Source of the DNA: Zeaxanthinibacter enoshimensis
Lineage (GTDB): Bacteria > Bacteroidota > Bacteroidia > Flavobacteriales > Flavobacteriaceae
Assembly (NCBI RefSeq): GCF_004362865.1
Contig: NZ_SNYI01000001.1
Coordinates: 1,302,001-1,366,000, forward strand
Direction of reading: 5' to 3'
DNA length: 64,000 bases
Shown here piece after piece: positions 1 through 64,000 of the stretch (the first letter of the stretch is position 1; the number at the start of each line of letters is the position of its first letter). A model generated the notes under the pieces. That model saw only the letters and a program-made list of their open reading frames with translations, was not told where the DNA came from and searched no databases. The position numbers and the translations under genes were made by a program.

Positions 1-300
1 TGATTTCATCACCTTAGTGATCCGCAAATGCCATTGCTGGTAGCCTCCTGGCAGAACTGCAGTTTTCTCCCGGGTTAGTTCAGTACTGAAAATACCCAGG
101 AGAACAACGGTCAGCCCCACCATAAGTTCATAAGAATACCAACGGCGATCTCTTTTATGGAACCTAATGGCAAGCCAGCTGAAAGAACACAGCAGTAAGA
201 AAAGGCAGGTAAAGGCATCGAGCTCCAGGTGCCGGGCCAGACAAATGCCGAGTGCAAGGCAAAACGTGAGTTGGATCGGTATGAACCGGAGCGCGGTCAT
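1..300 (-). CDS. comEC: ComEC/Rec2-type competence membrane protein, N-terminal fragment
   Basis: The reading frame starts at the ATG whose first base is 300 and is open to the left edge, so only about 100 N-terminal residues are present. They begin MTALRFIPIQLTFCLALGI and hold two or three hydrophobic segments split by a short basic loop (HKRDRRW), as in the N-terminal membrane part of Bacteroidota ComEC. ComEC forms the inner-membrane channel for DNA uptake; the diagnostic competence and metallo-beta-lactamase domains would lie outside the window. The ATG overlaps the stop of the NlpC/P60 gene by one base (TGATG), so translation is probably coupled. The call rests on the N-terminal pattern plus the usual nlpC-comEC gene order. 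Confidence 0.7.
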   Translation of the reverse strand, partial: MTALRFIPIQLTFCLALGICLARHLELDAFTCLFLLLCSFSWLAIRFHKRDRRWYSYELMVGLTVVLLGIFSTELTREKTAVLPGGYQQWHLRITKVMKS

Positions 301-878
301 CAGAGGATACGGGCCGCCTTGACAAAGGCGTAGTTCCAATATCCTTCTTTGAGAGAGGAAACTATGACCCCCCTGGAGGTGGTCGAATGGATGAACTTGA
401 TATCATCCCCATCTACTTCAACCACCAGTCCTACGTGGTTGATCTTATGGTTCCGTCGGCCGGTGGTAAAAAATAGCAGGTCTCCTTTATCAACCTGTTC
501 TACCCTGATCCGTTTTCCTTCCTCGGCCATCTGGTGAGATACCCTGGGAAGCGGCACATCGTGCTCCCCGAAGGCCACGTAGAGTAGCCCGGAGCAATCC
601 ATCCCTTTTTCAGTGGTCCCCCCGTACTTGTAACGAACCCCTGAAAAAGTCAACGCGGTGTTGATGATCCTTTCCGCCTTTTCTGTGGCTTTTGGCAGGG
701 TAGATTTTGGTTCCTCGAAAGTGGGATGATCAGGGTTGGTGGAATTTATCCGTTCTCCGGTTTTCGGCGTGCCACTCACGCTAACTTTACGCTCTTCAGA
801 ATAGGTAGTTTTTTTCTTTACTGCACCACAGCTGGCGAGTAATAGCAACAGGATAAGAGAAGTGAATCTGAGGTTCAT
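300..878 (-). CDS. NlpC/P60 (C40) peptidoglycan endopeptidase, lipoprotein
   Basis: Protein of 192 residues. A lipoprotein signal ends in the lipobox LASC (Cys17), followed by a linker of about 55 polar residues and a C-terminal NlpC/P60 domain (about 70-190). The catalytic Cys is in GMDCSGL (Cys95), the His in KINHVG (His148), and His164 (FIHS) is the likely third member. The family cleaves D-Glu-mDAP bonds in stem peptides; lipidation places this one on the periplasmic or outer-membrane side. The gene lies between lpxB and comEC, and the stop overlaps the comEC start by one base. A -7 box lies just upstream, so nlpC-comEC may have its own promoter as well as read-through from surE-lpxB. Confidence 0.9.
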   Translation of the reverse strand: MNLRFTSLILLLLLASCGAVKKKTTYSEERKVSVSGTPKTGERINSTNPDHPTFEEPKSTLPKATEKAERIINTALTFSGVRYKYGGTTEKGMDCSGLLYVAFGEHDVPLPRVSHQMAEEGKRIRVEQVDKGDLLFFTTGRRNHKINHVGLVVEVDGDDIKFIHSTTSRGVIVSSLKEGYWNYAFVKAARIL

Positions 879-906
879 CCAAGGAAACTTGTTTGCTCTT
901 GGTTCT

Positions 907-914
907 CAAAATTA
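907..914 (-). promoter_or_regulatory. Putative Bacteroidota -7 box (TAATTTTG) for nlpC-comEC
   Basis: On the minus strand the sequence reads TAATTTTG, an exact match to TAnnTTTG, ending 28 nt before the ATG of the NlpC/P60 gene. No clear -33 TTG is present at the usual distance, so this is a sequence match only. Confidence 0.45.
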
Positions 915-989
915 AGGAAAAATTTCTATGTCGGTACTTTCCTACTCCTGATTTAACGAAAGTGTTCTTCAGAAAAGGTCAGAGCAGGC

Positions 990-2117
990 CTATTGCTGAT
1001 GGTCTTTCAACCCGGCAATAATAAGGCTGGCAGCTTCCTTACTTGCGCCTCGTCCTCCCAGCTTTTTCCTTAATTCCTCGTAGGCCTTAAGTTGTTCCTG
1101 ACGTACAGGACCTTCCAGGATCTTGTTAAGTTCTTCCCGTAAATTGGCCGTGGTCAGGTCTCCCTGTATCAACTCCTTAACCACTTCCTTTCCCATAACA
1201 AGGTTAACAAGGGAGATATAATCCAGCGTAATAATTCTTTTGGCGATCTGGTAAGAGATCCAGTTGCCATTATAACAGACCACCTGCGGTACATTGAAAA
1301 GTGCAGTTTCCAGGGTGGCAGTGCCACTGGTCACCAAGGCAGCGTGAGCTACTCCCAGAAGCTCGTAGGTCCTGTTCTTAACAAAACTGACATTGCCTTT
1401 CCTCGTGAAAGGTTCATAAAAAGAATCTTCAAGACTGGGGGCTCCCGCTATCACGAACTGGTATTCATCCATCCCCCTGGCAACTGAAAGCATGACGTCC
1501 AGGGTTTTCTGCACCTCCTGCACCCTGCTACCGGGCAACAGGGCTATTACCTTTTTGTCCGGGGCCAGGCCTAATTGTTTCCTGGTCACCTCAGGTACTT
1601 CTGCCTTTGTATTGGCAATGGCATCAATAAGGGGATGCCCTACAAAATGGACGGGGAAATCGTGTTTCTTCTCGTAAAAATCCTTTTCAAAAGGCAGGAT
1701 CACGTACATGGCGTCTATATCCCTCTTGATCTTTTTTATCCTGTTTTCCCGTGAAGCCCAGATCTGCGGAGAAATATAGTAGTTGGTCCTGTACCCTTTG
1801 GCCTTGGCCCATTTGGCAATGCGAAGGTTGAAACCGGAGAAATCTATGAAAATGACCACGTCCGGGTTAAATTCTTCAATATCCTCCTTGCAGTAGGAAA
1901 TGTTCCGGAAAATACTTCCCAGGTTTGCGATCACTTCAAAGAAACCCATAAAGGCCATGGATTTATAATGCCTGGCAAGCGTGCCGCCTGCTTCCTGCAT
2001 TAGATCACCTCCCCAGCACCTGATGTGGGCATCTGGATCCTGTACCCGGAGTTCCCGGATAAGGTTAGAACCATGAAGATCACCGGAGGCTTCCCCGGCT
2101 ATAATGTAATATTTCAT
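990..2117 (-). CDS. lpxB: Lipid-A-disaccharide synthase LpxB
   Basis: Protein of 375 residues, the normal length for LpxB. This GT19 glycosyltransferase joins UDP-2,3-diacylglucosamine and lipid X to form the lipid A disaccharide at the cytoplasmic face of the inner membrane. The N-terminal signature AGEASGDLHGSNLI is intact, as are the GHPLID and LLPGSR motifs and the C-terminal TSGTATLE donor-binding motif. The start lies one base after the stop of the preceding 94-residue membrane protein (TGAAATG), which shows an operon surE-(94 aa)-lpxB. The presence of lpxB shows a lipid A-containing outer membrane. Confidence 0.97.
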   Translation of the reverse strand: MKYYIIAGEASGDLHGSNLIRELRVQDPDAHIRCWGGDLMQEAGGTLARHYKSMAFMGFFEVIANLGSIFRNISYCKEDIEEFNPDVVIFIDFSGFNLRIAKWAKAKGYRTNYYISPQIWASRENRIKKIKRDIDAMYVILPFEKDFYEKKHDFPVHFVGHPLIDAIANTKAEVPEVTRKQLGLAPDKKVIALLPGSRVQEVQKTLDVMLSVARGMDEYQFVIAGAPSLEDSFYEPFTRKGNVSFVKNRTYELLGVAHAALVTSGTATLETALFNVPQVVCYNGNWISYQIAKRIITLDYISLVNLVMGKEVVKELIQGDLTTANLREELNKILEGPVRQEQLKAYEELRKKLGGRGASKEAASLIIAGLKDHQQ

Positions 2118-2118
2118 T

Positions 2119-2403
2119 TCAGTTGAGCTTGTAATACAGGATGACCAAAGCAGTTAATACCGTAGCCATCAGTACCCCTTTGGCCCGGTTATCCCGCCTG
2201 ATCCGTAAAAACCCGAAAAATGCCAGGAGGTTCAGGATGGCACCAAGAGCCAGGAGGCTGCCTACGTGTTCCTGTTCTACCGCAGCGTTCCAGGTATCGG
2301 CGATGCTGAGATCGGAAAAAAGTAAGATATACAGTAAGGTTCCAATGGTGTTGGCGATCAGGCCTACCAGGAAGCCGGTTAAAATGTCTCGTTTGCTGTT
2401 CAT
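2119..2403 (-). CDS. Small three-helix membrane protein between surE and lpxB
   Basis: Protein of 94 residues with three hydrophobic stretches (about 8-28, 47-66 and 76-92), a short acidic loop between the first two and a basic RIRRDNRAKG loop before the third. It has no signal peptide cleavage site or catalytic motif that I recognise. It is translationally embedded: its ATG overlaps the surE stop by one base (TAATG) and its stop is one base from the lpxB ATG. The tight coupling supports a real gene and suggests an envelope role, but the function is unknown. Confidence 0.8.
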   Translation of the reverse strand: MNSKRDILTGFLVGLIANTIGTLLYILLFSDLSIADTWNAAVEQEHVGSLLALGAILNLLAFFGFLRIRRDNRAKGVLMATVLTALVILYYKLN

Positions 2404-3176
2404 TATAAATTCCAGTTGTTTATATCCTGTATGGCGTGGTGCGCGGTTAGGTCAAATTGGGTAGGTACTACGGAAATGTATCCCTGGGCAAGTGCCCATT
2501 CGTCTGTGTCTTCTCCTTTATCCAGCAATTCGAATTCGCCGGTCAGCCAATAGTAATCCTTACCATTCGGGTTGGTACGCTTATCAAATTTTTCTTTCCA
2601 GTTGGCACGGGCCTGCCTGCATATTTTTATGCCTTTCAATTCCTCCTTATTCAATGGGGGGATGTTCACGTTGAGGACTACTCCTTTAGGTATGCCGTTC
2701 TCAATGGCTTCTTTGACGATACGGATAATATAATCCCGGGCAGGTTTAAAATCTGCTTCCCACGAATAGTCGCACAGAGAAAAACCAATGGCGGGTATAC
2801 CTTCTATTCCTGCTTCTATAGCCGCGCTCATAGTGCCCGAGTAGATCACGTTGATACTGGAATTGGAACCGTGGTTGATCCCACTCACACAGATATCTGG
2901 CTTTCTGCCCAACAGTTCCTGCAAGGCCAGTTTCACACAGTCTGCCGGGGTGCCACTGCAACTGTATTCCAGGGGAGCATCGTCCTCCAGGTCTACGCTT
3001 ACTTTCTTGGAGTAAAGTGTGCTGTCCAGGGTTATGGCATGGCCCATGCCTGATTGCGGGCTGTCCGGGGCTACTACTACTACTACTCCTATTTCTTTCA
3101 TATAAGAGATCAGGGCGCGCAGGCCCGGGGCTGTAATCCCGTCATCGTTAGTGACAAGGATAAGAGGTTTTTGCAT
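2403..3176 (-). CDS. surE: 5'/3'-nucleotidase SurE
   Basis: Protein of 257 residues. SurE is a metal-dependent phosphatase that removes phosphate from 5'- and 3'-nucleoside monophosphates and is linked to stationary-phase survival. The N-terminal metal site is the intact ILVTNDDG motif (Asn10-Asp11-Asp12), followed by APDSPQSGMGHAIT and SGINHGSN, which carry the further metal and active-site residues. It is the first gene of a minus-strand run surE-(94 aa)-lpxB-nlpC-comEC. The ATG at 3176 is well placed at the start of the conserved domain. Confidence 0.97.
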   Translation of the reverse strand: MQKPLILVTNDDGITAPGLRALISYMKEIGVVVVVAPDSPQSGMGHAITLDSTLYSKKVSVDLEDDAPLEYSCSGTPADCVKLALQELLGRKPDICVSGINHGSNSSINVIYSGTMSAAIEAGIEGIPAIGFSLCDYSWEADFKPARDYIIRIVKEAIENGIPKGVVLNVNIPPLNKEELKGIKICRQARANWKEKFDKRTNPNGKDYYWLTGEFELLDKGEDTDEWALAQGYISVVPTQFDLTAHHAIQDINNWNL

Positions 3177-3502
3177 TTGGCATACTTTATGGGGTAAAAA
3201 TACGTTTTAAAGTGGGAAATGCCGAACAGTTCCGGATGGCAATTACAGTCTTCCCAACCGCTGAATAAATGTCAGTTAATAATTTGCCTGTTCTGCCAGT
3301 AATTATGATATGATTAAATGTGTAAAATCGTCGTAACGCACCAAAATACGGCGTTTAACATATAATTAATTCTTAAACTCCCTAAACTGGCATGGAATTT
3401 TCAGTATCTTAGGGAATTGAAATTTATTTCATAGGTTTATGTTTCCCCGGTGATTTTAAGAAGAGCCTGAAGGGGTTTCACCGATAAAAAAAAGAATATT
3501 CG
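3177..3502 (+). other. Divergent intergenic region between surE and prc
   Basis: This 326-base AT-rich gap separates two divergent genes and must hold both promoters. I see no ORF, RNA gene or strong hairpin. Near-matches to TAnnTTTG exist on both strands (TATTTTTA on the minus strand about 20 nt before surE; TAGGTTTA on the plus strand about 65 nt before prc), each with one mismatch, so no promoter is called. Confidence 0.5.
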
Positions 3503-5617
3503 ATGAGAAGGAATTTGACGCTTGGATTTCTGGTAATATTGATTGCCGTAGCTTCCTGTAGTTTTACCAACAAATCTTTTGAGACCAATGATAAGGATAA
3601 ACTCCTTTTAGACCTGATAACCTACGTATTGGAGCGCGGTCACTATGAGCCTAAGAATATCAATGATGATTTCTCAGTCAACGTCTTTGAAGATTTTATC
3701 AATGTTATCGATCCTACCAAGAGATATTTCCTGAAAGAAGACATCGCAGAATTTGAACAATACAAATTCCAGATCGATGACCAGATCAAGAATACCGATA
3801 TTACCTTCTTTGAAGTGGTCTATGACCGCCTGATGAAGAGAATGGATGAAGCAAAAACCATCTACAAGGAAGTACTTGCGGAGCCATTTGACTATTCCGC
3901 CAACGAATCTATTGACATCGATTACGAAAAGCAGGATTTTGCCGCATCTAAGGCAGAACTGAGAGAACGATGGAGGAAGCAGCTGAAACTGAATACCATC
4001 GGGACTTACGATTCCAAACTGAACAGCAGTACGGAAGAGGACGACACTGAGAAGCCCTCAAAAGAACAAATTGAGAAAGAAGCAAGGGAAGCCACGCTTA
4101 CCACCCTGGACGAATTCTTTGATTTTGTAGACGACCTGGAACGTAAGGATTGGTTCGTTCAATATATCAACACCATAGTTGATGAATTTGACCCCCACAC
4201 TTATTACTTCGCCCCTGAAGATAAAGATAAATTCGATATCAGTATGTCGGGTAAATTTGAAGGGATTGGAGCCAGGCTTCAGAAAAAAGCTGAAGGCGCC
4301 AGGATAGTGGAGATCATCTCCGGTGGTCCCGTTTGGAGAAACCAGCAGTTAGAAGTTGGAGATGAGATCCTTAAGGTAGGTCAGAACGGGGAGCCGCCAG
4401 TAAACATCGTAGGGATGAGGCTGGATGATGCCATTAAACTTATCAAAGGACCCAAAGGGACCGTAGTAGACCTTACCGTCAGGAAAGTGGATGGCTCTAT
4501 AGAAGAGGTGTCGATCACCCGTGATGTTGTTGAACTGGAAGAATCGTACGCTAAATCAGCTACCGTAATCAAGGACGACCAGAAGTTCGGACTGATAAAC
4601 CTGCCAAAATTCTACGTGGATTTCGAGGATTATGCAGAGCGGAACGCGGCTACGGATGTGGCTAAGGAAGTGGAAAGACTGAAAGCTGCCGGGGTAGAAG
4701 GATTGATCCTTGACCTACGGGACAACGGAGGAGGTTCATTGAAAACCGTAGTGGATATGGCCGGACTCTTTATAAAAGACGGGCCGATCGTACAGGTGCG
4801 TTCTTCAGGAAAAGACAAGGATATCTACGAAGATAAGGATGAGCGGATCCAGTGGGACGGTCCCCTGGTGATCCTGGTGAACGAGCTGTCGGCTTCTGCA
4901 TCAGAGATCCTCGCTGCAGCCATGCAGGATTACAAACGTGCCGTGGTGATCGGTAGCAAACAGACCTTTGGTAAGGGAACCGTACAGAATGTTATTCCTC
5001 TTGAGAATATTGTAAGGTCTAACGAGCACGGTGACCTTGGAGCAATTAAGCTTACCACGCAGAAATTCTACCGTATCAACGGCGGTTCAACCCAGCTTAA
5101 AGGAGTAGAGAGTGATGTAGTGGTTCCGGACAGGTACAGCTATATAGACCTGGGTGAACGCGATCAGAACAATCCCCTTGCCTGGGATAAGATATCCCCG
5201 GCTAATTATAAGCCTTGGGATGGTTATATCGATTACGAAGCCACTATTGAGAACAGCACCAGGCGGATGGCACAGAACCCGCAGATAAAGCTTATTGAAG
5301 AAAATGCGAAATGGTTAAAAGAACAACAGGACCAGACCGTTGTGGCTCTTAATTATGATGCTTATAAGAAAGAGATGGAGGCTGATAAACAACGTTCCAA
5401 ATATTTCAAGACGATCAGTGATTACGACTCTAAGTTGACCTTTAGTTCACTCCAGTACGAACAGGAACTGTTCACTAAAGATCCTGTTCTCAGGGAAAAA
5501 AGAGACCGCTGGCACCATAACCTGGCGAAGGATGTCTATGTAGAAGAAGCGGTTAACGTACTGCGTGACCTGCAGATCAACAACATCAAGCACGGTAAAC
5601 TGGCCAGTAAAGACTGA
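3503..5617 (+). CDS. prc: Carboxy-terminal processing protease Prc/Tsp (S41A), lipoprotein
   Basis: Protein of 704 residues. A lipoprotein signal ends in VASC (Cys19). A long N-terminal helical region (about 30-220) contains the Tsp-type TDPHTYYF-like segment (DEFDPHTYYFAPED), followed by a PDZ domain (about 245-340), the S41 protease core (about 360-540) and a C-terminal DUF3340-type helical tail. The catalytic serine lies in ELSASASEI (residues 461-469) and the general-base lysine in FGKGT (Lys491). The enzyme degrades or trims periplasmic proteins from the C-terminus. It is transcribed alone, divergent from surE, and ends at a strong hairpin shared with msrA. Confidence 0.96.
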   Translation: MRRNLTLGFLVILIAVASCSFTNKSFETNDKDKLLLDLITYVLERGHYEPKNINDDFSVNVFEDFINVIDPTKRYFLKEDIAEFEQYKFQIDDQIKNTDITFFEVVYDRLMKRMDEAKTIYKEVLAEPFDYSANESIDIDYEKQDFAASKAELRERWRKQLKLNTIGTYDSKLNSSTEEDDTEKPSKEQIEKEAREATLTTLDEFFDFVDDLERKDWFVQYINTIVDEFDPHTYYFAPEDKDKFDISMSGKFEGIGARLQKKAEGARIVEIISGGPVWRNQQLEVGDEILKVGQNGEPPVNIVGMRLDDAIKLIKGPKGTVVDLTVRKVDGSIEEVSITRDVVELEESYAKSATVIKDDQKFGLINLPKFYVDFEDYAERNAATDVAKEVERLKAAGVEGLILDLRDNGGGSLKTVVDMAGLFIKDGPIVQVRSSGKDKDIYEDKDERIQWDGPLVILVNELSASASEILAAAMQDYKRAVVIGSKQTFGKGTVQNVIPLENIVRSNEHGDLGAIKLTTQKFYRINGGSTQLKGVESDVVVPDRYSYIDLGERDQNNPLAWDKISPANYKPWDGYIDYEATIENSTRRMAQNPQIKLIEENAKWLKEQQDQTVVALNYDAYKKEMEADKQRSKYFKTISDYDSKLTFSSLQYEQELFTKDPVLREKRDRWHHNLAKDVYVEEAVNVLRDLQINNIKHGKLASKD

Positions 5618-5642
5618 TCTGCCCTCAGTGATAATCAAAAGA

Positions 5643-5673
5643 CCCCGGTAATTTTCATTTACCGGGGTTTTTT
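5643..5673. terminator. Rho-independent terminator between prc and msrA
   Basis: The stem CCCCGGTAA / TTTACCGGGG with a short loop is followed by TTTTTT on the plus strand, about 25 bases after the prc stop. The msrA stop converges 13 bases further on, and the left arm is preceded by AAAAG, so the hairpin probably stops transcription mainly from prc and possibly from both sides. Confidence 0.9.
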
Positions 5674-5685
5674 ATTGCTGTTTAC

Positions 5686-6228
5686 TCAACTCACCTTGTT
5701 CTTCAAGAGATGTGAATGCTGGCTCCTGAGCTTGCTTAACTTGGGGTTGATCACATAGGTGCAGTAGGGTTGCCTCGGGTGCGACCTGTAGAAATTCTGG
5801 TGTTCCGCTTCTGCCTTAAAGAATTTGTCCAAAGGAGATATTTCCGTAACAATAGGGTCATTGTACGCATCTCCTAATTCTTCTATAACAGCTTCTGCAA
5901 CCTCCTTCTGTTCTTCATCGTGGTAGAAGATCACCGAACGGTATTGTGTACCTACATCGGCTCCTTGTCGGTTCAGGGTGGTGGGATCGTGGGTGGTCAT
6001 AAAGATCAGGACAATATCCCGGAAAGAAATGATGTCCGGGTCATAGGTGAGTTGAACTACTTCTGCATGACCGGTTCTTCCTGAACAGATCTCCCGGTAT
6101 GTTGGGTAGCCCGGTACGTTACCGCCGGAGTAACCCGATACCACATCGATAATTCCATCCACCTCCTGGAATACGGCTTCGGTACACCAGAAGCATCCTG
6201 CTCCGAGGGTGGCAAGTTTATGATTCAT
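5686..6228 (-). CDS. msrA: Peptide methionine (S)-S-oxide reductase MsrA
   Basis: Protein of 180 residues from the ATG at 6228. It reduces the S epimer of methionine sulfoxide in proteins. The catalytic motif GAGCFWC lies at residues 9-15 with the nucleophile Cys12, and YSGG, the GHAEVV metal-free substrate segment and the FFKAEAEHQNFY helix are all intact. The frame is open further upstream, but a longer start would overlap msrB by about 100 bases and add non-conserved residues; the chosen ATG overlaps the msrB end by 11 bases. No signal peptide is present, so it is cytoplasmic. It forms a repair pair with msrB. Confidence 0.95.
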   Translation of the reverse strand: MNHKLATLGAGCFWCTEAVFQEVDGIIDVVSGYSGGNVPGYPTYREICSGRTGHAEVVQLTYDPDIISFRDIVLIFMTTHDPTTLNRQGADVGTQYRSVIFYHDEEQKEVAEAVIEELGDAYNDPIVTEISPLDKFFKAEAEHQNFYRSHPRQPYCTYVINPKLSKLRSQHSHLLKNKVS

Positions 6229-6682
6229 GGGCTTTACTTTCTTTAAAGAGTTCCAGGGATTCAGATTTGATACAGTAACGCAAGCCACTGGGTTCCGGAC
6301 CATCCGGGAACACATGGCCTAGGTGGGCATCGCAGGTATTGCACTGTACTTCTACCCTTACCATCCCGTAAGAAGTATCCCTGAGGTATTTAATGGCATT
6401 CTTGCTGATCGGCTGGGTGAAACTCGGCCAGCCACTGCTGGATTCAAATTTAATGGTGGAATCAAAGAGAGGAGTATGGCAACCGGCACAAGCATATTTG
6501 CCTGCTTCATGACTGGCGCAATACGCACCGCTATGCGGAACCTCCGTACCTTTCTGTCGCATGATCCGGTACTGCGAAGGACTAAGCTTTGCCTTCCATT
6601 CTTCTTCCGTTTTTTCAACACGGCTGTCAGGCTCGGGATTACCCTTCATTGAATAATGAATAACATCTTCCCAGGTTATCAT
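6218..6682 (-). CDS. msrB: Peptide methionine (R)-S-oxide reductase MsrB
   Basis: Protein of 154 residues. It reduces the R epimer of methionine sulfoxide, complementing MsrA. The zinc site is formed by two CxxC pairs (Cys65/Cys68 and Cys114/Cys117), SSGWPSF is intact, and the catalytic cysteine is Cys137 in GLRYCIKS. Here the usual Asn of RYCIN is Lys, a minor deviation. Cys55 (GAYC) is a candidate resolving cysteine. The end of the gene overlaps msrA by 11 bases, so the two are co-translated. The ORF has no signal peptide, so it acts in the cytoplasm. Confidence 0.96.
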   Translation of the reverse strand: MITWEDVIHYSMKGNPEPDSRVEKTEEEWKAKLSPSQYRIMRQKGTEVPHSGAYCASHEAGKYACAGCHTPLFDSTIKFESSSGWPSFTQPISKNAIKYLRDTSYGMVRVEVQCNTCDAHLGHVFPDGPEPSGLRYCIKSESLELFKESKAHES

Positions 6683-6829
6683 AGTATAGTATTTAAATTT
6701 ATCCGGGTATCTTCCCTAAACAGGGGACAACACCCGGTTTTTGTCGATTCTGTCAATAGTAACTTACAAATAAACTCGGTCATAAACTGTTGAAATTCCC
6801 TTAAATTTACGGGTAATAATATTCGAGTA

Positions 6830-7639
6830 TTGAAGCGAGACCGACTTATTTATAGTGTGCTGTTGATCCTGTGTATCACAGGGTTCTGGCTTTTTGATAA
6901 CTTCTACACTCCTCCGGTCTATTCTGCAGGTGAAACGACAGATACAGGGGAGGTATTCTCGCAGTCCTATCTGCCCGCGCCAACCGGGGGCGAGCGGGTT
7001 GTTCATTCCTATTATATGCTCTCATATAATGAAGCCCATGAACAGGCCGAATGGGTGGCATACCGCCTGGACAAAGGGCAGCTGACCTACCAGGACAGGG
7101 AGCGACCTTATTTTGTAGAAGACCCGTTTGTAAGGTCAAAATCTGCTGATTGGCGAAATTACAAGGGCTCTGGTTATGATCGGGGTCATCTCTGTCCGGC
7201 CGGGGATCGGCGATTCTCGGAACAAGCGTATAACGAGACGTTTTACACCAGTAATATAAGTCCACAGGACCGGGAATTCAATGCCGGGATCTGGAACGAA
7301 CTGGAGAAACAGGTGCGTCGATGGTCCAAGGAAAAGGGAAGCCTGCATATTATAACAGGTGGCGTGCTGCAGGAAGGATTGCCGTCTATTGGGGATGAAG
7401 ATGTGTCGGTACCGGGATATTTTTACAAGGTGGTGATCGCAGGTCAGCCGGCTAAGCCGAAACTACTGGCATTCTTATTACCTAACCGGGACAGTGATCA
7501 GCCCCTGCGTCAATTCCTGGTTCCCCTGGACAGTATAGAAGCACTCACCGGGATAGATTTCTTAGCCGGGCTACCCTTGTCGCTGCAGGATAAACTGGAA
7601 GCCGGGGTAAATAGCTCTGGTTGGAAATTCAGTAACTGA
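6830..7639 (+). CDS. DNA/RNA non-specific endonuclease (NUC/beta-beta-alpha metal)
   Basis: Protein of 269 residues starting at a TTG codon. An N-terminal hydrophobic segment (about 7-23) directs export or anchors it in the membrane. The nuclease domain (about 55-265) carries the DRGH signature in GYDRGHLCP with catalytic His120, followed by SNISPQ and NAGIWNELE, which supply the magnesium-binding Asn. The family cuts single- and double-stranded DNA and RNA; here it would act in the periplasm or outside, for nutrient scavenging or defence. The start is uncertain, as no in-frame ATG precedes the hydrophobic segment. Its stop lies one base from the convergent rodA stop, leaving no room for a terminator. 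Confidence 0.9.
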   Translation: MKRDRLIYSVLLILCITGFWLFDNFYTPPVYSAGETTDTGEVFSQSYLPAPTGGERVVHSYYMLSYNEAHEQAEWVAYRLDKGQLTYQDRERPYFVEDPFVRSKSADWRNYKGSGYDRGHLCPAGDRRFSEQAYNETFYTSNISPQDREFNAGIWNELEKQVRRWSKEKGSLHIITGGVLQEGLPSIGDEDVSVPGYFYKVVIAGQPAKPKLLAFLLPNRDSDQPLRQFLVPLDSIEALTGIDFLAGLPLSLQDKLEAGVNSSGWKFSN

Positions 7640-7640
7640 T

Positions 7641-8924
7641 CTAGGACCACTCGTTAAGCCGGTTGGCATCCAGTCGCAGGAAAATGAACAGGAGTACGGT
7701 GAAACCCAGGAGTCCTGAGCCCCCGTAACTGAAAAATGGCAGGGGGATACCAATGGTAGGCAGGATCCCGATGACCATCCCGATATTGATAAAATAGTGG
7801 ATCAGCAGTATGGAGATCACCCCGTAGCCGTACATCCGGCTGAACTGGTTCTTTTGCCGTTCGGAAAGGTAGACCAGTCGCAGCAGCATCAGGGTAAACA
7901 GGATCACCACGGTTGCCGTCCCTAAAAATCCCCATTCTTCACCGACCGTGCTGAAGATATAGTCCGTGTGCTGTTCGGGAACAAAGTCCCCTTTGGTCCT
8001 GGTGCCTTCCAGGAATCCTTTCCCAAAGAACCCGCCGGATTCAATGGCCTTCTCTGACTGGTAGGTGTTATAACCAATGGTCTTTTTGATCTCCGCGAGC
8101 TTAACAGGGTCTTTTTCCAGGCGGAGCCATAGGCTGAACCGGTCCCTGTGCCTTTGTTCAAAGACCTTGTTGAAGACCAGGTCTACAGAAAGGGAGAATC
8201 CTATGGCGATGATGAAAAATACGATCAGCGGTATTAAGGGGATCTTCAGGGTCTTGCGTTTAAACAGGAAGACAATCCCGATCAGAAGAGATATCCCGAT
8301 TGCCACCCAAATAGTGCCGAACATCAGGGTGAAGATAAAAAGCAGGACTGCAAGCAGGGCAATTCCCAGGTGGTAGAGGGGGAGGCCCTCGCGAAACATC
8401 ACGAATACCAGGGAAAAGAAAACCAGTGCACTGCCGGGGTCGGGCTGGGGGATCACCAGGACAACAGGGATCAGGATAATGAGGAATGCATACAGCTGGT
8501 CTTTCCATCGCTTAATATCCGTCTGTATATCACTGAGGTATTTAGCCAGAGCCAGGGCTGTGGCCATCTTCGCAAACTCTGAGGGTTGCAGGTTAAAGAC
8601 TCCCAGGTCATACCAGGAGGTAGCCCCTGCAATGGTCTTTCCAAATATGAAAAGCCCAAGTAACAGAACCATGGAGATAATGTAGAAAATGCTTGCGAAG
8701 CGTTCGTAACTGTTGGCCTCCAGGGCGAGTATAACAATGATGGCAATGAATGACACCCCGATGTACAGCATTTGCTTTCCATACAACTGGCTGAGGTCAA
8801 AGATATTGGGATTGTCTTCGGTAAAGGTACTGGAATATATGTTCAGCCACCCGATGCCTACCAGCAGCACAAAGAAAAGAACAGTAAGCCAGTCGATCCT
8901 TTTTACAATGCTATTACCAGACAT
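7641..8924 (-). CDS. rodA: Rod-shape SEDS peptidoglycan polymerase RodA
   Basis: Protein of about 427 residues with roughly ten transmembrane segments. RodA polymerises glycan strands from lipid II during elongation, together with the transpeptidase encoded by the preceding gene. The SEDS hallmarks are present: the GATSWYDLG segment after TM3, LQPSEFAKM, QPDPGSAL, and the C-terminal GIPLPFFSYGGSGL. The ATG at 8924 (MSGNSIVKRIDW) overlaps the mrdA end by 11 bases; another in-frame ATG lies six bases upstream, and longer starts would overlap mrdA further. It is the last gene of the mre operon. Confidence 0.95.
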   Translation of the reverse strand: MSGNSIVKRIDWLTVLFFVLLVGIGWLNIYSSTFTEDNPNIFDLSQLYGKQMLYIGVSFIAIIVILALEANSYERFASIFYIISMVLLLGLFIFGKTIAGATSWYDLGVFNLQPSEFAKMATALALAKYLSDIQTDIKRWKDQLYAFLIILIPVVLVIPQPDPGSALVFFSLVFVMFREGLPLYHLGIALLAVLLFIFTLMFGTIWVAIGISLLIGIVFLFKRKTLKIPLIPLIVFFIIAIGFSLSVDLVFNKVFEQRHRDRFSLWLRLEKDPVKLAEIKKTIGYNTYQSEKAIESGGFFGKGFLEGTRTKGDFVPEQHTDYIFSTVGEEWGFLGTATVVILFTLMLLRLVYLSERQKNQFSRMYGYGVISILLIHYFINIGMVIGILPTIGIPLPFFSYGGSGLLGFTVLLFIFLRLDANRLNEWS

Positions 8925-10785
8925 ATTCATTGATCTTGAATTCCTCCCCGCTGTAAGGTTTGGCATATTCGTGTTCGAGGGTCTTTTCGAGCATTCGCTT
9001 TTCCAGGTCTTTCCTGCTTATCTCTCCTTTGGTATATTTTTCGATCAAAAGGGAGGCTATGTGCCCGGCATAACGCGACCCGTAATACCCGTTTTCTATA
9101 TATACGGCAATAGCGATCTTCGGGTCATTCACTGGAGCGAAGGCTACGAATACGGAGTGGTCTGTAAGCTGGGTGCGCACCCCGTCTATCTTGGTGAAAT
9201 TTTCAACGGTCCCTGTTTTCCCTGCTATGTCTATACCGGGGATCTGCAGCCATTTCGCGGTGCCTTTGGTATATACCTCGGCCATTCCCTGGATCACGGG
9301 TTCAAAATGTTCCGGGGAAATGGTGGTAAACTTTTTCTTGGTGAATTCCGGGATGCTGATATCCTTCCCGCCGATCTGTTTGATGATGTGCGGGGTGTAG
9401 TAATAGCCCCTGTTGGCAATTGCCGCGGTCATGTTTGCCAGCTGGATAGGTGTTGCGGCTACCTCACCCTGCCCGATCGCGTTAGAGATGATATAGCTGG
9501 ATGACCAGCGGTTATCCCCATACACCCGATCATAATATTCTTTCCCGGGAATCCTTCCTTTTCTCCCGGTGGGCAGGTCGTAGCCCAGGTAGTCCCCGAG
9601 CCCAAAACTCTTCATGTGCTTTTCCCAGACGTCCATCCCCTGGTCCGTGGTCTCGAACTTATCATAGATCTTGCGGAAAGTTCCTGCAAAATAGGCGTTG
9701 CAGGACTTATAGATCCCGCTGTTCATGGTGCGCAACCCGCCACCGCAATGGCAGCCTCTCAGCGTTCTCCCTACATAGAACCCATTGTAACAACGGATCG
9801 TGGTAGAGGGGTTTATCACTCCTTCTTCAAGGGCGACCAGCGCGTTAAGAATCTTAAAAGGCGAGCCTGGAGAAGGTTCTGCAAGAATGGAACGGTCCCA
9901 GGTGGGCTTGGAGATAGAATCGTAATGAAGCCTGCTGTAATTCCTGGAACGCTGCCTGCCCACCAGCAAGGATGGGTCATAAGTAGGGCCGGAGATCATT
10001 GTCAGTATCTCGCCGCTTTTAGGTTCAATGGCAACTATCCCGCCGCGTTTCCCGCGCATTAGCAGTTCGCCGTATTCCTGCAAGTCCTTATCCAGGGTAA
10101 CCCTGATCTCCTGACCCTGCTGGGGGAGGGTATCGAGCGCCCCGTCCTTGTAAGGACCGATATCCCTGTTAAACCTGTCTTTCTGTATATACTTTACACC
10201 TTTCCTGCCTCGCAGCACTTCCTCGTATTGCTTTTCAATACCTGTGCGCCCGGTCAGTTCCCCCTGAACGTAATAGGGGTTTCTTGCGAGGTCTCTCTCA
10301 TTTACTTCGCTGATATAGCCCAGAACATTGGCCCCACTGTTGGTGGTATAGTATCGCAGGGAACGTTTCTGTATATAGAAACCCTGGTATTTCCGCATTT
10401 TCTCCTGCAGCCTTGCGTAATCCTCCTTGGAGAGTTGGTGCACCAATACGGAAGGAAGCCTGGGGGAGTACACCCTGGCTTTTTTTAATTTCTTTTTAAA
10501 ATCTTCTTTTTCTATTCCCAGTAACCCACAGAATTCCAGGGTATCCAACGGTTTAACTTCCCTTGGGATGACCATCACATCGTAGGCAGGCTGGTTGGCT
10601 ACTAAGAGATCCCCGTTCCTGTCGTAGATATAACCTCTTTCCGGGTAGTCATAGATCGCCTTGATCGCAGGATCTTCGAGCACCTGGTTAGGTGAGAAAC
10701 TGAAGATCTGCAAGTAAGACAAACGCCCTATAAAGACAATGCCTACAATAATGATTATGGAGGATAACAGGATTTTTTTCATCAC
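8914..10785 (-). CDS. mrdA: Penicillin-binding protein 2 (elongation transpeptidase)
   Basis: Protein of 623 residues, a monofunctional class B PBP. One N-terminal membrane anchor (about 5-24) is followed by the dimerisation domain (YPERGYIYDRNG) and the transpeptidase domain. The three active-site motifs are SPFK (Ser308-Lys311), SCN (in GIYKSCNAYF) and KTG (in AGKTGTVENF). It cross-links peptidoglycan during side-wall growth with RodA and the Mre proteins. The Ser-Pro-Phe-Lys form of the SxxK motif is typical of Bacteroidota PBP2. The start lies 27 bases after mreD and the end overlaps rodA. Confidence 0.96.
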   Translation of the reverse strand: MMKKILLSSIIIIVGIVFIGRLSYLQIFSFSPNQVLEDPAIKAIYDYPERGYIYDRNGDLLVANQPAYDVMVIPREVKPLDTLEFCGLLGIEKEDFKKKLKKARVYSPRLPSVLVHQLSKEDYARLQEKMRKYQGFYIQKRSLRYYTTNSGANVLGYISEVNERDLARNPYYVQGELTGRTGIEKQYEEVLRGRKGVKYIQKDRFNRDIGPYKDGALDTLPQQGQEIRVTLDKDLQEYGELLMRGKRGGIVAIEPKSGEILTMISGPTYDPSLLVGRQRSRNYSRLHYDSISKPTWDRSILAEPSPGSPFKILNALVALEEGVINPSTTIRCYNGFYVGRTLRGCHCGGGLRTMNSGIYKSCNAYFAGTFRKIYDKFETTDQGMDVWEKHMKSFGLGDYLGYDLPTGRKGRIPGKEYYDRVYGDNRWSSSYIISNAIGQGEVAATPIQLANMTAAIANRGYYYTPHIIKQIGGKDISIPEFTKKKFTTISPEHFEPVIQGMAEVYTKGTAKWLQIPGIDIAGKTGTVENFTKIDGVRTQLTDHSVFVAFAPVNDPKIAIAVYIENGYYGSRYAGHIASLLIEKYTKGEISRKDLEKRMLEKTLEHEYAKPYSGEEFKINEYVW

Positions 10786-10812
10786 TCGTTTTAAACTTCC
10801 GGGAATTTAATG

Positions 10813-11322
10813 CTATTCCTTTTTTACACTGAACAAAGTTCTTAATAACAGGCAGACGACCAGTGTAGCCGCCCCGGTAAATACCACTTTTTTCAAAATT
10901 ATAAGCAAATTGGAGAAACTAAAAATTTCCAATGTAAAGAATAACAAGTGGTGGGTTATTATCAATAACGCCAAAAATGTGATTTGTTGTACGAGGGTGG
11001 TGTTACTTAATTTAAATGATTGGAATTCAAAGTTTACGCCGAAGACAAAGCGCATGATCGCTGGCCTGAGGTAAGCAATGGTCACGGAAGAAGCTGCGTG
11101 AAGCGCCATGGTATCCGAAAAAATATCAATGATGAAACCCAAAAGGAAACTTATACTGATAAAGGCTGTGCGATTCTCTTTAATGGGATACCAGTACAGG
11201 AACAGGATGTAGACCATTGGATTGATAAAACCAAAGAAATTAAGCTTGTTGAACACCAGTACCTGTACCGCGATCAGCAGCAAAAAACGCACGGCATTCA
11301 TGAAATAGGAATTACTGCTCAT
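10813..11322 (-). CDS. mreD: Rod-shape determining membrane protein MreD
   Basis: Protein of about 169 residues from the ATG at 11322, which overlaps the end of mreC by 11 bases. It is almost entirely hydrophobic with five or six transmembrane segments and includes the NPMVYILFLYWYPI segment typical of Bacteroidota MreD. MreD is an integral inner-membrane component of the elongasome linking MreC to RodA/PBP2. The frame stays open 13 codons further upstream inside mreC, but the internal ATG gives the standard N-terminus. Identification relies on topology plus position between mreC and mrdA. Confidence 0.9.
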   Translation of the reverse strand: MSSNSYFMNAVRFLLLIAVQVLVFNKLNFFGFINPMVYILFLYWYPIKENRTAFISISFLLGFIIDIFSDTMALHAASSVTIAYLRPAIMRFVFGVNFEFQSFKLSNTTLVQQITFLALLIITHHLLFFTLEIFSFSNLLIILKKVVFTGAATLVVCLLLRTLFSVKKE

Positions 11323-12130
11323 TTTTGATCTTGGATTCAAGTTCACGTATCTCCGGACCATCTGTATTCAGGATCACGTAAACATTCCTCAGGTTGGTCA
11401 TATCATTAAAGAGGGCCACATCTATGCTGTAGAAACTCTTGGATTCGTTCAAATCGAATTTCTGAATGGTGCCGATAGGAATATCCTCGGGGAAAATACT
11501 GGACATAGCCCCGGTAACGATAGTATCCCCGATATTCAGGTTCACCAGCCTCGGGATATCCTCGAGCTGCACCACGTTGTAATTCTTACCATCCCAGGTC
11601 AGGGAACCAAAATAGGAGGTGTTCTTTATCTTGGCGTTGATGGTCGATTTAGAGTTGAGGATGCTCTGTACGGAAGCGAAATTAGCGGTAGTGTGTTCCA
11701 CGATTCCCAGTACTCCTTCCGGGGAGATCACTCCCATATCCTGCTTAAGGCCCTGTTTGGAACCTTTGTTCAGCGTGATATAGTTATTGGGGTAGGCATA
11801 ACTGTTCTTGATGATCTGTGCCGTGGTAATGGTGTATTTAAGCTGCGAAGTATCCTGCAGTATAGTATCGATTCCCGGATGGTTCGCCAATGCTTTTCTC
11901 AGCCTTTTATTTTCCTCCAGCAGTTTCTGGTTTTCCGAGCTCAGGTTAAAATAGTTAGAGATGTTGCTCGACTTCTCATAGATTGATCCCGTGATGTAAT
12001 TTGCAGAATTGAATACCATGGACCTGTGGTAGGAACGCGACTGCACGGTGAACGATATGGCCAGGATCATGAAGAATAAATACAACAAGGTAGTCTTGTA
12101 GCGTACAATAAAATTAATGATCTGCTGCAT
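11312..12130 (-). CDS. mreC: Rod-shape determining protein MreC
   Basis: Protein of 272 residues. A single N-terminal transmembrane helix (about 11-30) is followed by a coiled coil (about 60-85, NQKLLEENKRLRKAL) and two beta-barrel domains with the family motifs NKGSKQGLKQDMGVIS and GVLGIVEHT. MreC is a bitopic periplasmic scaffold that activates the RodA-PBP2 complex. Its C-terminus overlaps mreD. It lies 75 bases downstream of mreB in the same orientation, with no terminator-like hairpin between them. Confidence 0.95.
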   Translation of the reverse strand: MQQIINFIVRYKTTLLYLFFMILAISFTVQSRSYHRSMVFNSANYITGSIYEKSSNISNYFNLSSENQKLLEENKRLRKALANHPGIDTILQDTSQLKYTITTAQIIKNSYAYPNNYITLNKGSKQGLKQDMGVISPEGVLGIVEHTTANFASVQSILNSKSTINAKIKNTSYFGSLTWDGKNYNVVQLEDIPRLVNLNIGDTIVTGAMSSIFPEDIPIGTIQKFDLNESKSFYSIDVALFNDMTNLRNVYVILNTDGPEIRELESKIKNEQ

Positions 12131-12205
12131 GTACTGGTCCTGTTGAGGTGACCGTCAGCCCGGATTTAACTTGTAACCCTGCTTCGGTCTATGTATTTCT
12201 TCAGA

Positions 12206-13234
12206 TTACTTGATAAGGATACTCTTGTAGCGCTCCAGGTTCTTCAAGGCGATCCCTGTACCGCGTACTACCGCTCGTAACGGGTCTTCAGCAATATAGA
12301 CCGGGAGGTCTGTCTTCTGGGACAGACGCCTGTCCAGCCCTCTTAACATAGAACCTCCACCTGCAAGATAAATCCCTGTATTGTAAATGTCAGCTGCCAG
12401 TTCCGGCGGTGTCTGGGATAAGGTCTCCATCACGGCATCTTCAACTCTCAGTATGGATTTATCCAGTGCCTTGGCTATCTCACGGAATGAAATAGATACC
12501 TGTTTCGGTTTACCCGTCAGCAGGTCTCGTCCCTGTACAGACATATCGTCCGGCGGGGACTGCAGGTCTTCCGTGGCAGAACCGATCTGTATCTTAATAT
12601 TTTCTGCGGTACTTTCCCCTACATACAGGTTGTGCTGGGTACGCATGTAATAGATGATATCATTCGTGAAGACATCACCCGCGATCTTGACCGATTTATC
12701 ACAAACGATTCCTCCCAGGGCGATGACTGCGATCTCCGTGGTTCCCCCACCAATATCTACGATCATATTCCCTTTAGGCTGCATAATGTCCAGCCCTATC
12801 CCGATAGCCGCAGCCATAGGTTCGTGGATCAGGTAGACTTCTTTCCCGTTCACGCGTTCTGCCGATTCCTTTACCGCGCGCATCTCAACTTCCGTAATCC
12901 CTGAAGGGATACAAATAACCATCCTTAATGCGGGTGGGAACCATTTCTTCTTTAATGCCGGGATATTCTTGATGAACATATTGATCATCTTTTCCGAGGC
13001 ATCAAAATCAGCAATTACACCATCCTTCAATGGCCTGATGGTCTTGATGTTCTCATGGGTTTTACCCTGCATCATGTTGGCTTCTTTACCAACGGCAATA
13101 ATCTTCCCACTGATGCGATCGCGGGCAACAATAGAAGGGCTATCTACAACAACCTTGTCGGCATGTATGATCAGGGTGTTAGCCGTTCCGAGGTCTATGG
13201 CTATTTCCTCAGTTAAGAAATCGAAAAATCCCAT
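12206..13234 (-). CDS. mreB: Actin-like rod-shape protein MreB
   Basis: Protein of 342 residues with the actin fold. The phosphate-1 loop is IDLGTANT, the connecting motif includes EPMAAAIG, the phosphate-2 motif is MIVDIGGGTTEIAVI, and the adenosine site is LAGGGSML. MreB forms membrane-associated antiparallel filaments that orient cell-wall elongation. It is the first gene of mreB-mreC-mreD-mrdA-rodA; an exact -7 box lies 43 nt upstream, after the purH stop. The organism is therefore expected to build a rod at some stage. Confidence 0.98.
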   Translation of the reverse strand: MGFFDFLTEEIAIDLGTANTLIIHADKVVVDSPSIVARDRISGKIIAVGKEANMMQGKTHENIKTIRPLKDGVIADFDASEKMINMFIKNIPALKKKWFPPALRMVICIPSGITEVEMRAVKESAERVNGKEVYLIHEPMAAAIGIGLDIMQPKGNMIVDIGGGTTEIAVIALGGIVCDKSVKIAGDVFTNDIIYYMRTQHNLYVGESTAENIKIQIGSATEDLQSPPDDMSVQGRDLLTGKPKQVSISFREIAKALDKSILRVEDAVMETLSQTPPELAADIYNTGIYLAGGGSMLRGLDRRLSQKTDLPVYIAEDPLRAVVRGTGIALKNLERYKSILIK

Positions 13235-13276
13235 TATAAATTAAGTTTGGTTTCAGTTCACGGGGTGCAATATCGT

Positions 13277-13284
13277 CAAATGTA
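13277..13284 (-). promoter_or_regulatory. Putative -7 box (TACATTTG) for the mre operon
   Basis: The minus strand reads TACATTTG, an exact TAnnTTTG match, in the 56-base gap between the purH stop and the mreB start, 43 nt before the ATG. No clear -33 TTG is at standard spacing; it would fall in the 3' end of purH. Confidence 0.5.
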
Positions 13285-13290
13285 ATGAAA

Positions 13291-14823
13291 TTAATGTTTA
13301 AAATGACGAGTGCCAGTCATTACCATAGACATCCCGTTTTCATTACAATAATCGATGCTCAGCTGATCTTTGATCGAGCCTCCCGGTTGTATAACGCTGC
13401 TAATGCCACTTTTATGCGCAATCTCCACGCAATCAGGGAATGGGAAAAATGCGTCACTGGCCATAACAGCACCCTCGAGGTCAAATTTAAAGGACCCGGC
13501 CTTGTGAATTGCCTGGTTCAGGGCATCTACCCTGGAGGTCTGCCCGGTACCGCTGGCACAGAGTTGTTTGTTCTTTGCCAGTACGATGGTGTTAGACTTT
13601 GTATGCTTGCAGATACGTGACGCAAACAGCAGGTCTTCCAGTTCCTGCTCCGTGGGTTTCTTATCGGTTGCGTAAGTAAGGTCTGACAGCTGATCAGTCT
13701 TGGAGTCCTTGTCCTGTACCAGGATCCCGTTGAGACAACTCCTTACAATACGCTCCGGCATCTCTACCTGCTTTTGCACCAACAGGATCCGGTTCTTCTT
13801 TCCTTTGAGGATCTCAATTGCTTTTTCAGAAAAGGAAGGTGCGATCACCACCTCGCAGAATAAAGAATGTATGAGTTCTGCGGTATGTTCATCCAGTTCG
13901 GTGTTGGCGATCAGGATACCTCCGAAAGCAGATACAGGATCTCCTGCCAGGGCGTCCTTGTAAGCCTCAGCCAGGGTGGGTCGCGTGGCAACTCCACAGG
14001 CATTATTGTGTTTCAGGATGGCAAAGGTAGGATCATCCCCCTGGAATTCGTTCATTAACTGAACGGCGGCATCAACATCCAGTAAGTTATTATAAGATAA
14101 TTCTTTGCCGTGAAGTTTGGTGAACATGGCGTCAAAATCGCCGTAGAAATACCCCTTCTGATGAGGGTTTTCCCCGTAGCGCAGTACCTGTCCTTTGTCT
14201 TCACTGATCTTCAGGGCAGTTTCTGCTCCTTCCCGGTTGAAGTAATTAAAGATGGCAGTATCGTAGTGCGAGGATACTTTAAAAGCCCGGGTGGCAAATT
14301 TCTGGCGGTCCTCCACGGAGGTTTCCCCGTTCTTTTCATTAAGGAGGTCAAGGAAGTCCTGGTAATCCTCCATGGATGAGATGCAAACCACATCCTTAAA
14401 GTTCTTTGCAGCAGCACGGATCAGGGATATTCCGCCGATATCTATCTTTTCAATGATGTCTTGTTCTGAAGCCCCGCTTGCCACGGTCTTCTCGAACGGG
14501 TACAGGTCCACGATCACAATATCGAGCTGTGGAATTTCGAATTCCTGTAACTGTGCTACATCCCCTTCGTGATCCTGGCGGTTCAGGATTCCCCCGAATA
14601 CCTTTGGGTGAAGCGTTTTGACACGACCACCCAGGATAGAAGGGTAACTCGTCACATCCTCAACCGCAGTAACCGGGATCCCGAGATCCCTGATGAATTT
14701 CTCTGTTCCCCCGGTGGAGTAAAGTTGTACGCCCAGGGCGTTAAGTTTTTTGACAATAGGTTCTAGCCCGTCTTTGTGGAAAACGGAAATCAGTGCGGAT
14801 CCGACCTTTTTTAGAGTGCTCAT
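13291..14823 (-). CDS. purH: Bifunctional AICAR transformylase / IMP cyclohydrolase PurH
   Basis: Protein of 510 residues, full length for the family. The N-terminal IMP cyclohydrolase domain (about 1-190) has YSTGGTEKFIRD and GGRVKTLHPKVFGGIL, and the C-terminal transformylase domain (about 200-510) has LRYGENPHQKGYFY, KHNNACGVA and the terminal SDAFFPFPD. It performs the last two steps of purine synthesis, AICAR to FAICAR to IMP, in the cytoplasm. It is monocistronic by spacing, with its own -7 box upstream and the mre operon promoter immediately downstream. Confidence 0.97.
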   Translation of the reverse strand: MSTLKKVGSALISVFHKDGLEPIVKKLNALGVQLYSTGGTEKFIRDLGIPVTAVEDVTSYPSILGGRVKTLHPKVFGGILNRQDHEGDVAQLQEFEIPQLDIVIVDLYPFEKTVASGASEQDIIEKIDIGGISLIRAAAKNFKDVVCISSMEDYQDFLDLLNEKNGETSVEDRQKFATRAFKVSSHYDTAIFNYFNREGAETALKISEDKGQVLRYGENPHQKGYFYGDFDAMFTKLHGKELSYNNLLDVDAAVQLMNEFQGDDPTFAILKHNNACGVATRPTLAEAYKDALAGDPVSAFGGILIANTELDEHTAELIHSLFCEVVIAPSFSEKAIEILKGKKNRILLVQKQVEMPERIVRSCLNGILVQDKDSKTDQLSDLTYATDKKPTEQELEDLLFASRICKHTKSNTIVLAKNKQLCASGTGQTSRVDALNQAIHKAGSFKFDLEGAVMASDAFFPFPDCVEIAHKSGISSVIQPGGSIKDQLSIDYCNENGMSMVMTGTRHFKH

Positions 14824-14856
14824 TTTTATCTGCTTAGCGTTAGATGTTCAGGCAGA

Positions 14857-14864
14857 CAAAAGTA
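14857..14864 (-). promoter_or_regulatory. Putative -7 box (TACTTTTG) for purH
   Basis: The minus strand reads TACTTTTG, an exact TAnnTTTG match 33 nt before the purH ATG. The surrounding DNA is AT-rich. A -33 TTG is not evident at 17-23 nt spacing. Confidence 0.5.
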
Positions 14865-14915
14865 CTTTATTTAAATAAAAAGGGGCACTTCCTTTATCAA
14901 CAAAAAGAGAAAGTT

Positions 14916-15368
14916 TTAAAGAATATTGGCCACTTCCTGGTTGATGAATTCCAGGAACCGCTCATCTTCCTTGGTAAACGGATCCGGAACATTGGAGTCG
15001 ATGTCGATCTGCCCGATATTCTTCCCGTCTACAAACAGAGGTACCACGATTTCCGATTTTACGGTAAGGCTGCAGGCGATATAATTATCCTGGGCACTCA
15101 CATCAGGTACTACGAAATTCTGGTTGCTCACGGCTACCTGCCCGCAGATACCTTTCCCGAAAGGGATGATCGTATGGTCTGTAGGGGCTCCTGCATAAGC
15201 TCCCAGTTTTAATTGTTCCTTTTCTCCGTCCCTGAAGTAAAAGCCTACCCAGTCGTAATGAGGTACGGTCTCCTTGAGCAGGTCACAGATGGCCTGCATC
15301 CGTTCTTCAGCTGATTTTTCTTCCTGGGATATTATGCCTTTGATGGCGGGGCGCAATGCGTCGAACAT
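14916..15368 (-). CDS. GAF-domain protein, free-methionine-R-sulfoxide reductase-like
   Basis: Protein of 150 residues consisting of one GAF domain. It follows the fRMsr (MsrC/YebR) pattern: YDWVGFYF, FGKGICGQVA, NYIACSLTVKSEIVVP and IGQIDIDS. fRMsr reduces free methionine-R-sulfoxide with three conserved cysteines. Here the second and third are present (Cys75 and Cys99), while His65 occupies the position ten residues before Cys75 where E. coli has the first. Activity may therefore use a different resolving step. It sits downstream of groEL behind a terminator and is probably monocistronic. Confidence 0.85.
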   Translation of the reverse strand: MFDALRPAIKGIISQEEKSAEERMQAICDLLKETVPHYDWVGFYFRDGEKEQLKLGAYAGAPTDHTIIPFGKGICGQVAVSNQNFVVPDVSAQDNYIACSLTVKSEIVVPLFVDGKNIGQIDIDSNVPDPFTKEDERFLEFINQEVANIL

Positions 15369-15421
15369 AGCTTATTTTTTTTGTAAAATTAAGTAATTAT
15401 GCGGCTTTCGCCAGCAGCTTT

Positions 15422-15463
15422 TGAAAAACAAAAACCGTCCCCGGGGATTCCCAAGGACGGTTT
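15422..15463 (-). terminator. Terminator of groES-groEL
   Basis: On the minus strand AAACCGTCC pairs with GGACGGTTT around a GC-rich loop and is followed by a T-rich tract (TTTGTTTTTC). It begins about 29 bases after the groEL stop. Confidence 0.8.
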
Positions 15464-15491
15464 GTTATAATTGCCGTATGGGCTGTGCTTA

Positions 15492-17421
<1,930 letters not shown>

Positions 17422-17466
17422 CTTATTTTAGTTTTTAATATTTAGTTTAAAATTCCGTTTTCAATA

Positions 17467-17482
17467 GGCAGAAATTGTGCCA
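17467..17482 (-). promoter_or_regulatory. Candidate sigma54 (-24/-12) promoter for groES-groEL
   Basis: The minus strand reads TGGCAC, then AATTT, then CTGCC. The invariant GG and GC doublets are separated by exactly ten bases, the spacing required for RpoN, and TGGCAC is the full consensus -24 element; the -12 element is CTGC rather than TTGC. The GC lies 46 nt before the groES ATG. A sigma54 activator is encoded about 2 kb upstream in the same orientation. This is inference from the sequence match. Confidence 0.45.
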
Positions 17483-17510
17483 CTGCTTAAAAACTGACAA
17501 TATGTGAAAC

Positions 17511-17546
17511 AAAAAATGCCAGCTTGTCATTGTGCTGGCATTTTTT
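17511..17546. terminator. Bidirectional hairpin after secG
   Basis: A 13-bp perfect inverted repeat (AAAAAATGCCAGC / GCTGGCATTTTTT) with a ten-base loop lies 23 bases downstream of the secG stop. It has a T tract on either strand. It separates the lptE-secG run from groES-groEL. Confidence 0.9.
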
Positions 17547-17568
17547 AGTGTTTTATCAATTTCAGAGC

Positions 17569-17925
17569 TTACTGCTGATCCGGTTCGGCAGGAGTTTGCT
17601 GGGTTTCAGGAAGTGTTTCCGGAACCTCTTCTGGAATAGTGGTTTCAATGTCGTCCCCTTGCAGTAACCTTGAATCCGATTCGCTAAAATTTTCTTTCAG
17701 CGCGACGTTAGATAACAGGATCAGGACGATCAGTAAAGTGGCCAGTGTCCAGGTGCTCTTATCTAAAAAGTCGCCCGTTTTCTTAACACCACCAACTACC
17801 TGGCTGCCTCCTCCTCCAAAGGAAGATGATAATCCGCCGCCTTTCGGGTTCTGTACCATGACCACGAGAACAAGCAAAAAGCATACTACGATGATCAGCA
17901 CCAGGAAAATAGAAAATGTACTCAT
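17569..17925 (-). CDS. secG: Preprotein translocase subunit SecG
   Basis: Protein of 118 residues. Two transmembrane helices (about 4-24 and 56-76) flank the SecG signature VVMVQNPKGGGLSSSFGG with a Gly-rich loop. The C-terminal tail (about 80-118) is acidic and Pro/Thr-rich, longer than in E. coli but common in Bacteroidota. SecG supports SecYE-mediated export. It starts three bases after the stop of the TPR-like gene and ends at a strong hairpin. Confidence 0.93.
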   Translation of the reverse strand: MSTFSIFLVLIIVVCFLLVLVVMVQNPKGGGLSSSFGGGGSQVVGGVKKTGDFLDKSTWTLATLLIVLILLSNVALKENFSESDSRLLQGDDIETTIPEEVPETLPETQQTPAEPDQQ

Positions 17926-17928
17926 TTC

Positions 17929-18867
17929 TTAATTGTCTTTTTGTAATTTCTTCACCGCTTTTATGCGGTCCGCAAAGAAACTACTTTTTTCCGGATATTT
18001 CAAACTTAAAATCTTGTAGGCCTGGATGGCGTTTTTATACTTGCCCTGCTCCAGGTAAACCTTGGCCAGCGTCTCGGTCATAAGCTCGGCTTTATCGAGC
18101 TTCGTCGATGCTTTGATGTCCACTTTAGGGAGTGATTCCGGTTGCCGGTCTATCTTGGGATTGTTCTTGATGAACTTGTCTATCAATTCAAATTTTTCTT
18201 CCCTGGAAAGCGATTCATCCTGTTCGGTGCTCTCGCCGGCTGTGTTTTCCGGGGGCGTCTCTTCCTCTTTCTCTTCCTGTAGTTTTGCCGCAGGATCCTT
18301 CTTTAAGGAGGTGAGCTGCAGCCATTCTGCAAAGGAGTATTTCTCTTTCCTGGTGAAAGGCAGGGGTTGACCCAGCTGCAGTTCCTCGGCTGCTTTCTTT
18401 TTAGCTTCATCGAGCGACTTGTCCACTTCGGGATCCAGGGACTTGAACAAGGCGGGATCCAGGATGTTATCCGCATCCTTGATAGACCTGGGTAGCGGCT
18501 CATCGGTAGAAGCTTCGATCATTTCCTGGGTACTGCCGGGCTCTGCTGTGACTTCTTCGGCTTCTACCTCTTTTTCGACCAGGGGCAGCTTCTTGCCTGA
18601 AATGGTATCGGCTATAGTGTTCTGCAGGAAATCCTTGGAGGTGATAAGATCAAACAACACATCCCTGTCTGCGGTATAGGCAGCCGTGATCTTCAGGGCA
18701 TTATTGTACTTAAAACTGTTCAGGTTCCGGAGCCCTTTCAGGTGTACGGCCCTGGCAGCCTGGAAATAGGGGTATTCTTCCAATACATCTTCCAGCTGCT
18801 TGGTCTGTACCGGGGAGACCAGGCTTTCCGGGTTCTGTAGCAGGTATGTAAAGTCGGATACGTTCAT
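17929..18867 (-). CDS. TPR-like cytoplasmic protein of the lptE-secG cluster
   Basis: Protein of about 312 residues from the ATG at 18867 (MNVSDFTYLLQ); a TTG five codons upstream is possible but overlaps lptE. The N-terminal part (1-90) is helical, with LEEYPYFQAARAVHLKGL; the middle (about 100-235) is highly charged and low in complexity (Glu/Lys/Pro-rich); the C-terminus (about 255-312) holds one TPR-like helix pair (ETLAKVYLEQGKYKNAIQAY). No signal peptide is present. The family is regularly found between lptE and secG in Flavobacteriia, but I know of no assigned function. Confidence 0.75.
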   Translation of the reverse strand: MNVSDFTYLLQNPESLVSPVQTKQLEDVLEEYPYFQAARAVHLKGLRNLNSFKYNNALKITAAYTADRDVLFDLITSKDFLQNTIADTISGKKLPLVEKEVEAEEVTAEPGSTQEMIEASTDEPLPRSIKDADNILDPALFKSLDPEVDKSLDEAKKKAAEELQLGQPLPFTRKEKYSFAEWLQLTSLKKDPAAKLQEEKEEETPPENTAGESTEQDESLSREEKFELIDKFIKNNPKIDRQPESLPKVDIKASTKLDKAELMTETLAKVYLEQGKYKNAIQAYKILSLKYPEKSSFFADRIKAVKKLQKDN

Positions 18868-18875
18868 ATTGTTAT

Positions 18876-19406
18876 TTACCAATCGGCCAGGGCAGCCTGG
18901 AAAATGTCCTGGTTAATTCGTTCAAAGATCACCTGGTGGGCTTCATCCCTTACGGTTGATAACTGGGAAGCCGCATCGTAGTCATAAAAATGTGAAAATC
19001 TTCTTTCAAAATCAGCATCTTCCTTGGTCCGGTTAAAGAAACGGACATTTACACTGATCGACAAACGGTTCTGGGCTGCTCTTTGCTCTGCCGTTGCACT
19101 CATGGGTGTTACCCGGTATTCCACGATCTCTCCTTCAAAAAGCAGATCGCCTTCGGCACTCACCAGGTCCAGGCTGGTCTGGTTCAGGATAAGGTCCTGC
19201 AGGGCCAGGGTAAATTCCCGGTCCAGTCCAGGATCAAAAGTAGACCCCGGGGATTGAGAGGCGTAATTCTGGAAATAATTCACCTGGAAGGTTTCTGCAG
19301 TTCCTACATCGCCCCCCGTGAAATTATAAGCCCCGCAACTAAAAAGACTTAATAGGCAGCTAAGCAGTAATATTCTTATAGATCTGTTCTTCAAAAGTGA
19401 TGGCAT
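18876..19406 (-). CDS. lptE: LPS-assembly lipoprotein LptE
   Basis: Protein of 176 residues. A lipoprotein signal ends in LFSC (Cys24 region), followed by the Bacteroidota LptE start GAYNFTGG and a mixed alpha/beta domain with TFDPGLDREFTLALQDLIL. LptE plugs LptD in the outer membrane for lipopolysaccharide insertion. Sequence similarity to E. coli LptE is weak; the call rests on the family-like N-terminus and the conserved position after the sigma54 regulator and before secG. The gene lies 40 bases after the regulator stop. Confidence 0.85.
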   Translation of the reverse strand: MPSLLKNRSIRILLLSCLLSLFSCGAYNFTGGDVGTAETFQVNYFQNYASQSPGSTFDPGLDREFTLALQDLILNQTSLDLVSAEGDLLFEGEIVEYRVTPMSATAEQRAAQNRLSISVNVRFFNRTKEDADFERRFSHFYDYDAASQLSTVRDEAHQVIFERINQDIFQAALADW

Positions 19407-19446
19407 TGGCCGCTGTTATGCTGTTATTCTTTTTCCCTCTGGCTGA

Positions 19447-20709
19447 TCAGAGATCGTACTGTTTGATCTTCCTGTACAGGGTGCGTTCTGAAATTCCCAG
19501 TTCTGAGGCAGCCGCTTTTCGTTTTCCACGGTTCCGTTCCAGGGATTTTTTGATCAGCTCTATCTCTTTTTCCTGTAAAGATAGGGTTTCTTCTTCTTCG
19601 ATTTCTTCCGCAAAATGATACTTGTCCTCCGGGCCGGGTTCTGCCGGGCGTTCCCTTCTCAACGGGGCAGACGGAAGTACTTCGAGGGCAGTGCTCTCTT
19701 CTTCAATGGCTTCCTCGGTATCCCCGTAGATCTTGCGGATAAGGTTGCGGTTCTCTTCCTGTACCTTATCAGTATCGTTTTCCTTCAGCAATTCCAGGGT
19801 CAGTTTCTTTAGATCGTTAAGGTCACCCTTCATGTCAAACAGCACCTTGTAAAGGATCTCCCTTTCGTTGCTGAAATCACTTTCCTTGGATTTGGTGCCT
19901 ATTACTGCCGGCAGGTGAGAATCCCCTGCATTGGGCAGGTAACTGTTCAGGCAGGATAAACTGATCTCCCTGCTCTCCTCCAGCACGGATATCTGTTCTG
20001 CCACGTTCCTCAGCTGCCGGATGTTCCCGGGCCAGCGATATTTCAGGAGTAATTGTACCGCATCATCTTCCAGCCGTATCGTCGGCATCTTGTATTTCTG
20101 GGCAAAATCGGAAGCGAATTTCCGGAACAGCAGGTGGATATCACCCTGTCTTTGCCTCAGGGGTGGAATATTGATCTCTACCGTACTTAACCTGTAATAG
20201 AGATCCTCCCTGAATTTGCCTTTACTGATGGCTTCTGCCATGTTTATATTCGTGGCAGCAACAATGCGAACGTTGGTCTTCTGCACCTGGGAAGAACCAA
20301 CTTTTAAGAATTCCCCGTTCTCCAGTACACGCAGCAATCTTACCTGGGTGGTGAGCGGCAGTTCTCCTACCTCGTCCAGGAAAATGGTTCCCCCGTCGGC
20401 TACCTCGAAATAACCACTCCTGGTCTGGGTTGCCCCGGTGAATGCTCCTTTCTCGTGTCCGAAAAGTTCACTGTCTATGGTACCTTCAGGAATAGCCCCG
20501 CAGTTGACCGCGATATATTTAGCGTGTTTGCGATGGGAGAGGGAGTGAATGATCTTTGGAATCGACTCTTTTCCGACCCCGCTTTCCCCGGTCACCAGCA
20601 CTGATATGTCTGTAGGGGCCACCTGCATCGCTTTTTCCAGGGCACGATTCAGTTTGACATCGTTCCCGATGATCTCAAATCGTTGTTTAATGGCCTGTAT
20701 GGATTCCAT
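19447..20709 (-). CDS. Sigma54-dependent transcriptional activator (AAA+ and Fis-type HTH)
   Basis: Protein of 420 residues. The AAA+ domain covers about 14-245 with Walker A GESGVGKE (41-48), the sigma54-contacting loop GAFTGA (88-93) and Walker B GGTIFLDEVGEL. A linker of about 110 residues is rich in Glu, and a Fis-like helix-turn-helix ends the protein (KRKAAASELGISERTLYRKI). There is no N-terminal receiver or GAF domain, so its activity is probably set by expression level or by a partner protein. It leads a run with lptE, the TPR-like gene and secG. An inverted repeat just upstream could be an operator. Confidence 0.95.
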   Translation of the reverse strand: MESIQAIKQRFEIIGNDVKLNRALEKAMQVAPTDISVLVTGESGVGKESIPKIIHSLSHRKHAKYIAVNCGAIPEGTIDSELFGHEKGAFTGATQTRSGYFEVADGGTIFLDEVGELPLTTQVRLLRVLENGEFLKVGSSQVQKTNVRIVAATNINMAEAISKGKFREDLYYRLSTVEINIPPLRQRQGDIHLLFRKFASDFAQKYKMPTIRLEDDAVQLLLKYRWPGNIRQLRNVAEQISVLEESREISLSCLNSYLPNAGDSHLPAVIGTKSKESDFSNEREILYKVLFDMKGDLNDLKKLTLELLKENDTDKVQEENRNLIRKIYGDTEEAIEEESTALEVLPSAPLRRERPAEPGPEDKYHFAEEIEEEETLSLQEKEIELIKKSLERNRGKRKAAASELGISERTLYRKIKQYDL

Positions 20710-20739
20710 ATATCAAATACTTATATAAAAATGATCCCT

Positions 20740-20760
20740 GTTTACCCCCCGGGGGTAAAC
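20740..20760. promoter_or_regulatory. Perfect inverted repeat between miaB and the sigma54 activator
   Basis: GTTTACCCCC, one central C, then GGGGGTAAAC form a perfect 10-bp inverted repeat 31 bases upstream of the activator start and 20 bases after the miaB stop. No T run follows directly on the minus strand (the tract ATTTTTATAT comes eight bases later). It may be the miaB terminator or an operator for the activator gene. Confidence 0.5.
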
Positions 20761-20779
20761 GGATCTGAAAAATTTAGTC

Positions 20780-22219
20780 TCATGAAGCATATCCTACAGC
20801 AGTACCCAGGAGGGTAGCCGAAGTACAATCTTCGATCTTCACATTTACGAAATCACCTACTTTATAAGACTCCTTTGGAAAGACGACAACCGTATTCTGT
20901 GAATTACGTCCCATCCAGTGTTCCGAGGACTTCCTGGAATCACCTTCTATCAGCACCTCTTCGGTTTTACCCAGGTGCTGCCGTGTCCTGTAGTGACTGT
21001 GCTTTTGCTGCAGTTCAATAACTTCCTGCAGCCTTCTCTTTTTCACAGCCTCCGGGATATCATCCTCAAGTTTCCGCGCGGCCATGGTACCCGGTCTTTC
21101 CGAATAAGCGAACATAAAACCAAAATCGTACTTCACATACTCCATCAGGCTCAGGGTGTCCTGGTGGTCTTCTTCGGTTTCGGTAGGGAAGCCGGTGATC
21201 ATATCCATACTGATGGCACAGTCAGGGATCAGTTCCCGGATATTATCGATCATTGTGAAATATTCTTCCCTGGTGTGCTGCCTGTTCATGGCTTTCAGGA
21301 TACGGTTACTGCCACTCTGAACCGGCAGGTGTATATAGTTACAGATATTCTTATAATTCGCCATGGTCTCTATCACATCCATGGTCATGTCCTGGGGATT
21401 GGAGGTCGAGAATCGGATACGCATGCGCGGCTGGGCCTCGGCTACGAGTTGTAATAGCCTGGCAAAGTTGACCGCAGTCGCCTTTTGCATTTCGGTAGCC
21501 CGGTCAAAATCCTTTTTCAGCCCACCGCCGTACCAGAGGTAGCTGTCAACATTCTGGCCCAACAGGGTGATCTCTTTAAAGCCCTGATCCCATAATTCAT
21601 TCACTTCTTTCAGTATAGACTGGGGATCCCTGCTCCTCTCGCGGCCCCTGGTGAATGGGACAACACAGAAAGTACACATATTATCACAACCCCTGGTGAT
21701 GGATACAAAAGCAGTAACTCCATTGGTGTTCAGGCGTACCGGCGCAACGTCCCCGTAGGTCTCCTCTTTGGAAAGGATAACGTTTACGGCGTTCCGGCCT
21801 TCGTCTATCTCTGCGATAAGGTTAGGCAGGTCTTTATAGGCATCCGGGCCTACCACCATATCAACGATCTTCTCTTCTTCCAGGAACTTGCTTTTAAGGC
21901 GCTCTGCCATACAGCCGAGAACCCCGACCTTCATATGGGGCCGACCTTTCTTAACTGCATTGAATTTCTCCAGGCGTTTTCTCACCGTGGTTTCTGCCTT
22001 CTCGCGGATAGAACAGGTGTTGACAAGGACAAGGTCTGCATCTTCCAGGTTAGTGGTAGTGTCAAATCCTTCCTTGGACAGGATGGATGCGACAATCTCA
22101 CTGTCCGAGAAATTCATCTGGCAGCCATAACTTTCTATATAAAGTTTACGGGAGTTGCCATCCTTTTTGTCCAGAACTAATGTGCTGCCCTGCAGCGATT
22201 CGTTAATTTCTTTCTCCAT
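20780..22219 (-). CDS. miaB: tRNA-2-methylthio-N6-dimethylallyladenosine synthase MiaB
   Basis: Protein of 479 residues from the ATG at 22219. It is a radical-SAM methylthiotransferase that modifies i6A37 in tRNAs. The N-terminal UPF0004 domain begins [15 protein letters not shown], and the radical-SAM cluster motif is [17 protein letters not shown] (CxxxCxxC). A TRAM domain ends the protein (about 410-475). The frame is open 47 codons further upstream, but that stretch is not family-like and contains a strong promoter match, so the shorter start is preferred. Confidence 0.96.
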
Positions 22220-22255
22220 TACAACCGTAGATCTTCGTAATTTTCTTTGCGTTGG

Positions 22256-22287
22256 CAAAGATAGGATTAAATCCCTGTTTATGACAA
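22256..22287 (-). promoter_or_regulatory. Promoter of miaB (TTG, 21 nt, TATCTTTG)
   Basis: On the minus strand a -33 TTG (22285-22287) is separated by 21 nt from an exact -7 box TATCTTTG (22256-22263). This is the complete Bacteroidota promoter layout, 36 nt before the miaB ATG. It lies within an upstream extension of the miaB frame and so supports the later start. Confidence 0.65.
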
Positions 22288-22374
22288 TATGACAGTCAAT
22301 ATATTTAGGATGAATGCGCAACTTAAAGGCCAGTATCGTATCTGTTGTTAAACAAACCATTTATTAAATAACCG

Positions 22375-23601
22375 ATGAGAACAAAACTTTTATCACTCCT
22401 GATTCCCGCCGTGTTGCTCCTGTTTTCCTGCGATAATGCGGATAACGGGGAGTACCGTGATTTCCTGGTGGCAAAACCTGTAACCATGAGTATCGAAGAA
22501 TATAATGCCAGTGTCCAGGTGCTGCCACCGCGGTCACTCGAGCATTCCGGGAAGATCTATGCTTATAAGGACTATATCTTTGTAAACGAAAAATTCAAGG
22601 GGGTACACGTAGTCGATAATTCGAACCCCGTACAACCCGAAAAGATAGGCTTCCTCAATATACCAGGCAATGTGGATATTTCTGTAAAAGGAGATTACCT
22701 GTATGCAGACAGCGGTAATGACCTGGTGGTACTGGATATTTCACAGATGGCTGATATTAACCTCGTCAAACGCCTGGAAAATGTGCTGAATGATAATATG
22801 GTCTGGCCCGCTGATGCAGAAATATATGACTATGATGAATTTGATGCTACCTCAGAAGTGTTGCTGGGCTGGGAAGTGGTGACCGAAAGACGCCTGGTAG
22901 CGGAGTACCGGGATAACATGGTTTTTATGGCAGAGGCGGCCAACGATCTTGCAACAGGGGAGGGCGGATCCCTGGCCAGGTTCAAGATCGTGGGTGATTT
23001 CCTGTACGCCGTAGATCCCCATTACATCAACATCTTTAATATCAGCGACCTGGATAACCCGCAGGACCTGGAGGATGTGTTTGCGGGATTTGACATTGAA
23101 ACAATCTTTTACTACGAAGACAAATTATTCCTGGGGAGTATGCGGGGTATGTATATCTATGATATCACCAACCCTTCCCAGCCTGTTAAGGTGTCGGAAT
23201 TCCAGCATGGTACCGCCTGTGATCCCGTGGTGGTGCAGGGGAATTATGCCTATGTGACCCTAAGGGGTGGTAATGGCTGTGGTGCTACCGCAAGCGGGCT
23301 CTTTATTGTAGACCTGTCTGATATCTCTGATCCTGTCCTTGCTGTTTCTTACCCGATGGACCAGCCTTACGGCCTGGGGGTCAGGGGAGATGCCGTCTTT
23401 GTCTGCGATGGGGAGTCGGGTTTAAAAGTGTACGACAAATCGGATATCATGAGCCTGGAGCAGGTTCAGCATTTCCCCGACCAGATGGCCTTTGACGTAA
23501 TACCACTGGAGGATACGTTGCTGATGGTAGGTGAGGGAGTGGTGCACCAGTATGCTTATGAAGGGTTGCAGCTGCATTGGATCAGCAGTACCGAGCTGTA
23601 A
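22375..23601 (+). CDS. LVIVD-repeat beta-propeller lipoprotein
   Basis: Protein of 408 residues. A lipoprotein signal ends in LFSC (Cys19). The rest consists of repeated units of about 40-50 residues with the LVIVD pattern (VHVVDNSNPVQPEKIG, LVVLDISQMADINLV, FIVDLSDISDPV), predicted to form a beta-propeller. Such proteins are common surface or periplasmic lipoproteins in Bacteroidota; the ligand is unknown. The gene is divergent from miaB and is followed by a terminator, so it is probably monocistronic. Confidence 0.88.
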   Translation: MRTKLLSLLIPAVLLLFSCDNADNGEYRDFLVAKPVTMSIEEYNASVQVLPPRSLEHSGKIYAYKDYIFVNEKFKGVHVVDNSNPVQPEKIGFLNIPGNVDISVKGDYLYADSGNDLVVLDISQMADINLVKRLENVLNDNMVWPADAEIYDYDEFDATSEVLLGWEVVTERRLVAEYRDNMVFMAEAANDLATGEGGSLARFKIVGDFLYAVDPHYINIFNISDLDNPQDLEDVFAGFDIETIFYYEDKLFLGSMRGMYIYDITNPSQPVKVSEFQHGTACDPVVVQGNYAYVTLRGGNGCGATASGLFIVDLSDISDPVLAVSYPMDQPYGLGVRGDAVFVCDGESGLKVYDKSDIMSLEQVQHFPDQMAFDVIPLEDTLLMVGEGVVHQYAYEGLQLHWISSTEL

Positions 23602-23627
23602 GAGAATTATGTTCTGAAATCTTATGA

Positions 23628-23654
23628 CACCTGCGATTCCGCAGGTGTTTTTTT
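23628..23654 (+). terminator. Terminator of the LVIVD lipoprotein gene
   Basis: The stem CACCTGCG / CGCAGGTG with a four-base loop is followed by seven T residues, starting 27 bases after the stop codon. Confidence 0.9.
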
Positions 23655-23698
23655 ATGGGCGGGAAAAAAGGGCGGGAACGGAAATCAAAAAATTCCCA

Positions 23699-23706
23699 TA
23701 CTTTTG
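23699..23706 (+). promoter_or_regulatory. Putative -7 box (TACTTTTG) for topA
   Basis: An exact TAnnTTTG match 19 nt before the topA ATG, downstream of the preceding terminator. No TTG is present at 17-23 nt spacing upstream. Confidence 0.5.
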
Positions 23707-23725
23707 TGACTTCAAAAACCTCTGA

Positions 23726-26221
23726 ATGGCAAAGAATTTAGTTATAGTAGAGTCGCCCGCGAAAGCAAAGACCATCGAAAAGTTCCTTGGTAAGGATTAT
23801 AAGGTCACCTCCAGTTTTGGACATATTGCAGACCTCCCTACCAAAGAGCTCGGTGTGGATGTGGAAAAAGACTTTACACCTAATTATATAGTAGATAAGG
23901 AAAAGAAGGCGCTGGTCAAGAAACTCAGGGAAATGGCATCCAAGGCAGAATTGATCTGGCTGGCCAGTGATGAAGACCGGGAAGGAGAGGCGATTTCATG
24001 GCACCTGGCTGAGACCCTGAAGCTAGATAAAGATAAGACCCGGAGGATCGTATTCAACTCTATTACCAAGAATGCTATCCAGAAAGCGATAGAAAATCCA
24101 AGGGATATTAATTACGACCTGGTGAATGCCCAACAGGCAAGGCGTGTCCTTGACAGGCTGGTGGGGTACGAATTATCCCCTGTATTGTGGAAAAAAATTA
24201 AACCGGGACTGTCTGCCGGTAGGGTACAATCAGTGGCAGTCCGACTCATAGTTGAACGGGAGCGGGATATCGAAGGCTTTACGCCGGTTGCTTCCTTCAA
24301 GGTAACGGCAGAATTCACCACCTCCAAGGGCGAGGTTTTCACTGCCAAACTGAATTCAACTTTCGAAAGCAAGGAAGAGGCAGAGGAATTCCTTAAGAAG
24401 AATATAGGTTCCGACTACAAGATAGACAGCCTGGATACCAAGCCGGCTAAAAAATCACCGGCAGCTCCATTTACCACTTCCACCCTGCAACAGGAAGCGG
24501 CCCGGAAGCTGTACTTCTCGGTTTCCAGGACCATGCAGGTGGCTCAGCGCTTATACGAGGCAGGGCATATCACCTATATGAGAACCGATAGTGTTAACCT
24601 GTCAGGGGAAGCTATACAGGCTGCCAAGGAAGCCATTATTGAGAATTACGGCGAAAAATACAGCAAGGTCAGGAATTACAAGGGGAAGTCCAAGGGAGCA
24701 CAGGAGGCCCACGAAGCGATCCGCCCGACCGATATGAAGAATCAATCGCCTACCATGGACAGGGACCAGGCCAAATTGTATGAACTGATCTGGATGCGAA
24801 CCCTCGCCTCCCAGATGAGTGATGCACAACTGGAACGTACAAACGTTAAGATCGCCAGTAACAAGCACGACCAGCTATTCTCAGCAAACGGGGAGGTGAT
24901 CAAATTTGACGGATTCCTGAAAGTATACCTGGAAGGTAAAGACGAGGAAGATACAGCTGAAGAGCAGGAGGGAATGTTGCCAGCCATGAAACTGGGCGAA
25001 GCGCTCAATAATAATTCTATCACGGCGACCCAGCGGTTTACAAGGGCACCCTACCGCTACACGGAAGCCTCGCTGGTTAAGAAACTGGAAGAACTCGGGA
25101 TCGGGCGACCTTCTACTTATGCCCCGACCATTTCTACCATCCAGAACAGGGGGTATGTGGAAAAGGGAACTATTGACGGAACCGAACGGAATTACGTACA
25201 ACTGGAACTCAGTTCAGATAATATAGAATCGAAGACCCTCACCGAGACGGTAGGATCGGATAAAGGAAAACTGGTACCAACGGATATCGGGATCGTAGTG
25301 AACGATTTCCTGGTCAGTCATTTCTCCGGAATCCTGGATTATAATTTTACCGCCAAGGTTGAAAAGGACTTTGACGAGATCGCAGCCGGCGAGGAAGACT
25401 GGCAAAAGGTGATGAAGAACTTCTACAAGGATTTCCACCCAAAGGTCCTCGACGTGGAAGAAAATGCAGAACGCGCCAGCGGGGAGCGGGTACTGGGAAC
25501 GGATCCTAAATCGGGCAGGCAGGTATCTGTAAGGCTGGGCCGCTTTGGGCCGATGGTACAGATTGGTACCGTGGATGAGGAAGAGAAGCCACAGTTTGCG
25601 AGCCTCTTACCGCACCAGTCGATCACCACCCTCACCTTCGAGGAGGCAATGGAACTCTTTAAACTGCCCAGGAACCTTGGGGAGTACAAAGGGGAGGAAG
25701 TAGAGGCGAATGTCGGAAGGTATGGTCCTTACGTCAGGTACGGGAAGAAATTCGTATCCCTGGGGAAGGATGAAAGCGCATTTGATGTAGACCTGGACCG
25801 GGCTATAGAACTGATAAAGGAAAAGGAAAAGGCAGATGCGCCAATAGCTTCTTATGAAGGGAAGGAGGTCACTAAAGGAAAAGGCCGGTTTGGCCCATTC
25901 ATTAAGTGGGACGGCATGTTCATCAATGTAAACAAGAAGTACGATTTCGATAATCTCTCCCAGGAAGATATCGAGGAGCTGATCGAGGCCAAGAAGAAGA
26001 AGGAAGCCGAAAAGGTGGTGGTTGAATGGACGGAAGAGGATATCCGCATCGAAAAGGCCAGGTGGGGCAGGCATAATATCATACAGGGTAAGATCAAAGT
26101 AGAGCTTACCAAGGATGTGGATCCCAACAAGGTTACCCTGGAGGCGGCCAAGGAATTACTTGAAAAGAAGAAACCCAAGAAAAAAGCGACAAAGAAAACA
26201 ACAAAGAAAACTAAAGGTTAG
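23726..26221 (+). CDS. topA: DNA topoisomerase I (type IA)
   Basis: Protein of 831 residues. It relaxes negative supercoils through a 5'-phosphotyrosyl intermediate. The Toprim domain opens with VESPAKAKTIEKFLG and holds the acidic SDEDREGEAI cluster; the catalytic Tyr is in ITYMRTDS. The C-terminus has no CxxC zinc fingers. It carries four Topo-C repeats instead (VSVRLGRFGPMV, ANVGRYGPYV, KGKGRFGPFI, EKARWGRHNI) and then a Lys-rich tail (PKKKATKKTTKKT) that probably binds DNA. The arginase-like gene starts nine bases after the stop, so the two are co-transcribed. Confidence 0.98.
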   Translation: MAKNLVIVESPAKAKTIEKFLGKDYKVTSSFGHIADLPTKELGVDVEKDFTPNYIVDKEKKALVKKLREMASKAELIWLASDEDREGEAISWHLAETLKLDKDKTRRIVFNSITKNAIQKAIENPRDINYDLVNAQQARRVLDRLVGYELSPVLWKKIKPGLSAGRVQSVAVRLIVERERDIEGFTPVASFKVTAEFTTSKGEVFTAKLNSTFESKEEAEEFLKKNIGSDYKIDSLDTKPAKKSPAAPFTTSTLQQEAARKLYFSVSRTMQVAQRLYEAGHITYMRTDSVNLSGEAIQAAKEAIIENYGEKYSKVRNYKGKSKGAQEAHEAIRPTDMKNQSPTMDRDQAKLYELIWMRTLASQMSDAQLERTNVKIASNKHDQLFSANGEVIKFDGFLKVYLEGKDEEDTAEEQEGMLPAMKLGEALNNNSITATQRFTRAPYRYTEASLVKKLEELGIGRPSTYAPTISTIQNRGYVEKGTIDGTERNYVQLELSSDNIESKTLTETVGSDKGKLVPTDIGIVVNDFLVSHFSGILDYNFTAKVEKDFDEIAAGEEDWQKVMKNFYKDFHPKVLDVEENAERASGERVLGTDPKSGRQVSVRLGRFGPMVQIGTVDEEEKPQFASLLPHQSITTLTFEEAMELFKLPRNLGEYKGEEVEANVGRYGPYVRYGKKFVSLGKDESAFDVDLDRAIELIKEKEKADAPIASYEGKEVTKGKGRFGPFIKWDGMFINVNKKYDFDNLSQEDIEELIEAKKKKEAEKVVVEWTEEDIRIEKARWGRHNIIQGKIKVELTKDVDPNKVTLEAAKELLEKKKPKKKATKKTTKKTKG

Positions 26222-26230
26222 TCCCGCAAT

Positions 26231-27391
26231 ATGGCGTTTGATTTCCTCATCCCGGTAAGTGACAAAGTTCTGGCTCATTGCGAGTTGTTGCCTCCCCAGG
26301 CTCTTGGAAAGAACATTCACAAACATACTTCGCGTCATGGCCTGCCAGTGCTCGCCAACGTATCTTTTGCCATCCTTGGGGTCAATGAATCCAGGAACGC
26401 CTTTGAAAAGAAACCGGAAGCGCTCGATATCTCCCAGATCCGGTTACAGTTGTACCAACTGATGATGGGGAACTGGAACGCTTCTATAGTCGACCTGGGA
26501 GATCTGAACGAAGGCGAGACCGTAGAGGATACTTATTTTGTTGTCAAAGAGATCGTTGCCGGATTGCTCGAAGAGGATATTATTCCTATAGTCATAGGCG
26601 CTACCCAGGATATCACCTATCCTACATACCGGGCTTTTGACGGGATCAGGAATATGGTTAACCTTGTTTCCGTTGACAGCAGGTTCGACTTCGGGGCTGA
26701 CGAGGAGCTTATCTCGTCTAATTCCTATATGAGTAAGATCATCACGGACAAACCCAATAATCTTTTTAATTTTTCCAACCTGGGATACCAGAGCTATTTT
26801 AACAGCCAGGAAGAGATAGACCTTATGGAGAAGCTGTTCTTTGATGCTTACCGCCTGGGGGAGATCACTTCGGATATCAGCCTGGCTGAACCTGTACTCC
26901 GCAATGCCAATATCCTCAGCCTCGATGCCCGGGCGATCATGGCCAGTGACCTGGGGACAACCTCGCCTAACTTTTCGCCGAACGGCTTTAACGGGAGAGA
27001 GATCTGTGCGATCGCACGCTATGCGGGTATAAGTGACAACCTTTCTGTCTTCGGAATTTACGAATGCGAAAATAACATACAATCCTTCCAGTTGGTAGCC
27101 CAGATCATCTGGTACTTTATGGAAGGCTTCAATTACCGGATCAAAGAAACTCCAAGTGCACGGAACAACGACTTCACCAAGTTCAATGTGCCTACTGAAA
27201 CAGAGCAGCTGGTCTTCTATAAAAGCCATCTTACCGAAAGGTGGTGGGTAGAAGTACCATCTATCCTTGCTTCAGATACTAAATCCAATTCACCTGCGTT
27301 ATTACCCTGCACCGAACAGGACTATCTGGATGCTTGCGACCAGAATATCCCTGAGAGGTGGTTCAAAGCCTACAAGAAGGGCTTTAACTAA
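26231..27391 (+). CDS. Arginase/formimidoylglutamase-fold protein with degenerate metal site
   Basis: Protein of 386 residues of the ureohydrolase superfamily, as seen from the order of the fold motifs. The motifs themselves have drifted: GATQD replaces GGDHS, VDSRFD replaces the DAHxD motif, and LDARAIMASD replaces DxDxxDP. At least three of the six manganese ligands (two His and one Asp) are therefore Gln, Arg and Arg, so ureohydrolase activity is unlikely. No signal peptide is present. It follows topA by nine bases and precedes gldK by 117 bases. Annotation as formimidoylglutamase would be by homology only; the true role is unknown. Confidence 0.8.
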   Translation: MAFDFLIPVSDKVLAHCELLPPQALGKNIHKHTSRHGLPVLANVSFAILGVNESRNAFEKKPEALDISQIRLQLYQLMMGNWNASIVDLGDLNEGETVEDTYFVVKEIVAGLLEEDIIPIVIGATQDITYPTYRAFDGIRNMVNLVSVDSRFDFGADEELISSNSYMSKIITDKPNNLFNFSNLGYQSYFNSQEEIDLMEKLFFDAYRLGEITSDISLAEPVLRNANILSLDARAIMASDLGTTSPNFSPNGFNGREICAIARYAGISDNLSVFGIYECENNIQSFQLVAQIIWYFMEGFNYRIKETPSARNNDFTKFNVPTETEQLVFYKSHLTERWWVEVPSILASDTKSNSPALLPCTEQDYLDACDQNIPERWFKAYKKGFN

Positions 27392-27508
27392 ATGATCATT
27401 ATTTTTTTGTGGCGTTCCATTTTACACAATAAATCGCATAAAATGCAGTTTTAGTGAATAATGCATTTCGTTACTGTGAATTGTCTTAATCGAAATTTAA
27501 CCTAGAGT

Positions 27509-28864
27509 ATGAAGAAGCTATTGTTAATCCCTATAGCGTTTGTTTTTTTATTATCCAGCTGCGGGTCCAAGACCAAAGGAGAACTGGTTGGGGTCCAGGG
27601 GAAGAAGTGGCACCCGGAAAAGCCCTACGGAATGGAACTGATTCCCCGTGGTGCTTTTATCATGGGTAAGCAGGACGAGGATGTAGCCAAGGTTTACAAC
27701 GCGCCAACCAAGACCGTTACCGTTCGTTCCTTTTACATGGATGATACCGAGATCACCAACAGTGAGTACAGGCAATTTGTAGAATGGGTTAAAGACTCTA
27801 TCGTACGAAGCAGGCTGGCAATCCTGGCAGATGAATTAGGCCTTACCCCGGAAGATGGAGGTATTGGAGAATACGCCTTTAAATCTGCAGATACCACCAA
27901 GATGTCCGTATACGAGCGATATATGCTCGACAATTATGCCGGACTTGGAGAAACAGGTTATGAAGGATATGCCCTTAATAAGGACGAAGAATTGATCTGG
28001 GATACCAGCGACTACCCGGACGAGTATTATACAGAAGTAATGGACTCTATGTATATCCCGGAAGAGGAGTCGTACAACGGTCAGCGCATGATCGATGTGA
28101 AGAAACTGAAATACAAATATACCTGGATGGATATCCAGGAAGCTGCAAGGGCAAGAGAGCAGGGGCGTAAGCCTTTCATCAAGCAGGAGGAAATAGAGAT
28201 CTACCCGGATACTACGGTTTGGATCAGGGATTTTGAATACTCCTATAACGAGCCTATGCACAATGATTACTTCTGGCACGACGCTTACAGCGATTACCCG
28301 GTAGTAGGTGTGTCCTGGCAGCAAGCCAAGGCCTTCTGTAACTGGAGAACCAAATTCAAGAACGACGATCAGAAGAGTCGTGGAAAACAATTCGTGAACC
28401 AGTTCCGTCTCCCTACCGAAGCAGAGTGGGAATATGCCGCCCGTGGAGGAATTGAAGGAGGAACTTACCCTTGGGGAGGACCTTACGTGATCAGTGATAC
28501 CGGGTGTTTCATGGCAAACTTTAAACCGCAGCGAGGAGATTATGCTGCAGATGCCGCCCTGTATACCGTGGAAGCGAAGTCTTACGAGCCCAATGATTTT
28601 AACCTGTACAATATGGCCGGTAACGTGGCAGAATGGACGAACTCCAGCTACTACCCCGGGTCATACGAGTACGCATCAACCATGAACCCTAATGCAGAGG
28701 ACGGGAAGAATACACGTAAAGTGATCCGTGGAGGATCCTGGAAAGACGTGGCTTATTTCCTGCAGGTGAGTACCAGGGATTATGAATACAAGGATTCCGC
28801 AAGAAGTTATATCGGATTCCGGACCGTGCAGGATTACATGGGAGAAGAAGATTCTACCCAGTAA
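27509..28864 (+). CDS. gldK: Type IX secretion/gliding lipoprotein GldK
   Basis: Protein of 451 residues. A lipoprotein signal ends in LSSC (Cys18). The remainder is a formylglycine-generating-enzyme (FGE-sulfatase) fold without enzymatic function, shown by ITNSEYRQFVEWV, RLPTEAEWEYAARGG, GNVAEWTNSSYYPGS and VIRGGSWKD. GldK forms, with GldN, the periplasmic ring attached to the outer membrane in the T9SS. It is the first gene of gldK-gldL-gldM-gldN. I did not find an exact -7 box in the 117-base upstream gap. Confidence 0.97.
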   Translation: MKKLLLIPIAFVFLLSSCGSKTKGELVGVQGKKWHPEKPYGMELIPRGAFIMGKQDEDVAKVYNAPTKTVTVRSFYMDDTEITNSEYRQFVEWVKDSIVRSRLAILADELGLTPEDGGIGEYAFKSADTTKMSVYERYMLDNYAGLGETGYEGYALNKDEELIWDTSDYPDEYYTEVMDSMYIPEEESYNGQRMIDVKKLKYKYTWMDIQEAARAREQGRKPFIKQEEIEIYPDTTVWIRDFEYSYNEPMHNDYFWHDAYSDYPVVGVSWQQAKAFCNWRTKFKNDDQKSRGKQFVNQFRLPTEAEWEYAARGGIEGGTYPWGGPYVISDTGCFMANFKPQRGDYAADAALYTVEAKSYEPNDFNLYNMAGNVAEWTNSSYYPGSYEYASTMNPNAEDGKNTRKVIRGGSWKDVAYFLQVSTRDYEYKDSARSYIGFRTVQDYMGEEDSTQ

Positions 28865-28923
28865 TGATGCAAACCAACCAAGTGACCAAATACTTATTAT
28901 AACCTAATTTTTAAATCAACATT

Positions 28924-29574
28924 ATGGCACAGTCAAAGTCAACAAAGAAACTATTCAACATGGCCTACGGCCTTGGAGCGTCGGTGGTGATCATCGGTGC
29001 GTTATTCAAGATCCTTCACTGGGAGTTTGGCCCCCTTACAGGAGGATTGCTGCTCGCGATCGGTCTGATCACGGAAGCCCTTATCTTCGCTATCAGTGCA
29101 TTTGAGCCGGTAGACGACGAGTACGATTGGTCCCTGGTATACCCGGAACTTAACGGAGGAGCTGCTTCAGGAAGAAGTAACGAAGCCCAGGAAGCCCAGA
29201 TGGCAGAGGGAATGTTATCCCGTAAACTGGACGAATTGCTGAAAGAAGCAAATATCGATGCAGAGCTGTTTGACAGCCTTGGTAACAGTATCCGCAATTT
29301 TGAAGGAGCTGCTAAAGGAATCGCTCCTACTGCCGATGCAATCGAACATACTAAAAAATACTCTGAAGAGCTGTCTACAGCTGCAGAGCAGATGGAATCC
29401 CTGAACAGTCTTTACAAAGTTCAGTTAGAAAGTGCCAGTCGTCAAGCTTCTATCAATGAGGAAGTAGTTCAGAACGCAGGTGCATTAAAAGAGCAAATGG
29501 AGTCGCTGGCATCTAACCTGTCTTCGCTGAATGGCGTTTACGGAGGTATGCTGACCGCCATGAACAGAAACTAA
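28924..29574 (+). CDS. gldL: T9SS/gliding motor protein GldL
   Basis: Protein of 216 residues. Two N-terminal transmembrane helices (about 13-33 and 38-60) are followed by a long cytoplasmic helical region. GldL and GldM form the proton-powered motor for secretion and gliding. The residue likely to bind protons is Glu51 in GLITEALIF of TM2, with Lys29 and His32 in FKILHW, matching the polar residues reported for Flavobacterium GldL after a two-residue shift. The gene lies 59 bases after gldK. Confidence 0.97.
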   Translation: MAQSKSTKKLFNMAYGLGASVVIIGALFKILHWEFGPLTGGLLLAIGLITEALIFAISAFEPVDDEYDWSLVYPELNGGAASGRSNEAQEAQMAEGMLSRKLDELLKEANIDAELFDSLGNSIRNFEGAAKGIAPTADAIEHTKKYSEELSTAAEQMESLNSLYKVQLESASRQASINEEVVQNAGALKEQMESLASNLSSLNGVYGGMLTAMNRN

Positions 29575-29628
29575 TTAGTTTTTTCTTTTAACCCAAATCA
29601 AATTAATCAACAAAACTAATTAGAAAAC

Positions 29629-31197
29629 ATGGCAGGAGGAAAAGCAACACCACGTCAGAAGATGATCAACCTTATGTACTTGATCTTCATCGCAATGCTG
29701 GCGTTAAATATGAGTAAAGAAGTACTCGCCGCTTTCGGTCTTATGAACGAAAAGATGGAGGCTTCTAATGTCAAGACCTCGGAAACCAATACGGCTTTCC
29801 TGGGGAACCTGGAGACAAAAGCAAACGAAAACAAGGAGAAATACGGACCCTTGTACCAGGATGCTATCAAGATCAAGCAATTGTCCGAGTCTTACTACGA
29901 CTACCTGGAAGACATCAAGAATAACATGATGGAAGGGATAGAAGATCCCAAGGATTACGTAGTAATGGACAAGTCTGATTATCTTGACCAGAAATTCTTC
30001 CAGGGAGATAACCTGGCGCCGGAAGGAAAAGAATTTATGAAGCGATTGAACGATTACCGTGACCAGGTGATCTCTATTTTACCTGATGAAATGGGTGAAG
30101 TAAAGTCGCTCGTAAAAGCTAAGTTCGAAACCGGGGATGAGAATGGCAAAGTAGAACGACGTGACGGGGTGAAGGTTGATTGGATCAACTATCACTATGA
30201 AGGCTTCCCAATGGTTGCCTCCCTGACCAAACTGACTGCCTTGCAGGCCGACATCCGCGAGACCGAGCAGACAGCCCTGAAAGCTATGCTGCAGGGACAG
30301 TTAACCGCTGAGGTTTCGATGACCAATTATTCAACCCTGTTACAGCAAGAGAAATCTGCTTTTTACGCAGGAGAGAAATTTGAAGGAAGTATTGTACTTG
30401 GACGTACAGATAACTCTACCAAGCCCGACAGGGCGGAGCTTACCCTGGATGGCAGGAAACTGCAGGAAGGAAAGGATTTCGTCTACGAAGGCGGGGGAGT
30501 TAAAATGCTGGTAAGTGCCGGTAACCCAGGTGATCACAAGATCGAAGGGAAACTGATCTTTAAGCAGGATGGTAAAGAAGTTGATGTACCTGTATCCTCT
30601 ACCTTTGCTACGATCAGCAAGCCAAATGCGGCGGTAATTGCAGCAGATAAGATGAACGTGGTATACCGTGGGGTTGCAAACCCTATGACCATCTCTATAC
30701 CTGGTATTCCTGATAACAAGGTTAGTGCTTCGGCACCGGGTCTTTCCAAGAGAAACGGCAGCCAGTACGTGATGAACCCGGGTACCGGGAGAACTGTTAC
30801 AATTGTTGCGTCGGGAGTATTACCTGACGGGCAGAAGATCAATACGCCTGCGGAATTCAGGATCAAGGATATCCCAAGACCATCAGGTTCTATCAGGGGC
30901 GAATCCGGAAGTGTGAGCATGCCACGTAACAACCTCGAGATCTCGACGGTTGGTGCAATGCTCGAAGACTTTGACTTTGACCTTAACCTGGCGGTTAGCG
31001 GCTTTAAATTCAAAGTTCCGGGACAGCCTACTGTAAACGTGAACGGTAATAAACTGGACGACAGGGCTAAATCAGCCTTAAAACGTGCCAAGCGTGGTGA
31101 CGCAGTTCAGATCTTTGATATTGAGGCTTACATAACAAATAACAAGACCTACAAGTTGAAGAAAGTGTCTCCCGTTATCGTGGAGCTCACAAACTAA
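29629..31197 (+). CDS. gldM: T9SS/gliding motor protein GldM
   Basis: Protein of 522 residues. A single transmembrane helix near the N-terminus (about 13-32, MINLMYLIFIAMLALNMSKE) carries the polar start GGKATPRQK with Arg9, which pairs with the GldL motor glutamate in the known complex. The periplasmic part has a helical first domain and then three Ig-like domains. It transmits motor motion to the GldK-GldN ring. The length is close to the F. johnsoniae protein. It lies 54 bases after gldL. Confidence 0.97.
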   Translation: MAGGKATPRQKMINLMYLIFIAMLALNMSKEVLAAFGLMNEKMEASNVKTSETNTAFLGNLETKANENKEKYGPLYQDAIKIKQLSESYYDYLEDIKNNMMEGIEDPKDYVVMDKSDYLDQKFFQGDNLAPEGKEFMKRLNDYRDQVISILPDEMGEVKSLVKAKFETGDENGKVERRDGVKVDWINYHYEGFPMVASLTKLTALQADIRETEQTALKAMLQGQLTAEVSMTNYSTLLQQEKSAFYAGEKFEGSIVLGRTDNSTKPDRAELTLDGRKLQEGKDFVYEGGGVKMLVSAGNPGDHKIEGKLIFKQDGKEVDVPVSSTFATISKPNAAVIAADKMNVVYRGVANPMTISIPGIPDNKVSASAPGLSKRNGSQYVMNPGTGRTVTIVASGVLPDGQKINTPAEFRIKDIPRPSGSIRGESGSVSMPRNNLEISTVGAMLEDFDFDLNLAVSGFKFKVPGQPTVNVNGNKLDDRAKSALKRAKRGDAVQIFDIEAYITNNKTYKLKKVSPVIVELTN

Positions 31198-31217
31198 GAA
31201 TAGTTAAATTGAAGTAT

Positions 31218-32120
31218 ATGAATTGGAAGAATGTTTTATTGGTAGGAGCAGTTGCTCTTCTCCCGATCTCGATCTCGGCTCAGGCAAATATCCTGAATGC
31301 CAAGAAACCAGAAGAGATCGGTAAGAAGACCGAGGCCCAGATTGCAGCCGATAATGATACCCCATTACAATATGGTTACGTGGACGACAGGGATATTCTC
31401 TGGTCCAAGACCATCTGGGAGGTCATTGACCTTGACGAGCGGGTGAATTTCCCCTTGTATTATCCACTGGATACCGTCAATATCGGGTCAGACAGGCGAT
31501 CGCTCTACGATGTGCTGATAAAGCATATCAAGACCGGGGAACTTACAGACGTGTATGTCGACTCCTATTTTACGGAGAAACGTAAGTTCAGTGACCTGGA
31601 AGCTACCTTGAAGAAGGTAGATACCACGGACCTGGGATACGAGCAGATCAACGCAGGGGAGCAGTTATCCCCGGAATATATCAACAGGAGAGAACTTACT
31701 GCAGCAGATATCGAAGAGTACAGGATCAAAGGGATCTGGTATTTTGATAAGCGGCAGGGAGAACTTAAATACCGATTGCTGGGTATTGCCCCGGTAGCAC
31801 CAGACGTGAACTTCATAGACGATGAGTCTATGGCGCCGGAAGATGCTTTGGTAGAATTGTTCTGGGTATGGTTCCCAAGTGCCAGGGAGATCCTCCACAA
31901 GGCCAAGGTGTTCAACCAGCGGAATTCCGCCCAGCCCATCTCTTTTGATATGCTCCTTAATGCAAGAAGGTTCAACGGGGTCATCTATAAAGAAGACAAC
32001 GTACAGGGAGATCGTGAAATTGACCAGTACATCGCAGAAAACGCCTTGTTCCAGTTACTCGAATCCCAGCGTATCAATGAAGCGATCAGGGATCGCGAAC
32101 AGGATATGTGGGCCTACTAG
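31218..32120 (+). CDS. gldN: T9SS/gliding protein GldN
   Basis: Protein of about 300 residues from the ATG at 31218 (MNWKNVLLVG); a TTG three codons earlier is possible. A Sec signal peptide (about 1-22, ending SISAQA) is followed by the GldN domain with YGYVDDRDILWSKTIWE, FPLYYPLD and LVELFWVWFPSAREIL. GldN binds GldK in the periplasmic ring. It is the last gene of the cluster; a strong terminator follows 42 bases after the stop. No sprA, sprE, sprT or porU homologue lies in the window. Confidence 0.96.
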   Translation: MNWKNVLLVGAVALLPISISAQANILNAKKPEEIGKKTEAQIAADNDTPLQYGYVDDRDILWSKTIWEVIDLDERVNFPLYYPLDTVNIGSDRRSLYDVLIKHIKTGELTDVYVDSYFTEKRKFSDLEATLKKVDTTDLGYEQINAGEQLSPEYINRRELTAADIEEYRIKGIWYFDKRQGELKYRLLGIAPVAPDVNFIDDESMAPEDALVELFWVWFPSAREILHKAKVFNQRNSAQPISFDMLLNARRFNGVIYKEDNVQGDREIDQYIAENALFQLLESQRINEAIRDREQDMWAY

Positions 32121-32162
32121 TTAGGTTATATAAGTAGAACATTCCAATTCTGAATCTATAAG

Positions 32163-32187
32163 AACCCCGGCCTGGCCGGGGTTTTTT
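32163..32187 (+). terminator. Terminator of gldKLMN
   Basis: AACCCCGG pairs with CCGGGGTT around a five-base loop, followed by TTTTTT. Confidence 0.92.
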
Positions 32188-32244
32188 CATTATCCATCTC
32201 TTTATAATTGATCAGAAAAGCTATGTGCAGCCGGCATCTTTAAG

Positions 32245-32252
32245 TAAATTTG
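32245..32252 (+). promoter_or_regulatory. Putative -7 box (TAAATTTG) next to the oxidoreductase start
   Basis: An exact TAnnTTTG match that ends four bases before the ATG at 32257. If this is the -7 element, transcription would start at or next to the A of the ATG, giving a leaderless mRNA. Confidence 0.5.
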
Positions 32253-32256
32253 TGCT

Positions 32257-33333
32257 ATGATCGATTACTTGATTGTCGGCCTGGGCCTGGCAGGGATCTC
32301 CATGTGTGAAACGCTGTCCGGTCATGGCAAAAGCTTCGTGGTGATAAACGATGATTCCCAGCAGGCGACCAAAGTCGCCGGGGGATTGTATAATCCCGTT
32401 GTCCTGAAAAGATTCAATCCCGTCTGGATGGCCGCAGAGCAGCTGCAGGTGGCCCTGCCTTTCTATACTGCCCTGGAAGAAAAATTAGGCGCCCGGTTAT
32501 TGTATCCGGGCCGGATCAAACGAAGGTTTGCCTCCGTAGAGGAGCAGAACCAGTGGTTCGAGGCCTGTGACCATCCCCGGCTAAAAGATTTTTTGCTGCC
32601 CGACGTACTGGCCAATACCAATCCCGGTATCGCAGCGCCTTACGGCTTTGGGATCGTTGAGAACAGCGGGCGTGTGGATACGGCCCTTCTTGCAAAACAG
32701 TATGCCGAATTACTGGAGGAAAAAGGGACACTGCTTAAAGAGTCTTTTCTTTTTGATAAGCTGAAGGTATCTGCAGATGAGGTGCAATACAAGGAGATAA
32801 AAGCCCGGCAGGTCATTTTTGCCACCGGCTACGGGCTGTCTGCGAACCCATATTTCAATTACCTGCCCCTGCAAGGTTCCAAAGGCGAATACCTCAGGAT
32901 ACATTGTCCCGGCCTGAAGGAAACCGAGATCCTGAAAAGCGCATTCTTCGTGTTGCCGGGAGAAAATGATGAATATCTCGTCGGTGCCACCTATGCCTGG
33001 AAAGATTACGAGAATACCCCGACCAAAAAAGCCCGGGTACAATTAAAAGAAAAACTGGATAAATTGCTGAACTGCGATTACCAGATTATCGGACAACAGG
33101 CCGGGTTACGCCCTACGGTGGCAGATCGGAGACCGCTGGTAGGCAGGCATCCGGAACATACTAATCTTTACGCGCTAAACGGCTTTGGTTCCAGGGGTGT
33201 GATGATCGGGCCATGGGCAGCGAAGCAATTGTTTGATCTTATAGAATCCGGCCAACCTTTAAATCCCGAGATGGACCTTGGACGATTCACTAAGATATAC
33301 TACCCTCAGGCCCGTGACGCAAGCGGGTCGTAA
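32257..33333 (+). CDS. FAD-dependent oxidoreductase (DAO/glycine oxidase-like)
   Basis: Protein of 358 residues. The N-terminal dinucleotide-binding motif is YLIVGLGLAGISMC, the middle carries the substrate domain, and the C-terminal FAD segment is LRPTVADRRPLVGRHPEH followed by NGFGSRGVMIGPWAA, as in DAO-family amine oxidases. No signal peptide is present, so it is cytoplasmic. The substrate cannot be told. It follows the gldN terminator, and its 3' end overlaps the convergent DUF983 gene by 28 bases. Confidence 0.88.
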   Translation: MIDYLIVGLGLAGISMCETLSGHGKSFVVINDDSQQATKVAGGLYNPVVLKRFNPVWMAAEQLQVALPFYTALEEKLGARLLYPGRIKRRFASVEEQNQWFEACDHPRLKDFLLPDVLANTNPGIAAPYGFGIVENSGRVDTALLAKQYAELLEEKGTLLKESFLFDKLKVSADEVQYKEIKARQVIFATGYGLSANPYFNYLPLQGSKGEYLRIHCPGLKETEILKSAFFVLPGENDEYLVGATYAWKDYENTPTKKARVQLKEKLDKLLNCDYQIIGQQAGLRPTVADRRPLVGRHPEHTNLYALNGFGSRGVMIGPWAAKQLFDLIESGQPLNPEMDLGRFTKIYYPQARDASGS

Positions 33334-33689
33334 TGGATGAAGAGGTTGATCCAAATATTTCGCGACAGCCGGATGATCACCGGCATAAAAACCACCAGGG
33401 TGATGAAAATTGCGATAAAGGTCTGTATCAGGGTGGCTTTTAACAGTAAAAAAGCGATCACGAAGGCCGCAACTCCGAAAGCGATCCCTACCGCGTAACT
33501 CACATACATGGCCCCGTAAAAAAAGGAAGGCTCTATCTTGTATCGGGTGCCGCAATGCGAACACCGCTCGTGCATCTTAAACAACGTCCCTGGATTGTAA
33601 GGGTTCTTTACCTCGTACATGCTTTCCTGGTGGCATTTGGGACAACTTCCTGTTAAAATGCTGTATAGTTTGTTTCCTTTTTTTAACAT
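33306..33689 (-). CDS. DUF983 membrane protein with CxxC zinc-ribbon
   Basis: Protein of about 127 residues from the ATG at 33689. The N-terminal part has two CxxC pairs (CPKC near residue 17 and CSHC near residue 43), likely a zinc ribbon, followed by two transmembrane helices (about 60-80 and 85-105). This is the layout of DUF983, a conserved family without known function in Bacteroidota. A TTG six codons upstream would place the start inside the -7 box, so the ATG is preferred. Its last 28 bases overlap the end of the oxidoreductase gene on the other strand. Confidence 0.85.
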   Translation of the reverse strand: MLKKGNKLYSILTGSCPKCHQESMYEVKNPYNPGTLFKMHERCSHCGTRYKIEPSFFYGAMYVSYAVGIAFGVAAFVIAFLLLKATLIQTFIAIFITLVVFMPVIIRLSRNIWINLFIHYDPLASRA

Positions 33690-33704
33690 TTGCAAAAATT
33701 TACA

Positions 33705-33712
33705 CAAAGGTA
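33705..33712 (-). promoter_or_regulatory. Putative -7 box (TACCTTTG) for the DUF983 gene
   Basis: The minus strand reads TACCTTTG, an exact TAnnTTTG match 15 nt before the ATG. It lies in the 64-base divergent gap shared with the ABC-F gene. Confidence 0.5.
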
Positions 33713-33753
33713 AACATTCACAGTGTTTTACCGGTAACCAAGATTACAATTGC

Positions 33754-35673
33754 ATGCTCAACGTTCATAATTTATCAGTTGCCTTCGGTGGAGAATATCT
33801 CTTTGAAGAAATAGCGTTCCGGTTAAATCCCGGGGACCGGGTCGGGCTGATCGGTAAGAACGGGGCAGGTAAATCTACCCTACTGAAACTTCTTGCCGGA
33901 GACCAGGCCCCGGATTCGGGTACCCTGGCCACAGACAAGGATGTGCGGATCGGGTTCTTACGACAGGACATCGACTTTGAAGCCGGACGGACCGTTCTGG
34001 AGGAAGCCCATCAGGCCTTTTACGAGATCAAGGAAGTAGAGGGGCAGTTGGCACATATCAATCAGCAACTTGCAGAGCGGACGGATTACGAAAGTGATTC
34101 GTACAGCCAGCTGATCATAGACCTGAATGACCTTACCCATCGTTTCGAGATCCTCGGGGGGTATAATTATGAGGGGGACACCGAGAAGATCCTGAGGGGA
34201 CTGGGTTTTACCCGCGAGGATTTCAGCAAACAGACCGATACTTTTTCGGGAGGCTGGCGGATGCGCCTGGAACTGGCAAAGCTGCTGCTGCAACAACACG
34301 ATATCCTCCTGCTGGATGAGCCCACCAACCACCTGGACATCGAATCTATACTGTGGTTAGAGCAATTCCTGAAGTCTTTTCCCGGGGCAGTCGTGATCGT
34401 ATCCCACGATAAGATGTTCCTGGACAATGTCACCAACCGTACCATAGAGATTTCCCTGGGGAGGATCTATGATTATAATAAACCTTATTCCGAGTTCCTG
34501 TTGCTTCGGGAAGAAGTAAGGGAACAGCAGCTGAATGCCCAGAAGAACCAGGAAAAAGAGATACAGCAGGCAGAGCGGCTGATCGAGAAGTTCCGGGCAA
34601 AATCTTCCAAAGCGTCCATGGCCCAGTCGCTTATCAAAAAACTGGATAAGATGGACCGGATAGAGGTAGATGGGACCGATAACGCGGTGATGAACCTCCG
34701 TTTCCCGGTTTCTGTCACTCCCGGGAAAGTGGTGGCGGAATTAGAAGGGTTAAGCAAAAGCTATGGCAGCAAAATTGTTCTTAAAGATATCGACCTCCTC
34801 ATTGAAAGGAACAGCAAGACGGCCTTTGTAGGACAGAACGGGCAGGGAAAGACCACCCTGGCCAAGATCATGGTAGGAGAGCTGGATTATGAAGGCAAGA
34901 TGAAGCTCGGGCATAATGTCCAGATCGGATATTTTGCCCAGAACCAGGCCGAATACCTGGACGGGAACAAGACCGTGCTCGATACCATGATCGATGCAGC
35001 CAATGAAAAGAACAGGAGTAAAGTAAGAGATATTCTTGGAGCTTTCCTTTTCCGCGGGGAAGAGGTAGAAAAATATGTCAAGGTCTTATCAGGTGGGGAG
35101 AGAAACAGGCTTGCACTTGCAAAATTGCTGTTACAGCCCTTTAATGTGCTGGTAATGGACGAACCTACCAACCACCTCGATATTGCTTCGAAGAACGTAT
35201 TGAAAGAGGCGTTGCAGCATTTTGAGGGTACCCTGATCCTGGTATCCCACGACCGGGATTTCCTGCAGGGGCTTACCAATAAGGTATACGAGTTCAAGAA
35301 CCATAAGATCAAAGAATACCTGGGGGATATCAACTTTTACCTGGAAGAGCGGAAAGCAGAGGATTTCAGGGCGATAGAGAAGAAGGACCCCGTAAAGGAA
35401 AAACAGAAGGCCAAATCGACCGCTCCGTCCGATCATGAGCAGCAGAAGAAAGAACGGTCGCTCAACAATCAGCTCAGCGGGGTGGAGAGTAAGATTGCAG
35501 CCCTGGAAAAGGAGATAGGGGAGATAGATCACCAGCTACTGATGAACTATGACGAAACCATTGCCCAGCCCGATTTCTTTGAAAAGTATCAGGCCAAGAA
35601 AAAGAGCCTTGAAAAGCTGATGAAAGATTGGGAAAAACTGACGCTGGACCTTGAAAAACTGACTTCTGCCTAG
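33754..35673 (+). CDS. ABC-F family ATPase (Uup/YdiF-like)
   Basis: Protein of 639 residues with two ABC ATPase domains in tandem and no membrane segment. The first Walker A is LIGKNGAGKST, with signature TFSGGWRMRLELAK; the second is VGQNGQGKTT, with signature LSGGERNRLALAK. Both Walker B motifs read LLDEPTNHLDI or VMDEPTNHLDI. A linker (about 245-320) and a C-terminal coiled coil (about 555-639) complete the ABC-F plan. Such proteins act on ribosomes or DNA intermediates. The frame extends 45 codons upstream, but those overlap the divergent gene and its promoter, so the ATG at 33754 is preferred. Confidence 0.95.
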   Translation: MLNVHNLSVAFGGEYLFEEIAFRLNPGDRVGLIGKNGAGKSTLLKLLAGDQAPDSGTLATDKDVRIGFLRQDIDFEAGRTVLEEAHQAFYEIKEVEGQLAHINQQLAERTDYESDSYSQLIIDLNDLTHRFEILGGYNYEGDTEKILRGLGFTREDFSKQTDTFSGGWRMRLELAKLLLQQHDILLLDEPTNHLDIESILWLEQFLKSFPGAVVIVSHDKMFLDNVTNRTIEISLGRIYDYNKPYSEFLLLREEVREQQLNAQKNQEKEIQQAERLIEKFRAKSSKASMAQSLIKKLDKMDRIEVDGTDNAVMNLRFPVSVTPGKVVAELEGLSKSYGSKIVLKDIDLLIERNSKTAFVGQNGQGKTTLAKIMVGELDYEGKMKLGHNVQIGYFAQNQAEYLDGNKTVLDTMIDAANEKNRSKVRDILGAFLFRGEEVEKYVKVLSGGERNRLALAKLLLQPFNVLVMDEPTNHLDIASKNVLKEALQHFEGTLILVSHDRDFLQGLTNKVYEFKNHKIKEYLGDINFYLEERKAEDFRAIEKKDPVKEKQKAKSTAPSDHEQQKKERSLNNQLSGVESKIAALEKEIGEIDHQLLMNYDETIAQPDFFEKYQAKKKSLEKLMKDWEKLTLDLEKLTSA

Positions 35674-35776
35674 GGTTTTTGGCGTGTTAAAATACATTTC
35701 ACCACAGAAAACCCTGTCTTCACAACAAAGTAGAACCGTTCAACGACAAAAAGTATTATCTCCGGGACGAAGTGCG

Positions 35777-35784
35777 TATTTTTG
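35777..35784 (+). promoter_or_regulatory. Putative -7 box (TATTTTTG) for the LRR gene
   Basis: An exact TAnnTTTG match 60 nt before the ATG of the leucine-rich repeat gene. No standard -33 TTG is present, so it is a weak call. Confidence 0.35.
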
Positions 35785-35844
35785 TTTGTAGGGTAATTCC
35801 TAAATAACATTGAATCAAGCACATTATCAAATCTAAAGATCGTC

Positions 35845-36729
35845 ATGGTTAAAAAGATTGTATTCTTATTAGTGATACTTGTAGGTGCCGGACAATTGGC
35901 TTTTGCCAAGGTTTCCCGTGCCGAGAAGAAAGCACTGATCGATTTGTATGAAAGTACGAACGGACTGCACTGGGTCAAGAAATGGAACCTGGATGAGGCT
36001 GTGGAAGGATGGCACGGCGTTACCGTGGAAGATAACCACGTAGTGGCTATCAACCTCTTCAGGAATAACCTGATGGGGCCACTGCCGGAAAGCATTTCCT
36101 CCCTGAAATACCTGAAAGTCCTCAACCTGGCCTTTAACCATATTACCGGGGAGATCCCCGAGAATATAGTAGCCCTGGAAAACCTGGAAGTTCTTAAACT
36201 GGAGATGAACCGTATCAAGGGAGAAATTCCGGTGGAGATCGGCCGGTTGAAGAACCTGCAGGAACTTACTGCATTCAATAATTTCATTGAAGGCAGGATC
36301 CCTGGAAGTATAGGTGAAATATCACAATTGAGAACTCTCAACCTCTCGAGCAATATGCTGAGGGGTGAAATTCCATCCTCTATCGGGAAGCTTACAAAGC
36401 TTGAAAGACTGGGCCTGTTTGAAAACACCCTTTTTGGTGAGATCCCTGCAGAAATGGGACAGCTCTCCATGCTGAAGGAGTTGGTACTGTCCAATAACGG
36501 TCTAGGCGGATCGATCCCGGCCGAGTTCGGACAACTGGCGAGCCTGGAGATACTGCAATTACAGAATAATGCGTTTGATTCTTTTAAAGGATTAGAGCAA
36601 ATGGATCAGAACCAGTTCCTGGTTTTTGATTACGATAAGAAAGATGATAAACTCGAGTTCAGGGATGTCGACTTCTCCCGCACCAGGATGGCCGATACCA
36701 AATTCGAGGATGATGAAATAGACGAGTAA
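35845..36729 (+). CDS. Exported leucine-rich repeat protein
   Basis: Protein of 294 residues. A Sec signal peptide (about 1-21, ending LAFAK) is followed by a plant-type LRR cap (ALIDLYESTNGLHWVKKW) and about seven 24-residue repeats with the LxxLxLxxNxLxGxIPxxIGxL pattern. Each unit is intact until about residue 250, after which an acidic tail ends the protein. There is no lipobox, and I see no obvious T9SS C-terminal domain. The likely role is binding of a protein or polymer at the cell surface or in the periplasm. It is flanked by an upstream promoter match and a terminator, so it stands alone. Confidence 0.9.
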   Translation: MVKKIVFLLVILVGAGQLAFAKVSRAEKKALIDLYESTNGLHWVKKWNLDEAVEGWHGVTVEDNHVVAINLFRNNLMGPLPESISSLKYLKVLNLAFNHITGEIPENIVALENLEVLKLEMNRIKGEIPVEIGRLKNLQELTAFNNFIEGRIPGSIGEISQLRTLNLSSNMLRGEIPSSIGKLTKLERLGLFENTLFGEIPAEMGQLSMLKELVLSNNGLGGSIPAEFGQLASLEILQLQNNAFDSFKGLEQMDQNQFLVFDYDKKDDKLEFRDVDFSRTRMADTKFEDDEIDE

Positions 36730-36751
36730 AACCGTTTATAGTTAGTTACTT

Positions 36752-36779
36752 AAAAAGGCACCAGTGGGTGCCTTTTTTT
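36752..36779 (+). terminator. Terminator of the LRR gene
   Basis: AAAAAGGCACC pairs with GGTGCCTTTTT around a four-base loop and ends in a T run, 23 bases after the stop. Confidence 0.92.
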
Positions 36780-36878
36780 ATGCTCCAGCCCCGGCATATC
36801 GCATTTAAGATTTATTTAACTAAAGCCCCTTAAACTATTGGATAGTTTTACCGTCTAACCGGTAAGTGAATCAGCCTG

Positions 36879-38009
36879 ATGAATACTAGAAAAATATTAC
36901 TTTCCATTCTGGGGGGTGTAGTGATATTGCTATCCCTCTACCTTGCCAACTCTATTATTAAAAGTAAGACTACCCCGCGACCGACCCCTGCGAAGGTGGT
37001 GAAGACCGTGTTTACGGATACCGTGCAGAACGGGACCGTACCCATAGTCGTGCCAGCCAACGGGAACCTGGTTGCTAAGAAACGGGTGGAACTCTTTTCA
37101 GAAGTACAGGGAGTCTTCCGGTCCGGTAATAAGTTATACCGCCCGGGCCAGCAATACAGGTCGGGGGAGACTATTATCCGGATAGATGCCGAGGAATACC
37201 GTGCCAGTGTACAATCGGCCAAAAGTAACCTCTACAACCTGATCACCTCCATAATGCCGGACCTGCGGCTTGACTATCCCGAGATCTCAGGGAAGTGGCA
37301 GGAATACCTGAACAGCTTTGATATGGAGCGGCCAACACCGGAACTTCCGGAACTGACTACGGAAAAAGAAAAATACTTTATCAGCGGAAGAGGGATCCTG
37401 ACCAATTACTACAACGTAAAGAACCTGGAGCAGCGGCTGGGCAAATATATTATCCGTGCACCTTTTGACGGGGTACTTACCGAGGCCCTGGTTACCGAGG
37501 GGACCCTGATAAGAGCGGGCCAGAAGCTAGGTGAGTTCATCAATACCGGGTCGTTCGAGTTAGAGGTGGCCATCAGCAAGACATTCAGTGACCTGCTCCG
37601 CGTGGGCGAGGCAGTGAACCTGACCAACCTGGACGGCAGTGAAACCTATAAAGGGAAGGTGTCGAGGATCAATGCCAGGGTAGAGCAGGGATCCCAGACC
37701 ATCACAGCTTTTATCGAGGTTAACGATCCTGAACTGAGAGAAGGGATGTACCTGGAAGCACTACTGGATGCGAGGAATGAAGAGAATGCCATCGAGATAG
37801 ACCGTTCACTGCTGCTTGAAGATGATAAGATCTTCGTGGTCAGGGATTCTATCCTGGATTATATCAATGTAAAACCTGTCTACTTTACCGATAAGAAAGT
37901 GGTCTTGAAAGACGTGCCCGATGGAACAACCATCATCTCCAAACCCGTTGTGGGAGCCTATGCAGGAATGTTGGTGAAGGTGTACGAGGAAAAGCAGAAG
38001 CAGCAATAA
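36879..38009 (+). CDS. RND efflux periplasmic adaptor (HlyD/AcrA family)
   Basis: Protein of 376 residues. An uncleaved N-terminal anchor (about 7-24) is followed by a barrel-sandwich (lipoyl-like) half motif VVPANGNLVAKKRVELFSEV, a short helical hairpin, the second half (IRAPFDGVLTEALVTEGTLI) and beta-barrel and membrane-proximal domains. It links the inner-membrane pump to the outer-membrane channel. It starts a three-gene operon: pump 10 bases later, channel 12 bases after that. There is no lipobox, unlike many AcrA proteins. Confidence 0.93.
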   Translation: MNTRKILLSILGGVVILLSLYLANSIIKSKTTPRPTPAKVVKTVFTDTVQNGTVPIVVPANGNLVAKKRVELFSEVQGVFRSGNKLYRPGQQYRSGETIIRIDAEEYRASVQSAKSNLYNLITSIMPDLRLDYPEISGKWQEYLNSFDMERPTPELPELTTEKEKYFISGRGILTNYYNVKNLEQRLGKYIIRAPFDGVLTEALVTEGTLIRAGQKLGEFINTGSFELEVAISKTFSDLLRVGEAVNLTNLDGSETYKGKVSRINARVEQGSQTITAFIEVNDPELREGMYLEALLDARNEENAIEIDRSLLLEDDKIFVVRDSILDYINVKPVYFTDKKVVLKDVPDGTTIISKPVVGAYAGMLVKVYEEKQKQQ

Positions 38010-38019
38010 GCGAAACGAC

Positions 38020-41000
38020 ATGAGATCAATCTTATCCTATTTTATCAAGTACCATGTCGCGGTAGATGTTTTCATCATCGCGTTCTTCATATTTGGTATT
38101 TACGGGGCCCTGTCCCTCAAATCTTCTTTCTTTCCACTAACCGATTCCAGGAACATACAGATCGCGGTGACCTACCCGGGTGCTTCCCCGCAGGAAGTAG
38201 AGGAAGGGATCGTCCTGAAGATAGAAGATAACCTGAAAGGATTGGAAGGGATAGAACGGGTAACCTCTACTTCGCGCGAGAACAGTGGATCTATAGACGT
38301 GGAAATAGAGAAAGGCAGGAATGTTGATTTTATGCTTCTCGAGGTTAAGAACGCGGTAGACCGCGTGCCTTCCTTCCCCAGCGGGATGGAACCCCTGGTG
38401 GTCTCCAAGCGGGAAGCCATCCGGCAGACCATTAGCTTTGCGATCAGCGGGGACAATGTGCCTTTAGCTACTTTGAAACAGATCGGCAGGCAGGTAGAGA
38501 ACGACCTGAGAGCCATCGAGGGGATCTCGCAGATCGCCATTTCCGGGTATCCCGATGAAGAAATAGAAATCGCCCTGAACGAGAATAACCTGCTGGCTTA
38601 CAACATGACGTTCTCAGAAGTAGCCCAGGCCGTGGCCAATGCCAATATTCTGGTGACCGGTGGGAATATTAAAACATCGACCGAGGAATACCTGATCCGG
38701 GCGAACAACCGCTCTTATTACGGAGACGAACTATCTAACCTCGTGATCAGGGCAGATGCATCCGGACGAACCATCCGCCTGAAAGATGTGGCCGTGCTCA
38801 GGGACAGGTTCTCTGAAACGCCGAATGCTTCTTATTTCAACGGCAACCTCTCTGTAAACGTCTCTATCACCAGTACCAATACGGAAGACCTTATTTCGGC
38901 AGCCGATAAGGTAAAGGAATACATAGAGGATTTTAACCAGAAGTACAATAATGTACAGTTAAGTGTACTCAGTGACCAGTCCAAAACGCTGAACCAGAGA
39001 ACACAGTTGCTTACAGAGAACGCGGTAATGGGGATGATCCTGGTCCTCATCTTCCTCTCCCTCTTCCTGAATACCCGGCTGGCATTCTGGGTAGCCTTCG
39101 GGCTTCCTATCTCTTTCCTGGGGATGTTCATCTTTGCACCCTTATTTGATGTGACCATTAACGTGCTGTCCCTGTTCGGGATGATCATTGTGATCGGTAT
39201 CCTGGTGGACGACGGGATCGTTATTGCCGAGAATATATATCAACACCATGAACGGGGTAAAAAACCTATTCAGGCGGCGATAGACGGGACCATGGAGGTG
39301 ATTCCTCCCATCGTTTCCGCCATTATCACCACCATACTCGCATTTTCGATCTTCTTCTTCCTGGAAGGTCGTATCGGGGAATTTTTCGGGGAGGTTTCTG
39401 TTATCGTGATCCTGACGCTCCTCGTATCCCTGATCGAGGCCCTGATCATCCTGCCTGCCCACCTCGCGCATTCCAAGGCTTTACAAAAGCAGTCGGATAA
39501 GCCCAAGAAGGGAATAGCCAAAGTATTTGCCAAATTACGTGGAATTAACCGTGCAGGCGATAATATGATGGGCTGGATGCGGGATAAGCTTTATGCCCCG
39601 GCACTTGCCTTCACTATACGACATAAGATCCTGACCTTTTCTTTCTTCTTTATGGCCTTTGCCCTGACCATAGGATCTATAGGAGGTGGGGTGGTTCGTA
39701 CTGCATTCTTTCCCCAGATCGCCAGTGACAGGGTATCCGTGGAACTGACCATGCCCAACGGGACCAACGAGGCCGTGACCGATTCTCTCATCACCTATAT
39801 CTCGGAAAAAGCAGATATCGTGAACCGGGAACTGACCGAGAAGTATCTGTCCGGAACCGGGAAAGAATTATTTGAGAATACCATCCGTAATCTTGGACCC
39901 GGGTCTTCTAATGCAAGCCTGGTGATCAACCTGCTGCCCGGGGAAGAACGCCCGGACCAGATCAGGTCAGAGATGGTAACTAACCGCTTAAGGGAGCTGG
40001 TAGGCCCCGTCACAGGTGTTGAAAGCCTCATCTACGGCTCGGGAGGTAATTTTGGAGGGAGCCCGGTATCCGTATCCCTGCTGGGGAACAATATCGAGGA
40101 ACTGAAGGCGGCGAAGGTAGAACTGAAAACCGCCCTGGAGAACAATGCCTTACTAAAAGACGTGGCCGACAATGACCCGGCAGGGATCAAGGAGATCCGG
40201 TTAGAGCTGAAAGAGAATGCATACCTGTTAGGGCTGGACCTCCGGACCGTTATGAACCAGGTACGGGCAGGCTTCTTCGGTACACAGGCACAACGCTTCC
40301 AGCGCGGGCAGGACGAGATCCGGGTTTGGGTGCGGTATGACCGTGAAAATCGTTCTTCGATCACAGACCTGGACGAAATGCGTATCCTAACCCCTTCCGG
40401 GGACAGGATTCCCCTGAAAGAGATCGCCACCTATGAAATTGCCAGGGGAGAAGTGGCCATCAACCACCTGGACGGGCGCCGGGAAGTGCAGATCAGTGCA
40501 GATATCAAGGACAACGAAACCACCAGTGGGACCGATATAATGGCGTGGATCAAGCAAGACGTGATGCCCGAGATAACTTCTAAGTATCCAACGGTGAGTC
40601 CGTCTTACGAAGGACAGAACCGGGAAGCCGGAAAAACGATAAGTTCCCTGCAGACCGCCGGGTTTACCGTGCTGATGCTAATTTATATCACCATCGCATT
40701 TACCTTCAGAAGTTTCAGCCAGCCCTTGTTGTTATTATTACTGGTTCCTTTCAGCCTTACAGCGGTAGCCTGGGGCCACTGGTTGCACGGGTTCCCTATC
40801 AATATACTGTCGCTGCTGGGGATCATTGCCCTGATCGGGATTATGGTGAATGACGGACTGGTGCTGATCAGTAAGTTTAATACCAACCTGAGAGGAGGTA
40901 TGAAGTTTGATGATGCCATTTTCGAGGCGGGCAAATCCAGGTTCAGGGCGATCTTCCTGACCTCGATCACCACCATTGCAGGTCTTGCACCTTTACTGCT

Positions 41001-41292
41001 GGAAAAGAGCAGGCAGGCGCAGTTCCTGAAACCTATGGCTATTTCTATCGCCTACGGTATCGGGTTTGCCACGGTTCTCACCCTGCTTTTGCTGCCGTTA
41101 TTCCTTGCTTTCAGCAACCGTTACAAGGTCACTGTAAAATGGCTGAGAACAGGGAAGGAGATCTCCAGGGAAGAGGTAGAGCGGGCCATTAAGGAACAAA
41201 AGGAAGAGGAACACCTGGAATCACAATCGGACAGAACGAATAATGGGATGGAGGACTTGTCCAAAGACAGGCTGAAACATTCTGAAAACTAG
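38020..41292 (+). CDS. RND efflux pump permease (AcrB/HAE-like)
   Basis: Protein of 1090 residues with the 12-TM duplicated RND plan and two large periplasmic loops. The first TM is near 12-32. TM4 carries the proton-relay pair in GILVDDGIVIAENI (two Asp). In the second half, GIMVNDGLVLISKF occupies the place where AcrB has its relay lysine (Lys940), here Asn, so the relay is not the classical set. The C-terminus (about 1040-1090) is a charged cytoplasmic tail. Substrates cannot be told. The gene order adaptor-pump-channel is standard. Confidence 0.94.
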   Translation: MRSILSYFIKYHVAVDVFIIAFFIFGIYGALSLKSSFFPLTDSRNIQIAVTYPGASPQEVEEGIVLKIEDNLKGLEGIERVTSTSRENSGSIDVEIEKGRNVDFMLLEVKNAVDRVPSFPSGMEPLVVSKREAIRQTISFAISGDNVPLATLKQIGRQVENDLRAIEGISQIAISGYPDEEIEIALNENNLLAYNMTFSEVAQAVANANILVTGGNIKTSTEEYLIRANNRSYYGDELSNLVIRADASGRTIRLKDVAVLRDRFSETPNASYFNGNLSVNVSITSTNTEDLISAADKVKEYIEDFNQKYNNVQLSVLSDQSKTLNQRTQLLTENAVMGMILVLIFLSLFLNTRLAFWVAFGLPISFLGMFIFAPLFDVTINVLSLFGMIIVIGILVDDGIVIAENIYQHHERGKKPIQAAIDGTMEVIPPIVSAIITTILAFSIFFFLEGRIGEFFGEVSVIVILTLLVSLIEALIILPAHLAHSKALQKQSDKPKKGIAKVFAKLRGINRAGDNMMGWMRDKLYAPALAFTIRHKILTFSFFFMAFALTIGSIGGGVVRTAFFPQIASDRVSVELTMPNGTNEAVTDSLITYISEKADIVNRELTEKYLSGTGKELFENTIRNLGPGSSNASLVINLLPGEERPDQIRSEMVTNRLRELVGPVTGVESLIYGSGGNFGGSPVSVSLLGNNIEELKAAKVELKTALENNALLKDVADNDPAGIKEIRLELKENAYLLGLDLRTVMNQVRAGFFGTQAQRFQRGQDEIRVWVRYDRENRSSITDLDEMRILTPSGDRIPLKEIATYEIARGEVAINHLDGRREVQISADIKDNETTSGTDIMAWIKQDVMPEITSKYPTVSPSYEGQNREAGKTISSLQTAGFTVLMLIYITIAFTFRSFSQPLLLLLLVPFSLTAVAWGHWLHGFPINILSLLGIIALIGIMVNDGLVLISKFNTNLRGGMKFDDAIFEAGKSRFRAIFLTSITTIAGLAPLLLEKSRQAQFLKPMAISIAYGIGFATVLTLLLLPLFLAFSNRYKVTVKWLRTGKEISREEVERAIKEQKEEEHLESQSDRTNNGMEDLSKDRLKHSEN

Positions 41293-41304
41293 TAAGGAAT
41301 ACGG

Positions 41305-42654
41305 ATGAAGGAAATTATTGCCACAGTTGTATTACTAACCGCAGGCTTGTTCTGTGTGCAGGCACAGTCACCGCTGCTGACCAAGGAAGAGGCTGTAGAG
41401 CAGGCCCTGGAACATAATTTCGGGATAGAGGTTGCGCGTAACCAGGTTGAAATAGCAGATAATAACCAGGGAATCCTTAATTCGGGTTACCTGCCAAGCC
41501 TGAGTGCGGTAGCCGGGGCTGATTACAGCAGGGACGATTCTACTATTGAATTCCCGGGGCAGGTGGACGACCAGGGTAATCCCAGGCCCGACTTTGAGAT
41601 CAACCAGGCTGAAGCCCAGCGTTATACTTCGGCCCTGCAGCTGAATTATACCCTCTTTGACGGGCTGGGACGGCTCTACAATTACAAGAGTTTAAAAGAA
41701 GAATATGAACTTACCACCCTGCAGGCACGGGAAACCATAGAGAATACGATGCTGGAACTGTTCAGTGTGTATTACGAGATCGCCAGGCTGAGTGAGAATG
41801 AAAAAGTACTGGAAGAAGCCCTGAGGATCTCCCAGGACAGGACCAAACGGGCGGAATATGCCTTTGAATTCGGACAGAATACCAAGCTGAATATCCTCAA
41901 TGCAGAGGTAGATGTCACCAATGACAGCATCAACTTGCTGAATACCCGGCAGCAGCTTAAGAATGCGAAAAGGGACCTGAACCTTATCCTGAACAGGGAG
42001 CTGGATGCAGCCTTTGCAGTAGACACCCTGATCCAGTTCACCTCTCCGCTGGTCTTACAGGACTACATTGACAGGGCCGAAGAAAATAATGTTTCCGTGT
42101 TGCAGGTAGAGCGGAACCTCGCCATCAATGAATACGATATCAAGATCAGCAAATCCGGGTATTTGCCAAGGATCGGGCTCACAGGTTCCTACGGCTGGAA
42201 CCTGAACCAGAGTGCAGCCTCTGCCTTCTTTCCCGGTACCAATAACACCAATAATAACCTTTCCCTGGGCGCCAGTCTCAGCTGGAACCTTTTTGACGGG
42301 GGGAATACCGCGGTGCGGATCAAGAATGCGAAGATCGCCTACGAGAACCAGGAAATATTAAAGAAACAGGTACTGCTTGAAGTGGACCGGGATATAAAGA
42401 ACGCCTTTGATATTTATAAGAACAGGCTGAGCATTTACCGGATACAGGAGAAGAACGTGGTCACCAATAAAAATAATTTTGAACGCTCCCGGGAGCAGTT
42501 CCAGCTGGGGAGGATCACTTCGATCGAGTTCAGGCAGGCCCAGATCAACCTGCTCAACGCCCAGACCAATAAGAACCTGGCCAAGTACGACGCAAAACTG
42601 GCCGAACTGCAGTTGCTGCAGCTGACCGGGCAGTTGTTGAATGTTCCTCTTTAG
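41305..42654 (+). CDS. TolC-family outer-membrane efflux channel
   Basis: Protein of 449 residues. A Sec signal peptide (about 1-20, ending VQAQS) is followed by two OEP repeats of long alternating helices with short beta segments; LTKEEAVEQALEHNFGI opens the first, and FERSREQFQLGRITSIEF is the second-half conserved segment. The protein forms the trimeric channel that completes the tripartite pump. No terminator follows; the stop runs straight into repeat DNA. Confidence 0.93.
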   Translation: MKEIIATVVLLTAGLFCVQAQSPLLTKEEAVEQALEHNFGIEVARNQVEIADNNQGILNSGYLPSLSAVAGADYSRDDSTIEFPGQVDDQGNPRPDFEINQAEAQRYTSALQLNYTLFDGLGRLYNYKSLKEEYELTTLQARETIENTMLELFSVYYEIARLSENEKVLEEALRISQDRTKRAEYAFEFGQNTKLNILNAEVDVTNDSINLLNTRQQLKNAKRDLNLILNRELDAAFAVDTLIQFTSPLVLQDYIDRAEENNVSVLQVERNLAINEYDIKISKSGYLPRIGLTGSYGWNLNQSAASAFFPGTNNTNNNLSLGASLSWNLFDGGNTAVRIKNAKIAYENQEILKKQVLLEVDRDIKNAFDIYKNRLSIYRIQEKNVVTNKNNFERSREQFQLGRITSIEFRQAQINLLNAQTNKNLAKYDAKLAELQLLQLTGQLLNVPL

Positions 42655-42660
42655 GGGGAT

Positions 42661-42825
42661 ACGGTCACACCGTCATGCCGACACACGGTGATTCAGTGAA
42701 GCAGTGATACGGCCCGCCCGTACCGAGCGGCACGTTCGGGCGGGTGATGCGGTGATGCAGTGATACGGTGATGCAGTGACACGGTGATGCGGTGATGCCG
42801 TCATACCGGCACATGAGTATTTATA
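42661..42825 (+). repeat. Mosaic repeat locus 1 (8-bp arrays and GC hairpin)
   Basis: It contains CGTCA-type units, then GTGATRCR-type units (period 8, such as GTGATGCG, GTGATGCA, GTGATACG) around a GC-rich hairpin at 42713-42744. It begins seven bases after the TolC stop and ends just before the -7 box of the CPXCG gene. A related module, AACTTCAAACCTCAAA, continues to about 42850, followed by the small IR CCTGC/GCAGG. Confidence 0.85.
42713..42744. repeat. GC hairpin, inverted variant
   Basis: CCCGCCCG and CGGGCGGG bound 16 bases whose reverse complement differs from the core of the copies at 59539 and 61035 at only three positions. This copy therefore sits in the opposite orientation. Confidence 0.8.
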
Positions 42826-42833
42826 TAATTTTG
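42826..42833 (+). promoter_or_regulatory. Putative -7 box (TAATTTTG) for the CPXCG gene
   Basis: An exact TAnnTTTG match 47 nt before the ATG at 42881, at the edge of the repeat array. Confidence 0.45.
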
Positions 42834-42880
42834 TAAACTTCAAACCTCAAATTTACCTGCCGAAGGCAGGCCTCAAACTA

Positions 42881-43060
42881 ATGAACGAACATTTTTTCCA
42901 ATGCCCTTACTGCTGGGAGACCATATCGATGCTGTTAGACCCGTCTGCGGGGCAGCAACAGTACATCGAGGATTGCGAGGTGTGTTGTAATCCCGTTGAG
43001 GTAAAAATGAATTTCAGTGGGGAGGAGCTGCTCTCTTTCGAGGCGGCGGTAATCCCCTGA
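42881..43060 (+). CDS. CPXCG-type small cysteine-rich protein
   Basis: Protein of 59 residues, MNEHFFQCPYCWETISMLLD and onward, ending FEAAVIP. Two cysteine pairs, Cys8-x2-Cys11 (CPYC) and Cys32-x2-Cys35 with an extra Cys36 (CEVCC), match the CPXCG zinc-ribbon family (about 60 residues). The pattern, including the WE after the first pair and the DC before the second, is strong enough for a real gene despite its size. No signal peptide is present. The role of the family is unknown. It lies 157 bases upstream of the BLUF gene in the same orientation. Confidence 0.88.
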   Translation: MNEHFFQCPYCWETISMLLDPSAGQQQYIEDCEVCCNPVEVKMNFSGEELLSFEAAVIP

Positions 43061-43202
43061 ATCCTTCATCCGGGCATTTATTTCTTATGTATTTATTGCA
43101 TCACGGCAATAAGCTGATGGATATCATGAAATGATGACCTTCTAATTAATTACCTTCCCGCTTAATCTTAAAGAATACCCGGCTGAGATGTAGGGTGTAA
43201 AT

Positions 43203-43210
43203 TAAATTTG
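43203..43210 (+). promoter_or_regulatory. Putative -7 box (TAAATTTG) for the BLUF gene
   Basis: An exact TAnnTTTG match ending seven bases before the GTG start, which would leave almost no leader. Confidence 0.5.
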
Positions 43211-43217
43211 GTACTAG

Positions 43218-43688
43218 GTGATACATGCAGTGATCTACATTTCAAAGGCTGATCCGGGATTCTCTAAAGGAGAGGTCAAGGAGATGTTGCTGAAAGCCAA
43301 ATCCTACAACCGTACGCACGAGATCACCGGTTGTATCCTGTATCATAAACAACAGTTTTTGCAGCTTATAGAAGGGGCTGAGAAAGATGTACGGGAACTC
43401 TACAGGAAATTGGTTGAAGATAACAGACATCATGAAGTTACCACGCTCTTTGATGAGTCGAGCGGAACCCGCATATTCCCAAACTGGGCCATGGCCTTTT
43501 ACGAATTTGAAGAGGAAGAGGACAGCACCGCACATACAAGGTTACAGCTAGACCAGATCCTGGAGCAGGCCACAATATCTGAAGGTAATAAGGAAGCCTT
43601 CGGGGTCCTGGAAAGGAGTGCAGAGCGACTCCTGGCGCAGGGTCAGCACGAACTATTCAACACCGTACGCCGACTGTTTGGTGATTAA
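43218..43688 (+). CDS. Short BLUF-domain blue-light photoreceptor
   Basis: Protein of 156 residues. The FAD-binding BLUF domain covers about 2-95 and all photochemical residues are present: Tyr7 (VIYIS), Asn31 (SYNRTHEITG), Gln49 (FLQLIEG), Trp90 and Met92 (NWAMAF). A helical C-terminus (about 100-156) has no effector domain, so signalling must go through a partner. Blue light shifts the flavin-Gln-Tyr hydrogen bonds. The start is GTG; an in-frame TAG lies immediately upstream and no other start precedes Tyr7. It is transcribed away from the efflux operon, towards the M16 gene. Confidence 0.93.
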   Translation: MIHAVIYISKADPGFSKGEVKEMLLKAKSYNRTHEITGCILYHKQQFLQLIEGAEKDVRELYRKLVEDNRHHEVTTLFDESSGTRIFPNWAMAFYEFEEEEDSTAHTRLQLDQILEQATISEGNKEAFGVLERSAERLLAQGQHELFNTVRRLFGD

Positions 43689-43704
43689 ATATCCAGAACA
43701 ATAA

Positions 43705-43727
43705 AACCCGGGTTTCCCCGGGTTTTT
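43705..43727. terminator. Terminator between the BLUF gene and the M16 protease gene
   Basis: AACCCGGG and CCCGGGTT around a four-base loop, with TTTTT on the plus strand and AAAA before the left arm, so it may serve both converging genes. Confidence 0.88.
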
Positions 43728-43751
43728 CATATTATAACTTTACTGATATAA

Positions 43752-46481
43752 CTATTCGGTGCCTTCTTTCTTGAAGTCGCCTGCATTGACCACCGTCCAT
43801 TCAGAGAATGGTTTAATGTGCTTTTTGATGGCTGCATTCACATCTTTTACAGTCAGGGAAGTCACTTTATCCTCAATAGCTTTGTGGAATTCCATTCCCC
43901 TGTTGTAATAGATGTTATTATTAACGAGGGAGGCCAGTTCGTTATCTTTGGCCCGGGAAACTGTTCTTCCCTGTACCCAGCCATTGATCGCATCTTTTAA
44001 TTCCTCTTCGGTGATCCCATCTTTAATAAAACGAGCTATCTCTTCTTTAAAGCCCAGCTGTACCTTGTCGTAATTAGCAGGGGCATAGATGGCATATATA
44101 TACACTTGTGAATTGGAATCCTCTTTATCCGAATCTGCCTGGAAACCGGCACCGGCTCCATAGCTGACCCCGTCTTTCTGCCTTAATCTTTCAGCGATTC
44201 GCGAATTCAGGAACCCACCTCCAAGGATGGTACTCGCTATGGTCAGCGCGGGGTAATCCTTATGGTATTCACTGATCTCAATAGTTTGTCCGCCCAGGGT
44301 CATTGCATTCTGTTTATCCGGGGTCTGGATGTCCTCGTGTACCGGCTTATTGATATAGAACGGGTTCTTGATCTCCGAATAGGGATGCCTGGCTTCAAAA
44401 CCTGCAAAGGCCTGCTGCATCATATCTTTAAGTTTCCCGGTGTCCTGGTCCCCGATACTTACCAGGATAGATTTGCCAAGCCCGTAAAACTCCTTATGGA
44501 AATTCTTCACATCCTCTACGGTTACCGCTTGTATGGCAGCCTCCTGCTCTTCTATAGTCATGTTATAATTAGGATGACCTTTGGGGTAGTTGTTGTTGAT
44601 CTCTCCAAGACGCTGGGAAGCCAGGAACTGTGGCTCTGTCTTGTTATTCTCCAGGCTTGCCAAACGCTCGGTCCTGATCTTCTCGAGTTCCGCTGCATCG
44701 AACGCAGGGTTCTTCAGCATATCGATCATCAGCTTTACCGCATCTTCCAGGTTTTCCTCCGTACTCTCGATAGAGGCGTACACATTCCCGTTCCGGGCAT
44801 AGAGATTCACCGAACTTTTAAGCCTGCTCAGTTCGTCCTCGATCTGCTGCCGGCTCATGGAGGTGGTGCCTTTATTCAGCATTGCAGCTGTAAAAGAGGG
44901 TATCATCCCTTTACCAGTAAGAGATTTGGCATCCCCGGTTCTCATGCTGAAGTTAAAGGTTACCGTAGCTCCCCGGTTGCTCTTTTCAATGAAGCCATAA
45001 TGTATTCCATTGTCCAGTTTACCGCGTTCCAGCCTTTCCTCGATCTTGTCATAGGCTACGTCAAAGGCTTCGCCTGTACCCTTGCTTTCTTTCCCCTTGT
45101 AGCCCGACACCAGGGAATCAAGGTTGGTTACGTGAGGTATGGCAACCCGTTCCGGTGATTTGGTAGGGTAGAAGCGGCCGATGGTACGGTTAGAAGGGAT
45201 GAGGTATTTGGCAGCAGCCTTGTTCACCTGTTCCAGGGTCATGGCTTCGACGCGGTCCCTGTGGATAAAGGCCAGCCTGAAATCCCCGGCCCCGATGAAT
45301 TCGCTCATAAAGGTGCCTAATCTTGCCGAGTTCCTGAGGATCTGGTCAAACTCTTTCATCAGCTTCGCTTTTGCACGATCGAGCTCCTCCTGGGTGATCG
45401 GCTTTTCTTTAACCTGGTCCAGCACCGAGGTCAGAACCGATTGTACTTCGTCCGCGTCCTTATCAGACGGAACATTGACATTGATGTAAAGGAAACCGGG
45501 TTCTTTAGTAAAAGGAGAAAAGGACCAAAGCGAAGATGCTTTCTGGGTTTCGATCAGTGCCTTGTACAGCCTTCCGGAGGGTTCGTCTGTCAGAACTTGT
45601 TCTACTACAGACATAGCGGCATAATCAGGATCAGAACCCGATGGGGTATGGTAAAGAGATGAAACCAGCTGCAGGTCTCCAACCCGGCTGAGGGCCACTC
45701 GTTTTTCTCCGTCCTGTGCGGGTTCCTCGGTATGAGAATCGCGAAGGGGAGTATCCGGCTTTTGTATCTTCCCGAACTTTTCTTTCACCAGGTTTAAAGT
45801 CTTTTCTTCATCAAACTTCCCGGTGATCATCAGCACGGCATTGTCCGGCCTGTAGAACTTTTTATAGAATGCTTTCAGGTTCTCTATCGGCACACGTTCT
45901 ATATCGGATCGGTTACCGATAGTACTGTTGCCATAGTTATGCCATAAGAAAGCAGCATTGATGACTTTCTCCAGCAGTACTCCTGTAGGGTTGTTCTCGC
46001 CGGATTCAAATTCGTTCCGCACCACGCTGAACTCGGAGTCGAGATCTTTCTTGGCGATAAAAGAGTTCACCATCCGGTCTGCTTCCAGGTCCAGGGCCCA
46101 TTCCAGGTTTTCGTCCGTGGCATTAAAGGTTTCGTAGTAGTTGGTACGGTCATACCAGGTGGTACCGTTTGCCCTTGCCCCGTGGGACGTGAGTTCCTTG
46201 GGAATATCCGGGTGGTTGGGGGTGCCTTTGAACACCAAGTGTTCCAGCAGGTGTGCCATCCCTTTTTCCCCGTACCCTTCATGCCGGGAACCCACCAGGT
46301 AGGTGATGTTCACGGTGATGGTCTGGGCCGAGTTGTCAGGAAACAACAATACTTTTAAGCCGTTATCCAGCTCGTATTGCGTGATTCCTTCAACGGAAGC
46401 TGTTTTTTTCATTTGGGCGTAGCCCGTGGTCCCGGCAACAAGAAATGCCAGGAGGATCAGAGTTCTTGTAATTCTTTTCAT
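43752..46481 (-). CDS. Exported M16 (insulysin/PqqL-like) zinc protease
   Basis: Protein of 909 residues. A Sec signal peptide (about 1-22, ending GYAQ) is followed by two M16 units. The first carries the inverted zinc motif HLLEH (His77-Glu80-His81) with a downstream glutamate near residue 155 in VVRNEFESGENN; the second (from about 480) lacks the motif and is non-catalytic, as is usual for a fused M16 pair. It would degrade peptides in the periplasm. It is transcribed alone by spacing. Confidence 0.94.
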   Translation of the reverse strand: MKRITRTLILLAFLVAGTTGYAQMKKTASVEGITQYELDNGLKVLLFPDNSAQTITVNITYLVGSRHEGYGEKGMAHLLEHLVFKGTPNHPDIPKELTSHGARANGTTWYDRTNYYETFNATDENLEWALDLEADRMVNSFIAKKDLDSEFSVVRNEFESGENNPTGVLLEKVINAAFLWHNYGNSTIGNRSDIERVPIENLKAFYKKFYRPDNAVLMITGKFDEEKTLNLVKEKFGKIQKPDTPLRDSHTEEPAQDGEKRVALSRVGDLQLVSSLYHTPSGSDPDYAAMSVVEQVLTDEPSGRLYKALIETQKASSLWSFSPFTKEPGFLYINVNVPSDKDADEVQSVLTSVLDQVKEKPITQEELDRAKAKLMKEFDQILRNSARLGTFMSEFIGAGDFRLAFIHRDRVEAMTLEQVNKAAAKYLIPSNRTIGRFYPTKSPERVAIPHVTNLDSLVSGYKGKESKGTGEAFDVAYDKIEERLERGKLDNGIHYGFIEKSNRGATVTFNFSMRTGDAKSLTGKGMIPSFTAAMLNKGTTSMSRQQIEDELSRLKSSVNLYARNGNVYASIESTEENLEDAVKLMIDMLKNPAFDAAELEKIRTERLASLENNKTEPQFLASQRLGEINNNYPKGHPNYNMTIEEQEAAIQAVTVEDVKNFHKEFYGLGKSILVSIGDQDTGKLKDMMQQAFAGFEARHPYSEIKNPFYINKPVHEDIQTPDKQNAMTLGGQTIEISEYHKDYPALTIASTILGGGFLNSRIAERLRQKDGVSYGAGAGFQADSDKEDSNSQVYIYAIYAPANYDKVQLGFKEEIARFIKDGITEEELKDAINGWVQGRTVSRAKDNELASLVNNNIYYNRGMEFHKAIEDKVTSLTVKDVNAAIKKHIKPFSEWTVVNAGDFKKEGTE

Positions 46482-46787
46482 GTTGATTGCTTGTGATGAG
46501 ATCTTAAAAATAGCGATTTATTTCCTTGAAAGGATACCCTTGGAAGGGTATAATACTGTAATCCAGGATGAAAACGGTATTGGGTTCAGTTTGCGGTGGA
46601 AAAACCGTGTTTTTAAGGGCGCTGATGGGAACATCGCTGTTCAGATCAGGTGAACTTAAAGGTTTAGAAAATGGTGAAAAATCCGGGGGGTAAAATACCC
46701 CTCCTCCCCTGATAACAATTTAATGTAACCGGCTGCAAAAAGCTTGCACTTTCAAGATTAAAAACAGGATCTGTTCTCCTTTAGAAG
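46482..46787. other. Intergenic region, no recognised features
   Basis: A 306-base gap between two minus-strand genes. I see no credible ORF, tRNA or strong terminator hairpin, and none of the mosaic repeats. A one-mismatch -7 match (TATTTTTA) lies about 30 nt before the M16 start. Confidence 0.5.
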
Positions 46788-47909
46788 TCAGAAAAGCAGG
46801 CAGACCGGGCTGGGAGCTTGGATCTTGTCTGAGAATTCCAGCCTGCCGGTAGCGCCATCCCTTTTAAATGCCACGATCGAATTGGACCTCTGGTTCGCCA
46901 CAAGCAGGTATTTTGCATCAGGACTGAGCACAAAATTCCGGGGCCAGTCGCCCTGGGTTTCATGATGCCCTACCAGGCTTAGTTGACCATTTTGCTGGTC
47001 GCATTCATAGATCACGATCGAATTATGCCCCCGGTTAGACCCATAAAGAAACCTGCCATCCGGGGAGACCCGGATATCTGCTGTGTAATTCTCGCCTTCA
47101 TACCCTTCGGGAAGGGTGCTTACGGATTTTATAATTACGAATTCCCCGCTCTCGGAACGGTTGAGCTGGGTGATGGTGGAATTTAATTCATTGATGACGT
47201 AAACCCATGGCGCTGCCGGGTGAAAAGCCAGGTGCCTGGGACCTGAACCTGCCGGGATCTTGACCTTAGCAGTGTTTTGTAATTGTTCTTCTTCTTTTTC
47301 AAGGGAATATAGCCACAATTCGTCCGTACCGAGATCCACCCCTATGATCTCGTTCCCTTCTGGATTAAACCAGGCCGAATGTGCATGCGGAGCTTCCTGC
47401 CTGTTATGTGGACCGCTGCCCTGGTGCCGGCTTACATCCAGAGGCCCATGCAGCATACCCTCACTGTCTATTTGAAGCAGGGCGATGGTGCCGCTGAGGT
47501 AGTTAGAGACCAACAGTTGTCCATCTGGGTTGGGTGTGATATGACAGGGAGCGTCCCCGCCGCTCTTTTTCCGGTCAATGAATTTTAATGTATCTGCCGT
47601 GATAGCAAACGAAGCTACAGTTCCCCCATCTCCTTGCTGGTCACTGTTCTCATTGACGGCAAGGAGGTATTTCCCATCTCTTGTTTGAGCCAGGTAAGAA
47701 GGATTTTCTTCCCGGGCTAGCAGGCCTGATAAGCTGAGTTTGCCATCAGCATCCAGGGTATATTTATAAATACCTTCACTTTCTTTGTCCGTATAGGTAC
47801 CCACATAGAAGGCAGTAGCCTGGGAGGAAGTTTGTGACAGATCTTTCATCGATGAAGTTCCCATGTTTAACAGCAGTAAAATGATGAGTATTTTCAGATT
47901 CGCAAACAT
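46788..47909 (-). CDS. Exported lactonase-fold seven-bladed beta-propeller protein
   Basis: Protein of 373 residues of the 6-phosphogluconolactonase (YbhE/Pgl, muconate-lactonizing-like) family. The N-terminal hydrophobic stretch (about 5-20) is likely a signal peptide. Family motifs are FYVGTYTDKESEGIY, HITPNPDGQLLVSNY, PHAHSAWFNPEGNEI, GPRHLAFHP and RVSPDGRFLYGSNRG. Export makes a role in the pentose phosphate pathway unlikely; hydrolysis of an external sugar lactone is one option. It lies 36 bases after the carboxylase beta-subunit gene and may be read with it. Confidence 0.85.
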   Translation of the reverse strand: MFANLKILIILLLLNMGTSSMKDLSQTSSQATAFYVGTYTDKESEGIYKYTLDADGKLSLSGLLAREENPSYLAQTRDGKYLLAVNENSDQQGDGGTVASFAITADTLKFIDRKKSGGDAPCHITPNPDGQLLVSNYLSGTIALLQIDSEGMLHGPLDVSRHQGSGPHNRQEAPHAHSAWFNPEGNEIIGVDLGTDELWLYSLEKEEEQLQNTAKVKIPAGSGPRHLAFHPAAPWVYVINELNSTITQLNRSESGEFVIIKSVSTLPEGYEGENYTADIRVSPDGRFLYGSNRGHNSIVIYECDQQNGQLSLVGHHETQGDWPRNFVLSPDAKYLLVANQRSNSIVAFKRDGATGRLEFSDKIQAPSPVCLLF

Positions 47910-47945
47910 GTTTACTGCATTTCTTAATTATTTATACTTTGAATA

Positions 47946-49496
47946 TCAGAGGGGAATATTCCCGTGTTTCTTCTTCGGTAAAGACACCGCCTTATGTTCC
48001 AGCAGTGAATATGCCTTGATCAGTTTTCGCCTGGTGTCCTTAGGTAAGATCACCTCGTCTATAAACCCTCTTTCGGCTGCACTGTACGGGTTGGCGAACA
48101 TCTCGGCGTATTCCGATTCTTTCTCCAGTAGTTTCGCTTCCGGGTCCTCGGCCTTGGCGATCTCTTTCCTGAAGATGATCTCGCTGGCTCCTTTAGCACC
48201 CATCACCGCGATTTCTGCACCCGGCCAGGCATAATTCATATCTGCACCGATATGCTTGGAGTTCATTACATCGTAGGCGCCCCCGTATGCCTTCCTGGTA
48301 ATTACGGTGACCTTAGGTACCGTAGCTTCGCTTAAAGCATAGAGGAGCTTAGCCCCGTTCGTAATGATCCCGTTCCACTCCTGGTCCGTTCCCGGCAGGA
48401 ACCCGGGGACGTCTACCAGTACCAGCAGGGGAATATTGAAACAATCACAGAAGCGGGTAAAACGTGCTGCTTTCTTGGAGCTGTCCACGTCGAGCACTCC
48501 GGCCAGGCTCATAGGCTGGTTGGCCACGATCCCGATACTTTTTCCTGCCAGCCGGGCAAAGCCCACTACAATGTTTTCGGCATAGTCCTTATGGATCTCC
48601 ATAAAACTTTCATTATCGATTATGCCGTTGATCACGTTCCTCATGTCGTAAGGCTGGTTCGAATTATCCGGAACGATGCTTTCCAGTTCTTCCCTCAATT
48701 CATCCCCCAGCTCGTAAAGAAGATCTGCAGGAGCATCCTCGCAATTTTGCGGCATATAACCCAGCATTTTCTTGATCTGTTCAATACACTGCAGGTCATT
48801 TGCAGCCGTGAGATGGGTAACCCCGGATTTAGTAGCGTGAGTGGACGCTCCTCCCAGTTCTTCAGAAGTGACATTTTCGTTGGTCACGGTCTTGACCACG
48901 TTGGGGCCTGTGACGAACATGTAGCTGGAATGCTCTACCATAAGGGTGAAGTCGGTCATCGCCGGGGAATAAACCGCACCGCCGGCGCAGGGACCCATGA
49001 TGGCTGAAATTTGCGGCACGACCCCGGATGCCATAACGTTCCTGTGGAAGATATCAGCATATCCTCCCAGGGATCGCACCCCTTCCTGAATACGGGCACC
49101 ACCACTGTCGTTCAGGCCTATGACCGGCACCCCGATCTTCATGGCCATATCCATCACCTTGCAGATCTTTTCCGCGTGGGTTTCTGACAGGGCTCCGCCG
49201 AAGACGGTGAAATCCTGGGCAAACACACAGACCTGCCTGCCGTTAATGGTTCCATAGCCGGTGACGACTCCATCTCCATAGATCTGTTGTTTATCCATCC
49301 CGAATTCTTTGGTCCTGTGGGTCACCAGGGCCCCGATCTCTTCAAAGGAGCCTTCATCCAGCAAGAAATGAAGCCGCTCCCTTGCGGTCAGTTTGCCTTT
49401 TTCGTGTTGTTTATCAATACGAGCCTGGCCTCCCCCCAAGCGGGACTGGGCCAGTTTATCTTCTAATACTTTTATTTTTTCCTTTTTATCGGCCAT
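47946..49496 (-). CDS. Acyl-CoA carboxylase, carboxyltransferase (beta) subunit
   Basis: Protein of 516 residues of the PccB/carboxyltransferase family. The two crotonase-fold halves show [28 protein letters not shown] and [10 protein letters not shown] with the oxyanion-hole glycines. It transfers CO2 from biotin to an acyl-CoA, most likely propionyl-CoA in Flavobacteria, although acetyl-CoA cannot be excluded. It is the third gene of the set BCCP, biotin carboxylase, carboxyltransferase, 19 bases after the second. No signal peptide. Confidence 0.94.
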
Positions 49497-49515
49497 TGTA
49501 GGGGTATAATTTCTG

Positions 49516-50988
49516 TTAGCTCCTGTTTAATTTCCAGTTAGAACCTGTTTTCTCCGGAAGCCTTAAGGTCTCCTGCTTTTCGAGGAATAGTTTTAACCCA
49601 ACCAGAGCAGCGATCCGTCCTTTTTCGGAAAACTGGTCGAGAAGTTTCTCAGGGGAATAATAATTCTTTACAAAGTGGGTGTCAAAATCGCCGGAGGTAA
49701 AGGCGGGGTGCTCAAATACAAATTTCCCGAAGGGGAGGGTGGTAGCAACACCTTCGATCTTATATTCGGCAATTGCCTCAACCATTCGTTGTATTGCCTC
49801 TTCCCTGTTCTTCCCGTAAGTGATCAGTTTGGACAGCATGGGATCATAATGGATCGGAACTTCCATCCCTTCTTCAAAACCATCATCTACCCGTATACCA
49901 CTTCCGTCGGGCTGGCGGTATACTTCCAGGGTGCCGATACTGGGCATAAAATTATCCAGGGGATCTTCGGCATAAACCCGGAGTTCCACGGCATGGCCTT
50001 TAATGTGCAGGTCTTCCTGCCTGATCTCCAGTTCCTCTCCACGGGCGATCCTGATCTGTTGTTCCACCAGGTCTATCCCGGTAATCAGTTCAGTGACCGG
50101 GTGTTCTACCTGTAAACGGGTATTCATTTCGAGGAAATAGAAATTATGATCTTCGTCCAGCAGGAATTCCACCGTTCCGGCACCAACGTAATGACAGGCC
50201 CTGGCCACGTTAATGGCTGCCTGGCCCATAGCTTCTCGTATCTTTGGGGTCAGCACAGAAGAAGGGGCTTCTTCCACTACTTTCTGGTGCCTGCGTTGGA
50301 TGCTGCATTCCCGTTCAAACAGGTGCAGGGTATTTCCATGAGTATCGGACAATACCTGTATCTCGATATGCCTGGGAGAACCGACGTATTTCTCGATAAA
50401 AACCGAGCCGTCCCCGAAAGCGGCCTTGGCTTCGCTGATGGCCCTGTCCATCTGTTCAGGCAGTTCCTTCATGTTCTCTACGATCCGCATACCCTTACCA
50501 CCACCACCGGCGGCGGCCTTGATCAGGATGGGAAAGCCTATGTCTTCTGCGGTTTTCTGTGCCAGTTTCACATCGGTGATAGCCTCTTCTATACCCGGAA
50601 CCATAGGGATATCGTATGCGCGGACGGCATCTTTGGCAGCCAGTTTATTACCCATGACCTCAATGGCATGGGGCTCAGGACCGATGAACGTGATCCCGTT
50701 GTCCCTAACCATTTGGGCGAATTTGGCATTTTCACTGAGAAAACCATAACCCGGGTGTATGGCTTCTGCACCGGATTGTGTGGTGGCTTTGATGATCTTC
50801 TCCATATCCAGGTACGACTCGGACGAAGGAGCTTTACCCAGGAGGATAGCCTCATCTGCAAATTTTACGTGGGGGGAATGCCGGTCTGCTTCTGAATAAA
50901 CAGCCACGGTCTTAATGCCCATTTTCCTCGCGGTCTTCATGATGCGCAGTGCAATCTCCCCGCGGTTGGCAACTAATATTTTTTTCAT
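49516..50988 (-). CDS. Biotin carboxylase subunit of acyl-CoA carboxylase
   Basis: Protein of 490 residues, an ATP-grasp biotin carboxylase. [19 protein letters not shown] opens the PreATP domain, [13 protein letters not shown] is the glycine loop, and [14 protein letters not shown] is the catalytic segment near the biotin site. It carboxylates the biotin on the carrier encoded upstream. Its length slightly exceeds bacterial AccC (about 450), with a C-terminal extension. It lies 22 bases after the carrier gene. Confidence 0.95.
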
Positions 50989-51010
50989 GTTGGATTTGTG
51001 TGATTAGGTG

Positions 51011-51490
51011 CTACTCCATTTCAATGACCAGTTGTCCCTTCTCTACGGCCTCGTCCTTTTTAACGGGAATGGATTTCACAACTCCCTCTCCCTGGGACAC
51101 GATTATGTTTTCCATTTTCATGGCAGACAGTACCAGCAGGGGAGTACCCGCTTCAACTTCCTGTCCTTCCGTGACCATAATATCGAGAATGAGCCCGGGC
51201 ATTGGGGCATTGATGAAATTCACCTTTTGCGCCGCCACGGCCAGTAAGCCCATTTCCTTGACCTGCTGGTCGTATTCATCTTCGATCTCTATCTCGTAGG
51301 TGGTGCCATTGACAGCAATTTTTAAGCGCTTCTCCAGGTAATCTGCACTTAACAGCTGAACCTGGTAAGCTTTGTTGTCTTTAAGCAGGTGGTAGTTGGA
51401 TCCGGAGGTCCTGATAATATCCAGGTCTTCGATATCCCCGGGGGTTGCGGAGATCTGCTGATCCCCGACGGTAATCCTATAATTCGTCAT
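51011..51490 (-). CDS. Biotin carboxyl carrier protein of acyl-CoA carboxylase
   Basis: Protein of about 159 residues from the ATG at 51490 (MTNYRITVGDQ). The C-terminal lipoyl/biotinyl domain holds the biotin lysine in LSAMKMEN, preceded by INAPMPGLILDI. It carries carboxybiotin between the next two gene products. An 18-codon longer frame exists upstream but is not family-like. The set BCCP-biotin carboxylase-carboxyltransferase is complete and transcribed on the minus strand. Confidence 0.93.
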   Translation of the reverse strand: MTNYRITVGDQQISATPGDIEDLDIIRTSGSNYHLLKDNKAYQVQLLSADYLEKRLKIAVNGTTYEIEIEDEYDQQVKEMGLLAVAAQKVNFINAPMPGLILDIMVTEGQEVEAGTPLLVLSAMKMENIIVSQGEGVVKSIPVKKDEAVEKGQLVIEME

Positions 51491-51551
51491 AGCCAGCGCA
51501 AATGTGATTTTGCTAAAGATAGAGAATGCGGGGCGAGGAATCAAGCCTAAA

Positions 51552-51629
51552 GGTGGTGATACGGTGATGCGGTGATGCAGTGATACAGGGATGTGACAAA
51601 GGTGACAAGGGGGACAGGAGTGACAGCGG
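51552..51629. repeat. Mosaic repeat locus 2 (8-bp arrays)
   Basis: Short array of GTGATACG/GTGATGCG/GTGATGCA units followed by GTGACAAGG-type units, in the gap between the carboxylase set and the 51.7 kb lipoprotein. It has no GC hairpin. Confidence 0.8.
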
Positions 51630-51700
51630 GAGGGTTTCTGGTTCTTGTGATATCACAGTGATGACTTTTTTCTATATTTCAGGCAGTAAAATATATTCAC

Positions 51701-52417
51701 ATGAAAGTCGGTCTGAAGGTTTTCCTGCTACTCGTTATCGCTCTACAGCAACTCAGTTGTAAAAGTAGCCGTGCGGCAATTGTTTCCAATCTTGAAGACC
51801 ATTACCAGGCCAAGAACAAGGACATTTACAAGAATACAGGGCCCAGTTCAGATCTGGAATATGAAAAAGAGATAAATGAATCTGGTTTTCCAATCTATGT
51901 AGGTTCATTTCCTGTTGCTGAATATAATACGCCTGGGAACGGAACTATGGGGTTTCCTTTAAAAATCGGGGAGAGAGATGTGGTCAGCAGGAGTGTTTTT
52001 ATCCGGCGTGGTGAGCAAAATGAATCTTTACTCAAGCCCTTGAATAAGAACAGTGAGGTTCTTATAAACCTTCTGTGTCTGACTGATGACGTATCGCTTC
52101 CTAATCCCAGTATCGTAACCTCAAGGAACCATCCCAATTACCTTGCTGAAGGCACGTTTAACAGTCGTAATTATAAGACAGACTGGGTAGTGATACGTGC
52201 CTACGATGGTAAGTCTTATGCGATCATCAATATGAAATTCTTCAATTTAAAATACGGGAGAACCATCCTGGTCGCTCCGCAGCAAAGTGGCGAAATACAC
52301 TTTAAACAGCTCCAGGATGAATTGCTTGAAGAAACAGAAGTAGAACTATACCTGGATCAGTTGACAAGGAATATAGAAGTGATCGATTTCTTTGTAAAGG
52401 AGGGGAATATTCGATAG
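51701..52417 (+). CDS. Uncharacterised lipoprotein
   Basis: Protein of 238 residues. A lipoprotein signal ends in LSC (Cys20, QQLSC). The mature part is mainly beta by pattern, polar, and holds no motif that I recognise; near the C-terminus lies ELLEETEVELYLDQL. The gene stands alone in the + direction between two mosaic repeat loci and runs against its neighbours, which suggests accessory status. Base composition is lower in GC than the surrounding genes by eye. Confidence 0.75.
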   Translation: MKVGLKVFLLLVIALQQLSCKSSRAAIVSNLEDHYQAKNKDIYKNTGPSSDLEYEKEINESGFPIYVGSFPVAEYNTPGNGTMGFPLKIGERDVVSRSVFIRRGEQNESLLKPLNKNSEVLINLLCLTDDVSLPNPSIVTSRNHPNYLAEGTFNSRNYKTDWVVIRAYDGKSYAIINMKFFNLKYGRTILVAPQQSGEIHFKQLQDELLEETEVELYLDQLTRNIEVIDFFVKEGNIR

Positions 52418-53011
52418 GGGGGCATTACAGCGGCACACTGTCAAGCGGTGGTCCGGTGATACAGTGATGCAGTGATACGGGGATGCAGTGATACAGTGAT
52501 GCGGTGATACGGCCCGCCCGCCCGCCTGCCTGCCAGACTGGACAAAGTCCAGGATGGAATGACGTAGTCGGGCAGGAACGTACCGTCCGGTACGGGCGGG
52601 TGATACAGTGATGCAAGTAGTGATACGGTGACCCGGTGATGCGGTGACACGGATATTTCGGGATGCCGTCAAGCCATGACGCCGTCAAACGGTACTACAG
52701 ATTATTTTAAACTGCAAACGGCGAACCGGGAACAGCCAACTGCCAACTGTAAACTGCAAACAGCAAACTCCCCACTGTCCACTTCGAACTTCAAACCTCC
52801 AACCTCGAACTTGAGGGGGTTACATAGGTACAAAGGCGTGACAGAGTGACAAGGGGGACAGAAGTGACAGGAATAGGTTAATTTTAGTTACTGTATACTG
52901 CCAATATCAGATCTTAAACTGCAAACTGCAAACTGCAAACTGCAAACTGTCTACTGCCCACTGTCTACTGCCCACTGCCCACTTCGAACCTCGAACTTCA
53001 AACCTCGAACT
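52418..53011. repeat. Mosaic repeat locus 3 (all module types)
   Basis: The 594-base gap is almost entirely repeat DNA. In order it has: CGTCA/GTGATRCR arrays; an enlarged GC hairpin (outer CCCGCCCG at about 52513 and CGGGCGGG near 52600, with an internal TGGAC/GTCCA hairpin and GGCAGG units); more GTGATRCR units; CGTCAAACGG; GCAAACTG-type 7-mers; a GTGACAAGG block; GCAAACTG units again (at about 52916-52950); and YRAACYT units to 53011. No ORF is credible. Confidence 0.85.
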
Positions 53012-53043
53012 AAAGCAATAGCGCCCTAGGCGTCTATTGCTTT
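53012..53043. terminator. Long hairpin covering the stop codon of the HhH lipoprotein gene
   Basis: AAAGCAATAG (53012-53021) pairs with CTATTGCTTT (53034-53043), extended by CGCC/GGCG inside with one bulged T and a three-base loop. The right arm includes the last two codons and the stop of the HhH gene. A weak T tract follows on the minus strand (CTTTAGTT), so it may be a terminator or an RNA-stability hairpin. Confidence 0.6.
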
Positions 53044-53723
53044 ATATACACCATGCGCTCTAACCGCGCCAGCTCCTTGTCATCGACATATTTGCCGATC
53101 TCGGTGCGGAATTGTTCCATGTTCTTGTAAGGGCGGTACTCCTCGAATTCGTGCGCCATACGGTCGCCTACGCCGGGGAGCGCTTTGATGTCCGATTCAG
53201 ATGCCGTGTTCAGTTCCACGGGGACATAGACGTAATTCAGGTAGCGCTCAACTTCCTCGTCGTCCACGTATTTTCCGATCTCGCGCTTAAATTGTTCCAC
53301 GCTGGTGTAGGGTCGGTATTCCTCAAACTCGTGCGCCATACGGTCGCCTACGCCTGGGATCAGTTTAAAATCTTCTTCGGCAGTCGAATTCAGATCCATC
53401 GGAATAAAGATCTTGGCATAAAGTTCATCCCTGTTGACATCCTCGCCCAGCATCTCATCCAGTTCCTGCATAGTCAGAAGGGGTTTCTTTTCCAAGATCT
53501 TACCGATCACATCTGCAGGAAGTCCGCTGTTGTTCAGATCTTCTTCCGTCGCGAGGTTCACATTGAGCACTTCATTGGATTCCACCATACCGGACTCCTC
53601 CATCCCTTTGGCTTCCTCGGTCATTGTTTCGCTGTTGGTATCTACTTTCTTCTCTTCCTTGCAGGCGACTACGGTGAGTCCGATCAGGGCGGCACTAAAG
53701 GCCATTTTTGCTATTGTCTTCAT
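53034..53723 (-). CDS. Lipoprotein with three helix-hairpin-helix domains (ComEA-like)
   Basis: Protein of 229 residues. A lipoprotein signal ends in VVAC (Cys21), followed by an acidic linker. Three HhH segments follow (about 52-108, 108-165, 165-229). The second and third are near-duplicates: both contain PGVGDRMAHEFEEYRPY and then EIGKYVDD. HhH domains bind DNA without sequence specificity; an exported lipoprotein with them resembles ComEA and may bind DNA in the periplasm or at the surface. It overlaps the upstream membrane-protein gene by four bases (ATGA), so the two are co-translated. Confidence 0.85.
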   Translation of the reverse strand: MKTIAKMAFSAALIGLTVVACKEEKKVDTNSETMTEEAKGMEESGMVESNEVLNVNLATEEDLNNSGLPADVIGKILEKKPLLTMQELDEMLGEDVNRDELYAKIFIPMDLNSTAEEDFKLIPGVGDRMAHEFEEYRPYTSVEQFKREIGKYVDDEEVERYLNYVYVPVELNTASESDIKALPGVGDRMAHEFEEYRPYKNMEQFRTEIGKYVDDKELARLERMVYIKQ

Positions 53724-54160
53724 TGTTGTTTTTGATTTATCAGGGTTATGTATGAATATCCAAGTAATGCCAATACGATCATGCTGCCGGGGGCAAGGGC
53801 CGGCAATGCGCCGGACAAACTTTCTACCAGTAAATGCCAGTCATCTGCGGTAGGCTGCATCTCCTGTTCAAACTCGTAATTGGCCTGCAGGTGCAGGAAA
53901 GTCCCATAGAGTCCGCTCAGGGCTGAAACGCCCAGTACCAGTTTAAAGAATCCGATTGTAAACCGTGTTCTGTAAAATAACAATACGAGTACCAGGACCA
54001 TAGCCAGGGCGATACACACCAGCGGAATCAACTGCAGCAGGTCCTCGTAATGGTCGATCAGCACCAGCTCCAATCCCGTGCCCACCATCATAAAGAGCAG
54101 TGCCGCAACAATAACCTGCCGCGTCGCGAATTTTGTGCTAATGATCTTTTGTCCTTGCAT
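53720..54160 (-). CDS. Four-helix membrane protein coupled to the HhH lipoprotein
   Basis: Protein of 146 residues from the ATG at 54160 (MQGQKIISTK). Four hydrophobic segments (about 15-35, 42-62, 68-88, 122-142) and no recognised motif. Its stop overlaps the HhH gene start by four bases, so the pair is translationally coupled. A longer frame upstream lacks support and crosses an inverted repeat. The function is unknown; by coupling, it probably acts with the HhH lipoprotein in the envelope. Confidence 0.78.
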   Translation of the reverse strand: MQGQKIISTKFATRQVIVAALLFMMVGTGLELVLIDHYEDLLQLIPLVCIALAMVLVLVLLFYRTRFTIGFFKLVLGVSALSGLYGTFLHLQANYEFEQEMQPTADDWHLLVESLSGALPALAPGSMIVLALLGYSYITLINQKQQ

Positions 54161-54202
54161 CGAAGGGCTAAAAATAAAAAAGGATTTTGAGCTGGTAAAA
54201 TT

Positions 54203-54221
54203 ATTTAGAATTTTTCTAAAT
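54203..54221. promoter_or_regulatory. AT-rich perfect inverted repeat upstream of the membrane-protein gene
   Basis: ATTTAGAA, three T, then TTCTAAAT, a perfect 8-bp inverted repeat 43 nt before the ATG at 54160. It could be an operator; there is no T run for a terminator. Confidence 0.4.
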
Positions 54222-54385
54222 AGCACTGCCGGGAACTGAGTGAAATGTAGAAGTAGGGACGTGGGGACGTAGTGATTTAGTAGGTTGAATAATTAAAAGT
54301 TAAATGGTGAAGGATGGAATTACCTTTTCCGATTTACTAATAACTACTACCGTGAAACTTCCTTGATCCTTAAATTTTGGCGATG

Positions 54386-54931
54386 TCAATCGTCTCGCAG
54401 ACTAACCCGCTCACCGCTATGATGCACTTCGAGTTCAATCTCGATCATGAACTCCGGTAGCGCAAGCCCTTTTACCTCAACCCAGGTGCCGGTGGGGTAG
54501 TGGTTCTTGTAAAGTTCGTTGCGGTAAGCCGCCACTTCCAACATTTTCTTCATATCAGTGGTGAAAATGTTTTCCACTACCACATCATCAAAAGTGCAGC
54601 CAAAATGCGTTAAAATCTCTTCCAGATCCGCATAGCAGTTTTTCATTTGTTGTTCCAGGTCACCCATTGCTGTTGGGTTCCCGCCATCATCCATGCTCAC
54701 CGCTCCGGAGACCTTGATGTTGTTACCGATCTTCACCGCATGTGAGTAGCCGTAAGCTTTCTCCACCTCCGGCCTCAAGAGGAAATACTCGGGTTCCGCA
54801 GCCGCGATCTCGACTATTTTTTCGATTTCCTTGACCTCTTTTTTCTCGTCTTCCCCGCAGTTCTGTAGCGTTATACTAAGAATGACAACAAGAATTATTC
54901 CACCCAGCCTGTACATGGTTGATTTTTTCAT
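54386..54931 (-). CDS. Exported RidA/YjgF-fold lipoprotein
   Basis: Protein of 181 residues. A lipoprotein signal ends in LQNC (Cys25), followed by a charged linker and a RidA fold (about 55-175): AVKIGNNIKVSG, QQMKNCYADLEEIL and TWVEVKGLALPEFMIEIELEVH. RidA deaminates reactive enamines or imines; its key Arg (in PARSCVEV of E. coli) is replaced by Gly in PTGTWVEV here, so imine deamination by the classical mechanism is unlikely. Lipidation of a RidA-like protein is unusual. It is monocistronic by spacing. Confidence 0.85.
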   Translation of the reverse strand: MKKSTMYRLGGIILVVILSITLQNCGEDEKKEVKEIEKIVEIAAAEPEYFLLRPEVEKAYGYSHAVKIGNNIKVSGAVSMDDGGNPTAMGDLEQQMKNCYADLEEILTHFGCTFDDVVVENIFTTDMKKMLEVAAYRNELYKNHYPTGTWVEVKGLALPEFMIEIELEVHHSGERVSLRDD

Positions 54932-55114
54932 GACAATTGATATTATGATTAATATATGTGAGGGGGAGTTATATCTAAGGTATGGAAAAAGGAGATTGGA
55001 TTTGGTTAAATATAGTAAGGAGTGATTAGTGTATGGGGGCGTGTCCCGATGTACCCCTGTCCCGAATTAATGGTGTACCGGGGTAGCCTGGACTTTACCC
55101 TATACAGCGTATTA

Positions 55115-57127
55115 TTAATCAGGCTGTAGTGCATCATAGATCCAAAATTGCCCACTACTACCTGCGGTAAAATAGGCGATGTCATTTAAGAGGAATAAAA
55201 AATTCATTCTTCGGGGTGCCATGGGTTCCTTTTTCCAGGAGAAGCCATCAAAACTCCAAAGGTTAGTAGTCCCATGCGGTTCATTGACACTACCGAAGTA
55301 AGCCCTGCTATTGGTAGTAAATGCCGTAGGGTTAGCCAGTGATTTGGCAGGGTAATCATCAAATCGTGTCCATTGCTCAACCACGGGGTCGAACTTATAC
55401 ATTTCATAATTATGGGATCCCGTATTTCGTGACCCTCCTAGCCCGGTATATATGTGACCATTAAGTATCGTGGCCACACCACCCCTGCGTCCACCTAGAG
55501 TTGCAGGGTAATTTGCTATCTGTGTCCAACTATCTCCTGTTGGATCGTACTTCCACATGTCGGAGTAATAGGTATGATAATCATAGGATCGTCCTGTTCC
55601 TGCATAACCTATGTTATTATATGAGAAAGTAAGCAAATCCCTTTTGCCCGAATAAGGAACATTGGTTTTCTGTGTCCAGTTCTTCGAGAGGGTATTATAT
55701 TCATAGAGTTCCATTCCTGCCATTATAAAAAGTAGGTTTTCAATTGTAAAACTGCTGGGACTAATAGTGGTACTCCCGGGGTATGACGTTTCCTGTTGCC
55801 ATTCCCTTGTTATAGGATCGTACTTCCAGAATTCATCATTTGAAATCACATACCCCTGGTCCATGGTGGACATCCCTTGGTAGATATAGGCCGAATTGTT
55901 AAATGGAACATTGGAGAGCCTGAACCACTTGTCTGTTATTTGTAGAAAAGTATCACTATAAGCGATTTCCCCGAGAATGTTGACACTTACTTCAACACTG
56001 CGCGAACTGTAAACATGTTCAATCTGAGTAGGGATGATTACGGTAAGGCTATCGGCACGAGCTGTCACGATTTCAGCTATTTTTCCATCGATACGAACCT
56101 CATTCATTTCCGGATCCGGGCTGAAATTCTTGCCAATTAAGGTGAATTCTTCACCCGTCTTAGCTGTATTCGAGGAGAAGGAAGAAATCACAGGGTCTTT
56201 AATGCTTATGGCCTGCTTCACTTTGGTCTTCATATTATTCATTTCAATGGTGATGCCGGGTTCTTTTATATCCACTCCTGCCGGAACCCGAACAACCACG
56301 CTGGACTCCTCTGTTGTCACAATTTCTGCAGGAAAGGCGACGTCTTTAAATCCAAGAAAGTTTACCGAAATACTGCCCTTAACCGGATTAAAATTTTCAC
56401 CGGAGAGCGTGACCTCAGCATCAAAACTGGTCTGCACGGGGGTGATTTCACTGATAACCGGTTTATATAGATTGAACTTTTCTTCAAATGATGACACATT
56501 CCCATTTACTTCGACGGCAACAGTTAGCAGCTCCTCCGCAACCGCGTCCGGGATCAAGAATTTAATTGCTGTCTCACTGAACGATGTGATTTCTGCTTCA
56601 CTCCCTTCTACAAAAACCTTGGTTGCCCATTTAGCTTTGCCAAAATCGCTGGAGGTAATTTCAACCTCGTCCCCAATATGACCGCTCGATGGGATCATGC
56701 TCTTAAGTTCCGGGCCTTTACTGCCCTGGCTCTTAAAGTTAACAGGCTCCCCCAACACGAGGTAATCGGCGGTACGGACATAGGCCTTAACATGATACTC
56801 CTCATTGTTTCTCAGGTTCCTGCTGATCATGGCCGAGAATCCTTCTGCTCCAACATTACCCTCTATACTGATGCGTTCACTGTTCTCAAAATCCATCCTC
56901 CCAACGTAATCATCAGAATAAATGAATCCATATTCTGCAATGGGGTAGTCGCCGCGCAGGATGAACTCAGCATTCAAGCGGGCCCCATCATTTGATACCT
57001 CGGTTACCGGTAAGGTAGTAAGGCGGGGATATTCCCGCGGTGTGATAGTTTCTTCTTCCGTAGTACAGGTAGCCAGGGAAAAAAGTAGAAGAGAGAATGC
57101 GAGTGAACGTAGGATGTACAGTTTCAT
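55115..57127 (-). CDS. IPT/TIG and kelch-repeat lipoprotein
   Basis: Protein of 670 residues. A lipoprotein signal ends in LATC (Cys21). Three IPT/TIG Ig-like domains follow (roughly 130-205, 210-300, 305-390), each opening with a PVISxxxP or SMIPSSG strand, then about six kelch repeats (about 400-665; motifs WKYDPTGDSWTQI, YKFDPVVEQWTRF, YEYNTLSKNWTQK) forming a beta-propeller. It probably binds a glycan or protein at the surface. It overlaps the upstream outer-membrane barrel gene by four bases, so the two are expressed together. Confidence 0.88.
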   Translation of the reverse strand: MKLYILRSLAFSLLLFSLATCTTEEETITPREYPRLTTLPVTEVSNDGARLNAEFILRGDYPIAEYGFIYSDDYVGRMDFENSERISIEGNVGAEGFSAMISRNLRNNEEYHVKAYVRTADYLVLGEPVNFKSQGSKGPELKSMIPSSGHIGDEVEITSSDFGKAKWATKVFVEGSEAEITSFSETAIKFLIPDAVAEELLTVAVEVNGNVSSFEEKFNLYKPVISEITPVQTSFDAEVTLSGENFNPVKGSISVNFLGFKDVAFPAEIVTTEESSVVVRVPAGVDIKEPGITIEMNNMKTKVKQAISIKDPVISSFSSNTAKTGEEFTLIGKNFSPDPEMNEVRIDGKIAEIVTARADSLTVIIPTQIEHVYSSRSVEVSVNILGEIAYSDTFLQITDKWFRLSNVPFNNSAYIYQGMSTMDQGYVISNDEFWKYDPITREWQQETSYPGSTTISPSSFTIENLLFIMAGMELYEYNTLSKNWTQKTNVPYSGKRDLLTFSYNNIGYAGTGRSYDYHTYYSDMWKYDPTGDSWTQIANYPATLGGRRGGVATILNGHIYTGLGGSRNTGSHNYEMYKFDPVVEQWTRFDDYPAKSLANPTAFTTNSRAYFGSVNEPHGTTNLWSFDGFSWKKEPMAPRRMNFLFLLNDIAYFTAGSSGQFWIYDALQPD

Positions 57128-58332
57128 ATCTGAACGATGAAATTAAGGGACAACTGGTTGGTGGTAACCATGGTAGAAAACACATGGCTGATTCTTGACA
57201 TCTGGGTGTAGCGCAGGGTGAGTCCGCTTTTAAAGTGTTTAAAGGATTTTATAACGCCAACCCCTCCCCAGGCGCCTACCTGGGATTTATTGATATATAG
57301 AGCTTCGGTTACCGGAGAAGTCTGTACCTCGTTGCCCTCGATCTCTTCGCTCATTACATAGGATTCGGAATCGATATTAAAGTTTAATCGCCCTCCACCC
57401 TGAAGAAAGAATTGCACGGACCGACCGGGGAAGGTGTATTTGAGGGAAAGAGGGACACCAACCGTTGTGAGAGCGATAAATGTATCGTGGTAGGAGGTGG
57501 AATTGCGCCCTTCCTCAATGACCAGTGACTGGTAACTGGATTTGCTGAAATGAGTCTCCATCTGGAACGCGAATCGTTCCGAGATGCGGGGAGCTGTGAA
57601 GGAAACCAATATTCCTACGGTAGGGACCATATTCTCATAAGAATCATCCATATACTCGAGGTAACTGTCATCTGCTATGAACTTGGGGTCGTGTGAAGTA
57701 ACCAACTGGGACCTGGAGACGCCCACGATAGCGCCGAACTCAAAAACGCTCCATGGCTTTTCGGTTTTGTACTCCTTAAAGTATTCGCCTTTGCATTGAT
57801 TATACTGAACAACCAGTGGAGTAAGGTCGCTTTCCCTTAAGCGGATGTTTACCGTTAATTTTTGAGAATTCTTAAGGCAATCATTGAGCATGTAGGATAG
57901 TTTACCCCTCCAGCGTCCTTTCTCCACCGTGTAGTATTCGTACTTCTGGCGGTCGTAGATCATCTGATGGTTGGAATCCAGGTGTATTAACTCGCCGTCC
58001 TTCTTCACAACAAATTTATCTTCTGCCTGGTAAAGACTCATTTGGCCTTCAACCAGCACCTCTACAAAAGTTCCCTCAACGATAAGTGCACTGTAATGCT
58101 CGTCATTTATGAATCCATACCCCAGGATTTCGGCGGGAGTGTATGTTTTAAGCGTCTCTCCAGTTCTTAATACACAGGATTCATAGCGTTTTTCGATGGT
58201 ACGGTAAGCCAAAAGTCCGTGGATGGTATCCTTTTCCAAGGAGATTACATAGCCCTCCCGGAAATCACTTTGTGCAGAGAGGCAACCCACCATGCATAGC
58301 AAGATGCAGGCGAGTAGGTTATTTTTACTCAT
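57124..58332 (-). CDS. Outer-membrane beta-barrel protein partnered with the TIG/kelch lipoprotein
   Basis: Protein of 402 residues. A Sec signal peptide (about 1-20, ending SAQS) precedes a mixed domain (about 22-180) and a C-terminal porin-like barrel of alternating strands (about 190-402), ending with a hydrophobic residue pattern (NQLSLNFIVQI). It matches the general plan of Bacteroidota outer-membrane barrel proteins. Its last four bases overlap the start of the TIG/kelch gene. No SusC/SusD signatures are seen, so this is not a classical polysaccharide utilisation pair. Confidence 0.82.
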   Translation of the reverse strand: MSKNNLLACILLCMVGCLSAQSDFREGYVISLEKDTIHGLLAYRTIEKRYESCVLRTGETLKTYTPAEILGYGFINDEHYSALIVEGTFVEVLVEGQMSLYQAEDKFVVKKDGELIHLDSNHQMIYDRQKYEYYTVEKGRWRGKLSYMLNDCLKNSQKLTVNIRLRESDLTPLVVQYNQCKGEYFKEYKTEKPWSVFEFGAIVGVSRSQLVTSHDPKFIADDSYLEYMDDSYENMVPTVGILVSFTAPRISERFAFQMETHFSKSSYQSLVIEEGRNSTSYHDTFIALTTVGVPLSLKYTFPGRSVQFFLQGGGRLNFNIDSESYVMSEEIEGNEVQTSPVTEALYINKSQVGAWGGVGVIKSFKHFKSGLTLRYTQMSRISHVFSTMVTTNQLSLNFIVQI

Positions 58333-58806
58333 AAGCAGTTATCCCCAATAGGGGAATGGGTATAGGTCAGGGACACAGGTTAATTGGTTGGTCGCTGTGG
58401 GATTAATACTACGCGACAATCGCATGTCGCACAAACGAGCACTAACTTATAGAATATTTTCATTATGACAAATATTTATCGATGAATAGGGTGAAGGGGT
58501 AACGAGGTAAACAGGTAATCGGGGTAATGGTAAAAGGGGGGAAGGATAAATTGTACGTTCACTCTTTTATGCCAGCACTTAATTTGAGGCATCTTTCGAT
58601 GTGGTCATACCGTAGACGGTCACGCCGTCAAACGGTTCTGCAGATTATATAATGCTGCGAACCGGGAACTGCGAACGGGTAGAGTGACAGGGTGACAAGG
58701 GGGAATAAAAGTTTCAAAGTAGTTTTTATTACTGTCCTTTGTGAACTGCAAACAGCGAACTGCGAACCGCGAACTGCGAACAGCGAACTGGAAACCAAAT
58801 TCTGTA
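58333..58806. repeat. Mosaic repeat locus 4 and upstream region of the barrel gene
   Basis: The first part (58333-58480) is the upstream region of the barrel gene and includes the inverted repeat GCGACA/TGTCGC at 58413-58430. From about 58600 CGTCACGCCGTCAAACGG units, a 38-base block beginning GAACTGCGAACGGGTAGAG (58666-58703, repeated at 61115-61153) and GCAAACTG/GCGAACTG 7-mers run to the VOC gene. No credible ORF. Confidence 0.8.
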
Positions 58807-59460
58807 TCACCGCTCCTTCCGACTTACTATTTCAATAAAAACATTATCGGGATCGCGGAGAAAGACGAGTTGATAGGCATCTCTCTTGACCCACCCCAGT
58901 TTCTGGATATTAAATTTTTTGGACTGGTCAAGGATCTTTTGGAAATCTTTGGCCGAGTAATAGAAGGTAAGGTAATTTACACCTGCCCGATCATTGATTC
59001 CGCCGAGATCTGACCGTTTAACAGGCTCCTCAAAATATGCCAGTTTTATTTCTGTGGCCGCAGGGTTGTCTTTCTGTTTCAACCGCTTCACCTTGAATGG
59101 CTGGTTATTGGCAGCCCCCGCTTCTGCGCTCCAATCCGCATCCAGTTCAAATTCACCTACTTCCACCATGCCTAGAACATTTTTGTAAAAGTCCAGCGAG
59201 GCATTAATATCACTTACGACGATGCCTATTGCTGCTACGCCCAGTTTGGCTTTGGATTGCTGGGGTTTCTTGCCCGACTTCCTCCTCCAGTTTTTGCGAT
59301 AGGTGAGTCTAGGGTCTGGTTTCTCAACGATCAAGGCACCAAGTTTTTTAGCTTCCTGCTGACTTTCCACCATTTCCGGAAGCTCCGCAGGCGGGGTTTG
59401 GGCCCCGCAATGACCAGAAACAATAAGGAAGGCGGCAAGTAGTATGTAAAGTGATTTCAT
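58807..59460 (-). CDS. Exported VOC-superfamily (glyoxalase-like) protein
   Basis: Protein of 217 residues. A Sec signal peptide (about 1-20, ending CGAQ) is followed by a basic, Pro-rich linker (RKNWRRKSGKKPQQSK) and a VOC domain (about 75-215): IGIVVSDINASLDFYKNVLG, SKFDF-like and FLRDPDNVFIEIVSRKE, which has the C-terminal Glu that is often a metal ligand. VOC proteins include glyoxalase I and dioxygenases; an exported form is unusual and the substrate is unknown. It is flanked by mosaic repeats on both sides. Confidence 0.83.
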   Translation of the reverse strand: MKSLYILLAAFLIVSGHCGAQTPPAELPEMVESQQEAKKLGALIVEKPDPRLTYRKNWRRKSGKKPQQSKAKLGVAAIGIVVSDINASLDFYKNVLGMVEVGEFELDADWSAEAGAANNQPFKVKRLKQKDNPAATEIKLAYFEEPVKRSDLGGINDRAGVNYLTFYYSAKDFQKILDQSKKFNIQKLGWVKRDAYQLVFLRDPDNVFIEIVSRKER

Positions 59461-60159
59461 AACATCTCCCGTTTGGAAGCCCGGGGGAGACTACGCGATT
59501 TAGGGTTAAGTTACGAAAAATGTGAGGGAGTGATGCGGCCCGCCCGAACGTACCGTCCGGTACGGGCGGGTGATGCAGTGATGCGGTGATACAGTGATAC
59601 AGGTAGGCGGGTATACGGGTAATTGGAAATCCAGATCAATTTCGAACATCAAACCTCAAACTTCGAACTACCAGGTCATACCGTCACACCGTCACGCCGT
59701 CAAACGGTGATACGGTGATGCAGTGATACGGTGAAGCGGTAATACAGTAAACTTTTACAACTTTTTTATTATGCATCGAACTTCGAACTTCGAACCTCGA
59801 ATTTACCTACCCGCCCGCCCGCCTGAATGACGTAGTCGGGCAGGTACCGAGCGGCACGTTCGGGCGGGTGATGCGGTGATACAGGTATACGGGTAATTGG
59901 AAATCCAGATCAAATTCGAACATCAAACCTCAAACTTCGAACTACCAGGTCACACCGTCACGCCGGCAAACGGTTTTACAGTGATTGGGTGATGCGGTGA
60001 TACAGTGATACAGGTAGGCGGGTATAAGGGTAATTGGAAATCCAGATCAATTTCGAACATCAAACCTCAAACTTCGAACCGCGCATTGCGCACTAAATGC
60101 AACCCTTATTGCAAGCAATCCAACACGCCAGAGACGGGAAAAGATATTAAATTGCCATT
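59461..60159. repeat. Mosaic repeat locus 5 with triplicated 60-bp unit
   Basis: Apart from about 70 bases next to the VOC start, this 699-base gap is repeat DNA. It contains the intact GC hairpin (59539-59570), an enlarged inverted hairpin near 59810-59870, and three copies of a unit of about 50-60 bp beginning GGGTAATTGGAAATCCAG (59617-59678, 59891-59952, 60028-60079; one base differs in copy 2). These are separated by GTGATRCR, CGTCAnnC and YRAACYT arrays. A block from 59748 to 59780 recurs at 61317-61349. Confidence 0.88.
59539..59570. repeat. Intact GC hairpin, copy A
   Basis: CCCGCCCG (59539-59546), four unpaired bases AACG, TACCG-TC-CGGTA, then CGGGCGGG (59563-59570). It is identical over all 32 bases to the copy at 61035-61066. 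Confidence 0.9.
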
Positions 60160-60882
60160 ATGAATCTCTACACCATACTTGCGCTCTCACTACTTGTCCT
60201 CACCCACCTTTTCTCATATAAACTTAATCTGACCAGCATTCCACGCTCCAGGTGGTTGTCTTTTGCAGGCGGGATCTCGGTAGCCTATATCTTCCTGTCT
60301 GCTTTCCCGGAACTGTTCGAATTTCACGAAGCAGTGAGGGAGGAAAAAGGTTTTATCCTGGCGGATTCGGCCATTTTCCTGCTGGCCCTGGGCGGACTCG
60401 TACTTTTCTACGGCCTGGAACGGCATGCGAAGCTGACGGAGCATTCCAGGCGGGATCCGGCGGGGGAAGAGCAGGAGGGAAGTATTTACTGGCTGCACCT
60501 GGCGTCCTTTGCCCTATACAACCTGATCATCGGCTACCTGCTCTTGGAAAGGGAAGAAGACAGCGGAAGGTTCGGAATGATTCTGTACGCCACCGCCATG
60601 GCCTTTCATTTCATGGTGACCGATTTTGCCCTGGCCGAACATTATACCAAACGCTACGAGAAAGGCGGGCGGTGGTTGCTGGTCGCCGCGGTCATCGCAG
60701 GCTGGGGAATCTCCCTCTTCCTCGAGATCCCGAAACACTACCTGGGAATGCTCTTTGCCTTCCTCGCCGGGGGTGTCATCCTTAACGTGATGAAAGAGGA
60801 ATTACCGAAGGAACGCGAAAGTAATCTTCCCGCTTTCATTTCCGGAGTTGTTGGGTATGGAGTGTTGTTAATAGCTGGATGA
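60160..60882 (+). CDS. ZIP-like multi-helix membrane protein
   Basis: Protein of 240 residues with about seven transmembrane helices. The segments SFAGGISVAYIFLSAFPEL and LFAFLAGGVILNVMKEELP resemble the small-residue and acidic helices of ZIP metal transporters, and a His/charge-rich loop (about 85-105) lies between helices 3 and 4. The ZIP call is inference from pattern; the canonical HNxxD motif is not evident. It stands alone between two repeat loci. Confidence 0.6.
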   Translation: MNLYTILALSLLVLTHLFSYKLNLTSIPRSRWLSFAGGISVAYIFLSAFPELFEFHEAVREEKGFILADSAIFLLALGGLVLFYGLERHAKLTEHSRRDPAGEEQEGSIYWLHLASFALYNLIIGYLLLEREEDSGRFGMILYATAMAFHFMVTDFALAEHYTKRYEKGGRWLLVAAVIAGWGISLFLEIPKHYLGMLFAFLAGGVILNVMKEELPKERESNLPAFISGVVGYGVLLIAG

Positions 60883-61412
60883 GGCATTGAAAAGGGTGAT
60901 GCGGCCCGCCCGAATGAACGTCGTTCCTGCCCGTACTGCGTACATGCAGGCGGGCGGGCGGGTGATGCGGTGATGCGGATATTTCGGGATGCCGTCAAAC
61001 CGGCACACCGTCAAACGGTTTTACAGTGATACGGCCCGCCCGAACGTACCGTCCGGTACGGGCGGGTGATGCGGTGAAGCAGTGAAACGGTCACACCCGC
61101 AAACTGCAAACCGTGAACTGCGAACGGGTAGAGTGACAGGGTGACAAGAGGGACAGAAGGGACATAAAAATTTTTTGTGAGTGCCCACTGCCTACTGTCC
61201 ACTGCCTACCACCAACTGAGCCCAGCAGGCCTCGAACTACCAGGTCACACCGTCACGCCGTCACACCGTCAAACGGTTTTACAGTGATACGGTGAAGCGG
61301 TGAAGCGGTAATAGAGTAAACTTTTACAACTTTTTTGTTATGCATCGAACCTCAAACCTCAAACCTCAAACTTCGAACTTATCGGCCGAAAACCTATCAT
61401 GACTCTGTATCC
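60883..61412. repeat. Mosaic repeat locus 6
   Basis: The 530-base gap has an enlarged GC hairpin near 60903-60961, an intact GC hairpin at 61035-61066, GTGATRCR and CGTCAnnC arrays, a 39-base block (61115-61153) shared with locus 4, a block (61317-61349) shared with locus 5, and YRAACYT units that reach to within about 30 bases of the amidase stop. No credible ORF. Confidence 0.87.
61035..61066. repeat. Intact GC hairpin, copy B
   Basis: CCCGCCCG (61035-61042), AACG, TACCG-TC-CGGTA, CGGGCGGG (61059-61066); identical to the copy at 59539-59570. Confidence 0.9.
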
Positions 61413-63056
61413 TTAATCATAAACGGCCGGCGGTTTCCTGTTGTTGAAATTCCGCTCAAAATCATAGGCCATTTTTAACAGCTTCTCTTCCTCGAAGGGT
61501 TTCCCGATAAAGGTGAGCCCGATGGGTTCGCCATCGGTACTGTATCCCATCGGTATCGTCAGGCATGGAAAATGAGCCATGGCGGCATAACCGGCGCTGT
61601 AATTGTTTATAGAGAGAACAGCATCCAGCTTATGGGTATCCATAGGGGTGGTGAAATAACGAACTGCTTCCTGATTCAACCGCTGCTTCAGATCGGCCAG
61701 GGCTGTGCTATCCAAATCTTCAGCAGACACAGAGTGAAACCGTTCCTGCCCGTAGGGCATACGGATGACCGAATCTGCCTCGTTATACCTTTCAATTTCT
61801 GCAGCAGACTGGAAGCGAACGGAGTCCCCGCTGAAATTTTTAAGGTAATGCGCGAGATCCGTCTGCATGTCGGCACTAAGGACGCGCCCAAAATCTGTAA
61901 GATCAGCTTCAATGGGCTCAAAGGCGATCGTGGTGACCCCGGCTGCCTCAAGTTTTTGGACGGTCTCGGCGTAGATACTATCCTTCAAAAATTCTTTATT
62001 GACCCCCAGCCGGAAGGACGAGAGGTCGGCTTCCCGGAGATCTTTCCAATATTGCTTCGGTGATGACTTCTCCAGGGTGACAGGATCATCCCGGTCTTCG
62101 CCTGTCAGTGCTGAAAGCAGGATGGCGTTGTCCACGACATGTTTGGTGATTGGTCCGGGGGTGTCCAGGGTACTGGAGATGGGCACGATGCCGCTCCGGC
62201 TCAGTAATCCCACGGTAGGTTTAAGTCCCACAACGCTATTCTTACTGGCCGGGGAGAGGATAGAGCCCGAGGTTTCCGTGCCGATCGTTGCGGCGGCGTA
62301 ATTGGCGGCCATGGCAACCCCGCTTCCTGAACTGGAACCGCCTGTATCAAACTGCCGCGGTCCGTAAGGATTCAGGGTTTGCCCTCCCATGGCACTGTAG
62401 CCATTGGGACAATCCGAACAAAAGAAATTAGCCCACTCGCTCAGGTTGGTCTTACCTAGAACCAGGCCACCGTGTTCACGGAATTTCCGGATGATATGTG
62501 CATCCGGGGCAAAGTTATTTTTCAGGGCATCTGCCCCTGCAGTGGTGGCCATTCCCGAAGTATTGATATTGTCCTTAACCAGGATCGGGATCCCGAAAAC
62601 AGGGTGGCGGTCCGCAGTGCGCTCGGCATCCCGTTCCCGCGCCTGGGCTACGACCTCGGGGTTGATGGCGATGATGGCATTGAGGGCCGTTTCCGGGTCG
62701 TTCTCGTATCTCACAATGCGGTAGAGATACCACTGGGCGAGGGCCTCGTAGGTCAATTGGCCCGACTCCACCTTGTCCTGTATGCTCAGGATATCCTGCT
62801 CAAAGATCAGGGGCTTCAGCTCCTGGTATCTTTCCTCTGAAAAACCTTGTAATTGGGGCGATATAACGGCCCAGAGGTCATTTTTATCAAGCACTTTGGC
62901 TTGGATCCGCTTGTAACGGAGCCGGGTATTTTCATGGTCGGCATTAGCTTGGAGTATTCCGCTTTCATCATAGGGGACCCAGGGGGCAATTTCGAACTTT
63001 TGCTCGGCCTGGCAACTTAGCAGCAGCAGGATCGCCAGGGGAATTATATATCTCAT
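61413..63056 (-). CDS. Exported amidase (amidase-signature family)
   Basis: Protein of 547 residues. A lipoprotein signal ends in LLSC (Cys15). The amidase-signature domain has the complete Ser-cisSer-Lys triad: Lys161 (PILVKDN), cis-Ser near 243 (GGSSSGSG) and the nucleophile Ser265 (TETSGSIL, where the family usually has TGGS). It hydrolyses amide bonds of unknown substrate in the periplasm. It follows the P1-family peptidase gene by 13 bases, so the two are likely an operon. Confidence 0.92.
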   Translation of the reverse strand: MRYIIPLAILLLLSCQAEQKFEIAPWVPYDESGILQANADHENTRLRYKRIQAKVLDKNDLWAVISPQLQGFSEERYQELKPLIFEQDILSIQDKVESGQLTYEALAQWYLYRIVRYENDPETALNAIIAINPEVVAQARERDAERTADRHPVFGIPILVKDNINTSGMATTAGADALKNNFAPDAHIIRKFREHGGLVLGKTNLSEWANFFCSDCPNGYSAMGGQTLNPYGPRQFDTGGSSSGSGVAMAANYAAATIGTETSGSILSPASKNSVVGLKPTVGLLSRSGIVPISSTLDTPGPITKHVVDNAILLSALTGEDRDDPVTLEKSSPKQYWKDLREADLSSFRLGVNKEFLKDSIYAETVQKLEAAGVTTIAFEPIEADLTDFGRVLSADMQTDLAHYLKNFSGDSVRFQSAAEIERYNEADSVIRMPYGQERFHSVSAEDLDSTALADLKQRLNQEAVRYFTTPMDTHKLDAVLSINNYSAGYAAMAHFPCLTIPMGYSTDGEPIGLTFIGKPFEEEKLLKMAYDFERNFNNRKPPAVYD

Positions 63057-63069
63057 AGGTACTCGGGTT

Positions 63070-64000
63070 TTACTCTTGTTTTCGTGCTTTATACTGATCT
63101 AATATTTTCAGGGTTTGCTCTATGGGTAAGGCTTTCATGATCCTTCCGTCCTGTCCCTGCATATCCTCGGCCATGAAAAGCGAATTGTAGATGGCTTCTT
63201 CTGTCGCTTCCACGACAGCGAGGAACAAGGGCGACATAAAATCATTGCCTACTTCTTTCACGGTGCGCTCTATGGAGGCTGCTGTATAGGGGATGCGCCG
63301 GTCCTTATGGGTGCTGAAGGCAATGCTGTAATCCCCGCTCCCGTTGGAAGAGAAGGCACCGACCCTGCCAAAGGCGAGGAAGGAACGTTTTGCGAGGCGT
63401 TTAAGATTTCTGGGAGACAGGGGAGCATCTGTTGCGATGATCATCATGCAGGACCCATCCACCACGTATGGCACGTCTTCGGCCATGTAAAAATTATTCA
63501 TTTCGCGACCAACCGGGGCTCCGTTGATCTGTAATATTCCTCCAAAATTGGTCTGTACCAGGACGCCCACCGTATACCCGCCTTTATCTTCGGGGAGCAC
63601 CCGGGAAGCGGTCCCGATCCCTCCTTTAAAACCCAGGGCGCGGGTGCCAGTCCCGGCCCCGACGTTGCCTTCTGCCACAATTCCCGTCTGGGCGTTTTCC
63701 AGGGCTTTAAAAACATGCTCCTGTTTTACATGCCGGCCCCGGATATGATTGAGCCACCCGTCATTGGTTTCCCCTACCACGGGGTTAACAGAACGCACGG
63801 ATTCATTCCCGGGGGTCTGCAGGGTGTAGTCCATCAGGGCATTGGCCACAAGGAAGGCATTCAACGTATTGGTAAGGGCAATCGGAGTTTCGATATTCCC
63901 TAATTCTTCGACCTGCGTAAACCCGATCGCCTTTCCAAAACCATTCCCTACGAACACTGCTGCGGGGACCTTTTCCTGGAAGATATTCCCGCCATGGGGT
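63070..64000 (-). CDS. P1/DmpA-family aminopeptidase (S58), 5' end cut by the window
   Basis: The reading frame is open to the right edge; about 310 residues are present, starting HGGNIFQEKVPAAVFVGNGFG. The autoproteolytic site is Gly-Ser in VDGSCMMIIATDAPL, where the Ser becomes the N-terminal nucleophile of the beta subunit, as in DmpA. GNVGAGTG and SPRNLKRLAKRSFLAFGRVG are also typical. The family releases N-terminal residues or D-/beta-amino acids. Whether it has a signal peptide cannot be seen. It precedes the amidase by 13 bases. Confidence 0.9.
   Translation of the reverse strand, partial: PHGGNIFQEKVPAAVFVGNGFGKAIGFTQVEELGNIETPIALTNTLNAFLVANALMDYTLQTPGNESVRSVNPVVGETNDGWLNHIRGRHVKQEHVFKALENAQTGIVAEGNVGAGTGTRALGFKGGIGTASRVLPEDKGGYTVGVLVQTNFGGILQINGAPVGREMNNFYMAEDVPYVVDGSCMMIIATDAPLSPRNLKRLAKRSFLAFGRVGAFSSNGSGDYSIAFSTHKDRRIPYTAASIERTVKEVGNDFMSPLFLAVVEATEEAIYNSLFMAEDMQGQDGRIMKALPIEQTLKILDQYKARKQE

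Follow-up and report, generated by a model that had tools for sequence, protein, structure and literature searches.

The stretch of Zeaxanthinibacter enoshimensis DNA analysed here (64,000 nucleotides, hereafter the window) contains GC-rich hairpins that recur at distant positions, in two orientations of their core and in enlarged forms, which raises the question of what kind of element they are and what, if anything, moves them. A first-pass annotation had described them as exact 32-bp copies with inverted and enlarged variants, and had read them as a mobile or recombining palindrome of the REP/REPIN or MITE-like kind. The arms of the family are CCYGCCYG and CRGGCRGG, between which the cores vary, and the features of the window, all on the + strand, are as follows.

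42713-42744, +: 32-bp hairpin, core orientation B, within an 8-bp array (sequence, array register, fold)
42744-42800, +: (GTGATRCR)n 8-bp tandem array carrying a hairpin (repeat family D1)
52440-52660, +: 8-bp array surrounding a nested hairpin (repeat family D1)
52513-52600, +: orientation-A 32-bp hairpin with a 56-bp insert after its left arm, three nested hairpins (sequence, fold)
52521-52576, +: the 56-bp insert, in which the 27-bp hairpin seen at 59818-59844 encloses another hairpin of 29 bp (sequence)
52529-52557, +: innermost 29-bp hairpin, CCTGCCAGACTGGACAAAGTCCAGGATGG, equivalently placed at 52528-52556 (sequence)
59539-59570, +: 32-bp hairpin, core orientation A, within an 8-bp array (sequence, array register, DNA fold)
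59810-59868, +: orientation-B 32-bp hairpin interrupted behind its left arm by a 27-bp hairpin, array on the right only (sequence)
59818-59844, +: the inserted 27-bp hairpin, CCCGCCTGAATGACGTAGTCGGGCAGG (sequence)
60905-60962, +: 29-bp hairpin CCCGCCCGAATGAACGTCGTT/CGGGCGGG with a 29-bp hairpin before its right arm (sequence, DNA fold z -3.7)
60926-60954, +: the inserted 29-bp hairpin, CCTGCCCGTACTGCGTACATGCAGGCGGG (sequence)
61035-61066, +: second letter-for-letter copy of the 59539-59570 hairpin (32 bp, core orientation A)

The copies at 59539-59570 and 61035-61066 agree letter for letter, as had been claimed, and the hairpin at 42713-42744, which reads CCCGCCCG-TACCG-AG-CGGCA-CGTT-CGGGCGGG, indeed carries the reverse-complemented core of the 59539 hairpin with three differences, its 8-bp arms also being equal. 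In 20 Markov-1 simulations of 64 kb, the hairpin-family pattern had no match and the longest exact repeats fell into classes of 14-18 nt. Five stretches were folded as single-stranded DNA, and four of them were clearly more stable than their shuffles (z -2.1 to -4.9), among them 59539-59570 (-11.5 kcal/mol, z -2.8), 42713-42744 (-10.4 kcal/mol, z -2.1) and 52513-52600 (z -4.9); the fifth, 59810-59868, reached a z of only -1.55, and its left outer arm was unpaired in the best fold.

The variants that had been described as enlarged while keeping their outer arms are hairpins within hairpins, at the slightly corrected coordinates 52513-52600, 59810-59868 and 60905-60962. In each, one complete hairpin of 29-32 bp is interrupted by another, nesting goes up to three deep, and the nested insertions sit at the arm/core junction of the host hairpin. 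Once 52521-52576 is removed, the left arm and 52577-52600 together equal 59539-59570 exactly; similarly, removal of 59818-59844 leaves an arm and 59845-59868 that together equal 42713-42744 exactly. Because taking out the insert restores an uninterrupted window copy in these two cases, the window holds its own empty sites. The innermost 29-bp hairpin of 52521-52576 carries the TGGAC/GTCCA stem, and the last 15 bp of the 59818-59844 hairpin match 11 places in the genome at no more than one mismatch. What is borne out of the notion of a mobile or recombining palindrome is a dispersed one of the insertion type, as seen from copies that are identical, from the two core orientations, from nesting and from empty sites that match exactly.

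In the whole genome (3.34 Mb in 12 contigs, 100% complete by estimate), 59 places fit the pattern CCYGCCYG-N3-30-CRGGCRGG, versus none for a reversed control pattern. The 19 array copies with distinct flanks (taken from 21 rows, leaving out one truncated duplicate and the tRNA copy described below) all lie in one fixed register, with RG before the hairpin and, after it, TGA in 18 of 19 cases and GGA in the other. Relative to the sense of the array, ten of these copies have core orientation A and nine have orientation B.

Neither a GIY-YIG match nor a tRNA was found inside the 64-kb window, and the copy of the hairpin beside such genes lies elsewhere in the genome. At 847.8 kb of contig C1 (locus L016), nucleotides 1-22 of a tRNA-Ala are followed by the 32-mer, nucleotides 23-28 and a GIY-YIG ORF, after which comes an intact tRNA-Ala (GGC) encoded by the same strand. 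This 32-mer, which occupies the D-loop of the truncated tRNA-Ala copy, is exactly that of the window (59539-59570), and through this sequence identity the window hairpins are tied to the GIY-YIG element. A second place in the genome has two GIY-YIG matches at tRNA-Asn (L207 and L208), one with an internal stop, and the spare tRNA-Asn copies there carry a different hairpin.

The protein encoded in this genome has 82 amino acids and consists of a lone GIY-YIG domain (PF01541, E 1.3e-16); PF01541 was matched in all four proteins tried, and NCBIfam gave no match to the 82-aa protein. Residues Y5, Y16, G18, R26, H30 and E62, which we take to be the catalytic set, are invariant across 42 sequences. 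The structure model has a pLDDT of 94.5, and its nearest solved folds are UPF0213 (1zg2) and Slx1, with only 1zg2 at E <0.001; profile comparison likewise led to UPF0213 proteins, with SLX1 at E 0.005. The UPF0213 and SLX1 nucleases are hence the closest solved structures both by sequence and by fold, and Slx1-Slx4 is described as processing branched DNA (6seh). By this likeness of fold and sequence, the 82-aa protein may perhaps act on structured DNA. Carriage of the protein by a phage or plasmid was considered and dropped, as neither collection yielded a match at 1e-5.

A scan of genome contigs, including metagenome bins, with a 32-mer pattern that left three positions half-open gave at least 112 stretches in 54 genomes (counted by eye) among the matches listed. 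These belong to Bacteroidota, Chlorobiota, many Patescibacteria and Scalindua, the phylum being in part presumed for individual records. Among the matches listed there are 121 copies, 117 of them with distinct flanks, and 15 of the 117 interrupt a tRNA copy whose intact version shares the locus. The break falls after nucleotide 22 in nine of these, after nucleotide 21 in one, after nucleotide 17 in one and at nucleotides 50-61 in four; the test behind the count of 15 demands continuity without any break, and near matches, L093 and L108 for example, escape it. Short tandem arrays hold 23 of the 117 listed copies (background 0.9%), and the other 79 lie outside arrays and outside any tRNA copy that was recognised. 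A GIY-YIG domain lies within 150 bp of 16 of the 121 listed copies, compared with a mean of 1.5 and a maximum of 7 under random placement (2000 runs, 112 loci), and the ORF, the broken tRNA and the intact tRNA occur together at, for example, L093, L101, L108 and L112. In a sample of 296 genomes of the class, the 32-mer was present at no more than one mismatch in five, three of which have, among the matches listed, a copy 9, 15 or 19 bp from a GIY-YIG domain; this sample and the 32-mer scan seem to share one assembly (G350 = NGFH01) and are therefore not wholly independent.

The GIY-YIG family (profile A1) is present in 207 of the 296 class genomes; among 40 genomes carrying the 32-mer, 39 have it. 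At the 90 loci studied, which were taken from the best-scoring matches of the class sample and leave out some tandem neighbours, a tRNA lies within 300 bp in 69 and within 100 bp in 58, and the strands of tRNA and GIY-YIG gene agree in 69 of 69; at the remaining 21 of the 90 loci no tRNA was found. Spare tRNA copies at the 90 loci contain 39 insertions that have a tRNA match of 8 nt on each side, and 29 of them have a terminal stem, including one (L305) that looks spurious. Among these 29, 26 fall within or border on a D, anticodon or T loop, where 43% would be expected (p 2.5e-7, a value that serves only as a guide because the rows share ancestry to an unknown degree); for all 39 insertions the number at these loops or their edges is 34. 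It is for these spare tRNA copies that insertion into loops was observed. No base is lost or repeated in 17 of the 29 insertions, and overlaps of 1, 2 and 4 nt are present in nine, two and one, respectively; these 12 overlaps may have arisen by chance.

The hairpins in the tRNA copies comprise several sequence families. In some loci a hairpin replaces tRNA bases, such as TCCGCC..GGCGGA or a similar one between the anticodon and the T arm (L280, L293, L300 and L310). An exact copy of the tRNA end beyond the ORF was not found in 25 of 69 loci, several of which carry such a hairpin-replaced tRNA piece. Tandem GIY-YIG cassettes also occur, for example ten in G178:C9. The idea that the duplicated tRNA halves start and stop exactly at the tRNA ends was abandoned, since the flanks are duplicated as well in several loci (10 of 10 flanking positions agree on the five-prime side in 3 of 20 cases and on the three-prime side in 8 of 24).

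Which gene accompanies the hairpins was assessed at two levels. In the class sample of 296 genomes, the family pattern occurs at 1000 sites, spread over 135 genomes, versus 105 for the reversed control. GIY-YIG and Y1 genes were found in 50 and 47, respectively, of the 53 class genomes with at least five hairpins, and in 23 and 22 of the 23 with at least ten; the partial rank correlation with hairpin number is 0.29 for GIY-YIG and 0.16 for Y1. Co-occurrence at the level of genomes does not single out GIY-YIG from Y1. At the level of loci, the 90 GIY-YIG loci hold 33 family hairpins, 27 of them within 150 bp of the GIY-YIG domain, a zone that makes up 27% of the sequence, and a CCYGCCYG-family hairpin comes this close to the domain in no more than 16 of the 90 loci. 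A set of 30 Y1 loci taken from 32-mer-bearing genomes contains a single family hairpin, which lies within 150 bp of the Y1 gene. The two sets of loci were drawn from different genome sets, which limits this comparison. Taken together, these sequence comparisons point to a GIY-YIG nuclease adjoining tRNA genes as the gene partner.

The comparisons bear directly on the reading of the hairpins as REP/REPIN elements that were mobilised by a RAYT (TnpA_REP, of the Y1/HUH type) since lost from this genome. The hairpins are palindromic, dispersed and intergenic, as REPs are; of 40 genomes carrying the 32-mer, 27 have a Y1 gene, as do most of the hairpin-rich class genomes counted above; and the CGTC REPs of Bacteroidetes are described as apparently lacking a dedicated transposase (PMC3733652). 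However, the Z. enoshimensis genome holds its 59 family hairpins with no match to PF01797, the profile of the Y1 transposase (100% complete by estimate; the same search was positive in 5 of 14 control genomes). A RAYT-like gene elsewhere in the genome, which the first-pass annotation had proposed to look for, was sought with this profile and not found. Furthermore, Y1 was not detected in the other 13 of the 40 genomes, for which completeness is not given, the Y1 loci are nearly free of hairpins, albeit with the single one close to its gene, and in the window the 32-bp hairpin has neither a GTAG nor a CGTC tag at its foot. The REP/REPIN assignment is accordingly not retained, and a lost RAYT appears quite unlikely as the source of these hairpins. 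The MITE-like assignment fares no better, given the exact empty sites of the window and the 17 of 29 tRNA insertions in which no base is duplicated; a MITE of a DDE transposon was rejected on the same grounds, that is, for want of a clear target-site duplication. A structure selected by the host, whether a terminator, an RNA stability element or a protein-binding site, would agree with the intergenic location and with the stability of four of the five folded stretches. It is contradicted by the surroundings of the hairpins, which vary in gene orientation (relative to the longest ORFs, 59539 lies upstream of both neighbours, 61035 downstream of both and 42713 between codirectional ones), and by the copies in arrays and in broken tRNA copies, and is very improbable. 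Terminator-like sites number 0 in 59400-61400, compared with 2.1 expected in shuffles, and the remaining hairpins run into array units without a T run, so that an intrinsic terminator was discarded; a known RNA family was discarded as well, there being no Rfam match in the window.

The reading that we favour, by a little better than an even chance, is that the window hairpins are non-autonomous GC-rich insertion palindromes partnered with stand-alone, tRNA-associated GIY-YIG elements. The association of GIY-YIG genes with the hairpins and their mostly clean insertion are seen in the loci themselves, whereas we infer from them that the nuclease moves the hairpins. In a feasible model, the nuclease would cut or nick tRNA genes in the manner of SegB, and perhaps also structured DNA, as the UPF0213 and SLX1 folds suggest. 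Such cutting would let the cassettes duplicate, and SegB-like cutting combined with amplification could explain the duplications of GIY-YIG gene plus tRNA. During repair, hairpins might enter the unpaired junctions of exposed stem-loops, and they may persist only where they are harmless, namely in a spare tRNA copy or, as in the window, in arrays between genes. Once in the spare copy, a hairpin would destroy both the tRNA and the nuclease site, which would do away with an additional place to cut or with a tRNA that misfolds. That the nuclease itself transfers the hairpins is our guess, made by analogy with structure-specific nucleases and from the preference for loops and stem junctions. This explanation says nothing about what the genes next to the window copies do.

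The uniform setting of the array copies invites a more passive interpretation, in which a hairpin entered an 8-bp array once, was then spread by duplication or gene conversion of array segments, had its core flipped by arm-to-arm recombination and is now immobile. The one register common to the 19 array copies, the repetition of the arrays themselves (families D1, D5, D6 and D10) and the identical 70-nt flanks of L014 and L015 all speak for such passengers, but such a course would not account for the window's 32-mer recurring unchanged in the tRNA-Ala copy, for the unlike insertion sites in other phyla or for the nesting of hairpin in hairpin. We regard this history as rather doubtful as a full account, and it is compatible with the partnership with GIY-YIG elements rather than exclusive of it. 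Alternatively, the hairpins could have originated locally by replication error (template switching or palindrome growth) and have been kept, with no moving enzyme, since a hairpin disables a surplus tRNA copy. The variation of hairpin sequences between genomes and loci, and the hairpins that replace an arm instead of inserting, would fit this origin; nevertheless, the same 32-mer, core included, is present in several phyla and at unlike sites of one genome, so that copying rather than local invention is needed, and a purely local origin is unlikely.

The partnership of hairpin and GIY-YIG element may be compared with several known systems. SegB, a free-standing GIY-YIG enzyme of T-even phages, is described as cutting tRNA genes and driving tandem amplification of a segment comprising tRNA and segB (PMC13096335). 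The elements considered here resemble it in having a free-standing GIY-YIG gene adjoining tRNA genes and in occurring as tandem cassettes; they differ in being chromosomal, in the 82-aa length of the protein in the present genome and in the hairpins within spare tRNA copies, and cutting is only putative for them. The likeness to REP/REPIN elements with their RAYTs, of the GTAG and CGTC types (PMC3733652), lies in short, dispersed, intergenic palindromes as described there, whereas the present genome lacks a Y1 transposase, its hairpin has no tag at the foot, and one copy lies in a tRNA beside a GIY-YIG gene. Mitochondrial GC clusters and repetitive hairpin-forming elements are likewise portrayed as GC-rich mobile palindromes that merge, shuffle and pass between species (PMC4478555, PMC2800124); unlike them, the hairpins described here are bacterial and have a link to a GIY-YIG ORF and to tRNA copies, and the target duplication that is putative for GC clusters in the text of those reports has no clear counterpart here. 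Insertions in CPR rRNA genes hold GIY-YIG ORFs and are characterised as neither group I nor group II introns; most are situated at the top or base of stem-loops, and many are short and ORF-less (PMC11270868). They share with the present case the GIY-YIG ORFs, the short ORF-less inserts, the stem-loop sites and the CPR hosts, and differ in lying in rRNA genes and not in tRNA genes. In the titles and abstract beginnings of open-access papers, no description of the combination of GIY-YIG gene, broken tRNA and hairpin was found among the matches listed.

It is also tempting to generalize, with considerable reserve, to a new class of bacterial mobile DNA comprising hairpins of about 20-40 nt, moved by a tiny structure-specific GIY-YIG nuclease with no target duplication. 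Its targets would be the unpaired loops of DNA stem-loops, namely tRNA cloverleaves, other hairpins and perhaps CPR rRNA genes; it would be common to Bacteroidota, Patescibacteria and Planctomycetota, and the killing of a spare tRNA copy would benefit the nuclease element. This broader proposal is possible, yet we would not presume it. The window itself offers a dispersed hairpin family in a genome without a RAYT, with visible empty sites and an alternative gene partner that can be tested. That its 32-mer also interrupts a broken tRNA copy beside a small nuclease gene, in this genome and in bacteria of other phyla, gives a hint of a mobile hairpin of a sort not yet described, without the enzyme that normally moves hairpins. 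If the link to the nuclease holds, it could account for many of the GC-rich hairpins found between genes of Bacteroidota and for the small GIY-YIG proteins encoded next to tRNA genes; perhaps it would extend to the insertions in CPR rRNA genes, both the short ones and those with GIY-YIG. It would also provide a bacterial counterpart to the mitochondrial GC clusters, for which we know of no mover.

A separate observation, which the first-pass annotation did not include, concerns the immediate setting of the window hairpins: at least one (GTGATRCR)n unit flanks them on each side, the left side of 59810-59868 being the exception; in some cases the left side has just one unit. The array pattern is present in 2 of 40 genomes searched, one of them that of Z. 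enoshimensis.

A broken tRNA copy bearing the 32-bp hairpin sequence is followed by a short stretch and then by the intact tRNA at four loci (L057, L086, L089 and L115), in none of which a GIY-YIG ORF separates the broken tRNA from the intact one; these arrangements are possibly deletion derivatives. In two other loci (L237 and L306), spare tRNA copies contain two hairpins, one in the D loop and one in the T loop.

Tandem GIY-YIG cassettes were observed at locus L278 (G178:C9:905146-911295), where the matches listed include 10 in tandem with nearly equal scores. These units recur with a period of approximately 457 bp, and those that were read contain hairpin-damaged tRNA pieces. In the Z. enoshimensis genome, a second GIY-YIG place is located at tRNA-Asn (L208, 1201-1960; contig C1, approximately 432.5-433.3 kb), and several spare tRNA copies at this site bear a different hairpin, TCCCGCACCTGCGGGA (in the tRNA sense).

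The window also contains the following repeats.

Repeats in the window
42648-42824, 51556-51596, 52440-52684, 59562-59755 and 60961-61091: intergenic arrays of 8-bp units, GTGATRCR
52697-53010 and 58731-58802, for example: 7-bp arrays of the ACTGCAA and TTCGAAC types
53065-53410: direct repeat of 166 nt, spacing 180 nt, 72% identical

The 8-bp array pattern is present in two of the 40 genomes searched, one of which is that of Z. enoshimensis itself, and units resembling GTCACACC represent the other sense of these arrays. Overlapping ORFs occur in the region of the 166-nt direct repeat.
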